From Salegentibacter sp. (lineage in GTDB: Bacteria; Bacteroidota; Bacteroidia; Flavobacteriales; Flavobacteriaceae), in the NCBI GenBank assembly GCA_017795085.1, contig CP051246.1, positions 2,668,514-2,732,513 of the forward strand: a stretch of DNA of 64,000 nucleotides, given 5' to 3'. Each line of letters opens with the position of its first letter. Within the stretch, counting starts at the first letter, position 1. The notes beneath the pieces are model-generated. The model was not told the origin of the DNA. It saw only the letters and a program-made list of their open reading frames with translations, and did no database searches. Shown in pieces: positions 1-64,000 of this stretch. A program made the position numbers and the translations under genes.

Positions 1-1
1 T

Positions 2-487
2 CAATTACACCTTCAAGCACCAAGAGATATAATAAAAAAATGGCTTAAAGAAAACGGACTCTTAACGAATTTAAACGATGAGGAATTGGAATATTTGGAA
101 ACGGAATATTCCGAATTGCCTGAACAATCTCAAACAGATATTTATTGGTTTGTTGAAGCCATTTGGACTTTTGCTTGGGTTGGTGGATTTCATAACAATC
201 TGACTTTGAATACTGGCGTAGAAGATTCACTCGCTTCATTAATTCCGAACATTGCAAAAAATGAGCCAGCAGAAAAATTCATTTCGGAATTTAAATTAAG
301 AAATCAAGTAGAAATCTTTGAAATGTTGGACAAGTTCTATCGTGCTCATTGGTTTGCTCGAAATAACGACTTAACAGGAAAACAATCAGACAAAGTCGAT
401 TTAGACATAATAATGGAGAGAAGAAAAGCACTTGAATATACTGTTTACAGAGAATTTGACTGGAATGAGATTTCGCTTGACACATAA
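2..487 (+). CDS. DUF4272 family protein, 3' part (cut by window edge)
   Basis: The reading frame is open from base 2 to the stop at 487, so the start lies outside the window; the internal ATG at 86 is not a convincing start because the frame before it encodes family-like sequence (WLKENGLL, DEEL). Conserved features of DUF4272 are visible: a helix rich in W (FVEAIWTFAWVGG), LDKFYRAHWFAR, ERRKALEY and the terminal DWNEISLDT. The function of the family is unknown. The gene is followed within 10 bases by an attC-like repeat whose first arm (TGCACAATAAC) marks the end of this cassette unit. It is AT-rich like the other cassette genes. Family assignment is by recognition; the biochemical role cannot be stated. 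Confidence 0.75.
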   Translation, partial: QLHLQAPRDIIKKWLKENGLLTNLNDEELEYLETEYSELPEQSQTDIYWFVEAIWTFAWVGGFHNNLTLNTGVEDSLASLIPNIAKNEPAEKFISEFKLRNQVEIFEMLDKFYRAHWFARNNDLTGKQSDKVDLDIIMERRKALEYTVYREFDWNEISLDT

Positions 488-496
488 AAAACAACT

Positions 497-771
497 ATGC
501 ACAATAACTAAGCGTTCGTGTGGCCGGTACGGCCCAACATGAACGCTCTGTTGACTGAACCCGTTCTTTGCCGGTTAACTAAATATAGAGACCTGAAACA
601 TAATGAAAACGGGGCACGGACACCAAAAATGGTATTTTGATTATGGCCGCCACGGCCAACAGTCCCTTTTTTACTTATCTTAGAATGCAGATAACCAAAA
701 AAGCACACAATACCATGTAACTGCAATAGCCGCGAAAATTCGACTACTACAGTTACATTTACGTTGTGTGC
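497..771 (+). repeat. attC-like double palindrome between cassette units
   Basis: Outer arms TGCACAATAAC (about 499-509) and GTTGTGTGCA (763-772) are near-complementary. Between them lie two strong hairpins: AGCGTTC...GAACGCT with an inner TGGCC/GGCC stem (511-547), and TGTAACTG...CAGTTACA (716-757) inside CACACAA/TTGTGTG (704-769). The first 200 bases (507-708) recur almost identically at 2,809-3,010. The arrangement resembles an integron attC site (inverse core, hairpin, GTT core) but is longer. No coding sequence is supported here; the reverse-strand reading frame across it is a by-product of the palindromes. Confidence 0.6.
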
Positions 772-805
772 AATTAAACCAAAATGTTAACTAATTAAAT
801 GTATT

Positions 806-1537
806 ATGCCAGAAACAGATAATTTACCAGATGAAATAACTTTTAGTCAAATTGAGGAATTAAAATTTGGAAATATTTGTTATCAATTAGCTACAAGGGG
901 AAAATGGCTTTTCAAAGCAAGTTTTAATTCAACTTCATTTTTTATTGATAAAAATTTTCTATTGACATCAGCTCATAATGTAGTAAGAACATACCGGAAT
1001 GTAAATTGGCTTATCATTGCACCATCAAGGATTTATAAAACTTATCATTATGGTAAATTTTCATTCAAAACAGAAAATTCAATGAATTTCAAGATTTACC
1101 CTGATTATGATATGCGAAATAAACCAATGAGAAGTTTGTATGATATAGCTTTAATATATGTCCCTGATAGTATAATTAATAATAATCCAAATTTCACATT
1201 CCAAAACTCTTTGCCATTATTAGAAGATATTTCATCATTAGCAATCGGTGAAGAAGTTTATTGTGCAGGATATCCAGCTTCTGGAAAACACAAAAACAGA
1301 TATCGAATGACATTGGATAAATCTACAATTACTGACATTAATGAACATCGTTTCACTCATAGTCTTAATACAGCGACTGGAAATAGTGGCTCGCCTATAA
1401 TGGTAAAAAGAGATAATCAATTTTATGTAATTGGAGTAAACTCGATAAAAAATTTTGGAACACTCATTAACGATACAAAGCAAAATTGGATTCAAGAATC
1501 TATGGATACATTTACTTCATTAAATAATAACTTTTAA
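806..1537 (+). CDS. Trypsin-like (S1/V8-type) serine protease
   Basis: This 243-aa cytoplasmic-looking protein has no signal peptide and is a minimal trypsin-fold protease. The catalytic triad is visible in order: His57 in LTSAHNVV, Asp113 in YDIALI and Ser194 in TGNSGSPI; GYPASG precedes the serine loop as in V8/glutamyl-endopeptidase-like enzymes. It is the first gene of a two-gene cassette, followed after 12 bases by the unknown 415-aa gene at 1,550-2,797, so the two are probably co-transcribed. The start ATG lies 35 bp after the GTT arm of the cassette. Stand-alone trypsin-like domains of this kind occur in bacterial conflict systems, so a defence role is possible, but that is inference. 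Substrate unknown. Confidence 0.8.
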   Translation: MPETDNLPDEITFSQIEELKFGNICYQLATRGKWLFKASFNSTSFFIDKNFLLTSAHNVVRTYRNVNWLIIAPSRIYKTYHYGKFSFKTENSMNFKIYPDYDMRNKPMRSLYDIALIYVPDSIINNNPNFTFQNSLPLLEDISSLAIGEEVYCAGYPASGKHKNRYRMTLDKSTITDINEHRFTHSLNTATGNSGSPIMVKRDNQFYVIGVNSIKNFGTLINDTKQNWIQESMDTFTSLNNNF

Positions 1538-1549
1538 ATAATTTATAAA

Positions 1550-2797
1550 ATGGCAATACTAGGTACTAAAAAATTTTGGAAACCAGCTGTAGGTGCTTCA
1601 CCATCACAAAAAGAAAATCAAATATTAAAAAATTCTGGCTATCTAAATCTTCAACTTACTTCGGTCAATTATATGTCTAAAGGAAATTTTTGGCAAAATA
1701 CCTTTGGAGGAAGAGATAAGATTGCATTAGCCACAAATCTAAAATATCAAACAGGAGTTGAAACTATCGAAGCCACTTCAGTTCAAGACGTTCGTGAAGT
1801 TAAAGTGAACAAAAACTATAATTTAGGCCTTAACAGAAATATTGCTGTCAAAATACCTTTAAATGCTGATGCAATTTCAATTGACGTAAAAATGACCGCT
1901 GTCAAAGACGACTTACTTGAAGCAAAATTTGATATGTTGAATAAACCTGAATATCAATCAGCCTTACAATTAGCGCCAACAGTTGTTGGTCAGGTGCTAA
2001 CAGTAACTTCTTTAGTTAAAAAATTATTTTCAGATTCGAATCCTAATACTCAATTAGAAGCTAGTTATGCAGGTATTATCAGTTCTCAAAATGAAAACAA
2101 TCCTGTTTCTAACGGAAAATTAACAAAAGGGTTATTGATTTTAATTTCGACTGATGACGGAAATAATTTTAGTGATGTTACTGAATCAGATTTTGAATTA
2201 CGAGGAGATTCATTATTTTACGATAACAGAGAAGTTGAAAATACATATGCAATCTTCAATATATCATTTGAGGTGCTAAAAGGAGATGACGAAAATTCTA
2301 ATTGGTTTCAAAAATATAACAATTCGTTAAACAATCTTGACAAGATACACCTGGTAACCGAAACTTCAGAAATAGACAAAATTTACAATGACTCTATAAA
2401 AATGTGGATTGAAGGCAATGCACTCATAGATGCTGATTCAACTTATGTTAACAAAGAGAAGTTAAAAATAAAAGCACTCTCATTAAAAACAATCAGAGAA
2501 AAATATGCTGAATTAAATAATACAATTTCTAATGGAGACTTATTAAAGTCTACCGAACTTTTAAGTGGTTTAACAGGCTCAACATCATTTGACATAATAA
2601 AAGAAGCATTACCTTCAACAAGTAGTTTAATAGAATCGAACATTGATATTGAATCAACAGAATCGGTTAACCCAATTAAATTAAATTTCTTAAATAATGA
2701 TAGTAAATTTTTGGACTCTTTAAATATTGACGCTTCAAAATATTTAAAGGATTTAGATGAAAGTAACATTCCATTTCATTTATCGAAAAAAAAATAA
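1550..2797 (+). CDS. Hypothetical protein paired with trypsin-like protease
   Basis: This 415-aa protein is not recognised. No signal peptide, Walker motif or metal-binding cluster is visible. The N-terminus (KKFWKPAVGASPSQKENQ) looks soluble; residues about 150-170 hold one hydrophobic stretch (APTVVGQVLTVTSLVKKLF) too short and mixed to call a membrane span; the C-terminal third is Ser/Asn/Asp-rich and probably helical. It begins 12 bases after the protease stop, inside the same pair of cassette arms (GTTGTGTGCA on the left, TGCACACAAC on the right), so the two form one mobile unit. It could be the substrate, activator or effector of the protease. Nothing in the sequence decides between these. 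Confidence 0.6.
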   Translation: MAILGTKKFWKPAVGASPSQKENQILKNSGYLNLQLTSVNYMSKGNFWQNTFGGRDKIALATNLKYQTGVETIEATSVQDVREVKVNKNYNLGLNRNIAVKIPLNADAISIDVKMTAVKDDLLEAKFDMLNKPEYQSALQLAPTVVGQVLTVTSLVKKLFSDSNPNTQLEASYAGIISSQNENNPVSNGKLTKGLLILISTDDGNNFSDVTESDFELRGDSLFYDNREVENTYAIFNISFEVLKGDDENSNWFQKYNNSLNNLDKIHLVTETSEIDKIYNDSIKMWIEGNALIDADSTYVNKEKLKIKALSLKTIREKYAELNNTISNGDLLKSTELLSGLTGSTSFDIIKEALPSTSSLIESNIDIESTESVNPIKLNFLNNDSKFLDSLNIDASKYLKDLDESNIPFHLSKKK

Positions 2798-2798
2798 C

Positions 2799-3011
2799 TG
2801 CACACAACAACTAAGTGTTCGTGTGGCCGGTACGGCCCAACATGAACGCTCTGTTGACTGAACCGGTTCTTTGCCGGTTAACTAAATATAGAGACCTGAA
2901 ACACAATAAAAACGGGGTACGGACACCAAAAATGGTATTTTGATTATAGCCGCCACGTCCAACAGTCCCTTTTTACTTATCTTAGAATGCAGATAACCAA
3001 AAAAGCACACA
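2799..3011 (+). repeat. attC-like palindrome, right end of protease cassette, split by intron
   Basis: The site starts with the arm TGCACACAACAAC, complementary to the GTTGTGTGCA that opens the same cassette at 763. The hairpin AGTGTTC...GAACGCT (2,814-2,850) follows, then about 150 bp almost identical to 556-702. It is interrupted after CACACA at 3,011 by the 3' end of a minus-strand group II intron. Confidence 0.6.
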
Positions 3012-3053
3012 GTCGAGTAGGTAAAGGGGAGTCTCACCCCTAAACCTCTCCCA

Positions 3054-4986
3054 GGTAGGGTCGAACGCTGGCGCACCAACCTTTCGATCGTGTTTCCAGC
3101 ATCCGCCTCGTCAAACGCAGCGTGCGCATTTAACGCACTGCGCTTTCCTAATGATTTCTTATCTTGCTTATAGCCTATCATGTTGGTGACACTTTCCTTG
3201 GGGATACTCGAAAGTCGCTATATATTTGACTCATAGCGTACAATCCCTTTGTACTCCATCTCATCCAACCGAAGCCCGATCTTCCTTTGGCTCTCATCAG
3301 ATGTCTTCGAATCTTTTTGGTCAACCAATCTTTTACATACCCGAATACTTTGCTTGAGTTCCCTACCTTAAAATATTGAACCCATCCTCGTAATATCGGA
3401 TTGATTAGCTCCTTTACCCTTGTCAAGGGCTGTGATTTATGACGCTGAAAAACATCTCTTATTTTCTCCATCAACTTCACCCTGGCCTGCATCTTGGGTT
3501 GATAGTTTACCCTCCATTTACCCGACTTCGTTTTTAGTCTTCTGAAGTCGAAGCCCAGAAAGCCAAAACTATCTCCCTTTCTTAAGTCCAGTTGTTTTGT
3601 CTTTTCTTCATTGATGGTTACTTGTAATTTCTGTAGTTCTTCCCGCAGTCTCTTGTTGACCCCTGCCCATAGCCATTCCCACTTGGGATGTCCATCTACT
3701 AAAATTACAACATCATCAGCAAACCTTGCGTATTCCAGGTGTGTGTATTTCCCTTCACGAGTTGTTTCTTTGGCTTTTTCAAGCATCTTGTCAACTTCGT
3801 TCAGGTAGATATTGCTCAGCAGTGGTGAGAGAACCGATCCTTGTGGAACGCCTTCTTTACCACCGATTTTCAGCATTTGCTTGAGCAGTCTCATCACCTT
3901 GTCATCCGCTATGCGTTTTGCTACTTTTTCCAATAGAATGTGATGTTTCACTGTATCGAAGTACGTCCTTAGGTCTAAATCAATAACCCGGGTCTTTTCT
4001 TTTACTACAGCTTCCGCAACCCGTTCTACGGCTTGATGTGCTGTTCTTTTGGGCCGATAGCCATATGAGCCTTTCTGGAAGTCCGCTTCAAAAATCGGTT
4101 CCAGAATCAGTTTCACTGCCCCCTGAACTACCCGGTCCCGGATCGTTGCGATACCTAGCTTCCTGGTCTTGCCATTTGCTTTGGGAATCTCTTTTATCCT
4201 GTTCCGGGAGGGTCGGTACGTTTCGTTGAGCAGTTCTGTTTGTATGTCCAGCAGGAAAGTTTCCACTCCTAATAGTTCTATCTCATCAAAGGTCATCCCG
4301 TCTATTCCCGGTGCTCCTCTATTCTTTTTGACCATTTGATAAGATTCCCTTAGCGTGTTTAGCTTACATACGTGAACATACATGCCCCAGAAGCGATGGG
4401 TGTTATCAGCCTTCGCTTTGATGTATATCTTCCTTCTCAGTTCCTGCAATGTAATAGACGTTTTTCTCATTTTCATCCTTGCCTCCCATTTTTGTTAGAA
4501 GATTATCATTAGTAAGGAGACTTTGCTCCATTCCCATTACGGAACTTCTTCGCTACTATTCTCCTCTCCGAATCCCTCTCATCTTCAGTTCATTTCCTTG
4601 CTTTCAAGTTATAGAACCTACCTTGCTCCGGTCATTTCTGCCCGGGATGAGGAGGGTCTCTCCAGTTGCGTCACATATCCTTGTTACCATGCTGTCGCTA
4701 CTACCCCGCCGGAGGTGTCATCCCGTTTCAGTCAGTTTCGGAAAGACATGCTGCCTTCGCTATACGGATATTAGCTCGGCCTGCCGGATTTAATCACTTT
4801 CGAGGCTACCTATGCGTTCACTTTCGTTACGGCCTGGCAACTTGCACAACCTGCTAAACAGGTCGTTTGTTAATGAGCTTCATGAGTTTCATTTCTTCCA
4901 CCCATGTCATTTAGCTACAGAGCTTTGACTTTTACTCTGGTGGGACTTACACCCACTGGATATGTCCACCTTAGCTGGACGCACAA
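3054..4986 (-). mobile_element. Group IIC intron with RT, nested in domain V/VI of another intron
   Basis: The 5' end is GTGCGTCCAGC at 4,986 (minus strand), followed by the domain I landmark GTGGGTGTAAGTCCCACC and about 500 nt of structured RNA before the RT ORF (4,476-3,178). The 3' end is near 3,054, after TTCGACCCTACC. The 5' exon is the distal strand of another intron's domain V (CACGTACGGTT). Group IIC introns are known to insert just after hairpins such as terminators or attC sites; a domain V hairpin fits that rule. Exact 3' end is uncertain by a few bases. The RT ORF is intact, so the element may still be mobile. Confidence 0.75.
3178..4476 (-). CDS. ltrA: Group IIC intron reverse transcriptase/maturase
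   Basis: This 432-aa RT-maturase lacks an HNH endonuclease domain, as expected of group IIC proteins. RT blocks are visible in order: RT0-1 (NRGAPGIDGMTFDEIE), RT2 (IPKANGKTRKLGIATIRDRVVQ), RT3 (DLDLRTYFDTVKH), RT4 (GVPQGSVLSPLLSNIYLN), RT5 catalytic YARFADDVVILV (FADD in place of the commoner YADD), then thumb/X domain (LINPILRGWVQYFKVGNSS) and a C-terminal RRHLMRAKGRSGFGWMRWS typical of class C. The protein binds its intron RNA, helps splicing and copies it into DNA by target-primed reverse transcription. It is embedded in the intron at 3,054-4,986 and is apparently intact. Confidence 0.9.
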   Translation of the reverse strand: MKMRKTSITLQELRRKIYIKAKADNTHRFWGMYVHVCKLNTLRESYQMVKKNRGAPGIDGMTFDEIELLGVETFLLDIQTELLNETYRPSRNRIKEIPKANGKTRKLGIATIRDRVVQGAVKLILEPIFEADFQKGSYGYRPKRTAHQAVERVAEAVVKEKTRVIDLDLRTYFDTVKHHILLEKVAKRIADDKVMRLLKQMLKIGGKEGVPQGSVLSPLLSNIYLNEVDKMLEKAKETTREGKYTHLEYARFADDVVILVDGHPKWEWLWAGVNKRLREELQKLQVTINEEKTKQLDLRKGDSFGFLGFDFRRLKTKSGKWRVNYQPKMQARVKLMEKIRDVFQRHKSQPLTRVKELINPILRGWVQYFKVGNSSKVFGYVKDWLTKKIRRHLMRAKGRSGFGWMRWSTKGLYAMSQIYSDFRVSPRKVSPT

Positions 4987-5049
4987 CCGTACGTGAACCT
5001 CTCGATTCATACGGCTCTTGTAATGCAGTCGGTAAAAGTCTAAATAGTT

Positions 5050-5606
5050 TTAGACCAGTTTGTAACCCAATTCCCAATGATAGAAAAGATTGGGATAGTC
5101 TCTTGTAACTTGCCGAAGCCATTTTACGGCTTTGACTTTGCTTCCTTTAAAGCGTTTATACTTGTTGAGTATCCATCTAATCAGACGGCTGTGTAAGTAA
5201 TAAAACACTGGCTGTAAGCTCCGGCGGCTTATTTTTCCATAATATTGAATCCATCCACGAATTTTAGGATTCAGCAGTCTGGCTAAATCCTGTATGCCGC
5301 GTTGGGTTTTGTTATGGAAGGCAAGCTCACGCAGTTTTCCTGTAATACGAACCTTAGATTTTCTGCTCATTTTACAATCGAACTGAAGAAAACTACCGCC
5401 TCTTTTCAACCTGAACCTTAGCGGTTGAAAGCTGAATCCTAGAAAATCAAATTGTACAGGGTATCCTTTAAGGTTTCTTCCATCTTTCTTACAATACACT
5501 ATTTTTGTCTTTTCAGGATGTGCTTTTAGGCTGCATTCTTCCAGACGTCCTTTTAGTGCTGTAAGTGTATGGGTAGCTTCCTCTATACTTATCCCTGACT
5601 CCTCAA
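5050..5606 (-). pseudogene. Group II intron reverse transcriptase, C-terminal fragment
   Basis: The minus-strand frame opens near 5,606 (ISIEEATHTLTALKGRLEEC, then KAHPEKTKIVYC) and runs to a stop at 5,050. It holds the end of the RT palm, the FDFLGFSFQP motif, the thumb (LLNPKIRGWIQYYG) and the C-terminal YPNLFYHWELGYKLV. The N-terminal half with RT0-5, including the catalytic YADD, is missing: upstream the sequence passes directly into intron domain I. It resembles the intact RT at 10,653-11,891 in its C-terminus (HPEKTKIVYC is shared). It must be non-functional. Confidence 0.85.
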
Positions 5607-5833
5607 TATAAATCAGGTTTTGACAACGACTGGTCTTTTCGTCACTTCATCGCAAGGCTCGCTTTCGCTCATCTCTTCTATCCGTACCTGACTATTTAAA
5701 TAGCCTTTTCTTCTATCGCTTCACACATCTTTGTTACCGCAGATGCATCATAGAAGTGGTTTGATGAGTTTTCCTAAAAACCCTCGTCGGAGGACCTACC
5801 TCCATCTTTATTATAGCTTACACAGCACACATA

Positions 5834-6347
5834 GAGTGGATGGCTCCGCCATCAAATGACGGAGTGCACCCCTCACACCACCGTACGTGCGGGTCTCGCA
5901 TACGGCGGTTCAACAATGAAACTCATCGATTGTAGTATTCGATTAGACTAACATAACCTTTCATTTTTAAGCGTTTTACGGTGATGGTGGTACGCAAAAT
6001 AGGACTTTGAGCTACTGCCCAGCCTCCCATTCGGGTACGACTCCAAGCATAGGCCTGGTCTGGATTAATTCCCAACCGAATAAGGTTTTTCCGTTTTCGT
6101 TCGGGCTTTTTCCAGTGATGTGCTTGCTCATCAGCCTAATATCCGGTTCTTGTTCGTCAGTACCAAGGTTTGTAGTCCCGCTTCCTTCAGTCCCAACTTC
6201 ACAGTTGGCAACCTTGCGGCTTACTAATGGTTCAAAGAGCCTGTCCTGAGGGATTCGAAGGATCACCCCTGCCCATAAGGGACTTGCACCCTTTAGATTA
6301 ATCTTTTATCTTTCGGTAAAAGAAAAGATGCCCATGCTGGGCACACA
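5834..6347 (-). mobile_element. ORF-less group II intron remnant, type A copy 1
   Basis: On the minus strand this begins GTGTG-CCCAGCATGGGC near 6,347, continues with GGTGCAAGTCCCTTATGGGC and GAACCGGATAT, as in domain I of bacterial group II introns, and ends with domain V (GAACCGCCGTATGCGAGA...CACGTACGGTGG, 5,875-5,912) and a domain VI stem ending CCACTC at 5,834. The middle, including the RT, is deleted, leaving about 514 nt. Three related copies lie at 7,553, 10,522 and 18,425. Its 5' end abuts an attC-like palindrome; its 3' side abuts the 5' end of the intron at 3,012-5,830. The translated frame at 6,007-6,249 is not a gene. Confidence 0.7.
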
Positions 6348-6478
6348 CAGCGCATATAGTTTATGGCGGAATTAGTGCCAAACCCAAAGTTTTTGTATTT
6401 TTAAAAACGTAAAACCTTAACCGAAAAAATTGAGCATTTTTGCCCGCCACAAACCATATACGCAAACTGTTATGTGCA
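6348..6478 (+). repeat. attC-like palindrome opening the PhyH cassette
   Basis: Long imperfect inverted repeat: GCGCATATAGTTTATGGCGG at the left pairs with CCGCCACAAACCATATACGC at the right (to 6,463), with an AT-rich loop. It ends in GTTATGTGCA (6,469-6,478), complementary to TGCACATA at the right end of the same cassette (7,545-7,552). Confidence 0.55.
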
Positions 6479-6537
6479 ACCCTAAAAAGAAAGAGGCTGC
6501 TAAAAAACAACCTCTTTCAAAATGAACATCTTTATGA

Positions 6538-7317
6538 CTAATCTATTCCTAAGCGAATTGCCCTTTCAACGGGAGAATAGCCAACATCAGAATCTGAAAT
6601 AGACAATTCGCCCTTTAACAACAAAGGTGGTTGTGCCATAAATTTAGGCGTACTTCCCCTATGTGGTTGAGCTGAATGAACCAAAAATGGATGACATAGG
6701 TAAACTGTACCCGCTATACCAGTTGCATACACTTCTTTTCTTTTTGGCAACTCGTCCAACTTGCCTGCAAGTTCCATAAAAGAAAGACCTAAATCTCCTT
6801 CTTTAGACAATAATCTTGCAACATCAATATGAGAACCTTCATAAATGACTGTTGGAGCATCATTTTCGCTGACATCTGAATACAAAATCAACATTAATAA
6901 TGCTCGTCCTTTTGATTTGACATTGACACGCCATTCAAAAAAATTATTCGGGTCATTTCCGGGAAAGCTTGCATCTACGTGTTTACCAGTATCGTTAGGC
7001 TGCTGACCAGATGGAAATCTGACAGGAAACGTTCCTACATTCCGACAAGGAATCCATTTGTCTTTACCTATTAACTGATTAAAAGCGTTATGTAACTTTG
7101 GAGTATTTACGGAATTAACAAATGGTTCATTTGTGTACATTCCCAAACGAATTACAGGCTCAATCCAGGTTGAAGGATTTGACCTATCACAAGGAAGGTC
7201 ATTCCAAAGAATTTCTAAAGCTGCATCTGCGATTTCCTTTGAAAATGAATTATCAAGACGAACAAAACCGTTATAAATAAAATGCTCTATTTCCTTTTTA
7301 CTTAGTATATCTGACAT
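6538..7317 (-). CDS. Phytanoyl-CoA dioxygenase (PhyH) family protein
   Basis: A 259-aa Fe(II)/2-oxoglutarate oxygenase-like protein. The metal triad is visible as HVD in GKHVDASFPG and a distal His in CHPFLVHSAQPHRGSTPKF, where the Arg would bind 2-oxoglutarate. The start is set at MSDILSKKEIEHF (7,317); an upstream in-frame Met at 7,368 would add 17 hydrophobic residues that the family does not need. The gene reads opposite to most of the array, yet lies within one pair of matched cassette arms (6,469-6,478 and 7,545-7,552), so it must bring its own promoter. Substrate is unknown; the family hydroxylates small molecules and natural products. Confidence 0.8.
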   Translation of the reverse strand: MSDILSKKEIEHFIYNGFVRLDNSFSKEIADAALEILWNDLPCDRSNPSTWIEPVIRLGMYTNEPFVNSVNTPKLHNAFNQLIGKDKWIPCRNVGTFPVRFPSGQQPNDTGKHVDASFPGNDPNNFFEWRVNVKSKGRALLMLILYSDVSENDAPTVIYEGSHIDVARLLSKEGDLGLSFMELAGKLDELPKRKEVYATGIAGTVYLCHPFLVHSAQPHRGSTPKFMAQPPLLLKGELSISDSDVGYSPVERAIRLGID

Positions 7318-7552
7318 AATTTTTTGTTTAAATAACCATCCACAGGCAACAAGAAATACTGTCGACAATGGACTTGGTTATATGATTATTAATAAGATGA
7401 GTGAATAATAAAAAAGTACGCTTTGTATAAATAAAGCGCATTGCTTAAAGAACTAAGCTCGAAAGGAATATTATAGCATTACTGTCATTCTCATAGCTAC
7501 AAAATTAAAAAAATATCTCTAAATCAACAAAACAAAAAAGGGTATGCACATA
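7318..7552. other. Non-coding right end of PhyH cassette
   Basis: About 235 bp of AT-rich sequence upstream of the phyH-like gene. It should contain that gene's promoter on the minus strand, but no convincing TAnnTTTG box was identified. It ends in the cassette arm TGCACATA (7,545-7,552), directly followed by the 3' end of an intron remnant. Confidence 0.5.
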
Positions 7553-8118
7553 GTCGAGTGGATGGCTCCGCCATCAAATGACGGAGTGCACCCCTCACAC
7601 CACCGTACGTGCGGGTCTCGCATACGGCGGTTCAACAATGAAACTCATCGATTGTAGTATTCGATTAGACTAACATAACCTTTCATTTTTAAGCGTTTTA
7701 CGGTGATGGTGGTACGCAAAATAGGACTTTGAGCTACTGCCCAGCCTCCCATTCGGGTACGACTCCAGGCATAAGCCTGGTCTGGATTAATTCCCAACCG
7801 AATAAGGTTTTTCCGTTTTCGTTCGGGCTTTTTCTAGTGATGTGCTTGCTCATCAGCCTAATATCCGGTTCCTGCCTGGTTTATCCTGAATTTATCGAAG
7901 GGTCAAGTACCAAGGTTTGTAGTCGGTATTTGCTCATTATGCAATCGCAAATAATCTTCAGTCCCAACTTCGTAGTTGGCAACCTTGCTCCTTAGTAATG
8001 GTTCAAAGAGCCTGTCCTTAGGGATTCGAAGGATCACCCCTGCCCATAAGGGACTTGCACCCTATAGATTAATTTTTTACCTTTCGGTAAAAGGAAAGAT
8101 GCCCATGCTGGGCACACA
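7553..8118 (-). mobile_element. ORF-less group II intron remnant, type A copy 2
   Basis: Nearly the same sequence as 5,834-6,347. The minus strand starts near 8,118 (GTGTG-CCCAGCATGGGC) and ends CCACTCGAC at 7,553, with a domain V at about 7,596-7,631. It differs by an extra 40-50 bp around 7,880-7,945 and by scattered substitutions. It sits between the TGCACATA arm of one cassette and the palindrome that opens the next, so it was inserted into the attC-like site. No RT remains; the plus-strand frame at 7,729-7,995 is an artefact. Confidence 0.7.
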
Positions 8119-8307
8119 CCGCATATAACAAATAGCTTCGTTTTTTCTAAACCGGAAATTTTGGTAACTTTACCAAGTCGCCAAATTTTTATTTTGGCGT
8201 TTTAGGAATTTAAAGCTAAAAACGGAAAACAAAAATTTGGCTTGTGGCGTAGGCAAAAATTATCCGCAACTTGCACGCTACTTGTCATATGCAAATACGT
8301 TGTGGCA
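8119..8307 (+). repeat. attC-like palindrome opening the Fur/Rid/DinB cassette
   Basis: Left arm GCATATAACAAATAGC (8,120) pairs with GCTACTTGTCATATGC (8,277-8,292); inner segments also pair (ccaaatttttattttggc region, and cggaaa/tttccg-like blocks). It ends with GTTGTGGCA (8,299-8,307), complementary to TGCCACA at 9,791-9,797. Confidence 0.55.
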
Positions 8308-8320
8308 AATTTGAAAAAAC

Positions 8321-8701
8321 TCACGAGCAACGATTACAATATCCAGAAATCAACCCATTAAAATCTTTTAATACGTATCCTTTGGGCAACGGAATTTGAA
8401 TTTTGTCTTGAAGACATTCTACATTTCCACATTTCAAACATTTAAAATGAAAATGGTTGTGATTGTGTTTGTTATTTGGTTTGTCGCAACCTGCACAGTA
8501 AGCAAAATACTGAATTCCATCATCGCCTACTACTTTATGAACTAAACCGTCATCATAAAACCTATTTAAAACACGATAAATAGTGGCTCTATCCATTTCT
8601 GCTTCAAGTTCCGATTGGAGCATTTCGTGACTTAATGCCGAACCCGAAGATTTCAGAATATTTAAAATTTTGGCTTGAGATTGTGTTCTTCTCCTTTTCA
8701 T
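8321..8701 (-). CDS. Fur-family metal-dependent transcriptional repressor
   Basis: The 126-aa protein has the Fur layout: N-terminal winged helix (residues about 5-60, RTQSQAKILNILKSS to DRATIYRVLNRFYDDGLVHKV), then a dimerisation/metal domain with the His cluster KHNHNHFHFKC and two CxxC motifs (CLKCGNVEC and GYCNRCS). The CxxC pairs indicate a structural zinc. Fur, Zur and PerR subtypes cannot be separated by eye. It is divergent from the Rid-like lipoprotein gene at 8,767, with 65 bp between, so it probably controls that operon and itself. It lies within a single cassette (arms 8,299 and 9,791). Confidence 0.85.
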   Translation of the reverse strand: MKRRRTQSQAKILNILKSSGSALSHEMLQSELEAEMDRATIYRVLNRFYDDGLVHKVVGDDGIQYFAYCAGCDKPNNKHNHNHFHFKCLKCGNVECLQDKIQIPLPKGYVLKDFNGLISGYCNRCS

Positions 8702-8766
8702 TTATTAATGCGACTTTGTTGCAAAATTAATAAATTTTACTATTTTTACCAAAAATCATAAAAATT
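8702..8766. promoter_or_regulatory. Divergent promoter/operator between fur-like and Rid-like genes
   Basis: The 65-bp intergenic region holds an AT-rich inverted repeat AAAATT-AATA-AATTTT (8,723-8,738) between the two start codons. Fur-type repressors bind AT-rich inverted repeats of similar size, so this is a candidate autoregulatory operator. The base composition makes chance matches likely. Confidence 0.35.
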
Positions 8767-9303
8767 ATGAACAAACACAGTTGTTATTCAAGTAATCTTT
8801 TTAAAGTTGCGATAATCGCCTTATTGCTTTTTACTACATTTGGTTGCAACAAAACACCTGAAGAGACACAAAAAGCAGTCGAAAGCAAAAGCGAAGTAGC
8901 AAAACCAGATAAACCAGAATATTTCCTTTTACGTCCTGATTTAGAAAAAATGTACGGCTACACACAAGCAGTCAGAGTTGGGAATATTGTCAAAATTGGC
9001 GGTGTAATAAGTATTGACGACAAAGGCAATCCAACAGGTAAAGATGATTTTATGCAACAAATGAAAAATTGCTATGCCAGTTTAGAAAAGGTGCTAAATC
9101 ACTATGGCTGTACCTTTGACGATGTAATCGTCGAAAATTTATATACAACGAGTATGAGCGAACTTCAAAAAAACGCTTCCTATCGACAAGAAATTTACAA
9201 AAATCATTTTCCGACAGGCAGTTGGATTGGCATAAAAGAACTTGGATTGCCCGAAATGATGATTGAGATAGAAATTGAGGCTTTAATTCCAAAAGAACAA
9301 TAA
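8767..9303 (+). CDS. Rid/YjgF-family protein with lipoprotein signal
   Basis: The 178-aa protein has a lipoprotein signal peptide (hydrophobic core KVAIIALLLFTTFGC, lipid-modified Cys at residue 27) followed by a Rid domain (about residues 50-176: VRVGNIVKIGGVISIDDKGNPTG, FDDVIVENLYTT, GSWIGIKELGLPEMMIEIEIEAL). Cytosolic RidA enzymes hydrolyse reactive imines from PLP enzymes, but an exported, membrane-anchored Rid domain must act outside the cytosol, so its substrate may differ. The usual catalytic Arg of RidA is not evident. It forms an operon with the DinB-like gene 6 bases downstream and is divergent from the Fur-like gene. Confidence 0.8.
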   Translation: MNKHSCYSSNLFKVAIIALLLFTTFGCNKTPEETQKAVESKSEVAKPDKPEYFLLRPDLEKMYGYTQAVRVGNIVKIGGVISIDDKGNPTGKDDFMQQMKNCYASLEKVLNHYGCTFDDVIVENLYTTSMSELQKNASYRQEIYKNHFPTGSWIGIKELGLPEMMIEIEIEALIPKEQ

Positions 9304-9309
9304 CAATAG

Positions 9310-9750
9310 ATGAAAACATTTTTTAAAGAGCTTTTTGATTACAACAACCATTTCAACACGAAATTGGCGAAATTAATTTTAGCCAACCAAAGAAATACAC
9401 CCAAAAAATCCATCCAACTATTTTGTCATATTCTCAACGCACACGAAATCTGGAATTCGAGAATACAAGGGAAAGCAAATGTTTATCGAGTTTGGGACAT
9501 TCACAATCCCAACGATTTTCACGAGATAATACGATTGAACGGAGAAACTACTAACACTATCATCGAAAAACTACCTTTAAACGAAATGATTGAATACTCG
9601 AAAAGCAAAACACAGAAAAAAATTAGTGATGTTCTGTTTCACATCATAAACCATTCAACCTATCATCGTGGTCAAATTGCAACGGAATTTAAAGAAAACG
9701 GAATTGAACCAATCCCAACAGATTTCGTACATTACGAAAGAAAAGGCTGA
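9310..9750 (+). CDS. DinB-family four-helix metalloprotein
   Basis: The 146-aa protein shows the DinB/YfiT layout: helix 1 with LFDYNNHFN, a first metal His in FCHILNAHEIW and the C-terminal pair in HIINHSTYHRGQIA. This triad binds a divalent metal in the family. Members include small-thiol-dependent S-transferases; the actual reaction here is unknown. It starts 6 bases after the Rid-like gene, so it is co-transcribed with it and probably under the same Fur-type control. No signal peptide, so cytosolic. Confidence 0.8.
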   Translation: MKTFFKELFDYNNHFNTKLAKLILANQRNTPKKSIQLFCHILNAHEIWNSRIQGKANVYRVWDIHNPNDFHEIIRLNGETTNTIIEKLPLNEMIEYSKSKTQKKISDVLFHIINHSTYHRGQIATEFKENGIEPIPTDFVHYERKG

Positions 9751-9790
9751 TATTGACCCAAAGGAATTTCATAACAGAACGTAAAAAACG

Positions 9791-9925
9791 TGCCACATCG
9801 GCTATAAGCAATTGGGGTTTAAGTGCTTAAATGAAAAATAAATGAGTAAATCAAAGGCCAATACTAAACTGAAAAGTAAGAGCAAAAAATCCCCACCTGC
9901 TCATAGCCGAGAACCGTTGGCAAGC
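9791..9925 (+). repeat. attC-like palindrome between DinB and hydrolase cassettes
   Basis: The best-preserved, intron-free site. TGCCACA (9,791-9,797, right arm of the preceding cassette) is followed by TCGGCTATAAGCAATTGGGG (9,798-9,817), which pairs with CCCCACCTGCTCATAGCCGA (9,891-9,910) across a 73-nt loop. It ends in GTTGGCAAGC (9,916-9,925), the left arm of the next cassette. Confidence 0.65.
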
Positions 9926-9948
9926 TGAAAAAAACAAACACGACAAAA

Positions 9949-10491
9949 ATGAAAAAAATACTATTCATTCACGGCGGTGGAGACGAAGGATACGAAGCTG
10001 ATAAAAAATTAGTAACCTCTCTTAAAAAGACTCTGGGAAAAGATTATAAAATTGATAACCCTGAAATTCAATTTAAGGAAAATGAACCTGATTATGGTTG
10101 GTCAATGCAAATAAGCAATCATATTTCTGACAATGAAGACAATTTGATTTTAGTAGGACATTCTTTCGGAGCTTCTATGACTCTAAAGCTTTTGTCCGAA
10201 AATCCAATTCAAAAAGAAATTAAGGGGATTTTTCTCATCGCTCCACCTTTTTGGAGTGGCGATGAGGATTGGAAACAGGGCTTGAAGCTTAAAGAAGATT
10301 TTGCTGACAAACTACCTAAAGACATACCGATATTCTTTTATCATTGTAAAGATGATGAGGAAGTTTCATTTTCACATTTTAACGACTATCAAAGAAAGGT
10401 AAAACGAGCAACTTATCGAGAAATTGAAAAGGGTGGACATCAACTAAATAATGATTTGAAAATTGTTGCAATGGATATAAAAGACCTATAA
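9949..10491 (+). CDS. RBBP9/YdeN-like alpha/beta serine hydrolase
   Basis: The 180-aa protein is a small alpha/beta hydrolase. Visible features are the N-terminal strand and oxyanion loop (ILFIHGGGDEGYEAD), the nucleophile elbow LVGHSFGAS, an acid-region DDEEVSF after FFYHC, and the catalytic His in EKGGHQLNN. Length and layout match the RBBP9/YdeN family of uncharacterised serine hydrolases. No signal peptide. It stands alone in its cassette between GTTGGCAAGC (9,916) and the weakly matching AAGCCAGTTGC near 10,508. Confidence 0.8.
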   Translation: MKKILFIHGGGDEGYEADKKLVTSLKKTLGKDYKIDNPEIQFKENEPDYGWSMQISNHISDNEDNLILVGHSFGASMTLKLLSENPIQKEIKGIFLIAPPFWSGDEDWKQGLKLKEDFADKLPKDIPIFFYHCKDDEEVSFSHFNDYQRKVKRATYREIEKGGHQLNNDLKIVAMDIKDL

Positions 10492-10564
10492 TGTTAATGA
10501 ATAGAATAAAGCCAGTTGCTATCGAGTGGATGGCTCCGCCACAAATGACGGAGTGCACCCCTCA

Positions 10565-12430
10565 GTCGAGTAGCGCGGAAGAACTTCCCTTCTACGCCCT
10601 CAGAGGAACCGTGCGTAAGAGTCTCCCCTTACACTGCTCTTATTATCCAACCTTATGGCCATATTCCTAGTTGCCAGTGAACAAATAAGTTGGGCTGTGC
10701 CATCGCAACTTTTTTCAACCAAACGCGTGTTTTGATCTTTCGCCCATACAGCTTTCTATATTTTTGCCGTGACCACCTTTTCAGAATTTGGTTTATATAT
10801 CCCAGAGCCTTCATCATTTCCGATCTATAGAAGCTTCCGTAGTAATTTATCCAACCCCTGAGTACAGGATTTATTTCCTGTGCCAATTTCTGAATTTTAC
10901 TTCCGCTCCTACTGGTCATCCTCCATCCTCTAACTTTGCTCCTGATAGCCATCTTAGCCTTGTTGCTGATTGCTGGTAAAAAGCCTGTGAAGTAAATCCC
11001 TTGCTTGTTTTTGACTTTTCGCCTTCTAAAAGTGTGTCCTAGAAAATCGAACGCAATAATTGGGAACGATTTATTTCGACGCTCCATACCGCAATAGACA
11101 ATCTTGGTCTTCTCCGGATGGAGTTCTAGTCCGCAGGCCTTCATTCTCTCTTCCAGATTCTCCCTTAATTCCCGCGCCTGTGCTTCTGTTTTGCAATGTA
11201 TCACACCATCATCAGCGTATCTTTCGAACGGACAGTCTGGATATTTTATCCGTAGCCATTCGTCCATGCAGTAATGTAAAAAGAGGTTGGCAAGCAGTGG
11301 GCTAATTACAGCCCCCTGAGGCGTCCCTTTTGTCCTTTCTGCAAGAGTTCCATCTGATTTCTTTACAGGTGTTTTGAGCCACCTTTCAATGTAAAGTACA
11401 ATCCATTTACATTGGGTGTGTTTTCGCACTGCTTTCATCAGCAGGTCGTGTGGAATATTGTTGAAGAACCCCTTGATATCGAGATCTAAGACCCAGTCAT
11501 ACTTCCAGCATCTTTTCTTGGTTACTCCTACTGCTTCTATTGCGCTTTTATTCGGCCGATATCCATAAGAATCCTTATGAAATATGCGATCAATCTTGGG
11601 CTCTAGACTTAGTGTGACTACCATTTGAGCGATACGATCAGTTATGGTGGGTATTCCTAGCGGCCGTACACCTCCTCCTTTCTTTGGTATTTCTACCTGT
11701 AATACGGGGGAAGGCATATAACTGCCGGAACTCATCCTATTCCATAATCGGTATAGGTGATTCCTGCGATCCTCTTCGAAATCTTCCAAACTCAAGCCGT
11801 CCACTCCAGCACTACCACGGTTTTGTTTTACCCGCTCATAGGCTTTCTGTACGACGAACTTTGAAATACTAAATGGTTTTGTTTTGATCATTTCAGTACC
11901 TCCTATGGTGTAACCATAGTTTTCTTTGTGATAAAACTGAATAATACATCCCCTTCGCTCCACCTTCCATTACAGAGGTTTCAACACTACTACGAGATGT
12001 TCCGCCCGCGTGCCTCGCATCGGTACTTTTGCTCTTGTGGGGCTTCCACTTGAGGGTTTCCCTTAACATCGAGACGACACGTTCTCACGTTCCGTTTAAA
12101 TGCCTATAATAGATTCACGCTATCTTTACGCCGGATGCCACGGAAGCAGTAATCAGGTTCCCCTTCCATTTATCCCAAAGCAAAGTCAAGACCCTGGTTT
12201 TGACATCTTCTAATCAGCTTTCGACGCTTCTTCAATAGTTTACTTTCGTTCGTCTCTCTATTACATACTTGACATCTCTTATGATGCCTTTTCCTTTATC
12301 GCTTCTCACCAGACCTTTTAAGTCTAGCAACATAAAGGCAGTTTGAAGCCCACGCCTGAACGTCGACTCCGAGGGGCCTACCCTCATCACTTAAACAGCA
12401 CCAAAATATTTTCACACTTTGTTCGTGACA
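10565..12430 (-). mobile_element. Complete group II intron with RT, nested in type A remnant
   Basis: The 5' end is a GTGTG at 12,417 or 12,433 on the minus strand, followed by domain I (GGGTAGGCCCCTCGG, GTCGACGTTCAGGCG). The RT ORF is at 11,891-10,653, then domain V (about 10,608-10,645: GAGCAGTGTAAGG...CTTACGCACGGTTC) and domain VI ending CGCTACTCGAC at 10,565. All parts needed for splicing and retrohoming appear present, so it is a candidate active element. It lies between AGTCAGCCGAAGTCA upstream and TGAGGGGTGCAC downstream, both type A intron sequences. Confidence 0.75.
10653..11891 (-). CDS. ltrA: Group II intron reverse transcriptase/maturase
   Basis: The start is MIKTKPFSISKF at 11,891, because a strong Shine-Dalgarno (AGGAGGT, 11,898-11,904) lies 6 bases before it; an upstream in-frame Met at 11,963 lacks one. 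The 412-aa protein has RT motifs in order: NRGSAGVDGLSLEDFE, EIPKKGGGVRPLGIPTITDRIAQM, DLDIKGFFNNIPHD, GTPQGAVISPLLANLFLHY, catalytic ERYADDGVIH, FDFLGHTF, the thumb (INPVLRGWINYYGSF) and a C-terminal PNLFVHWQLGI. No HNH motif follows. It should bind and mobilise its own intron, and might act in trans on type A remnants, though that is only a possibility. Confidence 0.9.
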   Translation of the reverse strand: MIKTKPFSISKFVVQKAYERVKQNRGSAGVDGLSLEDFEEDRRNHLYRLWNRMSSGSYMPSPVLQVEIPKKGGGVRPLGIPTITDRIAQMVVTLSLEPKIDRIFHKDSYGYRPNKSAIEAVGVTKKRCWKYDWVLDLDIKGFFNNIPHDLLMKAVRKHTQCKWIVLYIERWLKTPVKKSDGTLAERTKGTPQGAVISPLLANLFLHYCMDEWLRIKYPDCPFERYADDGVIHCKTEAQARELRENLEERMKACGLELHPEKTKIVYCGMERRNKSFPIIAFDFLGHTFRRRKVKNKQGIYFTGFLPAISNKAKMAIRSKVRGWRMTSRSGSKIQKLAQEINPVLRGWINYYGSFYRSEMMKALGYINQILKRWSRQKYRKLYGRKIKTRVWLKKVAMAQPNLFVHWQLGIWP

Positions 12431-12790
12431 CACTGACTTCGGCTGACTTCTCTATTATACCAACCCGTGGTTATAGAGACCTCCCCAGGTAAGAACATCT
12501 TCTTTCCCCTGATTCCTGCCGGATCTACTACTTCGGTATTCATTTAAGAAGAAATGTTTAGGACATCACAATGATGTGCTTGCTCATCCAACCCTATAGC
12601 CTCATATCCGGTTCCTGTTCGTCAGTACCAGGGTTTGTAGTCCCGCTTCCTTCAGTCCCAACTTCACAGTTGGCAACCTTGCGGCTTACTAATGGTTCAA
12701 GGCGTCACCCCTGCCCATAAGGGACTTGCACCCTTTAGATTAATCTTTTACCTTTCGGTGAAAGAAAAGATGCCCATGCTGGGCACACAC

Positions 12791-12917
12791 ATTGTATAAG
12801 AGCAATAGCGGGTGAAGTGGTAAAATCAAGGTCTGTGCATTTAATAAACTTTTGTGGTGGCGGACAGGTAATTGCCTTGAAATCCGCTACTGCTCTTATA
12901 CTTGACCGTTGTACAGC
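12791..12917 (+). repeat. attC-like palindrome opening the KAP NTPase cassette
   Basis: GTATAAGAGCAATAGCGG (12,794-12,811) pairs with CCGCTACTGCTCTTATAC (12,884-12,901). It ends in GTTGTACAGC (12,908-12,917), exactly complementary to GCTGTACAA at the cassette's right end (16,119-16,127). The left flank is the 5' end of an intron remnant. Confidence 0.6.
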
Positions 12918-12955
12918 ATTACTCAAAAACCTTAATACCAATTAAAAAAATATAA

Positions 12956-15900
12956 ATGAAAATAAACTACATCCCTGACAAGGAAATAAACCTTAATGAA
13001 AACGATCTACTTGGTGCTAAGCCTTATGCTGAAACATTATCTGAAATCATAGCTTATTCTAACACACCATTTACAATTGGACTTTTTGGAGGTTGGGGAG
13101 TAGGAAAATCTTCAATTATCAAAACATTAGAAGATAAATTCAATGAAGATACAAAATCAGAAATAGCAGTATTTAAATATGACGCTTGGAAATATTCCAA
13201 CGATTCATTCAGAAGAACTTTTCTATATGAATTGAAAGAGTTTTTTAAATTAGAAATGAGCGACACTTTTGATTCTTTCTATGAAGACCGAAGTGAAGAT
13301 ATTGACCATAAACTTGCTGTAAAGAAATATTCTTCTTTATGGTGGCTTTCGCTATCACCTATTTTATTAATCCTGATATGGCTTTTCCCAGGTGAAAGTG
13401 ATTTAAAAATCTCAATAACTATAATTTCTATAATACTCACAGTAATAACATTATTACTAAGAGAAACCTTTGTTCAGTATAAAGTATCTATTTCAAAACA
13501 AAAATTCTTTGCACCTGAACAATTTGAAAAAGTTTTTAGTGAGATTATTGATAAAATAATTAATAAACCAAAAGATAATTGGGAATGGGTAAAGAATATT
13601 TTTTGGAAACCAAAAAAGAAAACAAAAAAATTAGTTATCGTAATTGATAATATTGATAGATGTCATAAAGATTTAGCTTTTGAATTACTTCTAACTATTA
13701 AAAATTTTCTTGAACAAAATGGAGTTGTTTTTATAATTCCGATAGATGAAGATGAAATCAAAAAACATATTCGGAATCAAGGAAATAATCCTAATGAATT
13801 TTTAAGAAAATTATTCAACACCACAGTTACTATAAAGAATGTCTCTGAAGGTGATTTATTTGATTTTGCAAAAAGACTTAATGATAATTATAATTTAGGT
13901 TATCAAATTGAAATAATTTCCATTGTTGCTCAGCAATTTTCAAAAAATCCAAGAAAAATAATTCAATTCCTAAATGTTCTTCAAACAGAAATCTTGCTGT
14001 CCGAAATGCAAGAAAAAACAGATTTGATTCCCAAAGGTTCACTAACAGACAATTTAGCATTTATATCAAAAAAACTAATAATCAGAGAAGAATGGCCTGA
14101 ATTATACAATGAATTTAAAAACAATTCTCACTTATTAGAAAATACTACTAATAGTATCGTTGAAGAAAATGGACATTTTCATATTAATAAATATGAGTTA
14201 AATCTAGAACAACGCAATTTTTTAAGAAGAACAAATCATATAAAACCTAACCATAGTAACTATGAATTATTCTTTATAAATAAAGATTCCTTCAAAGACA
14301 TTCCTGATAAAACAATTAATTTAGTTCAATCAAATGATTTAAAAGGAATTAAAGAACAACTTGAATCTGATGAAATTAAATTTGACAAATTAATTGAATT
14401 TATTGATTTAAGATTTGAGACTGCTTTTAAGAGAGGTGAATTAAAAATCACTATTGTAAACTTAATATCATTAATTTTTTCCCTAGCAAATGATAATGAA
14501 TTGAGAAGTCAGGTAGAAGATTACATTTATAAATCAAGTAAGTTTTTAGGCGGTTTCAGGAGTTTTATAAGTTCCCCAAAACGCAACAATATTCTATCAT
14601 TGATTGATTCAGAGATAACTTTAGAATTTATCAAAAAACATCCTAAATTATCGGATAACATATTAAAAAATCTTTATAATGATATTAATAATAAAGAGGA
14701 TAGTCAGGAGTTAATACTTGAATTTATTGATATTTTTAAAACCGAACCTAACAAGTTAAAAGGTGTTTCTGCTACATTTTCAAAATATTTATCAAATGAC
14801 AAAAACTTCACAGATAAAGCTAAAGAGTTATTGACAGATAAAACTGTCATAGAAAATTTAATCGAAAGTTCACTAATTGATGATTATGTAAATAAAATTG
14901 AGAATAACATTCAGAATGAAGATTCTAATCAAAAATTAGAACTCATAACTCTGTATAATGAGATAATCGGTTTATCGGTTACTCAAATAAACGATGTCAT
15001 AAATAAAATTATTCCATTTTTAAATGCAATAAATGATTTGGTAAAAACACCTTTTTGGTTAGCCAAATTGAATCCATTTATAGTAAGTGCAAAAGACACG
15101 AAAATAAGAACCGATTTGTATAACCTAATTAATGGTAAACAAAATTGGCTATGGCAACAATACAGTTCACAGTGGAATAAAGAAAATTACCAAAACACAT
15201 TAAAGATTTTTCTTAAAACAATTACAGAGCTTTATTGTATTACTGACCAACCAACTCACAAGAAAAATTTATTTTCTTGGTTGAATCAATATTATTCAAA
15301 GAACGAATCGCAAAAATTAATTGTTTTTACAAACAATCTCTTTCATTACATCATTTCTAGATTCAAAACGTATAATTGGCCTTTTGCACAGAATATAATC
15401 AATAGATTTAATCAAGTTACAGATTGGAATACAAAAAAGGAAATCTCGAACACATTACAATTAATGCTTGAAAAAACAAATGCGGAGGAAGGTTTAACAG
15501 AACAACAAATTCAGTCAATTTACACGAGCTATATAAATTTAATTAACGATGATAATGAAGAGGAAATAATACTATGGATTTCGGAATCTCTTGCAAATAG
15601 TGTTCTCGCGAAGGATTTTGAAGAAGTGATATCTAATCAAAGTGATAGTAAAAAATTTGATTTACTAAAGCTACTTATGAGATTAGATAAAAACGTTTTA
15701 ATTGAAAATATCATTACAGCTATTCTTAAAGATATTGAATGTGATAAAATAAATGAAGTTTTTGAAAAAATTGAAACGGAAAAGGTCAGTAAGGATATTG
15801 TCATTAAGTCCATAAAATCTACTTTAAGAGGGATTGACCGTGAAGATTCCAATTTCGAATGTCTTATAGAATCATTTTCCAAATCAAGCTTTTCAGATAA

Positions 15901-16117
15901 GGTAATTCACAATTCAATTGCTGAAAAAATTAAAAACTTGTTGGCAAGAGATGAAAATGAAGAAATTCTTTTTGCATTAAAAATTATTGGCAATCTGGAA
16001 ATTAGTGATTCCAGAAAGTTACAGGCAATTAAGACTCTGATACAAGATATTAATGAAAATAATTTTGAAGGAGAAGACTTAAAATTAATAAAACAAATGA
16101 AATCTGAATATAAATAA
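12956..16117 (+). CDS. KAP-family P-loop NTPase with two membrane spans
   Basis: The 1,053-aa protein has a KAP NTPase domain: Walker A GGWGVGKSS (residues 45-53), two closely spaced transmembrane helices inserted in the domain (about 126-145 and 151-168), and Walker B KKLVIVIDNIDRC (acidic residue 231), followed by IPIDEDEIKKHIRNQ and FLRKLFNTTV. The C-terminal 650 residues are helical and unrecognised. KAP NTPases include PifA, the F-plasmid factor that blocks phage T7, so a membrane-associated defence role is plausible but inferred. The gene is very AT-rich. It is alone in its cassette, with perfectly matching arms at 12,908 and 16,119. Confidence 0.8.
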   Translation: MKINYIPDKEINLNENDLLGAKPYAETLSEIIAYSNTPFTIGLFGGWGVGKSSIIKTLEDKFNEDTKSEIAVFKYDAWKYSNDSFRRTFLYELKEFFKLEMSDTFDSFYEDRSEDIDHKLAVKKYSSLWWLSLSPILLILIWLFPGESDLKISITIISIILTVITLLLRETFVQYKVSISKQKFFAPEQFEKVFSEIIDKIINKPKDNWEWVKNIFWKPKKKTKKLVIVIDNIDRCHKDLAFELLLTIKNFLEQNGVVFIIPIDEDEIKKHIRNQGNNPNEFLRKLFNTTVTIKNVSEGDLFDFAKRLNDNYNLGYQIEIISIVAQQFSKNPRKIIQFLNVLQTEILLSEMQEKTDLIPKGSLTDNLAFISKKLIIREEWPELYNEFKNNSHLLENTTNSIVEENGHFHINKYELNLEQRNFLRRTNHIKPNHSNYELFFINKDSFKDIPDKTINLVQSNDLKGIKEQLESDEIKFDKLIEFIDLRFETAFKRGELKITIVNLISLIFSLANDNELRSQVEDYIYKSSKFLGGFRSFISSPKRNNILSLIDSEITLEFIKKHPKLSDNILKNLYNDINNKEDSQELILEFIDIFKTEPNKLKGVSATFSKYLSNDKNFTDKAKELLTDKTVIENLIESSLIDDYVNKIENNIQNEDSNQKLELITLYNEIIGLSVTQINDVINKIIPFLNAINDLVKTPFWLAKLNPFIVSAKDTKIRTDLYNLINGKQNWLWQQYSSQWNKENYQNTLKIFLKTITELYCITDQPTHKKNLFSWLNQYYSKNESQKLIVFTNNLFHYIISRFKTYNWPFAQNIINRFNQVTDWNTKKEISNTLQLMLEKTNAEEGLTEQQIQSIYTSYINLINDDNEEEIILWISESLANSVLAKDFEEVISNQSDSKKFDLLKLLMRLDKNVLIENIITAILKDIECDKINEVFEKIETEKVSKDIVIKSIKSTLRGIDREDSNFECLIESFSKSSFSDKVIHNSIAEKIKNLLARDENEEILFALKIIGNLEISDSRKLQAIKTLIQDINENNFEGEDLKLIKQMKSEYK

Positions 16118-16118
16118 C

Positions 16119-16177
16119 GCTGTACAATAACTAAGTATTCGGCCCGCCGATAGGCCAGGGCTGAATATCTTGTTGAC
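16119..16177 (+). repeat. attC-like palindrome after the KAP cassette
   Basis: Begins with the arm GCTGTACAATAAC, then AGTATTCGGCCC pairs with GGGCTGAATATCT, and it ends TGTTGACGGATCC. The layout matches 497-558 and 2,799-2,858 (AATAACTAAG...GTTGAC), but the stem bases differ in a compensatory way (GCGTTC/GAACGC versus GTATTC/GAATAT), which suggests the fold is what is conserved. Confidence 0.6.
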
Positions 16178-16338
16178 GGATCCGGTTCCCCCTCTATGGG
16201 GAATGCCTTTTTATTCTGTATTATTCTGGATTTTTATTGCGGTAGATGAGCCACAATTTTTGTTGGATTTTTTAGGCTCCGACATTTTTCTAGTGACTTA
16301 AATCAAGATTTCTTATTTTTGTTATAAATGACTAGGCG

Positions 16339-16560
16339 ATGAATATTCAGGCAGAAAAGATAGAATTGGCAAAATTGTTATTAAATACCAATAATCCTAA
16401 GGTTATTCAATCAATAAGACAGATCTTTAAAAAAGAGGACACTCTGGATTTTTGGGATGAACTAACTTCTGATCAGAAAAAAGAAATAAAAACTGCCAGA
16501 AAACAAATAAAAGAGGGGAAATCCTCCGACTACGAATCATTTATGGGCAAACATAGATAA
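16339..16560 (+). CDS. Antitoxin of a RelE/ParE-type module
   Basis: A 73-aa protein, acidic and basic by turns, with an N-terminal helical dimer region (QAEKIELAKLLLNTNNPKVIQSIRQIF) and a C-terminal charged tail (DQKKEIKTARKQIKEGKSSDYESFMGKHR), the layout of small antitoxins that pair with ParE/RelE toxins in Bacteroidota. The stop codon overlaps the toxin ATG by one base, which indicates translational coupling. It would neutralise the toxin and repress the operon. Upstream, TTTTTGTTATAAATG (16,315-16,329) may hold the promoter. Confidence 0.75.
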   Translation: MNIQAEKIELAKLLLNTNNPKVIQSIRQIFKKEDTLDFWDELTSDQKKEIKTARKQIKEGKSSDYESFMGKHR

Positions 16561-16844
16561 TGAGTAGGAAAATTATTATATCCTCCATCGCAGAAGAAAG
16601 ATTAGAATTACTTTTTAAATACCTTTTGGAAGAGTGGTCTTATAAAGTGAAAGCCGACTTTATAAAAAAGCTGGACAAGAATATTCAAATTATTAAAAAT
16701 CAACCGGAGAGTTTTCCGGAATCTGAAAGAGAAAGTGGTTTAAGAAGATGTGTAATCACTAAACAAACTACACTATACTACGAATTTAATAATTCAGCAA
16801 TTTATATACTTACTATTTTCGATACACGTCAAGATCCAAAATAA
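16560..16844 (+). CDS. RelE/ParE-family toxin
   Basis: The 94-aa protein has the RelE/ParE fold signature: IISSIAEERLELLFKYLLEEW at the N-terminus, KKLDKNIQIIKNQPESFPES in the middle, and the strand-rich end RRCVITKQTTLYYEFNNSAIYILTIFDTRQDPK, where Arg in TIFDTRQ is the conserved C-terminal motif. RelE relatives cleave mRNA at the ribosome; ParE relatives poison gyrase; the sequence alone does not decide. It is coupled to the antitoxin by a 1-base overlap. This module could stabilise the array against deletion. Confidence 0.85.
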   Translation: MSRKIIISSIAEERLELLFKYLLEEWSYKVKADFIKKLDKNIQIIKNQPESFPESERESGLRRCVITKQTTLYYEFNNSAIYILTIFDTRQDPK

Positions 16845-17040
16845 GTTAAATAAGGATTTTTAAAGCTGAAAAACAAAAGCTTGGTATTGGCACTACAACT
16901 TCATTTTTAATATCAAGCCACCAAAAAAACAGATGAGGGTAATCTGGGAAAATTAAAACCGGATAACCCCTAAATTTTGGATTAAAAACAGATTACAAGT
17001 ATTTTTAACCCATAACATGGTAGTTTTGAGACAGACTGAC

Positions 17041-17050
17041 GTTGGCGGTC
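17041..17050 (+). repeat. Left cassette arm of the VOC/Arr unit
   Basis: GTTGGCGGTC at 17,041-17,050 is complementary in nine of ten positions to GAACCGCCAAT around 18,413-18,423, the right end of the same two-gene unit, where an intron remnant begins. No full palindrome could be traced to its left (16,845-17,040 holds nothing else recognisable). Confidence 0.45.
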
Positions 17051-17111
17051 ATTGTGAACCGATAGTGTTAAACAAAACGAGGAAGCAAGCTGAAAATTGA
17101 AAGTAAAAGAT

Positions 17112-17564
17112 ATGGCAAAAAGTAAATTACTTGAAATGAACAACGTTGGTATCGTTGTAGAAAACCTAGACAATGCCATTTCCTTTTTCACAGAAATCGG
17201 ACTTCAGCTTGAAGGGAGAGGGATGGTTGAAGGGGAATGGGCCGGTCAAGTAACAGGGCTTGGAAATCAATCTGTAGAAGTTGCAATGATGGTTACACCT
17301 GATGGACATAGCAGACTTGAAATTTCAAGATTTCTAAGACCGACAACCATTTCAGACCATAGAACAGCTCCTGTTAATTCTCTTGGGTATCTAAGAGTTA
17401 TGTTCAGAGTTGACAACATTGACGAGTTGGTATCCAGACTAACAAAGCAAGGTGCTGAACTTGTTGGCGAAGTTGTTCAGTATGAAAACATATATCGGCT
17501 TTGCTACATTCGAGGGGTTGAAGGACTTTTAGTTGGATTAGCAGAACAACTAAATGAAAAATAA
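17112..17564 (+). CDS. VOC-superfamily (glyoxalase/bleomycin-resistance-like) protein
   Basis: The ATG at 17,112 (MAKSKLLEMNNVGIVVE) is preferred over an in-frame TTG at 17,097. The 150-aa protein has two beta-alpha-beta-beta-beta modules: NNVGIVVENLDNAISFFTEIG at the start and LRVMFRVDNIDELVSRLTKQGAELVGE in the second half, ending RGVEGLLVGLAEQL. VOC proteins bind a metal and act as glyoxalases, dioxygenases, fosfomycin thiol-transferases or drug-binding proteins; the subtype is not evident. It shares a cassette with the Arr fusion gene 75 bp downstream, which favours an antibiotic or toxicant role. Confidence 0.8.
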   Translation: MAKSKLLEMNNVGIVVENLDNAISFFTEIGLQLEGRGMVEGEWAGQVTGLGNQSVEVAMMVTPDGHSRLEISRFLRPTTISDHRTAPVNSLGYLRVMFRVDNIDELVSRLTKQGAELVGEVVQYENIYRLCYIRGVEGLLVGLAEQLNEK

Positions 17565-17638
17565 GTGTATTATGAAAAGCAATGAACTGTCAACCCAAAC
17601 CATCAAAGAATAAACAGATTTTTAATAATAAATAAAAT

Positions 17639-18382
17639 ATGGAATTTTCATCATCCAACAATATCGTTAAACTTTGTCTTCAAGGTATGGAAATGGAAGA
17701 AAAAGGGAAACCCGAAGAAGCTAGCAAACTATTTCATCAAGGTTGGGATGAGGCAACGAGCAATTTTGAAAAATTTCTAGCAGCACATTATGTAGCCAGA
17801 CATCAAAAAGACGTTTCCGACAAATTAAGTTGGCTTGAAAAGACATTGCAGTTTGCATTAAAGATAAATGATGACACAGTTAAAAGTGCTTTTCCTGCCT
17901 TACATTCAAATATTGCTAAATGCTATGAAGATTTAAACGACCCTGACAATGCGAGAAAAAACTATGATTTAGCAAAATCATTTAGAGAAAAACCATCTGA
18001 CAAAGGTCCTTTTTATCACGGAACGAAAGCAGATTTACAGGTGGGCGATTTGCTGACAGCAAGAGGGAACTCTAATTACAAACCCGAACTCAAAATGAAT
18101 CATATTTATTTTACAGCTTTAGTTAATGCAGCAGGACTTGCTGCGGCATTGGCAAAAGGTAACGGACGTGAACGAGTTTATATAGTTGAGCCAACAGGAA
18201 GTTTTGAAAACGACCCAAATGTTACAGATAAAAAATTTCCGGGCAACCCGACACGTTCATATCGTTCGGAATCATCATTGAAAATCGTTGGCGAAGCAAC
18301 CGATTGGGTTGGACAGACAACAGAAGACATCCAAAAATGGAAAGCGAAATTAGCAAATAACAAAGGAGAAATAATTAATTAG
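17639..18382 (+). CDS. Helical-repeat domain fused to Arr-type rifamycin ADP-ribosyltransferase
   Basis: Residues 1-120 are helical, TPR-like (GMEMEEKGKPEEASKLFHQGWDEA, LHSNIAKCYEDLNDPDNARKNYDLAKSF). Residues 123-225 form an Arr domain: PFYHGTKADLQVGDLLT, NHIYFTALVNAAG, RVYIVEPTGSFENDPNVTDKK, PGNPTRSYRSESSLKIVGEATDW. His127, Tyr157 and an Asp in NDPNVTD match the positions reported as important in Arr enzymes, which inactivate rifamycins by ADP-ribosylation using NAD+. Typical Arr proteins are about 140-150 aa and lack the N-terminal domain. arr genes are classic integron cassette cargo, in keeping with this array. Rifampicin resistance is predicted, not shown. Confidence 0.85.
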   Translation: MEFSSSNNIVKLCLQGMEMEEKGKPEEASKLFHQGWDEATSNFEKFLAAHYVARHQKDVSDKLSWLEKTLQFALKINDDTVKSAFPALHSNIAKCYEDLNDPDNARKNYDLAKSFREKPSDKGPFYHGTKADLQVGDLLTARGNSNYKPELKMNHIYFTALVNAAGLAAALAKGNGRERVYIVEPTGSFENDPNVTDKKFPGNPTRSYRSESSLKIVGEATDWVGQTTEDIQKWKAKLANNKGEIIN

Positions 18383-18424
18383 TACAGAACACGGAAGACT
18401 GATAAAGACAACGAACCGCCAATT

Positions 18425-18703
18425 GATTGGATGGCTCCGCCATCAAATGACGGAGTACACCCCTCACACCACTCCCGAAAGCCTTCGGGATACGGGTCTC
18501 GCATACGGCGGTTCAACAATGAAACTCATCGATTATATCGTATTAGACTAACATGACTTTTCACATTTAAGCGGCTTACTAATGGTTCAAAGAGCCTGTC
18601 CTGAGGGATTCGCAGGATCACCCCTGCCCATAAGGGACTTGCACCCTATAGATTAATCTTTTACCTTTCGGTGAAAGAAAAGATGCCCCTGCTGGGCACA
18701 CAC
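18425..18703 (-). mobile_element. Heavily deleted group II intron remnant, type A copy 4
   Basis: Only about 280 nt remain: the 5' end (GTGTG-CCCAGC, near 18,703) with GGTGCAAGTCCCTTATGGGC, joined at about 18,570 to a 3' end with domain V and a domain VI stem (CCATCCAATC) at 18,425. One strand of domain V is replaced by a different hairpin (CCCGAAAGCCTTCGGG, 18,467-18,484), so this copy is very unlikely to splice. Confidence 0.65.
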
Positions 18704-18764
18704 ACCATGTAACTGCAATAGCCGCGAAAATGCGACTATTACAGTTATATTTACGTTATGTGCA
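18704..18764 (+). repeat. attC-like palindrome opening the PEPM/Ada cassette
   Basis: ATGTAACTGCAATAGCCGCG pairs with CGACTATTACAGTTATAT, almost the same hairpin as at 715-757. It ends in GTTATGTGCA (18,755-18,764), complementary to GCACATA at 20,653-20,659. Confidence 0.6.
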
Positions 18765-18841
18765 AGCGCAAAAAAAAATACTCGTCCAATTTTCGGTTGC
18801 TGACTAAATTTCATCAATATTACTTTGCATAAAAATATAAA

Positions 18842-19600
18842 ATGATGGAATTTAAAGAATTATACAATCAGAAAAAACCCTTATTAATCGGAAATGTTTG
18901 GGACGTTCCAAGTACTAAAACTGCCGAAAAACTAAATTTCCAAGCAATCGGAACTTCAAGTTCCGCAATTGCATCGCTTTTAGGATATAACGATGGCGAA
19001 GAAATGGAATTTTCTGAATTGGAATATTTCGTAAAGCGGATTGCTATAAGCACAAATCTACCTTTGTCCGTTGATTTGGAATCGGGATATAGTCGCAAAC
19101 CAAAAGAAATCGTTAATCACATTAAAAGATTAGCAAAATTAGGAGTTGTTGGCATTAATATCGAAGATAGTGTTGTTAACGAAAAACGGATTTTATTAAA
19201 CGCTAATGACTTCGCAAAGACACTAAAAGAAATAAAGGTGGAATTGGAAAAGGAAAATGTTGATGTTTTTATAAACGTGAGAACAGATACATTTATCTTG
19301 CTTCAAGAAAACGTCATTGAAGAAACAAAAAAAAGAATCCAACTTTATCAAAATGCTGGAACAAATGGAATTTTCGTTCCCTGTATTGAGAAAGAAAATG
19401 ACATTAAAACAATTGTCGATTCAACCAATTTACCAATTAATGTAATGTGTATGCCTAACCTTCCAAATTTTGAGACATTAACAAAATTAGGTGTAAAACG
19501 AATAAGTATGGGGAATTTCCTTTTCGACAAGATGTATGATAAATTTGAAGAAAGCTTACAAGCTGTTTTAAACCAAAGTTCATTTAAGTCAATATTTTAA
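18842..19600 (+). CDS. PEP mutase/isocitrate lyase superfamily enzyme
   Basis: The 252-aa protein is a compact TIM barrel of the PEP mutase/isocitrate lyase superfamily: LLIGNVWDVPSTKTAEKLNFQAIGTSSSAIAS, SVDLESGYSR (metal-binding acidic residues), GVVGINIEDSVV, INVRTDTF, and a C-terminal PNLPNFETLTKLGVKRISMGN. Related small members are annotated as oxaloacetate decarboxylase or PEP-phosphonomutase-like. The KKCGH-type isocitrate lyase motif is absent. It starts about 80 bp after the cassette arm and ends one base before the ATG of ada, so the two genes are co-transcribed. A metabolic link to alkylation repair is not obvious. Confidence 0.8.
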   Translation: MMEFKELYNQKKPLLIGNVWDVPSTKTAEKLNFQAIGTSSSAIASLLGYNDGEEMEFSELEYFVKRIAISTNLPLSVDLESGYSRKPKEIVNHIKRLAKLGVVGINIEDSVVNEKRILLNANDFAKTLKEIKVELEKENVDVFINVRTDTFILLQENVIEETKKRIQLYQNAGTNGIFVPCIEKENDIKTIVDSTNLPINVMCMPNLPNFETLTKLGVKRISMGNFLFDKMYDKFEESLQAVLNQSSFKSIF

Positions 19601-19601
19601 A

Positions 19602-20660
19602 ATGCTGATTAAAGACAATAACAAAATCGAAACTTATTATCAAGCTCTGTTAGATAGAAAACAGAGCTTTGTTGGTATTTTCTTTGTAGGCGTAAAAACC
19701 ACTTCTGTTTTTTGCATTGCGACTTGCCGAGCAAGAAAGCCAAAACTTAAAAATGTAGAATTTTACACCTCTTTTAAAGAAGCTTTGGATAATGGATATA
19801 GACCTTGCAAAATCTGCAAACCGACAGAAAATGCAAATCAAACACCTGAACAAGTCGAGAAAGCAATTATATTGGTAAAAGAAAACCCTAAAGAAAAAAT
19901 AACCGACTTCCAATTAAGGAAAAAAGGAATTAGTCCAGAAGTAGTACGTAGATGGTTTAAAAATAATTATGGTATGACTTTTCAAGCATATCAAAGAATG
20001 TATCGAATAAACAATGCCTTTCAAGAATTGAAAAAAGGAAAGAACGCTACACATACTGCTTTTGACACAAGTTACGAATCGTTAAGTGGTTTTGGCTATA
20101 CTTTTAAAAAACTTATAGGCAAATCACCAAAGCAAATTAATGATAAAAACATAATCCTTATAAACCGACTTACAACACCTTTAGGCCCAATGTTTGTTTG
20201 TGCAACAGCTAATGGAATTTGTTTATTAGAGTTTGTAGATAGGCAAATGCTTGAAACAGAATTTAAAGACCTTCAAAAGTTGTTGAAAGCAAATATTATT
20301 TCAGGCGAGAACGAACATATGAAACAAGCCAAGAAAGAGATTAAAGAATACTTTGAGGGTTCAAGAAAAAAATTTGACGTAAAACTTGAAACACCAGGAA
20401 CTGATTTTCAAAATTCAGTTTGGAACTGTTTACAACAAATAGAATTCGGAAAAACTATAACTTATCAAAAACAAGCAGAAAAAATTAACAATCCAAAAGC
20501 AATTAGAGCAGTTGCATCTGCTAATGGCTATAATAGAATTTCTATTGTTGTACCTTGTCATAGAGTAATCGGAAAAGACGGAAAAATGACTGGATATGGT
20601 GGAGGAATTGAACGAAAGAAATGGCTAATTGAACACGAACGGAAGAACGCCAGCACATAG
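19602..20660 (+). CDS. ada: Bifunctional Ada: alkyl-DNA methyltransferase and AraC-type activator
   Basis: The 352-aa protein has all Ada parts: an N-terminal zinc domain with Cys38, Cys42, Cys69 and Cys72 (FCIATC...CKIC), where Cys38 should take methyl groups from phosphotriesters; an AraC-type HTH (about 85-180, KGISPEVVRRWFKNNYGMTFQAYQR); and a C-terminal O6-alkylguanine transferase domain (TYQKQAEKINNPKAIRAVASANG, active-site VVPCHRVIG, Cys319). It repairs alkylated DNA and, once methylated, activates its own operon. It is coupled to the preceding PEPM-like gene. Its stop codon overlaps the cassette end: the final G of TAG is the last intron base at 20,660. Confidence 0.9.
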   Translation: MLIKDNNKIETYYQALLDRKQSFVGIFFVGVKTTSVFCIATCRARKPKLKNVEFYTSFKEALDNGYRPCKICKPTENANQTPEQVEKAIILVKENPKEKITDFQLRKKGISPEVVRRWFKNNYGMTFQAYQRMYRINNAFQELKKGKNATHTAFDTSYESLSGFGYTFKKLIGKSPKQINDKNIILINRLTTPLGPMFVCATANGICLLEFVDRQMLETEFKDLQKLLKANIISGENEHMKQAKKEIKEYFEGSRKKFDVKLETPGTDFQNSVWNCLQQIEFGKTITYQKQAEKINNPKAIRAVASANGYNRISIVVPCHRVIGKDGKMTGYGGGIERKKWLIEHERKNAST

Positions 20661-20951
20661 TCGAGTAGGTAAAGGGGAGTCCCACCCCTAAACCTCTCCC
20701 GTACGTGAACCTCTCGATTCATACGGCTCTTGTAATGCAGTCGGTAAAAGTCTAAATAGTTTTAGACCAGTTTGTAACCCAATTCCCAATGATAGAAAAG
20801 ATTGGGATAGTCTTGTAACCGAAGCCATTTTGCGGCTTTGACTTTGCTTCCTTTAAAGCGTTTATACTTGTTGAGTATCCATCTGATCATACGGTTGTGT
20901 AAGTAATAAAATACTGGCTGTAAGCTCCGGTGGCTTATTTTTCTATAATAT
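20660..20951 (-). mobile_element. 3' fragment of group II intron closing the cassette array
   Basis: Minus-strand order: a piece of RT C-terminus (20,763-20,951, related to 5,060-5,245 with small indels), domain V (20,705-20,735) and domain VI ending CTACTCGAC at 20,660. It is the same intron type as 3,012-5,830 but without the nested IIC intron, so it shows the undisturbed V-VI junction. Similarity stops abruptly at about 20,951, which marks the array boundary. Confidence 0.75.
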
Positions 20952-20978
20952 GGGTTAATTCAAGCAAAATCTTATTTG

Positions 20979-22664
20979 CTAAGGCTTTATTCCACTTTTT
21001 CCCGTATAATTCCCTTTGTTGATTTCGCCTATAAAAAAGGTTGGCGACACACCGGTACGACGCTTAAAAGCATTGACAAAACGCTGTGTACTGCTAAAAC
21101 CCACTTCCTCTGCCAGAGCTTTATTTGTATAATTTCTATAGAGCTTTTTATGCTTTAGCAATTGTATGATATGATCTATTTTTAAATCATTGATATACTC
21201 CACCACCCCTTTTTGTCTGTAGTGTGCTATGACTTTAGACAAGTACCTGTTATTGGCATTAAATGAAGCGGCAAGTTTAACCAGGGTCAGGTCTTCCTGC
21301 AAATACTCTTTTCTTTCCTCAAATTCATCAAGTTTTTTTAATATGGTGCCTGCCACTTCCTCCTTAATAGCTAGCTTACTGGGGTTTGAAGGTTTCTTTT
21401 TTGCTGGGATCTTATCTGTATTAATTTCCTTCATGAGCTCTGCAAATTTCTTCCTGTTTCGGTAATGCCGGTATATGCCGTACATAATAAAAAGCAAGAC
21501 TATTATCCCCGCCATGGCCAGGAAGCTATCTTTACGCTTCCCTTTTACAAGCAGCTTTTCTATTTTGGCTTGTTGTTGCACAAGTTCGCGGGTACTGTAT
21601 TCCTTATAAATTTTTCCTGATAAGTATTTATAGGTAGCATTGAGTACACTATCTACTTTAATCAATTGTTTGATGTAGTATAGTTCGGTTTTGGAATTCT
21701 GCTTATTCTTATAATAGTCAATGAGCAGCTCATAATTTTCTCTTAGGTCAGGACGGATATATCCTCTTTTCGAAAAAATATTATCCACCTTTTTAAAATA
21801 CATCAAGGCCTTTTCCTGTTGACGCATCGCCCAATAACTACGTCCTATATAAAAATAGGCCACCGCCACATTGGCAAAGTCTCCACGGTCTTTAATAAAA
21901 GACAATGTTTCTTTTAAGGTCTTTATGGCCAGATCGTAATTTTCCCGGTGGTAGTGGTTGATGCCTTCGGAATGTGTAAAATACGTATCCATACTATGAT
22001 TGTCCAGGCGTTTCGCTTCAGCGAGCCCTAATGTATTGGTCTCAGAACATAACCCATAGTTCCCCATACGGTTATAACAAAGTGCCAGGGAGTGTAAACT
22101 ATTCAGGTACGCTCTCTTATTGGCCACCTTGAAATAAGCAATACACTGCTCGAACAGCCTAACAGCTTGGTCGTAGTACCCCAGGTAATATTTAATGTGC
22201 CCTATCATGTACTTTACTTTGTTTTTCAGATAGGTATCCTGGGTGTTCTTTATATAATCATAGGCCTTAATATAATAATCCAGGGCCTTGTCATTTTCTT
22301 TTTCGCCATAATACACAATCCCCCGGGTTAAATAGGCCGAACCGATCAGGGCAGAATCTCCCGATTTCTTCGAGGCATATACCATACTGTCGGAATAGAT
22401 TAATCGCAATTTTCGCTCGGAATGATGCAGGTAATTTTTATATCCGTTGACGATCTCTTCCCAGTTTTTTTCTTTTTGCGCCTTAACCAAAAAGCCACGG
22501 AGATACTGATCCTGCATCTTTTGATCGTTTTCGACTTTGATCCGGTTGAAAAGTTCATCGTAACTCTTTTCTAAGAGGCTATCCGGAACGTGGTGAGATG
22601 ATGACTGGGAAAATATCGGAGTTACGGAAAGAACAAATATGATTACATAAATCTTTAAAAGCAT
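20979..22664 (-). CDS. TPR-containing, membrane-anchored AraC-type regulator
   Basis: The start MLLKIYVIIFVLSVTPIFSQ (22,664) gives a clean signal peptide; the longer frame to 22,790 adds an unlikely extension. The protein of about 561 aa has TPR repeats in the periplasm (SAYLTRGIVYYGEKENDKALDYYIKAYDYI, YLGYYDQAVRLFEQCIAYF), a transmembrane helix (FLAMAGIIVLLFIMYGIY) and a cytoplasmic C-terminal AraC HTH (LVKLAASFNANNRYLSKVIAHYRQKG...ALAEEVGFSSTQRFVNAFKRRTGVSPTFFI). This layout is common in Bacteroidota as a one-protein sensor-regulator. It is divergent from the lipoprotein gene at 23,005, with candidate direct-repeat operators between. Confidence 0.85.
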   Translation of the reverse strand: MLLKIYVIIFVLSVTPIFSQSSSHHVPDSLLEKSYDELFNRIKVENDQKMQDQYLRGFLVKAQKEKNWEEIVNGYKNYLHHSERKLRLIYSDSMVYASKKSGDSALIGSAYLTRGIVYYGEKENDKALDYYIKAYDYIKNTQDTYLKNKVKYMIGHIKYYLGYYDQAVRLFEQCIAYFKVANKRAYLNSLHSLALCYNRMGNYGLCSETNTLGLAEAKRLDNHSMDTYFTHSEGINHYHRENYDLAIKTLKETLSFIKDRGDFANVAVAYFYIGRSYWAMRQQEKALMYFKKVDNIFSKRGYIRPDLRENYELLIDYYKNKQNSKTELYYIKQLIKVDSVLNATYKYLSGKIYKEYSTRELVQQQAKIEKLLVKGKRKDSFLAMAGIIVLLFIMYGIYRHYRNRKKFAELMKEINTDKIPAKKKPSNPSKLAIKEEVAGTILKKLDEFEERKEYLQEDLTLVKLAASFNANNRYLSKVIAHYRQKGVVEYINDLKIDHIIQLLKHKKLYRNYTNKALAEEVGFSSTQRFVNAFKRRTGVSPTFFIGEINKGNYTGKSGIKP

Positions 22665-22836
22665 ATGTACGGAATAGATTGATGGGATCAATGCCAGGAA
22701 ACGCATTTTATATGCTGCCCAATAGTGAAATTGCCGTCTATCACCATTAAACAACATTAGTCGGGCAAAGCCTTTATTCAAAATTAACATATTGTAATTA
22801 ATACAAGTGTTGTTTTAACATAAAAACCGGTGTGGA

Positions 22837-22870
22837 TTTTCGGAAAACACCTATAAAGTTTTCGGAAAAC
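22837..22870. promoter_or_regulatory. Direct-repeat operator candidate for the TPR/AraC regulator
   Basis: Two copies of TTTTCGGAAAAC lie at 22,837-22,848 and 22,859-22,870, start to start 22 bp, i.e. about two helical turns on the same face. AraC-type regulators typically bind direct repeats with this spacing. The pair sits between the divergent regulator and the lipoprotein gene at 23,005. Confidence 0.5.
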
Positions 22871-23004
22871 CCACTCCACTGGGCTTGTACCTTGCGATTC
22901 ATGAGCATAGCTTTGTCCGTGGATTCCAAAAGTATAGTTCTACTTACCCGGGTGAAATGAACTGATGAAAATTAAGTAATCAGAACATTAACACATCTAC
23001 AATC

Positions 23005-23661
23005 ATGAAAATTTTAGTACCTCTAATTGGTATTGCGTGGATAGCTATATCCTGTAGTACGGAAAATGACCTTGACTATAACACCAATGAAATAGAAACG
23101 CTACAAAGCGCCCCGGAGACTAACGCTCATACGTATGACCTGGCTGGACGTATATACCGGAAAATACAGGATAGACATTCCGGAAATGCTACAAAAACTG
23201 CAACTATACCGGAAGTCTATAAGAAAGTGCAAACCTTGATGGATAAATACAACCTAAAAGAAAAAAAGGTCACGAATGTATCTCAAATAAAGATCAATCC
23301 ATCCGATAGCTCGCTGGATTCCTTATTGGTGGCCTCTCCCCTCTCCCAACCCGCCAGGGAAAGTTTTTCAGACTTTATTTACGAGGTTGTCGATACAACA
23401 TATCCTACTTACCAGGACTGTAAAGCCTATATACTGACCTATGAAAGCGAGGTTATGCAACAGTCGGACTGGTCGGAGGAAGATAGGACTATGATTCTTA
23501 CCGCTACATCCCTCATACGACAAACCGGATATACGCTCTATACCGACCGGGAAGACGAAGATTGGGATATTGCCATTGGAAATGTATACGTAGTCGTTGC
23601 CGGTGTTATCGAAAATACCCAAACTGCTATTGTTAATGCATTAATGTATTTTCTTGATTAA
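23005..23661 (+). CDS. Hypothetical lipoprotein
   Basis: The 218-aa protein has a short lipoprotein signal (MKILVPLIGIAWIAISC, Cys17). The mature part is not recognised; it is Thr/Asp-rich and has a C-terminal hydrophobic helix (IGNVYVVVAGVIENTQTAIVNALMYFL). It may follow the control of the divergent TPR/AraC regulator, whose operator candidates lie about 140 bp upstream. The next small membrane gene begins 11 bases downstream and is probably co-transcribed. No function can be stated. Confidence 0.55.
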   Translation: MKILVPLIGIAWIAISCSTENDLDYNTNEIETLQSAPETNAHTYDLAGRIYRKIQDRHSGNATKTATIPEVYKKVQTLMDKYNLKEKKVTNVSQIKINPSDSSLDSLLVASPLSQPARESFSDFIYEVVDTTYPTYQDCKAYILTYESEVMQQSDWSEEDRTMILTATSLIRQTGYTLYTDREDEDWDIAIGNVYVVVAGVIENTQTAIVNALMYFLD

Positions 23662-23672
23662 CATTCTTTCAA

Positions 23673-23927
23673 ATGAAGATCGGCCTCCAATTGAAGTTCA
23701 AATTGGTAAACACATTTTTGATTTTATTGATCATGTTAAACATAACAAGCCTGTATTTCATCTATGATTTATACACTTACGATGAACTATTAGCCTATTT
23801 ACCTGATAATTCTATTAAAAGTGATTCTCCAAGAAGCCTGGCCATAATCCTATTTATAGGCACCTTAATTAATATACTTTATGTCTATATCAGTTTAATA
23901 TCCAGGCTTTTTACTGCCCCGGGGTAA
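23673..23927 (+). CDS. Small two-span membrane protein, unknown
   Basis: The 84-aa protein has two clear transmembrane helices (LKFKLVNTFLILLIMLNITSLYFIYDLY and SLAIILFIGTLINILYVYISLI) separated by an acidic loop. It lies 11 bases after the lipoprotein gene. It is not recognised; the pair could be an exported two-component unit such as a lipoprotein with a membrane helper, but that is a guess. Confidence 0.45.
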   Translation: MKIGLQLKFKLVNTFLILLIMLNITSLYFIYDLYTYDELLAYLPDNSIKSDSPRSLAIILFIGTLINILYVYISLISRLFTAPG

Positions 23928-23957
23928 CGTTCCCTTTATCCCCTACCTCAAATTATA

Positions 23958-24818
23958 ATGCCATGTATAATGAGCCTTGATTATCGACATGTTTATCTTA
24001 TAGACTTCATAGCCACCCAGAAACCACAAAAAATACCGAGCCCTAATTTCGCAGATCATAATTTTACCATCATCATTGTAAATGCAGGCAAGCTGCATCT
24101 AACAATAAAGGGAGGAGAAATCCAAGTAATCGCTAAAAACTTGCTTATCATAACCGGGCCGCAATATTATTGGGAGGTTCAATTAATGGAACAATCCGAA
24201 ATATGGATGCTTTCCTTTAATCCACTGTATTTTTATGGGAGCCATTTGGAAAAAAATGCCCCGAGCTTCCTGAGCTTTCTAATGTCACTCGGATATTCGA
24301 AATTGAAATTGAAATCAGCAGATTTCAGTATTCTCATACAGTGGTTCAATATCCTGTATAAGAAGGATGCCACCCCCCAGAACCAGCCGTATGAACACAA
24401 AGTGTTATTTCGGGAAATTCAGATACTCATGCGAGAATTACGAGAGATTTATTTTAATTCTATTCCGGAATTTATGGCAGGGTATCAACACAAATACCTT
24501 ATTGTTTTTCGGTTTTTACAACATTTAGAGCTACATTTTAAGACCCAGCACAGTGTACAATTTTATTCGAATTCGCTTTATTTAAGTGCGGATTACCTAT
24601 CTAGGATTGTGAAAGAGGTAATCCAGAAAAATGCAAAACAATGTATTGAAGAAAAAATAATGGATACCGCAAAGCTACTCTTAATAGAAAATAGGACCAT
24701 CTCTCAAATAGGTGCTTATTTGGGGTTTAAAACGACTTCTCATTTTTGTTATTTTTTTAAAAAACATACCTCGCTTTCTCCATCTGCATTTCGAAAACAG
24801 GATAATAAGTCACGATAA
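23958..24818 (+). CDS. AraC-family transcriptional regulator
   Basis: The 286-aa protein has an N-terminal cupin-like sensing domain (FADHNFTIIIVNAGKLHLTIKGGEIQVIAKNLLIITGP) and a C-terminal AraC HTH pair (YSNSLYLSADYLSRIVKEVIQKNAKQCIEEKIMDTAKLLLIENRTISQIGAYLGFKTTSHFCYFFKKHTSLSPSAFRK). Ligand unknown. A second Met at 23,970 is an equally possible start. It lies just upstream of rteC; AraC regulators are common at this position in Bacteroidota integrative elements and may take part in the control of excision, but that is inference. Confidence 0.85.
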   Translation: MPCIMSLDYRHVYLIDFIATQKPQKIPSPNFADHNFTIIIVNAGKLHLTIKGGEIQVIAKNLLIITGPQYYWEVQLMEQSEIWMLSFNPLYFYGSHLEKNAPSFLSFLMSLGYSKLKLKSADFSILIQWFNILYKKDATPQNQPYEHKVLFREIQILMRELREIYFNSIPEFMAGYQHKYLIVFRFLQHLELHFKTQHSVQFYSNSLYLSADYLSRIVKEVIQKNAKQCIEEKIMDTAKLLLIENRTISQIGAYLGFKTTSHFCYFFKKHTSLSPSAFRKQDNKSR

Positions 24819-24922
24819 GGTAGCACTCACTTTAATTTAGTCAATGGCAATTCCGAAAAAAGCAGGGACAAATGGTAACAACATTTGAGAAAAATATTTA
24901 TGCGCTTTAAAAGTTATGGGGA

Positions 24923-25768
24923 ATGAAGGTTTATAAGGAAATATTACAGAAACTCAACTATGAACTCGATGTATTGGAAACGGAGACCGAAGATGTACTG
25001 GAAAAAGCTGAAAAAGGGTTAAAACTGGCCCGAAAGACGCTAAGAAATATGAGAACCCGGGTGTTGACCAAAGGATTCAAATCCACAGAGGAGGAAATTA
25101 CCTTTTTTAAGAAAATTAAACCCCGGTTGTGCAGCAAGCTGATTTACTATGCCAAGCTCTTCAACATCCAGAGCAAACGCCCAAGGGGAAGCAAAAAATC
25201 ACAAATCAAATACTTAAACAATCATATTCATAAGCTTCAGGATTACTTTAACGACAACCTGGAATTTTTTCACTACTACCGCAGGAATGCCACCGCGTTG
25301 GACCAACAATATTTTTTAAGGGAAAAAGTAGATATCCGCTTGCGGATAGAAACCTATTATTGCCTTACCGATGAACAGTTTTCAACCTGTCACGACAGTA
25401 CTGTAGCTACTATCATGGCCTATGATACGCTGATCGCCTATCTCAAAAAAGAAATAGGAAAAATTGAAAATAATACTACTTCGGACTATATATTTCCGAA
25501 TAATAGTAAACGGACAAGGCTCTTCTGGACAGCCAACAAAACAGATTTAGTAGAGCTTATCTATGCTCTCCATAGTAGTGGAGCCATCAATAGTGGTACT
25601 GCTGATATTAAGGAAATGGCCGCAGTTTCCGAGCAAATATTCAATATAGATTTAGGAGATTATTACCATACCTTTTTAGAGATCCGTTCCCGGAAAATCC
25701 ACCGGACAAAATTTATTGATAACCTGCATAAATCCTTACTACAAAAAATGAAAGATTTGGATGAATAA
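24923..25768 (+). CDS. rteC: RteC-like excision/transfer regulator
   Basis: The 281-aa, basic, coiled protein resembles RteC: long N-terminal helices (LQKLNYELDVLETETEDVLEKAEKGLKLARKTL), EITFFKKIKPRLCSKLIYYAKLFNIQSKRP, YLNNHIHKLQDYFNDNLEFFHYYRR and the C-terminal NKTDLVELIYALHSSGAINSGTADIKEMA with IFNIDLGDYYHTFLEIRSRK, which forms a winged helix in the known family. In CTnDOT, RteC activates excision genes downstream of the RteAB two-component system. No RteAB genes are seen here. The excisionase-like gene 270 bp downstream fits the same regulon. Confidence 0.85.
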   Translation: MKVYKEILQKLNYELDVLETETEDVLEKAEKGLKLARKTLRNMRTRVLTKGFKSTEEEITFFKKIKPRLCSKLIYYAKLFNIQSKRPRGSKKSQIKYLNNHIHKLQDYFNDNLEFFHYYRRNATALDQQYFLREKVDIRLRIETYYCLTDEQFSTCHDSTVATIMAYDTLIAYLKKEIGKIENNTTSDYIFPNNSKRTRLFWTANKTDLVELIYALHSSGAINSGTADIKEMAAVSEQIFNIDLGDYYHTFLEIRSRKIHRTKFIDNLHKSLLQKMKDLDE

Positions 25769-26042
25769 AAACACCCAGGTTATACCCAAGTTCGGGTTTG
25801 AAAAAGATAAAAGCGTACCATACGATTTGGATGATTTTGTCATCCTTTTCATTAAATTATTTATCAAAACAAATCAATACAACACATTGAAAATGAAACA
25901 AAAAAACACCCAACTTGAGTAAATCTTGTGAAAAATATCCGGCAGATCCCTTCAGATTTGCATAACAAAAGTCAAATCAGAAGAGATACCATCAAATTAG
26001 CTGAGCCTATGACGGTGGCCTCTTACATAAAAACATTTTGTT
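25769..26042. other. Intergenic region between rteC and the excisionase-like gene
   Basis: An AT-rich, 274-bp non-coding stretch. It should carry the promoter of the 26,043 gene and would be the expected site of RteC action. TACATAAAAACATTTTG ends a few bases before the ATG at 26,043. No clear repeat or terminator was found. Confidence 0.35.
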
Positions 26043-26324
26043 ATGCCAACTTCAATTATTACCACCGATGATCTAAGAGAATTTAAACTCGAACTGCTGG
26101 ATGACATTAAAAAATTGCTTGCCCAGCAACAATCAGGAACAATTAAAAAATACCTGAAATCTTCTGAAGTTATGGACCTCCTAAAAGTAAGTCCGGGAAC
26201 ACTCCAGAATTTAAGAATAAACGGTACCCTACCCTACACCAAAATAGGAGGACTTATTTATTATGAGATGGATGAAATCCAGAAGGTCATGGAAGAGAAT
26301 CGCGTACATCATTTAGAATATTAA
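26043..26324 (+). CDS. Excisionase-like helix-turn-helix protein
   Basis: The 93-aa protein has a coiled N-terminus (LREFKLELLDDIKKLLAQQQ) and a MerR-like/HTH_17 domain: KKYLKSSEVMDLLKVSPGTLQNLRINGTLPYTKIGGLIYYEMDEIQKVME. Proteins of this type serve as recombination directionality factors or regulators in Bacteroidota ICEs and plasmids. It is the first gene of a three-gene run with the DnaD-like and DnaC-like genes (3-bp gap, then 17-bp overlap). Confidence 0.8.
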   Translation: MPTSIITTDDLREFKLELLDDIKKLLAQQQSGTIKKYLKSSEVMDLLKVSPGTLQNLRINGTLPYTKIGGLIYYEMDEIQKVMEENRVHHLEY

Positions 26325-26327
26325 GCG

Positions 26328-27047
26328 ATGAATTATATAAAGCTTTTAAACGCCGCTTTTGAAAAATTCTTTTTTGACGATCGTCTAAATCCAACGCATA
26401 TCAGCTTGTATATGGCCTTATTCCAGGAATGGAATAGCAGCAGGTTTGCGCCGGATTTTTTCGTGAACCGCAGGGATTTAATGAATGCTTCAAAGATAGG
26501 TTCCAAATCCACCTATCACAGATGTATAACCGACTTGAATGCCTGGAGTTATCTGGAATACTTTCCTTCCAATAACCCCTACAAAGGCAGTAAAATCAAG
26601 ATGTCCATTATGGGGACAAGTGATGAACCTGAAGAAGACCATTACGATCCCAAATTAGAACAACTTGCAGAATGCTACCATCCCACAGGGAAACAAGTTG
26701 CTGACCAGAAGCGTCCCGTAAATGGACAAGCTTTGGTATCTACTACAAACAATAACAAACCAATGAAACGTACTAAACAACCAAACAGCTTGAAGATGGT
26801 ATTGGATTTTTTTAATCATAAAAATTTTAATCCGGAATATGGAAAAGAATTCTTCGAATACTATGAAGAGCGCCAATGGAAGACAAGCGACGGTTCTGAT
26901 GTGAGGGATTGGCGGGCTCTGGCTAAATATTGGGTTGAACAGAAATGGCTTATAAAACAAAAAAGGAAATTAAATAAAAAGCAAGTATCCCATTTCCGGG
27001 ACAACCTGCGAACCACTAAAAATAAAGATTATGGACAACCCCTCTAA
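26328..27047 (+). CDS. DnaD-like replication protein, putative helicase loader partner
   Basis: The 239-aa protein has an N-terminal winged-helix-like region (ISLYMALFQEWNSSRFAPDFFVNRRDLMNASKIGSKSTYHRCITDLNAWSYLEYF) as in replication organisers, a Lys/Gln-rich linker, and a C-terminal segment (MVLDFFNHKN, KEFFEYYEERQWKTSDGSDVRDWRALAKYWV) that resembles the DnaD C-terminal motif. It overlaps the DnaC-like ATPase gene by 17 bases. Together they may load a host replicative helicase on the circular form of the element. The DnaD comparison rests on motif resemblance only. Confidence 0.6.
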   Translation: MNYIKLLNAAFEKFFFDDRLNPTHISLYMALFQEWNSSRFAPDFFVNRRDLMNASKIGSKSTYHRCITDLNAWSYLEYFPSNNPYKGSKIKMSIMGTSDEPEEDHYDPKLEQLAECYHPTGKQVADQKRPVNGQALVSTTNNNKPMKRTKQPNSLKMVLDFFNHKNFNPEYGKEFFEYYEERQWKTSDGSDVRDWRALAKYWVEQKWLIKQKRKLNKKQVSHFRDNLRTTKNKDYGQPL

Positions 27048-27693
27048 AATCACCGAAGGTGGTGTAGTATATTCCTTAGGTAGGTTTGACGGGAAATGTG
27101 TACACTATGACTTTCAAAAAATCCTGTTATACCTTGATGCCAAAGGGAAATTGCTCTTCGGAAAGAAATTCAAAATCTATAAAAAAGACAAAGAAATATT
27201 ATTAAAATTGTGTTCTTATTTTATCAGGGATAAAGCAACCTGTGATCAATATGGGATAGATATCGATAAAGGAATTATACTATCAGGACCTGTTGGTTGT
27301 GGCAAAACTTCCTTGATGAAATTATTACGGCACCTGGTTCCCACACAACGCCCTTATGAAATGATTCCTTGCCGGAATGTCACCTTTAGCTTTAATCATT
27401 TGGGATATAAAACTATAGAAGAATATGGAAGTTCCAGGTTCTTCTGTTTTGATGATTTGGGCGTTGAACCGCCTGGCAGGTTTTACGGGAAAGATTTAAA
27501 CGTTATGGGAGAAGTTCTTTTATCTCGTTATGATTTGTACTTGCAAACCAACCATAAAATCAAGACTCACGCCACCACCAACTTAAACGCCGAAGAACTG
27601 GAAGAGCACTATGGAAACCGTGTTCGTAGCCGGATGCGGGAATTGTTTAATTTAATTGCTTTTGATGAAAAGGCGGAAGATAAGAGGGTTTAA
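27031..27693 (+). CDS. DnaC/IstB-like AAA+ ATPase
   Basis: The 220-aa protein has Walker A GPVGCGKTSLMKLL (about residues 91-104), Walker B SRFFCFDDLGVEP, sensor-1-like KTHATTNLNAEEL, and the Arg-rich YGNRVRSRMRELFNLIAFD with an arginine finger position, as in DnaC-type helicase loaders. It is coupled to the DnaD-like gene. Both would serve replication of the excised element. Confidence 0.75.
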   Translation: MDNPSKITEGGVVYSLGRFDGKCVHYDFQKILLYLDAKGKLLFGKKFKIYKKDKEILLKLCSYFIRDKATCDQYGIDIDKGIILSGPVGCGKTSLMKLLRHLVPTQRPYEMIPCRNVTFSFNHLGYKTIEEYGSSRFFCFDDLGVEPPGRFYGKDLNVMGEVLLSRYDLYLQTNHKIKTHATTNLNAEELEEHYGNRVRSRMRELFNLIAFDEKAEDKRV

Positions 27694-28198
27694 CAATGGC
27701 TTTATTATTGACAATGCCAAAACATTAGAAGACATTTGGATTAACAATGAATCAAATCCTGAAGAAGTAATTAACCTGATTTTAAAAAGACAGCACTAAC
27801 TGCTAGGCTGGTTTACAAGGCTTTTGACTTAGGGTTTAGGACGAGTTTTAATTGATGGTTACCAAAGATAATAAGTAATCAATGTACAATTTATATGGAA
27901 AAGCATCTTCATTTTGCTGGTCCCAGGGAATTGAATCACCACACAGATTTACAGACCCATAAAGAAAGAATTTGGTCTCTTTCCTCCATCAAATAGTTGT
28001 CAAAGTCAGCACTTCCAAATCCTTTAAGCCCTAATCGAATTGAGTAAAATTCTCGAGTAACATTTTTGTTACATATTGGTAATTTCGGATTGACATTTAT
28101 GAGTATATAAATTTCATGATTGTTTTAAATCCAATATTTTATTTTCAATTATATTGTCTGATTTCCAGAAATCTATTTGTTATCATTTAATCAGAGTA
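27694..28198. other. Non-coding stretch after the DnaC-like gene
   Basis: No gene is supported. A start-less 35-codon frame (27,692-27,799: GFIIDNAKTLEDIWINNES, ending NLILKRQH) follows the ATPase stop and may be the tail of a deleted gene. The rest (27,800-28,198) is AT-rich without obvious repeats. Confidence 0.4.
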
Positions 28199-28597
28199 TT
28201 ATTGTTTCGCAGCCCAAATTTCAATCTCGATTTTTATTTCGGGTAATCCTAATGCTTTTACGTATCCAATAGTCATTGAGGGGTATGTTTCTCCGAACAA
28301 AATTTCCCATTTAGCATATAAAAAATCCCAATCAATTTCTTCCACAGCCCAGATGTTGACTTTAATGATGTTATCAGAAGTCAAGTTTTGGCTATCTAAA
28401 ATCTGTTCGATGTTTTTAAACGTGTTTTTTACTTGTTCATTAAAATCTTTGGGAATATTTCCTTGATTATCAACTCCTATTTGTCCCGAAAAAGTATATA
28501 AATCTGAGTTTTTGGGAATTATCGTTACATGTGAATATTTTCCAACCGGGGTAGGAATATGCTTCGGATTTTGTCGAACTATTTGTTTTGTGTTCAT
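28199..28597 (-). CDS. RidA-family protein (enamine/imine deaminase-like)
   Basis: The 132-aa Rid domain runs the whole length: HVTIIPKNSDLYTFSGQIGVDNQGNIPKDFNEQVKNTFKNIEQIL, NIIKVNIWAVEEIDWDF and SMTIGYVKALGLPEIKIEIEIWAAKQ. The usual catalytic Arg in a RxxxQV/PxRxxV context is not evident, so this is a Rid-like rather than proven RidA enzyme. It is cytosolic. It is the second Rid-domain protein in the window; the exported one at 8,767 is only distantly similar. It lies alone on the minus strand before the beta-barrel gene. Confidence 0.85.
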   Translation of the reverse strand: MNTKQIVRQNPKHIPTPVGKYSHVTIIPKNSDLYTFSGQIGVDNQGNIPKDFNEQVKNTFKNIEQILDSQNLTSDNIIKVNIWAVEEIDWDFLYAKWEILFGETYPSMTIGYVKALGLPEIKIEIEIWAAKQ

Positions 28598-28742
28598 ATT
28601 GTAATTTATATTAATTTAAAATTGTAGCTAAAAATTTATTCTTGCATTTCTTCTTGTTTGCCAACGGAAGTGTAGCCTTCCCTTAGTTTTTAAAACTTCT
28701 ATTATAGGATGAATTGTTTTTGAGGTACCCATAACAATAAGA

Positions 28743-30041
28743 TTAGTGTTTTTTCTTTTTTCTAAGCCTTTGTGGATAAAAAACAACTTGAATTAAATTA
28801 TATTCCAATTGACTAAAATTAAACTTTCCTCCATTCACTTCAAATTCAGAAAATGGATACCATCTTAGGTTGGTTCTTAAAATAAGAGCCTCATTCGTTT
28901 TCCCAGGCACAATATCCCAACCAAATGTGAGACCTGGCTCAAAACCAGAAAAGTTTAATGTATTTTTTGAACCGTAAACATTTTCAGTATATTCAATATG
29001 GTCATAAGCTCCATTTATACCAATATAGGGGGCAAAACCAGTATAATCAACCAAGTATTTATTTATTTCTAATGCAAGTGATTTTTTCTTGATCTTTTGA
29101 GAAACCTCATAGCCACTTGTTTCAAATTCTGGATTTCTAAAGGACAATGCCGCAAACATATTTGCTTTATTAAACTGATAACCAATAGCTATATCAAAGT
29201 AGGATTTTGAAGATAGTTTTTCTTTTAGGAAAGAGAATTCATTTTGATTGTAAGCTGAACTATTTAATGAAAAAGATGAGGAAGGACCTGCTGCTACGAA
29301 GACATCTCCAAACTTCTTTGCTCCATAAGATAGTTTTGAGCTTGTTGGGAAACTATTCCACTCATCATTTATGTCTGAATTATTAGTTTTGGTATTATCA
29401 AAAGCGTAAAATATCCCCAATTGAATTGAGTAAGGTGGTATTTCGATAGTGGATTTTTGAGTAGTATTAATAGGATACAACCATTGATTGTCCTGAATGT
29501 AATTTGCGCTAAGCCGAATTCCCAAATTTTTAGTATTATAGGTAGTATTGTAGGTAACACCGACTTCATAATTGAGCATAAAATCTTTAGAAAGAATAGG
29601 CTGATTCTCTTTAGGTTTAATTATTTGTTTGAATTTCATTCTTCCCCAACCCAACCCTATATATGGTCTGATTTTATTCTCCTTTACAGCCCAAGGGTAT
29701 AACCTGCCACCTGTAATGACCGAATATGATAAATCAAAATCTGTCTCTTTATTTTCTTCAAGCGATAGTCGAGACAAAGGAATGTTGACATAAAATTCTG
29801 CATGCCCCCAAAAATGAAACCCACCCCAAGTAAGATATGGGGCTATAGAAGAAGAATTATTGAATGAAGTCTTAACTCCATTGACATAATCTTTACCTAT
29901 AAATGAAGGTATATAACTACCTCCAACCTCAAAGAACATTTTTGCAAAATCTAATCTTTGCTTTTTGGAAGTTTGATCTTGGGCTTGGCTAGTTATGAAA
30001 ATAAAACTATATAATATACTAAACATTATTCTGTACTTCAT
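28743..30041 (-). CDS. Outer-membrane beta-barrel-like protein, unknown
   Basis: The 432-aa protein has a Sec signal (MKYRIMFSILYSFIFITSQAQ) and then alternating amphipathic strands rich in aromatic residues and glycine (IAPYLTWGGFHFWGHAEFYVNIP, IRPYIGLGWGRMKF, IGINGAYDHIEY, LRTNLRWYPFSEFEVNGGKF). This is the look of an outer-membrane barrel of perhaps 14-18 strands. It ends QVVFYPQRLRKKKKH, so a basic tail follows the last strand. No specific family is recognised. It lies between the RidA-like gene and a LuxR-type membrane regulator that may control it. Confidence 0.6.
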   Translation of the reverse strand: MKYRIMFSILYSFIFITSQAQDQTSKKQRLDFAKMFFEVGGSYIPSFIGKDYVNGVKTSFNNSSSIAPYLTWGGFHFWGHAEFYVNIPLSRLSLEENKETDFDLSYSVITGGRLYPWAVKENKIRPYIGLGWGRMKFKQIIKPKENQPILSKDFMLNYEVGVTYNTTYNTKNLGIRLSANYIQDNQWLYPINTTQKSTIEIPPYSIQLGIFYAFDNTKTNNSDINDEWNSFPTSSKLSYGAKKFGDVFVAAGPSSSFSLNSSAYNQNEFSFLKEKLSSKSYFDIAIGYQFNKANMFAALSFRNPEFETSGYEVSQKIKKKSLALEINKYLVDYTGFAPYIGINGAYDHIEYTENVYGSKNTLNFSGFEPGLTFGWDIVPGKTNEALILRTNLRWYPFSEFEVNGGKFNFSQLEYNLIQVVFYPQRLRKKKKH

Positions 30042-30159
30042 ACTTCCTCTTTTATTTTTGGAAGCAAAAGTACTTGGTTTATGTACTGGTGTACAATCGG
30101 GTAATAGGTTGATTTATGTAAAAAAAACCAATATCATACAAAAGTATGAGGATTGACAA

Positions 30160-31023
30160 TCAATTCATTATAAGTTTACCGAGTTCATTACGGCTTTTTA
30201 CACTACACTTTTTATAGATATTGCTTGTATGTGTTTTTACAGTAGATAATGAAATATGAAGTTTGTGTGCAATGTCTTGATAGGTTAAACCTTCCAACAG
30301 CAGTTCTGCAATTTCTTGTTCCCGCTGGGTTATTCCGTAATTTTTGAATTGTTGTTCTTGTGGTTTTTGGTTTAGTTTTATCAATGATAATCGAACTAAA
30401 TCAGTATGGATATTTCTAATTGCCAGAGCTAAAAAAGCGATATAAAGTAAAAATCCCAAACGAATTTCTAACACGTAATGGGATATGAGAAAGGCAGGGA
30501 CTATAATTAAAAAAATCAATGCAAAACCCTTGATTGATTTGTGAAGGTGCTGAAACTGACGAGCTGGTTTGGTACGTCTTGCAATAAACATAGAAAATGA
30601 GACAGTTAACCCTAGATAACTAACAATAGCGTATTGAATATATAGAACACCCTCATTATTTGCAAAAAATTTAGCTATGATTAATACTAAAGTTAAAACT
30701 ATTCCAATACTGACTACTATCTTTTTATAGACTGGAGATATTGTTTGATTTGGTTGACTTAACGTTTCGATAAATGTAGAAGCTCCAACAAGAATCATAC
30801 ATAATAAAGTAGAAATAGTTGTTGTGTTTTCATGTGGAAATAGAGGTGATACACTTATTGAGATCAATAATAAGATAAATGAAATAGTAAGTGCAATAGC
30901 TTCAATATTTTCCATGTTTTTTTTATAACAAATCCATTGTAAAAACAAGGAAATTGAGAGAGATGTGTAAGTTAATGTAAGTAATATGTATTCAAAGGCT
31001 ATCATTCTGATTCTTTTTTCCAA
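30160..31023 (-). CDS. Membrane-bound LuxR-type transcriptional regulator
   Basis: The 287-aa protein has about six or seven transmembrane helices in residues 10-200 (YILLTLTYTSLSISLFLQWICY, ISFILLLISISVSPLF, STLLCMILVGASTFIETL, IVVSIGIVLTLVLIIAKFF, FALIFLIIVPAFLISHYV) and a C-terminal LuxR HTH (GITQREQEIAELLLEGLTYQDIAHKLHISLSTVKTHTSNIYKKCSVKSRNEL). It would sense a membrane or small-molecule signal and bind DNA directly. It is transcribed in the same direction as, and upstream of, the beta-barrel gene. Confidence 0.85.
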   Translation of the reverse strand: MEKRIRMIAFEYILLTLTYTSLSISLFLQWICYKKNMENIEAIALTISFILLLISISVSPLFPHENTTTISTLLCMILVGASTFIETLSQPNQTISPVYKKIVVSIGIVLTLVLIIAKFFANNEGVLYIQYAIVSYLGLTVSFSMFIARRTKPARQFQHLHKSIKGFALIFLIIVPAFLISHYVLEIRLGFLLYIAFLALAIRNIHTDLVRLSLIKLNQKPQEQQFKNYGITQREQEIAELLLEGLTYQDIAHKLHISLSTVKTHTSNIYKKCSVKSRNELGKLIMN

Positions 31024-31064
31024 ATATATTTATAAAATTACAACTTGTTATATACATGCATTAT

Positions 31065-31425
31065 TCAACCCCCTCTTACAGAAGGATTATGATGATGATT
31101 GCAATGCAACGAATTAAACAAATTCGCATTCAGTGCTTTGGTCAGCTTTGTTCTACCAGATAAGGAAATAAGTGTGTCACCATAACGGGTTAAGTAAATA
31201 TCCAATGGTGTTCTTGACTTTTTTTTAAGCCTTAAAATTTCCAAGGAAACATCCAATACCACATCTTTTTTCTTTAATACCATTTATTCCGATGGCGCCG
31301 GAATCTTTTCCACCGTGACCTATATCAATAACAATTCGTTTTCTTGTTGGCGATTCCCGTCCAAAAATAATACACATTTTCAGGGGCAAAATCACAAAAC
31401 TGACGTTTTTGAGTCCTTTTTTCAT
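31065..31425 (-). pseudogene. N-acetylmuramoyl-L-alanine amidase, frameshifted and truncated
   Basis: Two overlapping frames form one amidase_3 N-terminus: RKRIVIDIGHGGKDSGAIGINGIKEK in the first, then VVLDVSLEILRLKKKSRTPLDIYLTRYGDTLISLSGRTKLTKALNANLF and SLHCNHHHNPSVRG in the second. The break is one extra A in an A-run near 31,265-31,271 (KEKDVV becomes KEKRCG). The gene also stops early (GG-stop at 31,065), losing the end of the catalytic domain. Amidases often accompany conjugation genes in Bacteroidota ICEs, where they open the peptidoglycan for the transfer channel; this copy is dead. Confidence 0.8.
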
Positions 31426-31615
31426 TTTCACTTTTCGAGTTATCAACAACCTGTCTTCCAAATTTCATAGAATTTGATATTAAATAACAGTATCGAAATT
31501 CAAATTAAACCAAACAATATTTTATTCACAATTATCTTATTTTCAGTTATTTAAATACAAATATATGTACTTTTCCCATAACGAAATCGAGTCAAAAATT
31601 TTAAAATTCTTCGTT

Positions 31616-31903
31616 ATGAAAAAGTACATTCTATTGGCAACTTTTTTATCGTTGCTCTCCACAAACGCTTTTGCGCAAATCGGCGGGATCGAGGATTCCG
31701 TGGCCGATATTTCCGATACTATAAGGAATATATTTCCAATTATCCTCGGGGTTATCTTTTTGGTCGGCTTCCTTTTTAATGCCGGGCATTTTTTTGGGGA
31801 AAATTCCGATCTCAAAAAAGGGATTACCCGGGTCCTGGTCTTTGTCCTTATCGCAGGTGCTGTGGTAGGCATCTTCACCTATTTAATCTCCATAGTAGTC
31901 TAG
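31616..31903 (+). CDS. traE: TraE-like (VirB2-type) pilin/membrane protein
   Basis: The start is set at MKKYILLATFLSLLSTNAFAQ (31,616), a Sec signal; the longer frame from 31,565 has a non-signal extension. The mature 75 residues have two transmembrane helices (IFPIILGVIFLVGFLFNAGHFF and GITRVLVFVLIAGAVVGIFTYLISIVV), the size and layout of the DUF4134/TraE proteins that open Bacteroidota tra operons and are compared with VirB2 pilins. TraF-like DUF4133 follows directly. Confidence 0.7.
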   Translation: MKKYILLATFLSLLSTNAFAQIGGIEDSVADISDTIRNIFPIILGVIFLVGFLFNAGHFFGENSDLKKGITRVLVFVLIAGAVVGIFTYLISIVV

Positions 31904-31949
31904 GCCTGTCGGTCGCTAAGCGACATTTGGAAATCATAAATGGAATTTT

Positions 31950-32234
31950 ATGAAAAAATATATTCCTTATAAGAACATTCGAAAAGGTGCCGTCATCTTC
32001 GGGCTTCCCCTTCCCCTATTCGCCCTGATGATGCTATCGGTTATCGCATCCCTGCTGGTCATTATTTTCTCCTTCAGCCTGGGGGTAATAATAAGTGCCC
32101 TGCTTCTTAATGTAGCATTATATATCGGACTCCACCGAATCAGCAGGCTCCTGGAATTTCTACAAATGAGTTCCGGCTTTCCAAAAATTATAAGTAACAA
32201 AAGAAATTCAGGTATCGATTATGAAAAAGATTAA
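31950..32234 (+). CDS. traF: TraF-like (DUF4133, VirB3-type) membrane protein
   Basis: The 94-aa protein carries the DUF4133 signature: KKYIPYKNIRKGAVIFGLPLPLFALMMLSVIASLL at the N-terminus and two adjacent transmembrane helices. It corresponds to VirB3 of type IV secretion. The reading frame overlaps traG by 14 bases, so the two are translated together. Confidence 0.8.
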   Translation: MKKYIPYKNIRKGAVIFGLPLPLFALMMLSVIASLLVIIFSFSLGVIISALLLNVALYIGLHRISRLLEFLQMSSGFPKIISNKRNSGIDYEKD

Positions 32235-34623
32235 GCTTTCCTCCCACTGGCCGATTGCCGATATCCGGGACAATATTGTTTTTGCCGGCAATGGTAATGT
32301 CGTGTTATGTTACCAGTTAGGTCTCCCTGAAATTTATTCCCTATCGGAAAAAGATTTTGAAGACCTGCACACCACCTGGTTCCAGGCCATCAAATCCCTA
32401 CCCATTGGAACAGTTGTGCATAAACAAGATATTTACGAGAAAAAAGCATTTACGGCCAATGGACTGCCAGACAAAACCTTTTTAGAAAAGGCTACTCACA
32501 ACTATTTTAAAGACCGGGAGTATATGGCGCACCGCTGCCTATTATTCTTCACCCTGACCGGAAACAAGGCCTTTCACAACCCGAAATATGTGAACCCTTT
32601 TCGAAAAGCTTCCAAGGGGATTATAAGGGAACTCGATACTAACCTGCAAAGCTTTATCAGTTCCGTAAGTGATTGTATTTCCTTCATCGCTAACAGCAGA
32701 AAGGTTTCTATAAAACCCTTGATACCGGCAGAAATTACCGCTCTCACTACCGAGTACTTCAATGGTTTTAATGAAGGTTTCGACACCGATATCCTTCTGG
32801 AGAAAGAACATATTCAAACCGGGAACCATTATTTTGATGCCCTGGCCATCAACAGCGAACTGTGCTTTGGCGAAAGGGTACAGACAAGCAAAACCAATGA
32901 GCGATTTACATCCGATGATTTTGTATTTCACCAGGGATTTATTGATGGGCTGGGGCTTACTTTAAATGAGAACCATATCGTTAACCAGATCCTGTACCTG
33001 GATGATAAACACAAGTGGCGCAAGCTACTGGATAAAAAGGTAGAAGAACTCAGCAAGAGTTCTAATTTCGGTTCTCAAAATAGGGTCATTCTTGGAAAGA
33101 TCCAGGATATCCTGGAGAAGATAAACGGTGATGATAATGCCCGGATCATCCGTGGCCATCTCAATGTAGTCTTTTGGGATCGCGAACCCGGTAATTTAGA
33201 ACGCATTGCTTCTAAAATTAAAGCAGAGTTTAAAGAATTGGATATCATTCCTTACGCCCCACGAGGCGAGCAGCGAAAGAATTACCTGCTGAACAGCTAC
33301 TGTTGTTTTTCTTCCAATTTTTCCGATGAAGATCTTTATGTGACCGATTTAAAACATGCCTTGTGCCTCTTTATCAATAATAGCAACTATAAAACAGATC
33401 CTACCGGTATCATTTTTAATGACCGCGAGCATAACATTCCTGTACTCAAAGATGTTTGGGATGAGGGGAAAAAACGCATCAAGGCACGCAATTTTGCCAT
33501 CTTTGCCCCTACCGGGGAAGGGAAATCCTTTTTGGCCAATAATATCCTGCGTCAATATTTTGAAAACGGGGTGCGACTGGTTATTATCGATCTAGGGGGT
33601 TCTTATACCAAATTTGCAAAGCTTTATCCCGAACAATACACTGTTTTACGCTACGAGAGTGGAAAGAGTTTAGGGATTAATCCTTTCTACATATCCAATC
33701 CCGGTGATGTAAATCCTGAACGGTTGGAGGACCTTTCGGTATTTCTATTGGAACTCTTTGCTTCTGATTTAAAAGTAGGTAAAGCACAATCCGTAGCCAT
33801 TAAAAAGATCCTGCGCTACTATTACAAAAACACCACGGAAAACTATTCCTTAGATAGTTTCTACCGTTTTATCGAGCAGCGAAAAGATCAGTTGCTGGAG
33901 CACCTTAAAATCCATCCCGACTACTTCAATATTACCAGCTTTTTGCACGTGCTCTCGGAGTATGTCGGCGATGGTCTATATAGCTTTTTGTTCGAAGCCA
34001 GCGAAGATCAAACCTATAAAATCGAGGATAAACGTCTTATTGTATTTGAACTTGATGAAGTAAAAGACAATAAAGAAATCCTCTCGGTAATGCTCAAGCT
34101 AATCAAATCTGCCATTCAACGCACCATCTGGAAGAACCGGGCGGAAAAAGGGATTATCCTTTTTGATGAGTTTGCCAAACAACTCAAATTTGAAAATGTA
34201 CTGGAAAGCGTGGAATTCTATTACCAGGCGATCCGTAAACAAAACGGGGCCATTGGGATCATTTTGCAATCCATTAATCAGCTTCCGAACAATTCCACTT
34301 CCGCAAGTATCCTCGAAAACACACAGGTCATTTATAGCCTGAACAATGAAAAAGGCTATGGCGAACTGGTCAAGCGGCTCAACCTCTCTAGCCACGATTT
34401 AAACCAATTAAAGTCCATTAAGAATAACCTATCTGGCTTGCGGAAGTATACCGAAATGTTTATCAAAATCGGTAAGGAAAGCAACATTTTCCGCCTGGAA
34501 GTACCACCCGAAGTCTATGCCGCCTACCTCACCGACGGCACCGAAAACGAGGCCATAATGGCCATTTATCACAAAACTAAAAATATGGAAAAGGCTATCA
34601 AAGAATTCATCAGACAGTCCTAA
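32221..34623 (+). CDS. traG: TraG conjugation ATPase (VirB4-type)
   Basis: The 800-aa protein is a VirB4-like ATPase: N-terminal region interacting with the membrane complex, then Walker A FAPTGEGKSFLANNIL (about residues 427-442), Walker B EKGIILFDEFAKQL and motif QSINQLPNNSTSASILENTQVIYSL near the C-terminus. It powers pilus assembly and transfer at the inner membrane. The length matches the family. It overlaps traF. Confidence 0.9.
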   Translation: MKKIKLSSHWPIADIRDNIVFAGNGNVVLCYQLGLPEIYSLSEKDFEDLHTTWFQAIKSLPIGTVVHKQDIYEKKAFTANGLPDKTFLEKATHNYFKDREYMAHRCLLFFTLTGNKAFHNPKYVNPFRKASKGIIRELDTNLQSFISSVSDCISFIANSRKVSIKPLIPAEITALTTEYFNGFNEGFDTDILLEKEHIQTGNHYFDALAINSELCFGERVQTSKTNERFTSDDFVFHQGFIDGLGLTLNENHIVNQILYLDDKHKWRKLLDKKVEELSKSSNFGSQNRVILGKIQDILEKINGDDNARIIRGHLNVVFWDREPGNLERIASKIKAEFKELDIIPYAPRGEQRKNYLLNSYCCFSSNFSDEDLYVTDLKHALCLFINNSNYKTDPTGIIFNDREHNIPVLKDVWDEGKKRIKARNFAIFAPTGEGKSFLANNILRQYFENGVRLVIIDLGGSYTKFAKLYPEQYTVLRYESGKSLGINPFYISNPGDVNPERLEDLSVFLLELFASDLKVGKAQSVAIKKILRYYYKNTTENYSLDSFYRFIEQRKDQLLEHLKIHPDYFNITSFLHVLSEYVGDGLYSFLFEASEDQTYKIEDKRLIVFELDEVKDNKEILSVMLKLIKSAIQRTIWKNRAEKGIILFDEFAKQLKFENVLESVEFYYQAIRKQNGAIGIILQSINQLPNNSTSASILENTQVIYSLNNEKGYGELVKRLNLSSHDLNQLKSIKNNLSGLRKYTEMFIKIGKESNIFRLEVPPEVYAAYLTDGTENEAIMAIYHKTKNMEKAIKEFIRQS

Positions 34624-34651
34624 ACACACATTAATAATTAAAACAATTGAT

Positions 34652-35233
34652 ATGAAAAACAGATTCAAAACCTGGATACTATCGCTAGCCTTAGCTTTAT
34701 GCTTGCCTGCAGGCGCTGCCTGCCAGGGGATGCCGGTGTATGATAATACGAACTTTGTCAGCCTGGTGAAATCCCTGGTGGAGTCAGCTAAGCAAACCTC
34801 CCAGCTTATTAAAACAGTGGAATTCCTTAAAACACAAAAGGAAAATATTGAAAAGGTCAATAGCGTGATTAAAAATCTAAAAGCTGTCCGAGAGATCGGT
34901 AGGAACAACCAGCGCCTGATCGCGGTGATGCAAGATGACCTTCGGGATATTTTGAATTCCCCCTACATCAAGCCCGGTGAAGTAAACCGGGTCACCGAAT
35001 CCTTCAGTGCCGTGGTGGAAAACTCCCTGGAGACTGCGGGGTTTATCGATGAGATTTTATCGAGTGATCATTTAAAAATGAGCGATGCGGAGCGGGCCGA
35101 AGTTTTAAAACAAAGAGAACTCGAGTCCAAAGAAATGGTCACCGATGTGCGGCTAAAGACCAAACGCTACCACGAGATCATTTCTTTTCGGAAAATGCAG
35201 GATAGGATCAATAACCGGGAAACAGGCTTTTGA
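34652..35233 (+). CDS. traI: TraI (DUF4141, VirB5-like) conjugation protein
   Basis: The 193-aa protein has a Sec signal (MKNRFKTWILSLALALCLPAGAACQG) and a long helical hairpin region (VKSLVESAKQTSQLIKTVEFLKTQKENIEKVNSVIKNLKAVREIG), as in the periplasmic VirB5/DUF4141 proteins. Its stop codon overlaps the start of traJ (TGATG), which points to coupled translation. Confidence 0.75.
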   Translation: MKNRFKTWILSLALALCLPAGAACQGMPVYDNTNFVSLVKSLVESAKQTSQLIKTVEFLKTQKENIEKVNSVIKNLKAVREIGRNNQRLIAVMQDDLRDILNSPYIKPGEVNRVTESFSAVVENSLETAGFIDEILSSDHLKMSDAERAEVLKQRELESKEMVTDVRLKTKRYHEIISFRKMQDRINNRETGF

Positions 35234-36078
35234 TGTTTAGCGGGGCAATCATACTGGCCGTAGGCGTCGAATATATCGATAGTGTTTTCCAGGCTATCCA
35301 GGATAGCGAGTTTTCCCAGTACACTATTGTGGGCATGAAGACTCTGGCAGTGCTCTTCTTCTTGGTGAACATCCTTAAAAAGTACAATGAAGGGGTAGCC
35401 GATAGGCAAGGCTATACCTGGGGGCTTGCTCCGGGAGATTTGGCCAAAAACTTTGCGGTGGTACTGCTGGTTATTTTCTCCACGCAAATCCTGGGTTTTT
35501 TTGATAATATCCTCGTGGCCATTGAAAACCAGTACCGCGATACGGCCCCTGCCCTTTTGCCCCTTCAGATGCAGGAAATTCCCATCGAGGAAGAGGTATC
35601 ACCCATGGGGGCGATGCGCAAAGCCATGGCCTTACTTTATGAAGCCCTGGTCACACCCCTCTACGGCTTTAAAACCTTTGCTTTTCTCATAAGCCTTTTT
35701 TTATGGATCCTGGATTTATTCATCTATCCCCTATTCCTGGCGGAACGTTATTTCCTTCTTGGGATTATGCAAGCCTTTTTTCCGCTGGTGATCAGTCTGG
35801 CGGTATTTGAAAAATTCCGCTCGATGGCCTATAGCTTTTTCAGGTTGTATACTGCAGTGTATATGCTGGTCCCGGCATTTTTCCTGGTCAATGTGTTTAT
35901 CAATGCCCTTTATACGGAAATCAATAGCAATTTCTGGCAAAACCTATTCGGTACGGATTACGGGAGCGACTTTTTTGCGCCGGTGGTAGAACTGGGTTCG
36001 ATCGTATTTATCGTGTTTTTAAAATTCAAGCTCTACCGGCGTGCCATTTCTTTTACTCTGAGATTATTCACCACGTGA
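35233..36078 (+). CDS. traJ: TraJ (VirB6-like) polytopic membrane protein
   Basis: The ATG at 35,233 overlaps the traI stop by one base; the TTG three bases earlier is a weaker alternative. The 281-aa protein has several transmembrane helices (LAVLFFLVNIL, FAVVLLVIFSTQILGFF, FAFLISLFLWILDLFIYPLF, GIMQAFFPLVISLAVF, YMLVPAFFLVNVFINAL) and corresponds to VirB6/TrbL inner-membrane channel proteins. Confidence 0.8.
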   Translation: MFSGAIILAVGVEYIDSVFQAIQDSEFSQYTIVGMKTLAVLFFLVNILKKYNEGVADRQGYTWGLAPGDLAKNFAVVLLVIFSTQILGFFDNILVAIENQYRDTAPALLPLQMQEIPIEEEVSPMGAMRKAMALLYEALVTPLYGFKTFAFLISLFLWILDLFIYPLFLAERYFLLGIMQAFFPLVISLAVFEKFRSMAYSFFRLYTAVYMLVPAFFLVNVFINALYTEINSNFWQNLFGTDYGSDFFAPVVELGSIVFIVFLKFKLYRRAISFTLRLFTT

Positions 36079-36159
36079 GGCCCATAATGGGCATTTAAAA
36101 TGGTTCCCTTAATAAGTTTTGATATAACCAATTTAAGTCAATAAAAAAATAGTTCAAAA

Positions 36160-36774
36160 ATGAAAACACCTTATAAAAATATTTACTCGGTATTAAAACT
36201 CAACCGCTTTATCGTACTGGCCGTGGTGGTTTGTTCGATGCTTTGTAGTGTCTTTGCCATATGGATGGCCATCTCCACCAGGAATATGGCGCTAAACAGC
36301 GCCTTTGCCATCAATACCGATGGCAGTATAATCCCTTTACAACTGGTGACACAAAAAGAAAACTTCCGGGTGGAAGCCCTCGCCCATTTGGAGCTATTTC
36401 ACAAATACTTCTATAATATCGATGCCAGCAATTATGAGAAAAACCTGGAGAAAGCCTTATGGCTGGGGGATAGTTCGGTAGACAACCTTTACAGGCAAAA
36501 GAAAGCCGATGGGGTGTACAACCGCTTATTGCAATATTCCCTGGTTCAAAAGGTGTTGCGTATTGATTCCCAGCTCGAAGAAAGGGAAGGTTCCTATCAT
36601 TTTAGGACCACCGTTATTTTCGAGATCAACCGCGGCAGTATTGTAGATACCTATGAGCTGGTTTCCACCGGAAAATTACTTATCGTTGATCGCCACTTTC
36701 CCAATAACCCGCACGGACTTGTTATTACAGATTATTTTGAAAACAGCCTAAGAAAACTATCCCCACAATCCTAA
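36160..36774 (+). CDS. traK: TraK (VirB8-like) conjugation protein
   Basis: The 204-aa protein has one N-terminal membrane anchor (FIVLAVVVCSMLCSVFAIWMAI) and a periplasmic domain with the TraK features LVTQKENFRVEALAHLELFHKYFYNID and YSLVQKVLRIDSQLEEREGSYHFRTTVIFEINRGS. It corresponds to VirB8, the assembly factor of the inner-membrane complex. It lies 12 bases before traM. Confidence 0.85.
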   Translation: MKTPYKNIYSVLKLNRFIVLAVVVCSMLCSVFAIWMAISTRNMALNSAFAINTDGSIIPLQLVTQKENFRVEALAHLELFHKYFYNIDASNYEKNLEKALWLGDSSVDNLYRQKKADGVYNRLLQYSLVQKVLRIDSQLEEREGSYHFRTTVIFEINRGSIVDTYELVSTGKLLIVDRHFPNNPHGLVITDYFENSLRKLSPQS

Positions 36775-36786
36775 AAGCCATAACGA

Positions 36787-37770
36787 ATGAAAATAGCAAA
36801 AAACAAAATAGTATTCATGAGCGTATTGGTGGTCATTGTGATATTCCTTATCACCTACACCCTAATGATCACCGGGGGCGATGAAAAGGACCAAGAAAAC
36901 CTGCGGCAAACCGGGGTTCCTGCCCTTGAAGAGGAAAGCCAGGAAACCTACGATTCCAAATTGGAGGCCATTGACGATCTTAAAGAAGTTCGGGAAAAGA
37001 ACGCACCGAGTATGTATGATGAAGCGCTTTTAGACTCTTTAGGTTATTATGACACCGAATTGCCGGACAAAGAAAAGGAGCGCAAGATCGATAGTATTTA
37101 TGAGCTGGGAGAGGCCCGGCAAGCGCAAATAGCAAACCTATCGCAATCCCGGCAAACCAGCCCACCGGAGAATAATAGGCCATCCCCAATAAAAAGAGTA
37201 CCAAAGGCAGATACTGCAGAGATTCGGGAAGCACGAAAAATCGAGGCCAAAGAAATGGGGTTGGAGCATCAATTATTCTTTGCTTCCGCTCCTAAAAGGC
37301 CAGAGCTTTCCACCCCTGGGGCTACTGATATGGAAATTAACGTAGTGGTCGATGGTACCCAGGTCGTCAAGGCAAACTCCAGGCTCCGGATGCGACTTTT
37401 GCGCCCTGCTAGGATTGGTGATAGACTAATCCCTAAAAACACACCGGTTTTCGGCTTTGTCAGTTTTCAACCCAATCGTGTCCTTATCGAGATCGAAAAT
37501 ATCGATAACCAACTCACCAGCCTAAAAGCCTTTGACCTGGAAGATGGCAGTGAAGGTATTTACATCGAGAATAATTTCCGGGCAGAAGCTACCACGGAAG
37601 TACTGGATGATGTTATCAGTGATATAAACATCCCAAGTGTGCCACAAGTCAGTGGGATAAGCAAAGTATTTAGGCGGAATAACCGGAACCTAAAAGTGAC
37701 CGTACTCAATAATTACAGGCTACTGCTAAAAGCCGATAAATCCCAAGCAAACTGGGGAACACAACTTTAA
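36787..37770 (+). CDS. traM: TraM (VirB10-like) conjugation protein
   Basis: The 327-aa protein has an N-terminal anchor (NKIVFMSVLVVIVIFLITYTLMI), a long charged and proline-containing periplasmic linker (residues 45-150) and a C-terminal domain (VVDGTQVVKANSRLRMRLLRPARIGDRLIPKNTPVFGFVSF) characteristic of TraM/DUF4138-neighbour proteins. It corresponds to VirB10, which spans the periplasm. No traL gene was found between traK and traM. Confidence 0.85.
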   Translation: MKIAKNKIVFMSVLVVIVIFLITYTLMITGGDEKDQENLRQTGVPALEEESQETYDSKLEAIDDLKEVREKNAPSMYDEALLDSLGYYDTELPDKEKERKIDSIYELGEARQAQIANLSQSRQTSPPENNRPSPIKRVPKADTAEIREARKIEAKEMGLEHQLFFASAPKRPELSTPGATDMEINVVVDGTQVVKANSRLRMRLLRPARIGDRLIPKNTPVFGFVSFQPNRVLIEIENIDNQLTSLKAFDLEDGSEGIYIENNFRAEATTEVLDDVISDINIPSVPQVSGISKVFRRNNRNLKVTVLNNYRLLLKADKSQANWGTQL

Positions 37771-37780
37771 TAAAAATCTT

Positions 37781-38614
37781 ATGAAAAATTATCTTTTAAC
37801 CACAGTCGCTCTACTGGTACTTATTTCCACCAGCGCACAAAATCAGGACAAACTGGACACTATTTACGCCAATGAGCATAAGAATGTCGCGCTATTCTTT
37901 CCTGAAGCGATTAGCCAGGGTATTACCGGTGCAGCACATTTTGTCTTTACCTATAACCGGGAAAAGCAGCAGCATTTTGGACTTTTGCAGGCCAAACCCG
38001 GCAGGGAAAGTAATTTGCTTATGATCGGGGCAAATGGTTCGGTCTTCTCCTATATCCTGAAGTACAAAAAGCAGCTTTCCAGGCTGAATTACTTTATCCC
38101 TGAAGCGGAAAGCATCGGGAAAGAAAAGCCTATGGTTGAGGATGCGGATAAAGAACATCACCACCAGAGGGGCTTAATTAATAATGAGGAGTATTATGAC
38201 CGGTTTTGCCACTACCTTCTTAGTAAAAAGCAACGCATAGGCAACATAAAAAAACGCAAGTACGGTATAATTTTAAGTATTGAGAACATTGTCTTTAATA
38301 AGGAGCAACTCTATTTTGTGATCGAAATCAAGAATAAATCCAGCCTGGATTATGATCTTAATTTCTTAAAACTCGCCAATGAAACCCGAAAAAAGGGAAA
38401 GAAGAAATCCCTACAGCGATTATACCAGGAGCCGGTCTTCAAATACAACTTACCGGCTAAGGTTGGAAAAAACCAAACCGCAAAACTAGTATATGTACTG
38501 CCAAAGTTTTCTTTATCTAAAGAAAGGAGAGCGATATTGGAGCTCAATGAACAAGACGGGGAACGTAATTTAAAATTAAAGGTCTCGCATCGATTTATTA
38601 ATAACCCTAATTGA
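37781..38614 (+). CDS. traN: TraN (VirB9-like) conjugation protein
   Basis: The 277-aa protein has a Sec signal (MKNYLLTTVALLVLISTSAQ) and a domain with NVALFFPEAISQGITGAAHFVFTYNREKQQHFGLLQAKPGRESNLLMIG, then KYGIILSIENIVFNKEQLYFVIEIKNKSSLDYDLNFLKL: the DUF4138/TraN layout. It corresponds to VirB9 of the outer-membrane core. It is the last tra gene before the SusCD cargo; traO, traP and traQ are not found. Confidence 0.85.
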   Translation: MKNYLLTTVALLVLISTSAQNQDKLDTIYANEHKNVALFFPEAISQGITGAAHFVFTYNREKQQHFGLLQAKPGRESNLLMIGANGSVFSYILKYKKQLSRLNYFIPEAESIGKEKPMVEDADKEHHHQRGLINNEEYYDRFCHYLLSKKQRIGNIKKRKYGIILSIENIVFNKEQLYFVIEIKNKSSLDYDLNFLKLANETRKKGKKKSLQRLYQEPVFKYNLPAKVGKNQTAKLVYVLPKFSLSKERRAILELNEQDGERNLKLKVSHRFINNPN

Positions 38615-38879
38615 GAAGATAAACTTATCAAATTCAGAGCTACACAATTTTAATTTTGTTTAGTCTTACTTGCCCCTCCCAAGGAATTACTTCAATTCTT
38701 ATATTCAGAATGTCTATAAACTTCTACAGAAATTTCTTAAAAATATATAAATCAGTCATACTGCAACCACATGCGCATTCAAGGTTTTTTTTCATAGCGT
38801 TTCCTTTACGTTTTATTAATGCCTTGGCTTGGGGGTTTTTCAAGCATTTCTGACTCCTTATAATAAAGGCTTGTTATAG
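38615..38879. other. Junction between tra operon and cargo
   Basis: The 265-bp non-coding stretch after traN. It contains no recognisable gene, repeat or recombination site; the cargo FecR-like fragment starts at its right end. The boundary of the cargo insertion must lie in or near it. Confidence 0.35.
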
Positions 38880-39368
38880 ATGGCAAACACTACTGAAAAG
38901 GAGAGAAAATGCATCCGATATCTTGCAAGGGAAATGGCTATAGAAGACCGGCTGATATTTCAGATTGAATTGATGCTAGACGAGGAATTAAGCGCGTTGT
39001 TCTATGAATTGAAAGAAGCGTGGGAACTTTATCCTACACAACGGAATACTACTTCCAGGGAACCACGTCTTTCTAAAAAAATAAAGCCAAAACGCAAAAT
39101 ATATGTATTAGTAGCTGTCCTTACTTTACTTGTTCTAGGATCGTTTTATTTTCTAAAGCCCCCTTTAAACCAAATGCAGAGTGTCAGTGCCCATGAGGGA
39201 GAACGTAAGACCGTGGTTTTACCGGATAGTAGCGTAGTTATTTTAAATGCGGGAAGTAGCATAAACTATCCAAGGGAATTTGAAAATATACGGGAAGTTT
39301 TTCTAGCAGGAGAAGCCTATTTCCAAGGGCAAAAAGATCTTAATCACCCGTTGTGTATTATGATATAA
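38880..39368 (+). pseudogene. FecR-like anti-sigma factor, truncated
   Basis: The frame gives the N-terminal half of a FecR protein: a cytoplasmic DUF4880-like part (residues 1-70), a transmembrane helix (KIYVLVAVLTLLVLGSFYFL) and the start of the FecR domain (ERKTVVLPDSSVVILNAGSSINYPREFENIREVFLAGEAYFQ). It stops after 162 aa, where intact FecR proteins have about 320-350; the following sequence is an IS982-like remnant. No sigma factor gene precedes it. It is on the opposite strand to the intact FecR at 45,549. Confidence 0.8.
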
Positions 39369-39374
39369 AAGAAA

Positions 39375-39547
39375 AAAGTTGTCCATATTACTGATAATCA
39401 ACAAATTGATTTAGCTATAAAATATTAAATATGAACAACTTAAGTGCAAATTACGAAAGAATATTGGAGGTATTACAAAATATATCAGAAGAACAACTTT
39501 TACCTTATCAAAGACGTGAACCAAATTTGAGTGGCTTTAACGATTAG
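39375..39547 (+). mobile_element. IS982-family remnant (5' end)
   Basis: GTTGTCCATATTACTG (about 39,379) resembles an IS982 terminal repeat, and the 38-codon frame at 39,431-39,547 (MNNLSANYERILEVLQN, then PYQRREPNLS) matches the N-terminus of an IS982-family transposase before it breaks off at GFND. It probably cut the FecR gene and was later deleted. Confidence 0.65.
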
Positions 39548-39555
39548 AAAATAGG

Positions 39556-39590
39556 AATCGGGAGCTACTTTGGGCAACTAACTCCCGATT
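39556..39590. terminator. Probable terminator after the phosphoesterase operon
   Basis: AATCGGGAG pairs with CTCCCGATT across a 17-nt loop, 12 bases after the minus-strand stop codon at 39,603. It is well placed to end the SusCD operon transcript, although its T-run is short. Confidence 0.6.
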
Positions 39591-39602
39591 GTCTGTTTAA
39601 GT

Positions 39603-40535
39603 TTAGCTCCAGCTATATTCGTGGTATTCTCGCTGATAGCTTCCGTCCGGATATAAACTAAACACACAGAATCCGCAATGCGTTTGCCGGAAAGTTTCGC
39701 TGTTCCACCAATTACCGCTTACAGCACCGGCTCCGAGATAATCAATATTGTCATAACGTATACTGTCAAGTAGGTGCAAATGCCCACTAATACAAAGTTT
39801 TACCTGAGGATACTCCCGCAAAATTGCCTGTACCTCATGCGAATCGGAGTGCATCAGGGCTCCAGAGACTGTCCATATTCCATTTTCAGATTTTGCCCAA
39901 TCAAAAATACAAGTGGATAGGATCGGGATATGTGAAACAATCATAACCTGGGTGTCTGCAGGAGTATTGTCCAATTCTCCTTGCAGCCATTCCCTTTGAA
40001 GCCCATCAATAGCGGCAGTATACCATTGACCGTCTTTAGATTGTGTACTATCGAGCACGATAAATTTCCACGATCCTTTAGAAAAACTGTAATAGCGGTC
40101 TTCCAATTCCAATTCGTCTATCACCCATTTTTTACCATACATTTTATCGGATTTTGGTCCATGTCCCCATACATCGTGATTACCTATGGCATAATGCACG
40201 TTATTGGGTAGTTGTCCTTTCAGAGAATGCCATAGTTTCCATTGTTTCTGCACCTTCTGTCGATCGTTGCCCAGGGCATCATGGATGATATCTCCAGTGT
40301 GCATGACCACATCGGGATTAGGGGCAACTCGGGATAGTTGCTCCATAAACAAACCGGCTCGTTTCTCGCTCTCTTTCTGATCATATACGTGGGTATCGGT
40401 AATCTGGACGAGCTGCAGCGGTTTACCAAGATCTTCTAATGCATCGTCAAAGATGGGAGCAAACTTATTTGCAGCTCCCAATGCCATTGCGGTGGAACTC
40501 AATGTGAGTGTTCCCAGAAATTTTCTTCTGATCAT
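39603..40535 (-). CDS. Tat-exported calcineurin-like metallophosphoesterase
   Basis: The 310-aa protein has a Tat-like signal with twin Arg (MIRRKFLGTLTLSSTAMALG) and the full metallophosphoesterase set: DTH (Asp47, His49), HTGDIIHD, GNHDVWG, VSHIPIL and GHLH. The family includes cyclic nucleotide phosphodiesterases, phosphatases and UDP-sugar hydrolases. It ends a five-gene co-directional run with ECF sigma, FecR, SusC and SusD, and starts 23 bp after the susD-like stop. It probably acts outside the cytoplasm on the ligand taken up by the SusCD pair, most simply a phosphate ester; the actual ligand is unknown. Confidence 0.85.
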   Translation of the reverse strand: MIRRKFLGTLTLSSTAMALGAANKFAPIFDDALEDLGKPLQLVQITDTHVYDQKESEKRAGLFMEQLSRVAPNPDVVMHTGDIIHDALGNDRQKVQKQWKLWHSLKGQLPNNVHYAIGNHDVWGHGPKSDKMYGKKWVIDELELEDRYYSFSKGSWKFIVLDSTQSKDGQWYTAAIDGLQREWLQGELDNTPADTQVMIVSHIPILSTCIFDWAKSENGIWTVSGALMHSDSHEVQAILREYPQVKLCISGHLHLLDSIRYDNIDYLGAGAVSGNWWNSETFRQTHCGFCVFSLYPDGSYQREYHEYSWS

Positions 40536-40558
40536 TTTTGTCAGTTTTATAGGGTTAC

Positions 40559-42103
40559 TTAAAAATTGGTATTCATCAGGCCATCTGATTTTGTCTTAGT
40601 ATCAGCAGTATCCCACCACAGGCGTATGTCCATCCGGTCATCGGCCGGGGTTCTCATACCTTCAGGCAGACTTTCAACATTGGTATTATGTTCGTTATCC
40701 GGATAGCGAATTCGCTTAACATAGCTTTCAGGAGCTACCGTCGCTGAACTACTGACTCCATCAGCTGGAAGTGTGAGATCCGGATAATCGCTTCTTCTAA
40801 AGTCGGCCCAACCTTCCATACCATTAGGAAAATTTGCGATCCATTTTTGTGTTATGAGTTGCTTTAACCTGGCTTCATCGGAATTAAGCGAGGCTATATC
40901 TACTTTTAACCCGTCGATATAATTCTGGATCCCTGCCTGATCCGTTACACCGACATATTCCATAGAGGCCCGGATTCCCTGTTTGTACAGTTCCTCATAA
41001 GATCCTCCGGCGTTCCATCCCCGCAATGCTGCTTCGGATCGAAGAAACAATACTTCACAATAGAACATAATCGCCTCGCTCATACTACCCTCAACAAAAT
41101 CCTGATACCCGTTGGAGGAAGCATTTATGGCCGACTTTTCCCGAAAGTCGGGTTCGGAGGCAGAAACTACGGTATAGCCGTTGGTAACGCCTTGATATCC
41201 TCCCTGGTGGGCAGTTAACCAAAGCGGAGCCCTGGGATCGAGCACGACAGATTCGTTGTTGAGATAATCGGTAAAGGTCCTGGAAATACGCGCATTGTCC
41301 CATTGGGAAACAATCTTATCGAGATAATCATACCATCCGGTAGGATCCTGCCCCACCTTGGCAACATCAGCATTGGATTCCATCACCCCGTCGGCTATGG
41401 CGTCTTCTGCGTGTTCTTTTGCAAAGGTGGGATCGATATTTACAAGGCGCATAGCCAGGCGCAGGCGAAGGGAATTGCCAAATTTTCTCCATTGATCCAC
41501 ATTGCCATCGTATAGAAGATCATAACCTGGTGTATAGGAAGACTGGTTCTCATCGTTGGTCAGGGCATCCGTGGCTGCGGCAAGGCGCCTTATAAGGTCG
41601 GGGTAGATTTCCTCTTGGCTATCATAGGGCTTCACCTCTCCGGGTACTAAGTCAAAATAAGGCATATCACCTCTGTAGTCCACCATACGGGACCACAGGT
41701 ATACTATATATATTTCGGCCATATTAAACATATTAGAGGTAGCAGGCTTATCGGTAGTCATGACCTTTATATTTTCGTATTCTTTTAAACGCCCCACGTA
41801 GAAGGCATTCCACTGACGTCCCACCCAATCGTCTACATAGCCGTATTGAGGCGAACTGTATCCATCTACACAATTGGCAAAATACTGTGCGTAAAAATCG
41901 GAGTACAGATTTACCGTACGCTGATAATTGTCATAAACCCCTTTATCAATCATTTTAGCAAAGAAGTAGGAGGGGTCTGAAACTTCTTCTACTGCTGTAG
42001 GATTGGTATTAATCTCTTCAAAATCATTGGTGCAGCCTGTCTGTATGACTAAGCTCAACAACAATACTACGGCTTTTAAAGATGTATATGTTTTCATTTT
42101 CAC
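40559..42103 (-). CDS. SusD/RagB-like outer-membrane lipoprotein
   Basis: The 514-aa protein has a lipoprotein signal (MKMKTYTSLKAVVLLLSLVIQTGC, Cys24) and a SusD-like fold: NDFEEINTNPTAV, TPR-type helices (NMAEIYIVYLWSRMVDYRGDMPYFDLV, KFGNSLRLRLAMRLVNIDP) and a C-terminal QKWIANFPNGMEGWADFRRSDYPDL. SusD proteins cap the SusC transporter and capture the substrate at the cell surface. It follows the SusC gene by 13 bases. Confidence 0.9.
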   Translation of the reverse strand: MKMKTYTSLKAVVLLLSLVIQTGCTNDFEEINTNPTAVEEVSDPSYFFAKMIDKGVYDNYQRTVNLYSDFYAQYFANCVDGYSSPQYGYVDDWVGRQWNAFYVGRLKEYENIKVMTTDKPATSNMFNMAEIYIVYLWSRMVDYRGDMPYFDLVPGEVKPYDSQEEIYPDLIRRLAAATDALTNDENQSSYTPGYDLLYDGNVDQWRKFGNSLRLRLAMRLVNIDPTFAKEHAEDAIADGVMESNADVAKVGQDPTGWYDYLDKIVSQWDNARISRTFTDYLNNESVVLDPRAPLWLTAHQGGYQGVTNGYTVVSASEPDFREKSAINASSNGYQDFVEGSMSEAIMFYCEVLFLRSEAALRGWNAGGSYEELYKQGIRASMEYVGVTDQAGIQNYIDGLKVDIASLNSDEARLKQLITQKWIANFPNGMEGWADFRRSDYPDLTLPADGVSSSATVAPESYVKRIRYPDNEHNTNVESLPEGMRTPADDRMDIRLWWDTADTKTKSDGLMNTNF

Positions 42104-42116
42104 GGTACTTTATTTG

Positions 42117-45100
42117 TTAGAAGTTGACATTGAGGGATAGACCTATCGATCTTGTATTGGGAACAGTAGGATAATCTACAGCTTGTGCGGATAACCCCCT
42201 ATTATAAGCGCTTCCATCCGGGGTGGTTCCCGGGGTATTGCTGTGGAGGTAAAACAGGTTTCTTCCCACTAGGCTCAAATTTGCCGATTGTATTTTATTA
42301 TTAGTTATCCGTTCCAACATTTGGTTAGAAAACCGGTACCCTACGGCCAATTCGCCGAGTTTGATGAAAGAAGCGTCGTACATAAATTCTTCTGATGCGC
42401 CGGATATTCGTTGGTAATATTCCTGTGAACCCACACCACTTGCTTCTATCTCTGCTCTGTTTGCTGTTCTTTGTGCAGTACCCGCAGATACGGCCTGTGC
42501 CTCGGCAAGGGAATAGATATCTCCCCCTTGTTGTATATTGAACAATGTGGTTGTGTACAGGTTTTTGTAGTCTAGACTTAACATAACCGACCCTACGAAA
42601 TCAGGTTGCACATTTCCCAATTTGGTTTGTTCTGAATCGATTCCAGGCAGCCCATTTTCGTCTAAAACCAGTGCTCCATTATCATCCCTTAGATACTTAT
42701 AACCATAGATATCTCCCAATTCGCCTCCAACGTATCCCCTGACAGCAAGACCATTATTATACCGTCCGAATTCATAATAATCGACATCATCTATCAACTC
42801 CACGACTTTGGTGGTATTGGTAGCGAAATTAATATCTACTCCCAGGGAAAAACGCTCTGATTGCACTGGTTGCATATGAAGCATTGCTTCAAGTCCGGAA
42901 TTCTCTATATTACCGGCATTGATGATCTTCCTGGAATATTGAGAAGATTGTGGAATATCAACTTCAAGCACTTGGTTATGCGTGTTGGTGCGATAATAGG
43001 AAACTTCGAGTCCTAAACGGTTTTCAAAAAAACCGGCATCTAGTCCGAATTCATAGGATTTAGTGATTTCAGGTTTTAAATCGGCATTGAAAAATACATT
43101 AGGAACATTTGCATAGATCGTTTCGAAATTTCCGTTTCCAATACCATAGGTCGCCAATAAACGGTAGGGATCGGTATCTTTCCCTACCTCTGCCCAGGAA
43201 CCGCGTAACTTGATCAATGAAATAGCTTTGCTGTTCAAGTTTAAAGCCTCTGATAGGACGAAGCTAAGACTCGTCGAGGGATAAAAATAACTATTATTAT
43301 TCTCGGGTAAGGTGGAGGACCAGTCGTTTCGTGCAGTAAAGTCGAGGTAGAGGTACTTTTGGAATCCAAGGGATAATAAACCATACACCGATTGAATTTC
43401 TTTTTCACTATATGAATTGGAGGAAGTTACGTTAGATCCCAGTCCGAGAAAGTAATTGCCTTCTCCATCAATTTGACCGGAAGAACTGGTCAGACCTTCG
43501 CGGTATTGATGCATTCTATTGGTTCCTAGGCTGGCATTGATATCAAAATCCTCCGATATCTGCTTCTCATAACTTAAAAGGAACTCCAAATTCGATTCCT
43601 TAAAGAAGTTTTCAGTCTTTTTGTAATCCGGGGTTGTAGTGGGATGCGTGGCAGATTGATACAGGTTCTTTATTTCCAGTTTTTCGCGGTAATAATCCAA
43701 ACCGTATTTTCCTCTTATCGATAGATCCTTTGTTATACTGTACTGGGCGCTAACAAAGCCGAAGTTTCTAAAGCGTTCATCTTCATTATCATTAGAGGCA
43801 TTTATAAAATATGGATTTCTATAATTTACATTGGGCGAACCATTGTAATTTATCTCTTCGTGTAGTCCTGTTCCCTCATGGTATATATATCCGGGTTGTA
43901 GGTCTTGTGTCCGGATATTGGCAGGCATGGTATTGAAATAAGCCATATAACCGTAGCGCCCGGAAATTGGACGATTTTCTCCTTTTGTATGGAAAAATGA
44001 CATTTTCGAATCTATAGTCAGTTTATCAGTTAGTCGTTGGGTTAGTCGCAGGTTGAAATTATATTTGGATAGTCCCGTTGAGGGAGTCACGTCATTTGAT
44101 TTATTGTATCCGAAACCAGCTCTTGCAGATGTTTTTTCTCCCGATCCGCTTACCGCAATATTGTGTGCCTGGGTGAAACCGGTATCGAAAAAGCTTTTTC
44201 TCTTATCAGGCGCTGGCTGATAGGGAATTTCCTCCCCTCTCCAGGATTCCAATCGTTGTCCCTCCATGGGAGGGCCCCAGGCCGAAGGAGCATTTGCCTC
44301 GTACTCACCTGCGGCACCCTGTCCGTAGGTGTTTTGTAGATCTAGCAGGTAACCCACCTCAGAGAATACCACAGAAGTGTTGTAGGATACCCCTAATTTC
44401 TTCGGGCCGCGGCTCCCGGACTTTGTAGTGACCAAAATCACACCGTTACTCGCGCGTGAACCATACAGGGCCGAAGCACTAGCACCTTTTAAGACCGAAA
44501 TGGATTCGATATCTTGGGGATTCAGATCAAATGAAGCTCCGGCCCTGTCGAAGCCTCCGTATTCCTGTGCGAGATCACTGTTGATTTGGCCGTCATTGAA
44601 CGGGACCCCATCAACCACCCAAAGAGGTTCGGTATCACCGGTCAAAGATTTGTTTCCCCTGATGGTGATTTTGGTAGTTCCTCCCATACCACTTCCACTG
44701 TTGCTGATCTGCACTCCGGCAGCCTTGCCATTCAATGCACTGGCCGCATTGGTATTGGCAGCCTGATTTAGGGTCTGGGTATCGACCTCAGCTACGGAAT
44801 ACCCGAGCGCTCTGGTTTCCCTGGGAATCCCCAGGGCTGTAACAACAACTTCACCTAATTGCTCAGTATCCATAGCCATCTTTATATTCAAAGTTGGTTG
44901 ATCACTTACGGGTATCTCCTGTGGTACATACCCCAGTGCGGAAAAGATAAGCCTAGCCCCTTTTGCAACGTCAATGTTAAAGTTTCCATCAAAATCGGTA
45001 GAGGTTCCGTTTGAGGTTCCCTTTTCTATCACAGAAACCCCGGGAAGAGGCATGCCTTCTTCATCAGTGACTATTCCTTTTATTTGAGTTGCCTGATCTT

Positions 45101-45476
45101 TTTTTTTATTTTCTGTGAGCAAAATCTGTTTCCCGCGAATGGCGTATTTTATGGTTGTTCCATCAAACACTTTTTCCAATATTTCTTCAATGTTGTTGGC
45201 CTCAAAATCGAGCATAGGAAGGCTGTAATCAAGGTTTAGTTCCTTAGAATTGTAAAAGAAAGAGTACTCGGTCTTGTCCTCTATTGTTTCGAGAATTTCC
45301 GTGAGCTTGACCTCCTTTCCTTTTTGATGGTTGGGTGGAATTGGGGTAGAAGGCTGGTTCGCATAAAGCGGAACACTTACATAACCCAGTAACATACTGA
45401 GGATAGCGAATCTGCTCAATCGCAGACCAAAGGCTAAAATTTTAATTCGGGACCACAACGTCCATAAATAATTCAT
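42117..45476 (-). CDS. SusC/RagA-like TonB-dependent transporter with STN domain
   Basis: The 1,119-aa protein has, in order, a signal/anchor segment, an STN (secretin/TonB N-terminal) domain (residues about 55-125), a carboxypeptidase-like repeat (IKGIVTDEEGMPLPGVSVIEKGTSNGTSTDFDG), a plug (TALGIPRETRALGYSVAEV, then GSRASNGVILVTTKSGSRG) and a long barrel ending in NVNF. The STN domain means that it signals through FecR and the ECF sigma factor encoded upstream. It imports a ligand together with the SusD-like partner. No glycoside hydrolase is nearby, so this is not a standard polysaccharide locus. Confidence 0.9.
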   Translation of the reverse strand: MNYLWTLWSRIKILAFGLRLSRFAILSMLLGYVSVPLYANQPSTPIPPNHQKGKEVKLTEILETIEDKTEYSFFYNSKELNLDYSLPMLDFEANNIEEILEKVFDGTTIKYAIRGKQILLTENKKKDQATQIKGIVTDEEGMPLPGVSVIEKGTSNGTSTDFDGNFNIDVAKGARLIFSALGYVPQEIPVSDQPTLNIKMAMDTEQLGEVVVTALGIPRETRALGYSVAEVDTQTLNQAANTNAASALNGKAAGVQISNSGSGMGGTTKITIRGNKSLTGDTEPLWVVDGVPFNDGQINSDLAQEYGGFDRAGASFDLNPQDIESISVLKGASASALYGSRASNGVILVTTKSGSRGPKKLGVSYNTSVVFSEVGYLLDLQNTYGQGAAGEYEANAPSAWGPPMEGQRLESWRGEEIPYQPAPDKRKSFFDTGFTQAHNIAVSGSGEKTSARAGFGYNKSNDVTPSTGLSKYNFNLRLTQRLTDKLTIDSKMSFFHTKGENRPISGRYGYMAYFNTMPANIRTQDLQPGYIYHEGTGLHEEINYNGSPNVNYRNPYFINASNDNEDERFRNFGFVSAQYSITKDLSIRGKYGLDYYREKLEIKNLYQSATHPTTTPDYKKTENFFKESNLEFLLSYEKQISEDFDINASLGTNRMHQYREGLTSSSGQIDGEGNYFLGLGSNVTSSNSYSEKEIQSVYGLLSLGFQKYLYLDFTARNDWSSTLPENNNSYFYPSTSLSFVLSEALNLNSKAISLIKLRGSWAEVGKDTDPYRLLATYGIGNGNFETIYANVPNVFFNADLKPEITKSYEFGLDAGFFENRLGLEVSYYRTNTHNQVLEVDIPQSSQYSRKIINAGNIENSGLEAMLHMQPVQSERFSLGVDINFATNTTKVVELIDDVDYYEFGRYNNGLAVRGYVGGELGDIYGYKYLRDDNGALVLDENGLPGIDSEQTKLGNVQPDFVGSVMLSLDYKNLYTTTLFNIQQGGDIYSLAEAQAVSAGTAQRTANRAEIEASGVGSQEYYQRISGASEEFMYDASFIKLGELAVGYRFSNQMLERITNNKIQSANLSLVGRNLFYLHSNTPGTTPDGSAYNRGLSAQAVDYPTVPNTRSIGLSLNVNF

Positions 45477-45548
45477 ACTTTTGCATTTTTACAAGTGTTA
45501 ATAATTCAGTTTACCTAGCTGTTAATGCTTGAAGGTAGTGCTCCAACA

Positions 45549-46586
45549 CTACCTTTTTTGTTTTTTCTCTAATCGGATATGTTTGCCTTCAATGGTTGCC
45601 CTGGCACCTGTAGCAAGGCAAATAAGTTGACATATTTCTTCTATATTTTCATCTTTGATACTAAAAGAGTAGGTGGGGTTTTCTTCCAGTAATTCTTGAG
45701 AAACCGAGATGTTATATCCAAAGCGACGTTCCAATTTACTGATCACCTGGGCTATCCCTGCATCGCGGAATATCAGTTTGCCCGACCTCCAGGAAGTCAG
45801 CTCTTTCGAGCTACCTTTGATTTTCTCAAGGGTTCCACTTTTTCTATGAAAGACCGCCTGTTCCCCTGCAGCCAGTTTATCCAATGATTTGCCCTGTTTG
45901 TTTGAAAGTGCAATAGCACCTTCTTCGAGTACTGTGGAAATAGCTTGTTCCTCCGGATATGCCGAAACGTCGAAGGAAGTTCCCAGTACGCGAATATCCA
46001 TATCAGAGGTCTGTACCACAAAAGGATGCTCGGCATCGTGATAGACCTTAAAAAAAGCTTGTCCGCTTAAGCTTACCAGGCGCTGCTTATTATTCTGGAA
46101 ATCGGAGGTGTATTTTATATGACTCTCTGAATTCAACCAAACTTCGGTGCTGTCCGGGAGAAAGAAATGCTTTATCTGCGTCCCTGTTTTTGCCATAACC
46201 AGCTCAGATGTGTTTGCCGAATTAAGCCAGGAATCAGCATATTCTATGCTTGCATAGATCAAGATTGGGAGCAGTAGTGTTGCCGCAATTTTTAAAACTG
46301 AATGGCGGGAGAACCTTCTCTTTTTATTCTTTTTGTTTTTCAAGGAAACAGGTTCCAGGTTTACCTTATGATGAATTTTTTCCAGGGTACCTCGAAGCTG
46401 CTGGAGATCGCGCTCCCCTAGTTCATCATCCAACAGATCCCAATGGGATCGTAAAAGCGCAGTTGTCTTTGAGTCTTCTCTGTGTTCAGCCAGCCAGCGC
46501 CTTACCCTCTTTTTGAGTTCGGCGTTTTCAGGATCTGAACGTAACTGTTTTAACAGCTTTTCTAATTCGTGCATAAATAAACGCAT
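45549..46586 (-). CDS. FecR-family anti-sigma/signal relay protein
   Basis: The 345-aa protein has an N-terminal cytoplasmic helical part (MHELEKLLKQLRSDPENAELKKRVRRWLAEH), one transmembrane helix (LKIAATLLLPILIYASIEY), and a periplasmic FecR domain (THLFLPDSTEVWL-like KHFFLPDSTEVWLNSESHIKYTSDF, QAFFKVYHDAEHPFVVQTSDMDIRVLGTSFDVSAYPE) plus a DUF4974-like end. It relays the loaded state of the SusC STN domain to the sigma factor. A second start at 46,574 is equally possible. Confidence 0.9.
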   Translation of the reverse strand: MRLFMHELEKLLKQLRSDPENAELKKRVRRWLAEHREDSKTTALLRSHWDLLDDELGERDLQQLRGTLEKIHHKVNLEPVSLKNKKNKKRRFSRHSVLKIAATLLLPILIYASIEYADSWLNSANTSELVMAKTGTQIKHFFLPDSTEVWLNSESHIKYTSDFQNNKQRLVSLSGQAFFKVYHDAEHPFVVQTSDMDIRVLGTSFDVSAYPEEQAISTVLEEGAIALSNKQGKSLDKLAAGEQAVFHRKSGTLEKIKGSSKELTSWRSGKLIFRDAGIAQVISKLERRFGYNISVSQELLEENPTYSFSIKDENIEEICQLICLATGARATIEGKHIRLEKKQKR

Positions 46587-46644
46587 TTAGCGTGCTTACA
46601 TAGGTTACACACATCAACGCAGAGAACACCCACGCGCTTAACGA

Positions 46645-47226
46645 TTATTTAAAAAAAAAGGAGATGATTAACGTTATGGTAATACCGAGATGACCAATAA
46701 TATGTTTGATATCCTTTGATGCAGCATTCATCTGATTCCTCACTGTTTTAATGGAAATTCCGAGCCTTTGGGCTATTTCTGCATAGGAGAGTGCTTGTTT
46801 TTGGCTCAGGACAAAGATTTCTTTTTTACGCGGACTCAGTGCATTCACGGCCTTGTGATACAGTTCTTCGAGTTCTTTGCCATTTAACTCCTCATCCAGG
46901 TCCGGGATAGATGCCGGATACGCACGTTTATATTCTAAAAAAGCAGTGTGATATGCTGTTTTGCGAATATTGTTAAGTATGGTGTTTTTGCAAATGGTAA
47001 ACAGGTAAGATTCAAAAGAACCGGATAAAGATATCTCTCCTTTTTTGTTCCATACCTTTAAGAAAACCTCCTGTACCACATCTTCTGCTTCGGCCCTGTT
47101 TTTCGATAGTGAAAGTGCAAAGGAAAACATTCGGGGGGCAAAGTGCTTGTACAAGGTGTCAAAGGATCGTTCATTTCCTTGGTTCAACTGCCTTATAAGT
47201 AATTGGGTTTCTTGATTCTTTTTCAC
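46645..47226 (-). CDS. ECF RNA polymerase sigma factor
   Basis: The 193-aa protein has region 2 (NERSFDTLYKHFAPRMFSFALSLSKNRAEAEDVVQEVFLKVW) and region 4 (NALSPRKKEIFVLSQKQALSYAEIAQRLGISIKTVRNQMNAASK), with a hydrophobic C-terminal end (IGHLGITITLIISFFF) seen in Bacteroidota FecI-like sigma factors. It should direct transcription of the SusC operon when FecR is signalled. Confidence 0.9.
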   Translation of the reverse strand: MKKNQETQLLIRQLNQGNERSFDTLYKHFAPRMFSFALSLSKNRAEAEDVVQEVFLKVWNKKGEISLSGSFESYLFTICKNTILNNIRKTAYHTAFLEYKRAYPASIPDLDEELNGKELEELYHKAVNALSPRKKEIFVLSQKQALSYAEIAQRLGISIKTVRNQMNAASKDIKHIIGHLGITITLIISFFFK

Positions 47227-47685
47227 GTGAAAAACATGGAAGTTATGGTAATGGATATAACAAATTTACAATGTTATCCTTCTCTATAACCGAGGCTATG
47301 TTATCATAACATTATATCCATCTGAACTGTGCTCCGATATGCTTTTGTTGCTTATAGGTTTGTTATCCAAGAACAGAAGCGCTGTTTTTAAATCTTTTCC
47401 TTTCTTACTTTCCTTTGGTAGTCAGCCTATACCGTTACTTACTGCTTTTTAATATTTCAGGAATGGTCATTTCAATCGACCTCTCGGCAGGGATGTTTTG
47501 AAGGTAAATTTTACTGAAATTTCCCAAATCGGAAAGTACTAAATGATCTTAGAGTTTTATTATGGGCATCTTCGCCCTTAACTTCAGAAATGAGGTACTG
47601 AACTTGCCTGGTATTTTGGTTACCGGAATAAAGTCCAGGTAATTAACTTTAAAATTTAATTGACATTGGCTTATATAGAGGTAAT
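47227..47685. other. Non-coding region between sigma factor and AbiEii genes
   Basis: 459 bp. On the minus strand TAAATTTG (47,261-47,268) fits the Bacteroidota -7 box and could serve the sigma factor operon; no good -33 TTTG was found at the right distance. The rest shows no gene or clear repeat. Confidence 0.35.
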
Positions 47686-48663
47686 TCAAATTTCCCATTT
47701 CACTTCTTTTAATCTTACCGCAATCCTCATCAGGGATTGTAACACCTCCCCCTCTTCAGGAAGGTCTCCGGTCAGCAGTTCCCTAAAAGAACCAGAATAA
47801 GTTTTGCTCAAGAATTTCCAAACTGTACCTGTTTGACTAAAGAAAAGGGATTTGGATGGGTGTTCTGATAACCATTCCTTATCATTGGGAATAGCCTTAT
47901 CATCATCTTTCCCAACTTGCAGCAGCATTTTTTCAAAATCATCAGATTGCAGAAACGATGAGATTTTATCTTGTTGCAGCAATTGATGCAAATCATAAGT
48001 ATGGCGAACCTTATCTTTTAAATCTTCTAAAGGATTTTCAGTATAGGAAAACCTGATCAGGCTTATTATTTTTTCACAAAATGTACGTTCTATACTTAAT
48101 GCCGTAACCTTAAAAGGTTCCAGGTGATACGCATTGATAAGGTCTACATTATTAGTCGTGGCAATAAAAGCCGCAATCATGGAATGGACACTGACTATTT
48201 CCGATGGATGGGATTTGCCCAGACTTGAAGCTTCCACTACAATATGATCCCGGATCTGGCCAAAGGCACCCGCCACGCCTACTTTATCGTAACCATAAAC
48301 CACTTTTCTAATTTTGCCCCGTTTATTTTCTAAAGGATGGTCGGGAATAACAGTCATAACAGGTTCCAGTGCACCAGTGACTTTTTTGAGTTTTCGCTTT
48401 AAGGAATTATCGGATTCCCCCTCCTCTTTTATAACGACCAAATCGATATCTTCGGAAAAGCGCTCAATTATGCCAAAGCATTTAGATAGGGATGTTCCAC
48501 CTTTAAACACGGCGAGTTGCCTGGTTGATTTATTAGTAAAAATCTCTTTAAGTGCTAAAGTAACCCAATAGTCCTTTTCTACATAGATTTCAGAAATCCC
48601 AAAGTGTTGGGCAGTAGCTACAATAGCTCCCTGAAATGCAGTTTTATAATTATGTAAATTCAT
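47686..48663 (-). CDS. AbiEii-type nucleotidyltransferase toxin
   Basis: The 325-aa protein has the AbiEii/DNA-polymerase-beta-like NTase motifs: LAVFKGGTSLSKCFGIIERFSEDIDLVVI (GG-S...D-D) near residues 50-80, with EKDYWVTLALKEIF before it. AbiEii relatives transfer nucleotides to tRNA, block growth and can abort phage infection. It is the distal gene of a pair with the DUF6088 protein: the ATG overlaps the upstream stop by one base. As ICE cargo it probably gives defence and stabilises the element. Confidence 0.85.
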   Translation of the reverse strand: MNLHNYKTAFQGAIVATAQHFGISEIYVEKDYWVTLALKEIFTNKSTRQLAVFKGGTSLSKCFGIIERFSEDIDLVVIKEEGESDNSLKRKLKKVTGALEPVMTVIPDHPLENKRGKIRKVVYGYDKVGVAGAFGQIRDHIVVEASSLGKSHPSEIVSVHSMIAAFIATTNNVDLINAYHLEPFKVTALSIERTFCEKIISLIRFSYTENPLEDLKDKVRHTYDLHQLLQQDKISSFLQSDDFEKMLLQVGKDDDKAIPNDKEWLSEHPSKSLFFSQTGTVWKFLSKTYSGSFRELLTGDLPEEGEVLQSLMRIAVRLKEVKWEI

Positions 48664-49388
48664 CAGGAGATCTTCCAGTTTGAAATGGTGGGCAATATAT
48701 TTTCGGGTATTCCGAATTCATACTTACTTAAATAATTAAGGGTGTTTTTAAGAGGTTCACTCACCTCGTTAAATGAGAGTGCCTCAAGAAGAGCGCCTAA
48801 CAATGCCCTTACTTTGGGAGGATAAGATTTAGCAAGATCAACTAGTTGTATTTTATCGGTATCGGAAAGCCCTTTGATTTTTTTCTTTAAAAAATTAACC
48901 CCCTTCTTTTTATCCAAATCTGGAATTTTCTTAAAATCCTTCATTACGTCCAGTAATTGCAAGAAGGGAATACTTTCTTTGGATACAGGTGCATAACTTT
49001 TAGCAGGCTTTACAACAAGGTTTCCTATCTTGGTTTTTATCACCTTATCCCAACTGGCCACTCTTACCGTAGTAGGGATTTGAGTAGTAAGGCCAAGTTC
49101 ATTATATAACCGAGTGCCTGTTATGTATGCCATTGGCTGACCGTTTTCAAAAAGATGACTATAAAGTAATTCTTCCTCACTTGGTTTTATTTCCCCAAAA
49201 ATAGTTTGTTTGGGCTTATAATACATCCCATTTTTATATCTTTTAATCACACCCCTGGCAGCCATCCTGCTTAAAGCTTTTGCAGCAGCAGAAAATTCGG
49301 TTTGGGGAATAGATAAGCTATCATAGGTAAATACCTTTCCGGTATTTATACGATCTACTTTAGACTTTATGGATGTCGCAATATTCAT
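48663..49388 (-). CDS. AbiEi-like antitoxin (DUF6088)
   Basis: The start is set at MNIATSIKSKVDRI (49,388); a longer frame to 49,427 overlaps the operator-like repeats. The 241-aa protein has an N-terminal winged helix (GKVFTYDSLSIPQTEFSAAAKALSRMAARGVIKRYKNGMYYKP) and the body GEIKPSEEELLYSHLFENGQPMAYITGTRLYNELGLTTQIP, typical of DUF6088/AbiEi antitoxins. It should repress the operon and restrain the toxin. Confidence 0.85.
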   Translation of the reverse strand: MNIATSIKSKVDRINTGKVFTYDSLSIPQTEFSAAAKALSRMAARGVIKRYKNGMYYKPKQTIFGEIKPSEEELLYSHLFENGQPMAYITGTRLYNELGLTTQIPTTVRVASWDKVIKTKIGNLVVKPAKSYAPVSKESIPFLQLLDVMKDFKKIPDLDKKKGVNFLKKKIKGLSDTDKIQLVDLAKSYPPKVRALLGALLEALSFNEVSEPLKNTLNYLSKYEFGIPENILPTISNWKIS

Positions 49389-49420
49389 AGCACCACAAAG
49401 ATAGTGAATTAAAATATAAA

Positions 49421-49462
49421 ATGTCAAGTTTTTTACAGTATTTACTTGACATATTGTAAAAA
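49421..49462. promoter_or_regulatory. Overlapping inverted repeats, antitoxin operator candidate
   Basis: ATGTCAAGT (49,421-49,429) and ACTTGACAT (49,444-49,452) form a perfect 9-bp inverted repeat with a 14-bp spacer. A second pair, TTTTTACA (about 49,430-49,437) and TGTAAAAA (about 49,455-49,462), overlaps it. The block lies 33 bp upstream of the antitoxin start, as expected for an autoregulated module; AbiEi antitoxins bind inverted repeats at this position. Confidence 0.6.
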
Positions 49463-49492
49463 TGAATAGTAATAATTAATAACTATTTCCGC

Positions 49493-51082
49493 TTACTCAA
49501 ATATAGACCTGGCCTCCTTATAAACTCTTTCAAAATTAGATTCCAAATCAGCTTTAGAATAAGGTTTTTGTTCTTTAGCCGAAGGTAGATCTCGCCCAAT
49601 CTTCTGCAGTTTAAACTGTATTTTTTTATCCTTACCATCGGCGTAGGTTATAAACTCTCCCTGTTTCAGACGGAAGAAAACATCGGCACGGATTTTTGGG
49701 ATTTCCTTCTCCCCGGTGGTTACCCTCGTATCAAAATCAAGGCTGTACCCACGGTTTACACTGGTCGTGGGCTTTTTCACAATTTCAAAAAAGCGTTCGT
49801 AGTATTTGGCGGTATCAGGATCGTTAACCTTCCCAAAAAACTGATAAGAAAGATTACTCAGGATCGCCTTACTGGCTTTATCCCCATACATCATATCATT
49901 TTGGATTTTATCCTGCATTACATAAATAGTAGCGATATCATAACTTCTTAAAGTGGCCGGAATCCGGTGCATATTCAGCAAACGCAGGGTCGGTGCCTCT
50001 TCCATGAGCAGGAAAGACGCTTTGGAATTACGGACACTCATTTGTTTGGTAATGGTATGGATAATGGTGGCTATAACCGGAGAGTAGGAAGCTTCATATT
50101 TAGGATTGTTTACTACGGATATAACCGAAGGTTTATCTTTATTATTAATATTAAGAGGTACTTCATCTTTAGAAAGGACCATAAAAATTTGTTGGGTACT
50201 GATCCTTTTAAGGGCATTGGCCAGGGTACTTTTCACCCCGGCAGTTTGCCGCTCAGAATCTTTACCGCTAATAAAAGCATCGGCCATCGCTCGAGAGGTC
50301 GTATTGGTTTCCAAAAACTGGATAAGGCTATCAGTATTTAAAAACTGATAAATAGCGATAAGATGTGGGAGGGTACAAAACTTGGGGTAATCCGTTTTTA
50401 ATTTCCAGATCAGTCCTCCGATCAAACCCTCGGCTGCATCATTAAAAAACTTGGTAGTCCCTGAGGTACCTGATTCTCGTTGCTCGAGGAGATTTTCCAC
50501 CAGTACCCGGGAGACTTCATTGACGCTTTCCTCGTTCTCCAGGTATCGTGGAGCGATGGGATTCACCAGATGGATGATTTTATCAAAGGAAATAACCTTA
50601 AAAGGAATTTCCCCGTCTTTAAAAAGCGGATAGGCCATTTCGGTAAGTTCAAAGTCTTTATAGTCATGAATCACACCACAAAAATTTTCCTTTTGAAAAT
50701 GCTTTAAAAAGCCATACACTACGCTTTCGGTCTTCCCGCTTCCGGCAGACCCAATAACAGAAGCACCCCGTTTAATATTTTCCAGTTTAAATTTTCCTTT
50801 GTTGGTTGCAAAACAGACCTGGTATTTTTTATCGATTTTTTTATTATCCTGACCTTTATGCAAAAAGACATACATCAGGGTATTGATCAGGAGCAACGGA
50901 CAACCCAGGAATAACAAAGCCGGAATCCACTGGTTATCCTGGACCCCATAAATGCCAAGGGCCACCATCAGCAATAAATTCAAAATAAAAGCAAAGCGGT
51001 TGATCAGCCTAAAACATATAAAGAACAATATGCTTACCAGCCCGATGATCAAAAGCAATCTAAGAAGGTTTTCTATGTCCAT
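49493..51082 (-). CDS. mobC: Type IV coupling protein (MobC/TraG-like, VirD4-type)
   Basis: The 529-aa protein has two or three N-terminal transmembrane helices (LLRLLLIIGLVSILFFICFRLI, FAFILNLLLMVALGIYGV, ALLFLGCPLLLINTLMYVFL), Walker A VIGSAGSGKTESVVYGF (about residues 108-124), Walker B SFLLMEEAPTLRL and a C-terminal NLSYQFFGKVNDPDTAKYYERFFE. It joins the relaxase-DNA complex to the TraG/TraJ channel. It lies 11 bases downstream of the relaxase gene and is probably co-transcribed with it. Bacteroidota ICE nomenclature is not uniform, so the symbol is provisional. Confidence 0.85.
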   Translation of the reverse strand: MDIENLLRLLLIIGLVSILFFICFRLINRFAFILNLLLMVALGIYGVQDNQWIPALLFLGCPLLLINTLMYVFLHKGQDNKKIDKKYQVCFATNKGKFKLENIKRGASVIGSAGSGKTESVVYGFLKHFQKENFCGVIHDYKDFELTEMAYPLFKDGEIPFKVISFDKIIHLVNPIAPRYLENEESVNEVSRVLVENLLEQRESGTSGTTKFFNDAAEGLIGGLIWKLKTDYPKFCTLPHLIAIYQFLNTDSLIQFLETNTTSRAMADAFISGKDSERQTAGVKSTLANALKRISTQQIFMVLSKDEVPLNINNKDKPSVISVVNNPKYEASYSPVIATIIHTITKQMSVRNSKASFLLMEEAPTLRLLNMHRIPATLRSYDIATIYVMQDKIQNDMMYGDKASKAILSNLSYQFFGKVNDPDTAKYYERFFEIVKKPTTSVNRGYSLDFDTRVTTGEKEIPKIRADVFFRLKQGEFITYADGKDKKIQFKLQKIGRDLPSAKEQKPYSKADLESNFERVYKEARSIFE

Positions 51083-51093
51083 AACATTTAGAA

Positions 51094-52125
51094 TTAAATA
51101 CCGATTGAACTTGATTTAACGGCTACCTCCACCCCTTTCTTAAGTCTATTGAAGATTTTGAGGGCAAGTTGTGCCTGGGAAGTTGGAATGCTGGGCATCA
51201 TCGGGATACCCGATTCCCGGATAAGCTTAAAAGCAAGGGCTTTTTCGTTAGCCGGTAATCCCATTAGCGCGGTAAAATAATGGTTCGGGTTTTTGATAAA
51301 TTCCTTTCGTGCCGTATAGGTTTCTACAAAATTGCGCTGGTAACCGAATGTTTTATCGAAAGTCTTTTCTGCCTTTTCAAAAAAGCGGTCCCGGTCAAAC
51401 CCGCGTTTAACGGTCTTGCCATTAAAGTTAACTTCCGAAGCTTTGTATTTACTACCCGGGGACAGGCTAACAGAGTTAGAAGCATCTTTTCTACTCACAA
51501 TAATATGAATATGGCTTTGGTTTCCTGCTTTGGGCATCCCCTGTACAATTCGTTTACCATCTTGCCGATGTGGTGCCTGTGCTTCCAGTTTCTCAATTTC
51601 CATTTCGCGTTTTTGAATACTTCCCTGCATCAGCCCGTTTTCTATTTTGCGAACTTCACTCTTGAGTTGAAGGATTTTAGTAGCATAAGGCTGGTTTTCG
51701 CGAACCTGGCGGTCTGTACCTTTAAAACTCCGGCTATGTTCAATTTTAGCGTAATATTTAAAATCATTGATATTAATCGGCCTTCCGTCTATTTCCCGGT
51801 TAAAACAGGCCACATAATCCTTCATCAGTTCCCGGGTATACCTTTTTAGATCCTTGCTACTATTTTGCAGGCGTTTTAATTCGTATTTGGAAGGGCTGAC
51901 CGTTATGGAATAGAACTTCGGTTCCTTCTTTTTGAGCTTGGCGGTATTGTTATCAATTTCTTTAACGACTTTCTCCGGGGTAATGGCATCCTCATATTGA
52001 TTAAAGAAATGTTCCTTTGCCCCTTCCGCTACCCCTTCATTTTCCTTTTCCAGGTAGCTAACAAAACCGGCGGAACTTTGGGAGTAATTCCCGCCTAGCT
52101 TTTGAGGTGTGATGGTGATATACAT
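51094..52125 (-). CDS. mobB: Relaxase MobB (DUF5712-type)
   Basis: The 343-aa protein starts MYITITPQKLGGNYSQSSAGFVSYLEKEN, has a Tyr-bearing motif (YSITVSPSKYELKRL) and the metal-binding histidine motif SHIHIIVSRKD, followed by SLSPGSKYK and NGKTVKRGFDRDRFFEKAEKTFDKTFGYQR. It should nick at oriT and pilot the DNA strand. It lies between the BfmA-like gene and the coupling protein. Confidence 0.85.
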   Translation of the reverse strand: MYITITPQKLGGNYSQSSAGFVSYLEKENEGVAEGAKEHFFNQYEDAITPEKVVKEIDNNTAKLKKKEPKFYSITVSPSKYELKRLQNSSKDLKRYTRELMKDYVACFNREIDGRPININDFKYYAKIEHSRSFKGTDRQVRENQPYATKILQLKSEVRKIENGLMQGSIQKREMEIEKLEAQAPHRQDGKRIVQGMPKAGNQSHIHIIVSRKDASNSVSLSPGSKYKASEVNFNGKTVKRGFDRDRFFEKAEKTFDKTFGYQRNFVETYTARKEFIKNPNHYFTALMGLPANEKALAFKLIRESGIPMMPSIPTSQAQLALKIFNRLKKGVEVAVKSSSIGI

Positions 52126-52136
52126 AGCCGAAAATT

Positions 52137-52538
52137 TTACAGGTTATTATCAGAAATATTTCTCTTCCCGAAACCATCTTGATCCCGTTTCGAAACAACA
52201 TCTTTTTTCTCTCGGAGGATTTTCTTTTCCAGGATCAGGGGTTTCTTTTTGGGTGCTTCGGTTTGGAAAAGTGAGGCGATCATTGCCGCGGTGGGTTTGG
52301 TTTGTGTTTTCTCCATATCACGCATAATGGCAATAACCGCATTGATACGTTTCTTAAAAGAAGCTTCGATAGTCCTACCTGTAGGCCCTAATTTTTCTCT
52401 TGGGGAAATCTCATTATAAAAGAAAAAGTCGAGCATTGTTTCCAAGGCTTCGGTGTGTGATTTGAAGTGTGTTCTTGAAAATTCCTGGAAACGTTTAGCT
52501 GTTTCCTTTTTGAACCTGATGCCGATAAATGAGTCCAT
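52137..52538 (-). CDS. BfmA/BtgA-like mobilisation accessory protein
   Basis: The 133-aa protein has an N-terminal ribbon-helix-helix-like segment (MDSFIGIRFKKETAKRFQEFSRTHFKSHTEALETMLDFFFYNEISP) and a coiled, basic C-terminal half. It fits the BfmA/BtgA family of relaxosome DNA-binding accessories. It reads away from the oriT candidate at 52,545-52,735. Confidence 0.8.
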   Translation of the reverse strand: MDSFIGIRFKKETAKRFQEFSRTHFKSHTEALETMLDFFFYNEISPREKLGPTGRTIEASFKKRINAVIAIMRDMEKTQTKPTAAMIASLFQTEAPKKKPLILEKKILREKKDVVSKRDQDGFGKRNISDNNL

Positions 52539-52544
52539 AATTCG

Positions 52545-52735
52545 CCGATTTGTCGCAAATTCTTCCCTAAAAATGGGCCCTGACAGGGCATTTGTCGCAA
52601 ATTGCTTAAAACCAGGAATTTGAATGAATTTTAAACAATTGATTTGCAGTTGTTTAAAAACGAAAAGGAGTGCTTAACATCGCGTAGCGTGTTATCCTCT
52701 TGCTACTCCTTTTCGTCCCGCAACGCGGGACAAAA
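52545..52735. other. Candidate origin of transfer (oriT)
   Basis: The region upstream of the mobilisation genes is dense in repeats: a 14-bp direct repeat ATTTGTCGCAAATT (itself palindromic) at 52,548-52,561 and 52,590-52,603, hairpin GCCCTGACAGGGC between them (52,577-52,589), TTAAACAA/TTGTTTAA (about 52,630-52,657), ACGAAAAGGAGT/ACTCCTTTTCGT (52,660-52,716), and GTCCCGCAACGCGGGAC (52,715-52,731). It contains no coding sequence. Position and repeat density fit an oriT; the nick site cannot be named. Confidence 0.5.
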
Positions 52736-53000
52736 ATTCCGTACAATTTGGTCTGTTGCCTGTCTTGATAGACAGTTAAAAGCCACTTGCCAATTCCCGG
52801 GAAAAATTTCCGGGTTACTAATTTTTCGATGTGCAGGTTTATCGGCGAAAGTCAAAAATGGATAGCCCTGCGTAAATTTGAATGCTGAAGATCAGCGAAT
52901 TAAATATAAGGATTTTTTTAGAAAATCAAGGCAAAGAATACCTAACGAATAAAATTTTCTCTATATTTATATATCATTTGAATTTTTCCTATAATGATAG

Positions 53001-53037
53001 AAAGGAAAATCCAGGTAACAGCGGATTTTCCTTTTTT
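53001..53037 (+). terminator. Hairpin with T-run
   Basis: AAAGGAAAATCC and GGATTTTCCTTTTTT form a 12-bp stem with a T-run on the plus strand. No plus-strand gene lies just upstream, so it may end an unannotated transcript from the oriT region. Confidence 0.45.
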
Positions 53038-53146
53038 ACTTGAACTGAATGTGAAATGCTCCTTATTTTTGAACACAACCAACCAGACTATTTTTGTGTT
53101 TCTTTTTGAGCTGCTTTGCTTAAGATTCATTGAGAAATCTTAAGCC

Positions 53147-53177
53147 AAAAAAACACCTCTAAAAATAGAAGTGTTTT
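53147..53177 (-). terminator. Probable terminator of radC
   Basis: AAACACCTCT/AGAAGTGTTTT hairpin with a T-rich tail on the minus strand, about 30 bases after the radC stop at 53,208. Confidence 0.55.
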
Positions 53178-53207
53178 AAAATCTGTTTAGAAATTACTAT
53201 TCAAAAA

Positions 53208-53373
53208 TTATAATATTCCTTCATCTGCAAAACTGTAGTAATTACCATCAGGAATAAGAATAATATGATCCAGTACTTTAACATCAAAAAATGATGCTGC
53301 ATTTTTAATTTTTCTGGTCAGGCTTTTATCTGCTTCACTTGGTCTAAGGGTTCCGCTGGGGTGATTGTGGCTA
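53208..53373 (-). pseudogene. radC: radC, 3' part, separated by the RIT insertion
   Basis: The minus-strand frame reads SHNHPSGTLRPSEADKSL, then KNAASFFDVKVLDHIILIPDG and YYSFADEGIL-stop, i.e. the second half of the MPN/JAMM domain with its HxHPSG metal motif. The first half is at 61,764-62,052. The break lies directly before the catalytic histidines, so the product cannot be active. RadC-like proteins are standard ICE backbone genes in Bacteroidota. Confidence 0.85.
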
Positions 53374-53426
53374 TTATGCAAAGCTTTGCATAACGTCCAT
53401 TATGTAGAGTAAATTATTATGTAAAG
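53374..53426. repeat. Left end of outer RIT: palindrome plus terminal inverted repeat
   Basis: A perfect 20-bp palindrome TTATGCAAAGCTTTGCATAA (53,374-53,393) is followed after CGTCC by the terminal repeat (53,399-53,426, ATTATGTAGAGTAAAT then TATTATGTAAAG). CTTTACATAA (about 53,472) is a further inverted half-copy. Confidence 0.7.
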
Positions 53427-53539
53427 TTTTTTAGATAAATCAATGCTATTCAATGTTTTGTTAATCATCCACTTTACATAACAGTATTAGTTTACACATC
53501 GATCATTTTATTTTGTGAATAATATTCACATAAAATTTA

Positions 53540-54814
53540 ATGATTATGATCAAACAAATTACAGCGTTCAATGAGCTAACAAACAATGCTGGCAATTATC
53601 TTGAACAAGAACTTGGCTATGCTTTAAAGACCTCAGGTATGTACAGAAGAATTTGGAGGCAACTTAGAGAGTTCATGTTTGCCAATGGTATTGAAACTTA
53701 TGATGAAAACGTTGGGAAGAAGTATTTATCCAATAAGTTTGGTGATAAGGCCAAGCAAGATTTAACAAGAAATCAGAGTGTTACTTACAACGGCATTAAG
53801 ATGCTGACTGAATTTTCTAAGACGAAGAAGATTAATGTTCCGGCGCGACCGTCAAGGTATCCATTGGAATTTAAAGGTCATATAGGCAAGGCCATTGTGA
53901 AGTTTTTACATCATAAGAAACAATCAAACCCTTCCAGAACTACCTATCACAATTACCAGCGTCATCTTTACGAATTCATGATGTATTGTGAGAAGCAGGG
54001 CATTTCCAGAATAGCAGATATTGACTTGGTACTATTGCTACATTTCATCAATCAGTACGACGCTTCCAAGAAAACGGTTGTTATAATTACCATTACGACA
54101 TTGCGTGGCTTCATAAAGTATCTTTTTGAAGAAAATTATCTAGATATAGATTATTCTGAAAAGATTCCCCGTCATAAAATAGTACAGCAACCAAAACTTC
54201 CTTCCAATTACACTAAAGAAGAAGTTAAGCATTTGATCGCTTCTGGAGATAGGGCCAGTTCCACAGGAAAACGCAATTACGTTATCATCCTAATAGCAGC
54301 AAGACTTGGACTCCGAGCTTCTGACATCTCTCGGCTTAAGTTTGAACACCTGAACTGGGAAAACAATACGATTGTAATACCACAATACAAGACAGGTAAA
54401 CAGTTGGTGTTACCGCTACTTCCAGATGTAGGAAATGCTATTATCGACTATCTAAAACATGGCAGGCCAGAATCTGATGAGCCTTACATTTTACTTACAG
54501 CACGCCCACCTTACAGCAGATTTACAACAAGTAATGTTGTTACTCATGTTGTACAGCGAGCTATGAGAAAGGCCGGTATTGATACCAAGGACAGACGCTT
54601 TGGTCCACATGCCCTGCGCCATAGTCTGGGACTGCGTTTGTTGGAAAAAAGCACAGCACTTCCCGTAATATCAGAAGTGCTGGGTCATCAGGACACTAAT
54701 TCCACAACATATTATCTCAGGATAGATCTGAGATCCATGCAACAATGCATGCTCGATGTGCCACCAGTGAGTACTGACTTTTATACGCAGGGAGGAGGTA
54801 AATTCTATGGCTAA
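53540..54814 (+). CDS. RIT tyrosine recombinase A (outer element)
   Basis: The 424-aa protein has an N-terminal SAM-like core-binding domain (about 100-200) and a C-terminal catalytic domain with ARLGLRASDISRL (Arg I), KTGKQLVLPL (Lys), HALRHSLGLRLLE (HxxR) and LGHQDTNSTTYYLRI (His and nucleophilic Tyr). All catalytic residues are present. Its last 8 bases overlap gene B, whose start is preceded by GGAGGAGG. In RIT elements the three recombinases are thought to act together; the mechanism is not settled. Confidence 0.9.
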   Translation: MIMIKQITAFNELTNNAGNYLEQELGYALKTSGMYRRIWRQLREFMFANGIETYDENVGKKYLSNKFGDKAKQDLTRNQSVTYNGIKMLTEFSKTKKINVPARPSRYPLEFKGHIGKAIVKFLHHKKQSNPSRTTYHNYQRHLYEFMMYCEKQGISRIADIDLVLLLHFINQYDASKKTVVIITITTLRGFIKYLFEENYLDIDYSEKIPRHKIVQQPKLPSNYTKEEVKHLIASGDRASSTGKRNYVIILIAARLGLRASDISRLKFEHLNWENNTIVIPQYKTGKQLVLPLLPDVGNAIIDYLKHGRPESDEPYILLTARPPYSRFTTSNVVTHVVQRAMRKAGIDTKDRRFGPHALRHSLGLRLLEKSTALPVISEVLGHQDTNSTTYYLRIDLRSMQQCMLDVPPVSTDFYTQGGGKFYG

Positions 54815-55489
54815 GAATTACCACAGTATTTATGGGCAGCACATAAAGCAGTTCATACAACTCAAACGAAATTTAGGCTTTAGATATGTTACTGAAACCT
54901 TTGCATTATCAAGAATAGATGAACTGGCAATAACAACCAACCAGTCTTCAAAAGGCATTACAAAACCCTTTGCGGACTTAGTTGCAAAAAGGCGACAGAA
55001 TGAATCCAAAGAATACCACTACCATAGGGTTCTGATGCTGGCCAAGCTCTCTTCATATATGAATGATATGGGCATTGCTTCTTATATTCCCAAGCTTTCG
55101 TCTTGTCCTAAAAATAATTTTGTTCCCTACATCTACACTAAAGAAGAAATAGATGCACTGCTTAAAGCTTGCGATGAATTAAGGTTAAGGGTCAGGAACC
55201 ATAATACAAACTTATTTTGTATGCCAGTTCTTGTGCGGGTGTTGTATGCTACAGGAATACGTATTGGTGAAGCACTTGACCTGAAGGATGACGACATCAA
55301 TCTCGAGAATAAGTATATCCGGGTAAATGACTCTAAAAACGGAAAACAACGTATCATTCCAATTGCAGAATCTTTGGTACAGGCCTGTAGCGACTATTTA
55401 GAGTACAGAAACCGACTTCCATCTATAAGACCATGTTACTTCTTTTGTAATCTTGAAGGCAATAAATGTAAACAAGGAGCATCTATGAA
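54807..55489 (+). pseudogene. RIT recombinase B (outer), 5' segment
   Basis: N-terminal 228 residues of the second recombinase, up to CKQGASMK, with Arg I in YATGIRIGEALDLKDDD and the Lys-bearing DSKNGKQRIIPIAES. The frame is cut by the IS110-family element; the visible stop at 55,514 lies in IS sequence. The remainder is at 56,880-56,991 and 60,451-60,675. A strong ribosome-binding site (GGAGGAGG, 54,790-54,797) lies upstream. Confidence 0.85.
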
Positions 55490-55535
55490 AAAGCAGCGAG
55501 TCTCGTATCTTTAAAGTTCACCAAAACAATAAGAT

Positions 55536-56591
55536 ATGAAATTAGAACCCACTGCCCAACCAAAGTTATACATTGGCATCGACATTCACAAGCGGAGCTG
55601 GAAAGTTCATTGCGCCACCGATCTATTCGGCGGCAAATCCTTTGCTATGCCCCCGAAGCCTGAAGTACTATATGAGTATGTAGCCAAACATTTTCCCGAA
55701 CACGAGATTACTACGGCCTATGAGGCAGGCTGTTGTGGGTATTACGCCCACCGTAGCTTTGAAACATATGGCTGGAATTCCCTTGTAGTTAACCCTGCCG
55801 ATATCCATCGCAAGGGCAAGGAAAAATATACCAAGACCGATAAAATAGATGCCCAGTTGATAAGCAGGGAGCTTAAAGATGGCTGGCTTGACGGTATTCA
55901 CGTTCCCGATGTGGAGCGGGAGCAATTGCGCAGCCTTTTCAGGAGAAGGAACGATTTGGTCAAGGACTACAGGCGCGTAAAGAGCTTTATAAAGATGCAG
56001 TTGCTGTACTTTGGCATTGCCATTCCCGATGAATTCGACAACGACCATTGGAGCCATAAGTTCCGTGATTGGGTTGACGGGGTAATTTTTAAATATCCTC
56101 CGGCACGTGAGACACTGGATAGCAGAATGCGAAGCTTCAGGTTCATAGACCAGGAGCTGCGTGATGTCTCATCAAAAATGCGTGCCTATTGCCGCAAGAA
56201 TTACAAGAAAGACTACTATCTTTTAAGAAGTGTTCCGGGCATCGGGGGGATTGTTGCCTGCGGCATCATCTGCGAGCTTGGTGATTTGCGACGCTTCAAT
56301 AATATAAAACATTTGGCGGGCTATGTCGGGTTGGCACCGAGCATACACCAAAGTGGCGACAACCAAAAGAGCACAGGCATTACAATGCGCGCCCATCGAT
56401 TGATGCGGAGCTATTTTATAGAGGCCTCCTGGCAGGCCATCAGAACGGATCCTATAATGCAGGCGTATTACCGCCGGCATTTGGGGAAGAACGTCAAGTC
56501 AATAATAATCAAGGTCGCGCGAAAGTTATTGAGCAGGACTTTGGCAGTAATCAAAACAGAAATTCCTTATGAGATAGGGGTCATAGAATAA
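55536..56591 (+). CDS. IS110-family transposase (DEDD recombinase)
   Basis: The 351-aa protein has a RuvC-like DEDD domain (YIGIDIHKRSW, AYEAGCCGYY, KTDKIDAQLIS with the last two Asp) and a C-terminal Tnp_20 domain (RSVPGIGGIVACGIICELGDLRRFNNIKHLAGYVGLAPSIHQSG), with a Ser in the GLAPSIHQSG region as the expected nucleophile. It moves the element through a circular form; family members are guided by an RNA encoded in the element's non-coding end. It appears intact. Confidence 0.95.
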   Translation: MKLEPTAQPKLYIGIDIHKRSWKVHCATDLFGGKSFAMPPKPEVLYEYVAKHFPEHEITTAYEAGCCGYYAHRSFETYGWNSLVVNPADIHRKGKEKYTKTDKIDAQLISRELKDGWLDGIHVPDVEREQLRSLFRRRNDLVKDYRRVKSFIKMQLLYFGIAIPDEFDNDHWSHKFRDWVDGVIFKYPPARETLDSRMRSFRFIDQELRDVSSKMRAYCRKNYKKDYYLLRSVPGIGGIVACGIICELGDLRRFNNIKHLAGYVGLAPSIHQSGDNQKSTGITMRAHRLMRSYFIEASWQAIRTDPIMQAYYRRHLGKNVKSIIIKVARKLLSRTLAVIKTEIPYEIGVIE

Positions 56592-56881
56592 AGAAATAAC
56601 TAATAACAAAGCTCACAAAGAAGTATTAAAAGCTCGTACCACAAAACACCGTAGGTGATCCAAGGTATTGGAATCACATTTTTATAGCAAGTGGACGGGT
56701 TTATTATAACTTATAATCATACAGATGCTGGTGACGACCAATACGGGTTGATCACATATAGGATGCGGAGCAAGTTATTTAAAGGCATTGAAATGTTGAT
56801 AATTCCGATAGGATTATCAACATTTCAACACCACAATATCATCATTATGAGATAATTGAAAATAAAATATTATATTTAAAG
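56592..56881 (+). ncRNA. Candidate bridge/seekRNA in the IS110 right end
   Basis: This 290-bp region contains a perfect 15-bp stem (TGAAATGTTGATAAT, 56,789-56,803; ATTATCAACATTTCA, 56,813-56,827) with a 9-nt loop. IS1111-type members carry their guide RNA downstream of the transposase gene. The guide loops cannot be assigned by eye. Confidence 0.4.
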
Positions 56882-56991
56882 AACTGGATTAGTGCTTTTC
56901 ATAGGATACGTAGTTGGTTCAGAAAATGTTTAGAGCTTGCAGGGATACCATATCTGGGCACAGGACAAGGCCCCCGGATCCATGATCTTAG
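56880..56991 (+). pseudogene. RIT recombinase B (outer), middle segment
   Basis: The frame reads KNWISAFHRIRSWFRK, CLELAGIPYLGTGQGPRIHDL, which is the sequence just before the HxLRHT box of a tyrosine recombinase. It continues at 60,451 as LRHTFAVRSL. Only 112 bp lie between the IS110 element and the inner RIT element. Confidence 0.85.
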
Positions 56992-57116
56992 TTATCCAAA
57001 CAAAAATAAAATCCAAACCTTTAAGTGTAATTACTTGATTTTTAGCCAACAAAATAAATATAGGTGTGGATTTTTAATCTAAATTGTATGCTTCACTAAA
57101 AGAAGTAAAAACAATT

Positions 57117-58346
57117 ATGGATGTACAAAATTTACGGGAAAAGTATCCCCTACTCATTACATTTCTAGAAGAAAACCAATACTCTCGAAATTATATTGGA
57201 TGTTTTAAAAGGGAGATAAAATGTATTCTTTCCAAAGCAAAATCTGAAAAGTGGAACTCCTACACCGATGTCTACCTATTTCATACAAAAAGAACCAAGT
57301 CTATTTCTGTTCTTCAAGAAAAACGAGGAATTATTGGTGCTATTGCAAGGTTTGACTTAGAAAATATCTATCCTGATAGATCGTATAAAAGCCCAATATT
57401 CAAGAAAACGGCTTATGATCTTTTGTCTGAGGAATTTAAAGCTGTGATCACGACCTATTGTAGTGTGGAAAGAAAGAAAGGTAAAAAGGAAGATACTATT
57501 TATACTGAATCACATAATGCGACAAGCTTTCTATTGTCATTGCAGGAGGATAATATTTTTTCACTGATAGCTATCACGGAAAAAGCGGTGTTGGACACCT
57601 TCTATCAAAATGGTAAGCTACGCAGAGGCTGTTCCTATAAAAAGAATATTGCAGCCGTGATCAAAGCCTGTATCCCTTATTTCCCAAACAATATTTGTGC
57701 TACAGTTTTGTCTTACCTACCGGCCCTTCGTGAAAGAAGAAAAAACATACAATACCTTACCAAAGAAGAAACTTCTAAAATCAAGACGGTATTAACCGGC
57801 ATGAATTCATCCCTTAGTTTGCGTGATAAAGCTATCGGTTTACTTGCTTTTTATACTGGTTTACGCTCCTGTGATATTGCAGGGTTAGTACTATCCGATA
57901 TTGATTGGAATAGCGACCTTATTCATATAAGGCAACAGAAAACAGAAGTTCCTCTCACTTTACCGCTCAGGGCAATAGTTGGTAATGCAATCTATGAATA
58001 TCTTATAAACGAAAGGCCAGAGACGAAATGTCAGAATGTTTTTCTAACCCAAGTTCATCCATTTATAAAACTACAGAGTGGAAGCCTGTATAGTATTTCC
58101 ATGCAAATCATGAAAGCAGGAAACATTAGAACAAATCCCGGAGACAGAAAAGGTTTTCATCTCTTTCGACACCATATGGCAATCTCATTGCTAGAAAATG
58201 GGATTTCACAGCCAGTTATCAGTCAGACCATGGGGCACCAATCACCCGCTTCTCTACATCCATATCTGAGTGCCGATTTTTTACATTTGAAAGAATGTTC
58301 ACTAAGTATTGAGAATTTTCCAATTCAGAAGGAGGTGTTGTTATGA
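57117..58346 (+). CDS. RIT tyrosine recombinase A (inner element)
   Basis: The ATG at 57,117 (MDVQNLREKYPLL) is chosen over an in-frame TTG at 57,084. The 409-aa protein has GLRSCDIAGLVLSDIDW (Arg I), QQKTEVPLTLPL (Lys), HLFRHHMAISLLENG (HxxR) and MGHQSPASLHPYLSADF (His, Tyr). It is the counterpart of gene A of the outer element in length and position. It ends in ATGA overlap with B, preceded by an AAGGAGGT ribosome-binding site. Confidence 0.9.
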   Translation: MDVQNLREKYPLLITFLEENQYSRNYIGCFKREIKCILSKAKSEKWNSYTDVYLFHTKRTKSISVLQEKRGIIGAIARFDLENIYPDRSYKSPIFKKTAYDLLSEEFKAVITTYCSVERKKGKKEDTIYTESHNATSFLLSLQEDNIFSLIAITEKAVLDTFYQNGKLRRGCSYKKNIAAVIKACIPYFPNNICATVLSYLPALRERRKNIQYLTKEETSKIKTVLTGMNSSLSLRDKAIGLLAFYTGLRSCDIAGLVLSDIDWNSDLIHIRQQKTEVPLTLPLRAIVGNAIYEYLINERPETKCQNVFLTQVHPFIKLQSGSLYSISMQIMKAGNIRTNPGDRKGFHLFRHHMAISLLENGISQPVISQTMGHQSPASLHPYLSADFLHLKECSLSIENFPIQKEVLL

Positions 58347-59293
58347 GTAAATATCAATCCCCAGCAGGTCCACTTATCGAAGAATATATTTTTTATCGAA
58401 GAGCATCCGATTATTGGAATGAATCGTCTTACGGGGCGACCCTACTTATCTTTGACAGGTATTGTTTGAAAACGTACCCACATGCTCAAGTCCTCTCTCA
58501 AGAAATGGTTGATACATGGTGCAGCAAACGTGACACGGAAAAAAACAACTCTTGCAGGTCACGTATTTATCCCGTCATCAGTTTTCTCAAGTATCTTAAG
58601 AGTCGAGATAAAATAGATATTGTGGTGCCAGAACTACCATATAGAACGCCAAGAACCTATATTCCTCATGCTTTCACAAACAAAGAACTATTAGAATTCT
58701 TCAAGGCCTGTGATACTATTACCGGAACCCGGACTGAGGAGCAGCGGGCTAGAAAAGTCACCATTCCGGTATTCTTCCGTTTATTATATAGCAGCGGAAT
58801 TAGAACCACTGAAGCCAGGTTGCTAAAAGTAGAAGATGTGGATCTTAAGGATGGTGTACTAAATATTCGGTATTCTAAAGGTTATGACCAGCACTTTGTA
58901 GTTCTCCATGATAGCATGCTCGAACTTATGAGAGCGTTCGACAAAGCTATCAGCCAAATCTACACCAACCGCATTTATTTTTTTTCAGCCCGTAAAAATA
59001 AATGCCATAAACGTAGCTGGGTTCAGGTGAATTTCAGAGAATTATGGGACAAAAAAAATACCGCTTACGCCACAGCATATCAGCTTCGGCATCACTATGC
59101 AACAGAAAATATTAATCGTTGGATAGGAGAAGGTATGGAGTTTCATTCAAAATTCCTGTACTTGAGCAAAAGCATGGGACATAGCGTTTTAGAGAGCACT
59201 AAATATTACTATTCACTGACCCCGGGGCTTTCTGATGTGATACAAGACAAAACCAATGACTCCTTTAACAACATAATTCCAGATTCAAAATGA
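58343..59293 (+). CDS. RIT tyrosine recombinase B (inner element)
   Basis: The 316-aa protein has SSGIRTTEARLLKVEDVDL (Arg I), YSKGYDQHFVVLHDS (Lys region), YQLRHHYATENIN (HxxR as RHHYA) and MGHSVLESTKYYYSL (His, Tyr). Start and stop overlap the flanking genes by four bases (ATGA) each, so the trio is translated as one unit. Confidence 0.9.
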   Translation: MSKYQSPAGPLIEEYIFYRRASDYWNESSYGATLLIFDRYCLKTYPHAQVLSQEMVDTWCSKRDTEKNNSCRSRIYPVISFLKYLKSRDKIDIVVPELPYRTPRTYIPHAFTNKELLEFFKACDTITGTRTEEQRARKVTIPVFFRLLYSSGIRTTEARLLKVEDVDLKDGVLNIRYSKGYDQHFVVLHDSMLELMRAFDKAISQIYTNRIYFFSARKNKCHKRSWVQVNFRELWDKKNTAYATAYQLRHHYATENINRWIGEGMEFHSKFLYLSKSMGHSVLESTKYYYSLTPGLSDVIQDKTNDSFNNIIPDSK

Positions 59294-60339
59294 AAAAATC
59301 AAACCAAGAGGCTCATGTGATTGCCTATTACATCCACAGCTGGCTAAAGGAGTATACGCTAACCTTTAAATCAAATAGTTCACATACGATAAAATCCTAT
59401 TCCCAGACACTATCTTTATTCATTAATTTCTTGGAAGTAGAGAAGAAAGTGAAGCCTTCAGACTTCTGCTCTAAATACTTCGCTCGGGATTACATAGAAC
59501 AGTGGATTTTATGGTTGAAAAACCACAGAGATAACAGCCCTGAAACCTGTAATAATCGGTTGGCATCATTAAGAGCATTCTTGAAATACCTCGGTAGTAA
59601 GGAGATCTCCTTCTTGCATTTATCATTAGAGGCTGCTCAAATCCTTCGCCAAAAGACGATTAGAAAAAAAGTAAATGGCATGAGCAAGAAAGCGGTTCAA
59701 GCCTTAATGAGCGTTCCAGATATTTCTACAAAGACGGGCCGAAGGGACCTGGTATTCCTTATTGTGCTCTACAACACAGCGGTAAGAATAGACGAAATAT
59801 TATCAATAAAACTTAAATATTTGCATTTGGAGACCATTAAGCCTTATGTAACAGTTATTGGAAAAGGAAATAAAATCCGGACCCTTTATCTTTTACCAAG
59901 AGCGGTCGAACATTTAAAGAAATACCTGGATGAATTTCACGCTGTGAAATATCCTGATTCGTACTTGTTTTATTCCAGAAATACAGGTGTCAAAGGCAAG
60001 ATGAGCCAAGTAGCTGTAGACAAGCAATTAAAAAAGTACGCCCTATGTGCCCATGCTATTTGTGATGAAGTACCGCTTAAATTACATGCTCATCAGATTC
60101 GTCATGCAAAAGCGTCACATTGGTTGGAAGATGGCATGAATATCGTACAAATTTCTTTCTTACTCGGGCACGCTAATATTCAAACAACGATGGCGTATTT
60201 GGACATTACCACCGAGCAAGAAGCCAAAGCTCTGGCAACTTTAGAAGATGAAGGCAAAAAAGAGATATCAAAGAAATGGAAGTCTAATTTAAGTAAGCTC
60301 TCCTCATTTTGTGGAGTAAATGAAATACAAAAGAAGTGA
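59290..60339 (+). CDS. RIT tyrosine recombinase C (inner element)
   Basis: The 349-aa, XerC/D-like protein has an N-terminal core-binding domain (HTIKSYSQTLSLFINFLEVEKKVKPSDF) and the catalytic set NTAVRIDEILSIKLKYLHL (Arg I), GKGNKIRTLYLLP (Lys), HAHQIRHAKASHWLEDG (HxxR) and LGHANIQTTMAYLDI (His, Tyr). It resembles recombinase C of the outer element. Confidence 0.9.
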   Translation: MKKSNQEAHVIAYYIHSWLKEYTLTFKSNSSHTIKSYSQTLSLFINFLEVEKKVKPSDFCSKYFARDYIEQWILWLKNHRDNSPETCNNRLASLRAFLKYLGSKEISFLHLSLEAAQILRQKTIRKKVNGMSKKAVQALMSVPDISTKTGRRDLVFLIVLYNTAVRIDEILSIKLKYLHLETIKPYVTVIGKGNKIRTLYLLPRAVEHLKKYLDEFHAVKYPDSYLFYSRNTGVKGKMSQVAVDKQLKKYALCAHAICDEVPLKLHAHQIRHAKASHWLEDGMNIVQISFLLGHANIQTTMAYLDITTEQEAKALATLEDEGKKEISKKWKSNLSKLSSFCGVNEIQKK

Positions 60340-60383
60340 ATTTATCCAAACCTTTATTAATTGTATAGCCTTTAAATCAGGTG

Positions 60384-60455
60384 ATTATACTTAAAGGTTT
60401 GGATTTTATTTTTGTTTGGATAACAGGTAAAATCCAAACGTTTGGATTTTCTTAG
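60384..60455. repeat. Right end of inner RIT: inverted repeat plus palindrome
   Basis: After the inverted-repeat copy (60,384-60,423) comes a perfect 22-bp palindrome with half-site AAAATCCAAAC (60,429-60,450), then CTTAG. The outer element has an equivalent palindrome plus short spacer at its left end. Confidence 0.7.
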
Positions 60456-60675
60456 ACATACATTTGCAGTCAGGTCTCTGGGAAAGATGGCAGATACAGG
60501 AATGGATCTATACGTATCACTGCCTATACTGTCCAATTATCTTGGTCATCAGTCCATTGAGTCAACCAATCACTACGTAAGACTTACAGCTTCTATATTC
60601 CCAGACCTTATCAATGATATGGACAGAAGCTGTATTGATGTCTTCCCAAAATTCAGCTGCTATGAAACCGACTGA
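60451..60675 (+). pseudogene. RIT recombinase B (outer), 3' segment
   Basis: The frame resumes as LRHTFAVRSLGKMADTG and LPILSNYLGHQSIESTNHYVRLTASIFPDLIND, giving the HxxR box and the His and Tyr of the active site. With the two upstream segments it reconstitutes a recombinase of about 340 aa. Its stop overlaps the start of gene C by 14 bases. Confidence 0.85.
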
Positions 60676-61675
60676 TTTTTCTAGGTATATCTCTGATTTT
60701 TTATCAAGGTACCTTACAGATGAAAGAGGTGCTTCCATAAACACCATAAATGCGTACCGGGACACTTTTGTATTGCTGCTCAACTTTATGGAGACCCAGC
60801 AGCAAATAAAGCTGGAGAAGTTGACCTTGAAAGATATTGACAAGAACACTGTCATTGCGTTCTTGGAGTGGATACAATCTAAACGAGGCTGCAGTGTTGC
60901 CACGCGTAATTTACGATTGGCTGCCATACATTCCTTCTACAGATACTTACAGTATCAGAATTTAGATGTCATTTACGAGTGTCAAAAGATACTTGCCATA
61001 AAATCCAAAAAGCTTCCAAAAGAAACAATGGTGTATCTTACGGTTGAAGGTATCAAATCGTTATTGAAACAACCGGATACTACAACAAAGAGAGGTAGAC
61101 GGGACTTGGCTTTGTTGTCGTTGATGTATGACACAGGTGCGAGAGTTCAGGAAATTATTGACCTTACGCCATCAATGCTGCACCTTGGAAGTCCTTCCTC
61201 AATTAAAATTATTGGTAAAGGCGACAAAGCACGATTGGTTCCGATGATTGAAGCACAAACGGTCCACTTGAATAACTACATCAGGGAATATCAAATGGAC
61301 CGTCCCGAAAAAATGTTGCACCCTCTTTTTACCAATAGTAGAAAAGAAAAACTGACACGTTCGGGAATCACCTATATCTTGAGGAAATATGTTATAAACG
61401 CAAGGAAAACAGATCCATCTGTAATCCCTAAAAACATGAGTTGCCATTCATTGCGCCACTCAAAAGCGATGCATTTACTGCAAGCAGGGGTCAATCTTGT
61501 ATATATCCGTGACATTCTGGGACATGTGTCCATACAGACCACGGAAATCTATGCACGGGCCGACTCTAAACAGAAGCGATTGGCTCTGGAAAAAGCATAT
61601 GTGGATGTAAGCCCCAAAGAAGAACCTGATTGGGCAAACAATCAGAATCTAATCGATTGGCTCAAGAAGTTCTAA
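60662..61675 (+). CDS. RIT tyrosine recombinase C (outer element)
   Basis: The ATG at 60,662 (MKPTDFSRYISDFLSRYL) overlaps the end of gene B; the earlier ATG at 60,614 lies inside B and is less likely. The 337-aa protein has an N-terminal core-binding domain (ASINTINAYRDTFVLLLNFMETQQ) and YDTGARVQEIIDLTPSMLHL (Arg I), GKGDKARLVPM (Lys), HSLRHSKAMHLLQAG (HxxR) and LGHVSIQTTEIYARAD (His, Tyr). The catalytic set is complete, so A and C of the outer trio remain intact while B is broken. Confidence 0.9.
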   Translation: MKPTDFSRYISDFLSRYLTDERGASINTINAYRDTFVLLLNFMETQQQIKLEKLTLKDIDKNTVIAFLEWIQSKRGCSVATRNLRLAAIHSFYRYLQYQNLDVIYECQKILAIKSKKLPKETMVYLTVEGIKSLLKQPDTTTKRGRRDLALLSLMYDTGARVQEIIDLTPSMLHLGSPSSIKIIGKGDKARLVPMIEAQTVHLNNYIREYQMDRPEKMLHPLFTNSRKEKLTRSGITYILRKYVINARKTDPSVIPKNMSCHSLRHSKAMHLLQAGVNLVYIRDILGHVSIQTTEIYARADSKQKRLALEKAYVDVSPKEEPDWANNQNLIDWLKKF

Positions 61676-61731
61676 TAATATTATGTAGAGTAATCTTTGA
61701 TATAACTCAATAAAAATGTGCTGTTCAATGG

Positions 61732-61767
61732 ATTACTCTACATAATAATTTACTCTACATAATGCAA
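61732..61767. repeat. Right terminal inverted repeat of outer RIT
   Basis: ATTACTCTACATAATAATTT and the following ACTCTACATAAT are the complement of the left end (53,399-53,426), with a sub-repeat ATTATGTAGAGTAAT also at 61,680-61,694. ATGCAA (61,762-61,767) is shared with the left border. Confidence 0.7.
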
Positions 61768-62052
61768 TAAAATTATTGCCGTGGTTAAGGACTTTAATAC
61801 TACTGCGAATAGGATTCGAACATCGACCAGGGTCCCGGTAATACCCCCATTAGAAACTTCATAAATTCCTTTAACCTTATTAGCATTATTGAGCAGTATA
61901 ATTTTAAAAGTTTCCTGCAATTCAATATTATTTTTATTCCATTGCTCAAATGCTAATTCTGCCGCACATCTCGAACTGGTTATTTTTGGAAGCAAATTTG
62001 TTTTTAAACTTCCGCTGTAGCTTATCGCTATTTCATTAACTTTGGATTTCAT
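61764..62052 (-). pseudogene. radC: radC, 5' part, separated by the RIT insertion
   Basis: The frame gives the RadC N-terminus: MKSKVNEIAISYSGSLK, SSRCAAELAFEQWNKNNIELQETFKIILLNNANKVKGIYEVSNGGITGTLVDVRILFAVVLKSLTTAIIL, then it runs into RIT sequence (LHYVE-stop). The catalytic HxHPSG half is at 53,208-53,373. Confidence 0.85.
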
Positions 62053-62094
62053 TATTAGCTTATTTAAAGGGTTAATAATTAAAAGAGGGCGAAA

Positions 62095-62120
62095 CTTTCG
62101 ACGATGACGCCCTCTTTGTT
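62095..62120 (-). terminator. Terminator between ssb and radC
   Basis: GAGGGCG and CGCCCTC pair across a 6-14 nt loop, with a T-run on both sides (TTTTAATTATT on the minus strand). It should end the ssb transcript at 62,157. Confidence 0.7.
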
Positions 62121-62156
62121 TTTACTCGATAATCGAGAATTAAAAAGTCCGGTAGC

Positions 62157-62504
62157 TTAATTACCGGAAGCTTCACCACTTCCCAAAAACAAGATTTCAC
62201 TAACTAAAATTTCGGTAACATATCGTTTCTCCCCGTTTTGGGTTTCATAGGATCTAGAAGTCAGTTTGCCACGGATGGCGACTTCTTTTCCTTTATCGAC
62301 ATATTTTTCGATAAGCTCCGCCTGCTTTCCCCAGGCCACAACATTGTGCCAGTCGGTTTGTTGAATTTTCTCCCCTTCCTTGTGGTAGTATTCATTGGTA
62401 GCCAGTGAAAAAGCGCTTACTTTTTTACCACTCTCGAAGTTTTTGATTTCTGGGGCATTCCCCACGTTTCCGATTAGCTGTACTTGGTTTCTTAGATTAC
62501 TCAT
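62157..62504 (-). CDS. ssb: Single-stranded DNA-binding protein
   Basis: The 115-aa protein is a short SSB with one OB fold: LRNQVQLIGNVGNAPEIKNFESGKKVSAFSLATNEY, TDWHNVVAWGKQAELIEKYVDKGKEVAIRGKLTSRSYE and RYVTEILVSEILFLG. It lacks the acidic C-terminal tail (DDDIPF-type) that chromosomal SSBs use to bind partners, which is typical of SSBs in conjugative elements. It coats transferred single-stranded DNA. Confidence 0.9.
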   Translation of the reverse strand: MSNLRNQVQLIGNVGNAPEIKNFESGKKVSAFSLATNEYYHKEGEKIQQTDWHNVVAWGKQAELIEKYVDKGKEVAIRGKLTSRSYETQNGEKRYVTEILVSEILFLGSGEASGN

Positions 62505-62506
62505 AA

Positions 62507-62635
62507 TTAAAAGATTAGATACCTGCTTTTCTTTGCAGGTTGATTAAACATTGATTTACTTATTATATCCGGAGCGTTTTCCTTTTTTAATTTTTTTACT
62601 TCGCTTCCGGGTATGTTGGTTTGAAATGATTTCAT
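62507..62635 (-). CDS. Small 42-aa protein upstream of ssb
   Basis: A short frame (MKSFQTNIPGSEVKKLKKEN, ending KKSRYLIF) stops 2 bases before the ssb ATG, an arrangement that suggests translational coupling. It is basic and has no hydrophobic segment. It is not recognised; it could be a leader or a small DNA-binding protein. It rests only on position and codon structure. Confidence 0.35.
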   Translation of the reverse strand: MKSFQTNIPGSEVKKLKKENAPDIISKSMFNQPAKKSRYLIF

Positions 62636-63409
62636 GATTCTAATTTTTGATTTACTTCCTATAGTGCCGTTTGCTGTTACCTTTTTTGATGCTGATACAT
62701 TTTCAATATTTAGAATTAGGGAAGACTTATAAAAAGGAGTAAGCGACTGGCTTATGCAGTCTGGACTAACTTCTAAATATTGGTATTTTGCATTACAAAA
62801 AAGGTAGGGACAGCAACGGCCGGGAAGGAAATAGAAGTACTGAAATTGAAAAACAACCGGAAGCGTGGTAAATGAAAGAATGGAATTCCGATTTTAGCGG
62901 GCGTCCTTTTTTACTTAGTCAAATATAAGCTACACGAGGAGCGGCAAATACTTTATGGCAGAAACACTATTAGGAAAATGAAAAAGGATGCCCAAGATAT
63001 TCTTAGGGAAGCTCTTTACCCGAAATGTAGCTTTTCGCGGAGTGGAGCGGTAATGTGCTGACCGACATAGTAATCTTTCTAAAGCTTATAATAAAATTTA
63101 AAAAATAGATCAAGGCTTTGAATTGAAAACCAATAGGCAATAAAATGCATAGCTGCAAAAGGCTTATCTCCATATAAATGACTTTGATAACTAAAGACGG
63201 GGTAATCCTTTTAGTTCTCCGGTTATAAGTTTCACTAAAATCGATTTAAAATAACATTCTAGCTTTTTAAATGTCATAAAATCTGACTAATCGTACCAGA
63301 TCCTTTAGGCCGCTAATTCCAATCAGGAATACTTTTGCCCACATTCCTTGCTTGTTACAAATGTTACATTCCAGACCAAAATTATTTTATTATTTTACCT
63401 CAAAAATTT
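62636..63409. other. Non-coding region at the right end of the ICE
   Basis: About 770 bp without a supported gene. It should hold the promoter for the ssb operon and perhaps the junction between the conjugative element and neighbouring DNA, but no attachment-site repeat was recognised because the partner end lies outside what can be compared. Confidence 0.4.
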
Positions 63410-63796
63410 ATGTTTCCACGACTAAAGAGTGTTCTGTTTCTAAAATGTCCAAGGTGTACGGAAGGAAAATTCTTGGAAAAACCACCTTATAGCTTTTCTA
63501 CAAATAAGGTTTTAGATAAATGCCCTAGATGTAAAGTGAATTATCATCTCGAAACAAGTTTTTATACCGGTAGTATGTACGTATCCTACGCGGTAGGAGT
63601 GGCCATTGGGGTAACTGTATTTGTTTTGAGTTATGTTGTTATTGGCTGGCCCACAAATCCTTTGGGAATATTTGGAATTATTGTCCTCGTTCTAATCTTA
63701 TTAATGCCCTATATTTCCGCAGTTTCAAAATCAATCTGGGCACATTTTTTTATTCAGTATAATAAAAACCTGGCTGATAAGATGAAAAATAGGTAA
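63410..63796 (+). CDS. DUF983 membrane protein with zinc-ribbon-like Cys pairs
   Basis: The start is set at MFPRLKSVLFLKCPRC (63,410); the longer frame from 63,335 adds a non-conserved extension. The 128-aa protein has two CPRC motifs (KCPRCTEGKF and KCPRCKVNYHLE) followed by two transmembrane helices (YVSYAVGVAIGVTVFVLSYVVIGW and IFGIIVLVLILLMPYISAVSKSIWAHFF). This is DUF983, a common chromosomal family of unknown function in Flavobacteriaceae, so the sequence here may be host chromosome. Confidence 0.85.
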   Translation: MFPRLKSVLFLKCPRCTEGKFLEKPPYSFSTNKVLDKCPRCKVNYHLETSFYTGSMYVSYAVGVAIGVTVFVLSYVVIGWPTNPLGIFGIIVLVLILLMPYISAVSKSIWAHFFIQYNKNLADKMKNR

Positions 63797-63818
63797 TCAG
63801 GCGTCAGTGCTTCAATAA

Positions 63819-64000
63819 CTAAAAATTAAAATTCGTCACAAAGTTGATCTGATTAAAATTGCTCTTATTGAAAATACTTTGAGCATCTGTATAGTTTTGA
63901 TTTTGCCGGTAAACCCATAACAAGTCAAATGAAAGTCCCTCAAAGAACTCATGGGCATCAAACCTAAGGTGACTATTGACCTGGAAGGACTCATCCACAT
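63819..64000 (-). CDS. Outer-membrane beta-barrel protein, C-terminal part (cut by window edge)
   Basis: The minus-strand frame from the window edge reads DESFQVNSHLRFDAHEFFEGLSFDLLWVYRQNQ, then NKSNFNQINFVTNFNF-stop. Alternating strand residues and a C-terminal Phe are typical of outer-membrane barrels. The start and family lie outside the window. Confidence 0.6.
   Translation of the reverse strand, partial: VDESFQVNSHLRFDAHEFFEGLSFDLLWVYRQNQNYTDAQSIFNKSNFNQINFVTNFNF

Follow-up and report, generated by a model that had tools for sequence, protein, structure and literature searches.

In a 64,000-nucleotide stretch of the Salegentibacter sp. genome (the window), a complete 1,930-nt group II intron on the minus strand interrupts domain V (DV) of another, decayed group II intron, separating DV nucleotides 33 and 34 (33^34; Table 1). 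Comparison with its relatives indicates that this inner intron very probably represents a lineage of reverse transcriptase (RT)-encoding group II introns specialised for the DV of other group II introns.

Architecture of the nested introns

An initial annotation of the window had described an intact intron within DV of a different one, a twintron, and the exact junction confirms this. Nucleotides 1-33 of the outer DV, reading GAGCC...CACGTACGGTT on the minus strand, abut the first bases of the inner intron (GTGCG), and its last bases (...CGACCCTAC) are followed by the remaining outer intron sequence (CTGGGAGAGG...ACTCGAC), so that the two flanking pieces are one interrupted copy. The proposed ends shift slightly: GTGCG begins at 4984, not 4,986, and the 3' end, placed near 3,054, falls at 3055. 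A DV ending exactly at 4985 was called (E 7e-10) by a covariance model, R1, built from 18 training sequences that include no twintron junction and one own-genome sibling of the window's outer intron type. A single copy of the inner intron was found in its own genome; three other matches extend over 33-39 nt only.

The inner element contains a D1-D4 ribozyme core, and DV and DVI hairpins and a GUGYG start are apparent in its sequence. Its own DV, assigned by eye, was reported by neither R1 nor RF00029; R1 does detect the own DV of several relatives. The RT was correctly described as complete: the frame is open and matches the group II RT/maturase profile TIGR04416 (375 bits) and GIIM (61 bits). 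Pfam searches returned RT and maturase domains and nothing else, with no endonuclease domain found.

Judged by its sequence, the outer intron looks dead, with most of its RT deleted; the open frame covers positions 223-352 of the 353 in the RT profile. With the outer intron apparently a remnant, the inner element is the only part of the arrangement in the window that could still be active, although help in trans may reach the outer intron. The earlier suggestion that the inner intron blocks outer splicing consequently has little relevance here, where the outer RT is C-terminal only and D1 seems incomplete, but it is relevant for relatives with full-length outer RTs (L026, L027, L040 of Caballeronia sp. 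SBC2 and L046 of Bradyrhizobium japonicum CNPSo 29). A second fragment, at 20,660-20,951, had been cited as showing domains V and VI joined without interruption. It is indeed related to the outer intron (95% identity over 259 nt) and has the two domains joined, but its joint, CACGTACGG followed directly by GAGAGG, lacks six nucleotides, which disqualifies it as a clean empty site. A clean DV-DVI similar in sequence and with no interruption occurs at G000:C1:4103806-4103883.

Table 1. Features of the inner and outer introns in the window
Feature	Position	Strand	Details
Inner group II intron	3055..4984	-	1,930 nt, GTGCGTCC...CGACCCTAC; D1-D4 match RF02003, 111 bits (cut-off 49)
Inner intron-encoded RT/maturase	3178..4476	-	432 aa; FADD replacing YADD
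EBS1 hairpin	4759..4775	-	GCTA-ATATCCGTA-TAGC; 4-bp stem
EBS1 guide heptamer	4763..4769	-	ATCCGTA; 6/7 pairs with outer DV 3' strand TACGGTT
IBS1 (3' strand of outer DV stem)	4985..4991	-	TACGGTT; EBS1 pairing
Inner intron's own DV	3113..3144	-	By eye; CTGCGTT where targets mostly read YACGGTT
Inner DVI stem	3063..3104	-	9-bp stem, by eye
Outer DV nucleotides 1-33 (5' exon of inner intron)	4985..5017	-	Model R1, 49.1 bits
Outer DV nucleotide 34, J5/6 and domain VI (3' exon of inner intron)	3012..3054	-	From sequence
Outer intron C-terminal RT/maturase fragment	5050..5499	-	149 aa ORF
D1 fragment given to outer intron by position	5686..5803	-	RF01999, 71.9 bits; 5' part seems missing
Related outer-intron fragment	20660..20951	-	DV and DVI joined; TTCTGG missing at joint

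Domain V insertion across the family

We defined the family as relatives with an RT at least 55% identical. Among 23 different family loci with a readable 5' junction, 18 have this junction exactly at DV 33^34, with the DV-model match ending at the junction, and five lie outside DV. The loci were picked for their similarity to one or two queries and, being related to each other, do not count independent events. In none of nine more distant relatives did the DV model give a match upstream of the intron. As read from these junctions, the DV of other group II introns is the family-wide target. The initial annotation had envisaged a genome survey for group IIC introns at such sites; the site recurs, and the class, discussed below, is not supported.

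The DV-inserted loci are distributed over Bacteroidota, Rhodothermota, and alpha- and betaproteobacteria. Outer introns could be typed in 7 of the 18 and fall into three Rfam D1 families: RF02005 (L027, L030, L046), RF01999 (the window, L025, L040) and RF02003 (L044). The DV matches of L027 (26.6 bits) and L046 (19.1 bits, E 0.07) are weak. On the RT tree, DV targeting forms clusters, needing 5 changes where shuffling gave a mean of 11.0; two RTs from the Salegentibacter genome itself (L016, L017), scored as non-DV, lie outside the family and add no changes within it. Several inner RTs are split (L035, L038) or shortened (L065, L067, L068). For the outer introns of L039 and L045, no full-length RT was found, and the 3' exon of L045 is not a DVI.

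Four loci whose 5' end is lost or missing (L033, L036, L037 and L066, with DVI-like 3' exons in L036 and L037), one in which no 5' end was found (L053) and four rows with the same insertion as another row (L049, L063, L067, L068) stand outside this tally. For L050, L069-L073 and L076, whose 5' ends were not read base by base, the observation is the absence of a DV-model match upstream of D1. Relatives occur in 26 plasmid records, 12 of which were examined and 11 of which gave a readable 5' junction. Ten phage records carry relatives, at 41% identity or less, and the viral collections contained no relative of the inner RT; their sole match to the pattern of DV plus intron start (L043) has no intron features, and was set aside from the tally as a chance match. 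The family is rare. It was found in at least 2 of 296 genomes of the phylum (own genome included), and in at least 2 of 394 and 3 of 399 genomes of two bacterial families, each including one already known member; these counts are lower bounds because only part of the candidates was scored in some genomes. One of the last three genomes (G958) carries the same insertion as L026.

Guide pairing and intron class

The sequence that would guide insertion is the EBS1 heptamer, presented on a hairpin whose 4-bp stem, scored over 19 copies, is paired in 72 of 76 cells and shows compensatory changes. Its register was first chosen by eye and occupies the same alignment column in all copies; L032, with an interrupted D1, and L044b, a looser match, were kept out of the pairing test. 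Across 19 distinct EBS1-IBS1 combinations, an average of 6.24 of 7 positions pair, compared with 3.83 after shuffling, and none of 100,000 shuffles was as good. Within the 13 DV pairs 75 of 100,000 shuffles were as good, and among the 6 non-DV pairs the true order reached the best score. The heptamer covaries with each copy's own site, in DV and elsewhere alike, and a few family members have new EBS1 sequences at non-DV sites. The one mismatch in the window is a T:T at position -2. Since the seven target nucleotides form the 3' strand of the DV stem, they cannot serve as stem and as EBS1 target together.

The initial annotation assigned the inner intron to group IIC and attributed its site to the preference of that class for hairpins; neither claim is supported. 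The D1-D4 region belongs to RF02003, whereas two GsI-IIC-like references (L074, L075) match RF02001 plus RF01998, and the guide is a well-paired heptamer rather than the short EBS1-IBS1 expected of the class. A related explanation, that a group IIC intron with the known DNA stem-loop preference used DV by chance as a hairpin, is in our judgment unlikely. The DV hairpin does lie immediately 5' of the insertion, the 13 DV junctions are predicted to fold at -10.9 to -17.6 kcal/mol, and the inner RT scores highest against IIC RTs (phmmer: GsI-IIC, 178 bits; E. rectale maturase, 155; TeI4h, 117; LtrA, 107). IIC RTs are also its best PDB matches, and the RT tree includes a single IIC row (L074), on a very long branch. 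However, stem-loops are not a constant feature of the target: five of seven folded non-DV copies are weakly structured (-3.7 to -6.6 kcal/mol, predicted with no shuffled control), the other two being moderate (L048, -13.3; L044b, -13.8). In the five family members at non-DV sites, the sequence 5' of the junction is predicted to fold weakly in four (-4.2 to -6.6 kcal/mol) and moderately in the fifth (-13.3). Of the seven folded non-DV copies, just L034 (weak) and L044b have a stem that comes within one base of the junction. Group IIC introns, known from terminators and attC sites in the accessible portions of PMC4424553 and PMC10190682, resemble the present family in having an RT without endonuclease and, in the DV case, a site after a hairpin. 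As far as the available text of PMC10190682 describes it, the IIC stem precedes a separate short IBS1; the EBS1 pairing here spans about 7 nt within the hairpin stem itself.

Movement, possible self-avoidance and context

Two different outer introns on one plasmid (L039, L045) carry inner copies 100% identical over 1,944 bp, and their 200-nt upstream flanks are 57% identical; the inner intron of L046 is 99.8% identical, with flanks at 53-54%. Predicted empty sites are present at 100% over 200/200 nt, in 11 plasmid records for one insertion and in 1 for another, and RF00029 scored 62.4 and 39.3 bits (cut-off 40) on two empty-site records. On these identities, recent movement has carried the element between distinct outer introns; we infer splicing and mobility of the inner introns in vivo from sequence.

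DV is conserved, so some copies could have moved by homologous recombination between DV sequences instead of by retrohoming, and an intron in the Salegentibacter genome itself has a DV-DVI like that of the window's outer intron, with the rest different. But the DV of L046 is just 61-66% identical, over 33 nt, to those of the L039 and L045 hosts, and EBS1 follows each target, leaving recombination quite improbable as the general route. Alternatively, the twintron could have arisen once and been inherited or moved as a unit. An outer intron is indeed common to L046, L049 and L067 (same flank), to L039 and L068 (99%) and to L030 and L031; the last two lie in the same genome, their outer flanks share 96% identity, and they may represent a single twintron that was duplicated whole. 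The identical inner introns whose outer introns have flanks of about 57% identity, the existence of empty sites and the placement of outer RTs on different branches make a single origin highly unlikely, and rule it out for the Bradyrhizobium cases. Chance landing of one intron in another without specificity, as in any intron-rich region such as this window with its many intron pieces, is a negligible prospect ruled out by the survey, given the same nucleotide position in 18 of the 23 loci, across phyla, and the guide covariation.

If the family is indeed specialised for DV, excised intron RNA together with the RT/maturase would reverse-splice into DV target DNA, selected through about seven EBS1-IBS1 pairs. 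Because no endonuclease domain was found, insertion would probably be into a single-stranded DV strand at the replication fork, after which the RT would copy the inserted intron RNA. Where the outer intron of a relative is intact, the inner one would have to splice out first so as to rebuild DV and reconnect it with DVI, and the parasite would thereby preserve its host element. The lineage's own DV, altered at the target dinucleotide, would prevent insertion into itself.

This last step is suggested by the family's own DV, which lacks the CG needed by the guide at -5/-4 in all 22 tabulated copies (GC, AC, CC, TG or GG instead); CG is present in 7 of 8 other introns. Over 12 copies, EBS1 pairs on average at 6.21 positions with the host DV and at 3.38 with the own DV. 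Own-DV heptamers were first read by eye and then checked for presence, and none was readable in L034 or L069. Because the change is partly common by descent and also found in non-DV members, self-avoidance is a suggestion. The fuller proposal, of a dedicated intron-on-intron parasite whose EBS1 tracks host DV changes and whose own DV stem has been rewritten to make it immune to its own guide, is a tentative one to which we give slightly less than even credence.

Bacterial RT group g2 also has FADD for YADD and no endonuclease domain (Toro and Martinez-Abarca 2013; PMC3552965). Compared by description only, the family resembles g2 in lacking that domain and in its FADD motif, present in the window's inner RT and in 17 of the 21 family rows; it differs in having YADD in L025 and L026 and a match to neither motif in L028 and L047, and the g2 text names no insertion-site preference, whereas this family prefers DV. 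In the twintrons of Thermosynechococcus elongatus, one intron family occupies a conserved position within another group II intron; in the available part of that report (PMC2882425), the inner introns are ORF-less and lie between a pair of start codons for the outer RT, unlike the RT-encoding intron described here, which targets the catalytic DV of different intron classes. Stepwise splicing was shown for a bacterial twintron of Trichodesmium, a lone example whose inner intron lies in domain I, as described in the accessible text (PMC4649490). Nested introns of Methanosarcina acetivorans point to repeated homing into other group II introns (as described in PMC4424553); the title of the study cited for them concerns homing into related intron ORFs and not DV. 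In Porphyridium plastids, the same inner intron is nested in two distinct outer introns and in one instance stands alone, and the portion of PMC4476101 available does not name DV as the target.

Among the listings and passages that our literature search covered, none describes a DV-specific bacterial intron lineage. Chloroplast twintrons of Euglena carry their inner introns within DV or DVI of the outer ones, and so resemble the arrangement here in nesting group II introns at functionally essential positions. We know of no DV-specific RNA guide in these plastid elements.

Few parts of group II introns are as conserved as DV, which cannot readily escape by mutation; a DV-guided element could therefore invade many kinds of introns and many genomes, making DV a near-universal target for a hyperparasite. 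The family would offer a natural setting in which to test how a selfish ribozyme escapes its own guide and how twintrons splice, and may provide a tool for inactivating other group II introns. Pressure of intron on intron may also have acted on the evolution of DV, which would matter for the history both of introns and of the catalytic core of the spliceosome.

Nested introns in the window

The inner intron (Table) is complete, matches RF02003 across its D1-D4 core (111 bits) and encodes an RT/maturase of 432 aa, in which a Pfam search found RT and maturase domains only and no endonuclease domain. One copy was found in its own genome. The initial annotation described an intron within another intron, and this was borne out: both flanks are parts of one outer group II intron, whose DV we count as a 34-nt unit, a usage also present in PMC5572947. 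The outer intron appears to be a remnant because its RT frame spans only profile positions 223-352 of 353 and the RF01999 D1 piece starts ~28 nt past the end of another intron fragment. From its position, we infer that this D1 piece belongs to the outer intron and hence that the 5' end of that intron is lost.

Introns and intron pieces in the window and at related loci (L0xx)
Feature	Position	Strand	Remark
Inner group II intron, 1,930 nt	3055-4984	minus	starts GTGCGTCC, ends CGACCCTAC; complete
Outer DV nucleotides 1-33	4985-5017	minus	one flank of inner intron
Outer DV nucleotide 34, linker and DVI	3012-3054	minus	other flank of inner intron
D1 piece given to outer intron	5803-5686	minus	RF01999; assigned by position
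Intron pieces	5831-6349, 7554-8129, 18422-18713		no RT noticed; 5' ends and DV/DVI common to one another (81-96% identity); DV resembles that of L074, a GsI-IIC-like reference
44-nt stretch	10521-10564		right after DVI of an intact intron at about 12.79-10.52 kb; 96-98% identical to DVI tails of pieces ending at 5831 and 7554
Own-genome intron L008	L008:1501-1578 (G000:C1:4103806-4103883)		two 35-nt DV and DVI stretches 97% identical to window's outer intron; RT 39% identical
Cupriavidus twintron	L044:1579-3490		outer intron a distant RF02003 relative (RT 48%) with unusual DV AGCAGTT
Rhodothermales MAG nest	L032:4739-7444		three layers; DV-sited family member whose D1 is itself split by an intron of D1D4-6 type (RF02005) with no RT noticed
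Start of 3' exon	L045:5438		another GTGTGTCCAGG opens it, as if a second intron start directly adjoins

Exchange of 3' modules between the own-genome L008 intron and the window's outer intron is possible.

Insertion between DV nucleotides 33 and 34 would part the catalytic triad hairpin from DVI, which carries the branch site, so that under the established group II mechanism the outer intron should require earlier excision of the inner one. Stepwise splicing has been demonstrated for a different bacterial twintron (PMC4649490). A full-length outer RT lies just upstream of the inner intron in four relatives (L026, L027, L040 and L046).

A family sited in domain V

Scanning a genome contig collection for related RTs gave 14 loci (52-96% identity), with further loci coming from searches of plasmids and genomes. 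A covariance model for DV, trained on 18 sequences that included no twintron junction (one being an own-genome sibling of the window's outer type), was run against 39 sources. At 18 different loci (the window, L024, L025, L026, L027, L030, L031, L032, L035, L038, L039, L040, L042, L044a, L045, L046, L064 and L065), the DV match ends exactly one base ahead of the intron start. Sixteen of these matches score 30 to 52 bits; the weak ones, L027 (26.6 bits) and L046 (19.1 bits, E 0.07), both have RF02005-type hosts. The model found no DV at the 5' end of five family members whose 5' end is readable (L028, L029, L047, L048 and L062), nor upstream of the intron in 9/9 more distant relatives (L034, L044b, L050, L069, L070, L071, L072, L073 and L076). 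Outer introns could be typed at 7 of the 18 DV loci, as RF02005 (L027, L030, L046), RF01999 (window, L025, L040) or RF02003 (L044). Host organisms include Bacteroidota, a Rhodothermales MAG, Bradyrhizobium, Paraburkholderia, Caballeronia and Cupriavidus. Judged by sequence, the window's twintron is one case of many.

One Bradyrhizobium plasmid carries two copies, L039 and L045, with 100% identity across 1,944 bp, whereas identity between their 200-nt upstream flanks is 57%. The L046 copy lies on a plasmid of another strain, within an outer intron of RF02005 type, and shows 99.8% identity, with upstream flanks at 53-54%. Neither the L039 nor the L045 outer intron showed a full-length RT, and the sequence 3' of the inner intron in L045 is not DVI. 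When joined, the L046 flanks form a 200-nt string that 11 plasmid records contain in full at 100% identity; one record contains the joined L039 flanks. These empty sites indicate that the inner-intron ends are exact in both cases, with no base gained or lost. RF00029 scores 62.4 and 39.3 bits on two retrieved empty sites, the second just below the cut-off of 40. The L046 outer intron adjoins IS66 transposase genes, and an apparent stack of IS66, outer intron and inner intron occurs in L046, L049 and L077. L030 and L031, in one genome, have outer flanks 96% identical and could be a single twintron duplicated as a unit; this counts against full independence of the family loci.

In an RT tree of 39 rows, the 21 family rows (16 DV, 5 non-DV) form one group with support of 81/94 at an open fork; the next outgroup, L033, has a canonical own DV. 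DV labels require 5 changes, whereas shuffled labels average 11.0. Most simply, and with deep forks not firm, DV targeting would have been gained once, with several retargetings afterwards. The IIC row L074 sits on a very long branch, making its nearness in the tree unsafe. FADD, the motif given for RT group g2 (PMC3552965), occurs in 17/21 family rows; L025 and L026 carry YADD, and L028 and L047 neither pattern.

Guides that follow the target

An alignment of 25 copies over their first 430 nt revealed one loop whose sequence changes with insertion site. Across 19 copies its stem is paired in 72/76 cells and shows compensatory changes; the loop heptamer (EBS1) base-pairs with the final 7 nt of the 5' exon (IBS1). 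With the register picked by eye, once, ahead of the test, 23 rows reduced to 19 distinct pairs and G-U scored as half, pairing averaged 6.24 of 7 against 3.83 with partners shuffled, and 0/100,000 shuffles did as well. Non-DV copies match their own differing sites (L029, 7/7; L028, L034 and L047, 6.5; L062, 6; L048, 5.5). Among the 13 distinct DV pairs alone, the true order is equalled or bettered by just 75 of 100,000 shuffles, since guides track changes in the host, as in the site/guide pairs TTCGGTT and AACCGAG, TCCGGTT and AACCGGA, CACGGAT and ATCCGTG, and AGCAGTT and AACTGTA. The lowest DV pairing is 5/7 (L064); that of the window is 6/7, with a single mismatch at -2. In L044, the inner EBS1 is altered in a way matching the outer DV.

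Assignment of the inner intron to group IIC, with a preference for hairpins, was not supported. In group IIC, the DNA target is recognized as a stem-loop and EBS1 is short (PMC10190682), whereas this family has a ~7-nt guide and its target is part of the DV stem. At non-DV sites, predicted upstream structure is weak in 4/5 family members, and the inner-intron D1 falls in another Rfam family than that of the two GsI-IIC-like references. Compared by phmmer with RTs of solved structure, the inner-intron RT comes nearest to those of group IIC, so the RT itself may or may not be of that class.

The family's own domain V

Own DVs differ from target DVs at the same heptamer. CG at -5/-4 is absent from the own DV of all 22 tabulated family copies, several near-identical (GC 15, TG 3, AC 2, CC 1, GG 1), and is present in 7/8 other introns; L042 and L062 likewise lack it. 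EBS1 pairing averages 6.21 with host DV versus 3.38 with own DV (12 copies), reaching 5 with own DV in single copies (L030, L038). The varied replacements of CG suggest repeated selection; non-DV family members also carry the change, and common descent accounts for part of the count. We hypothesize from these sequences that the family avoids self-insertion through its altered own DV.

Intron homing into other introns, like twintrons themselves, is already known. Our literature search, partial in coverage, found no description of a bacterial lineage specialized for DV with covarying guides, and a prior description may exist. We consider it likely that the inner intron belongs to a lineage specialized for DV of other group II introns, a judgement tempered slightly by uncertainty over the state of the outer intron and the independence of the loci. 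For the same reasons, we give not quite even credence to the bolder reading that these introns form a DV-tracking, intron-on-intron parasite lineage whose own DV has been rewritten and which would thereby be immune to its own guide.
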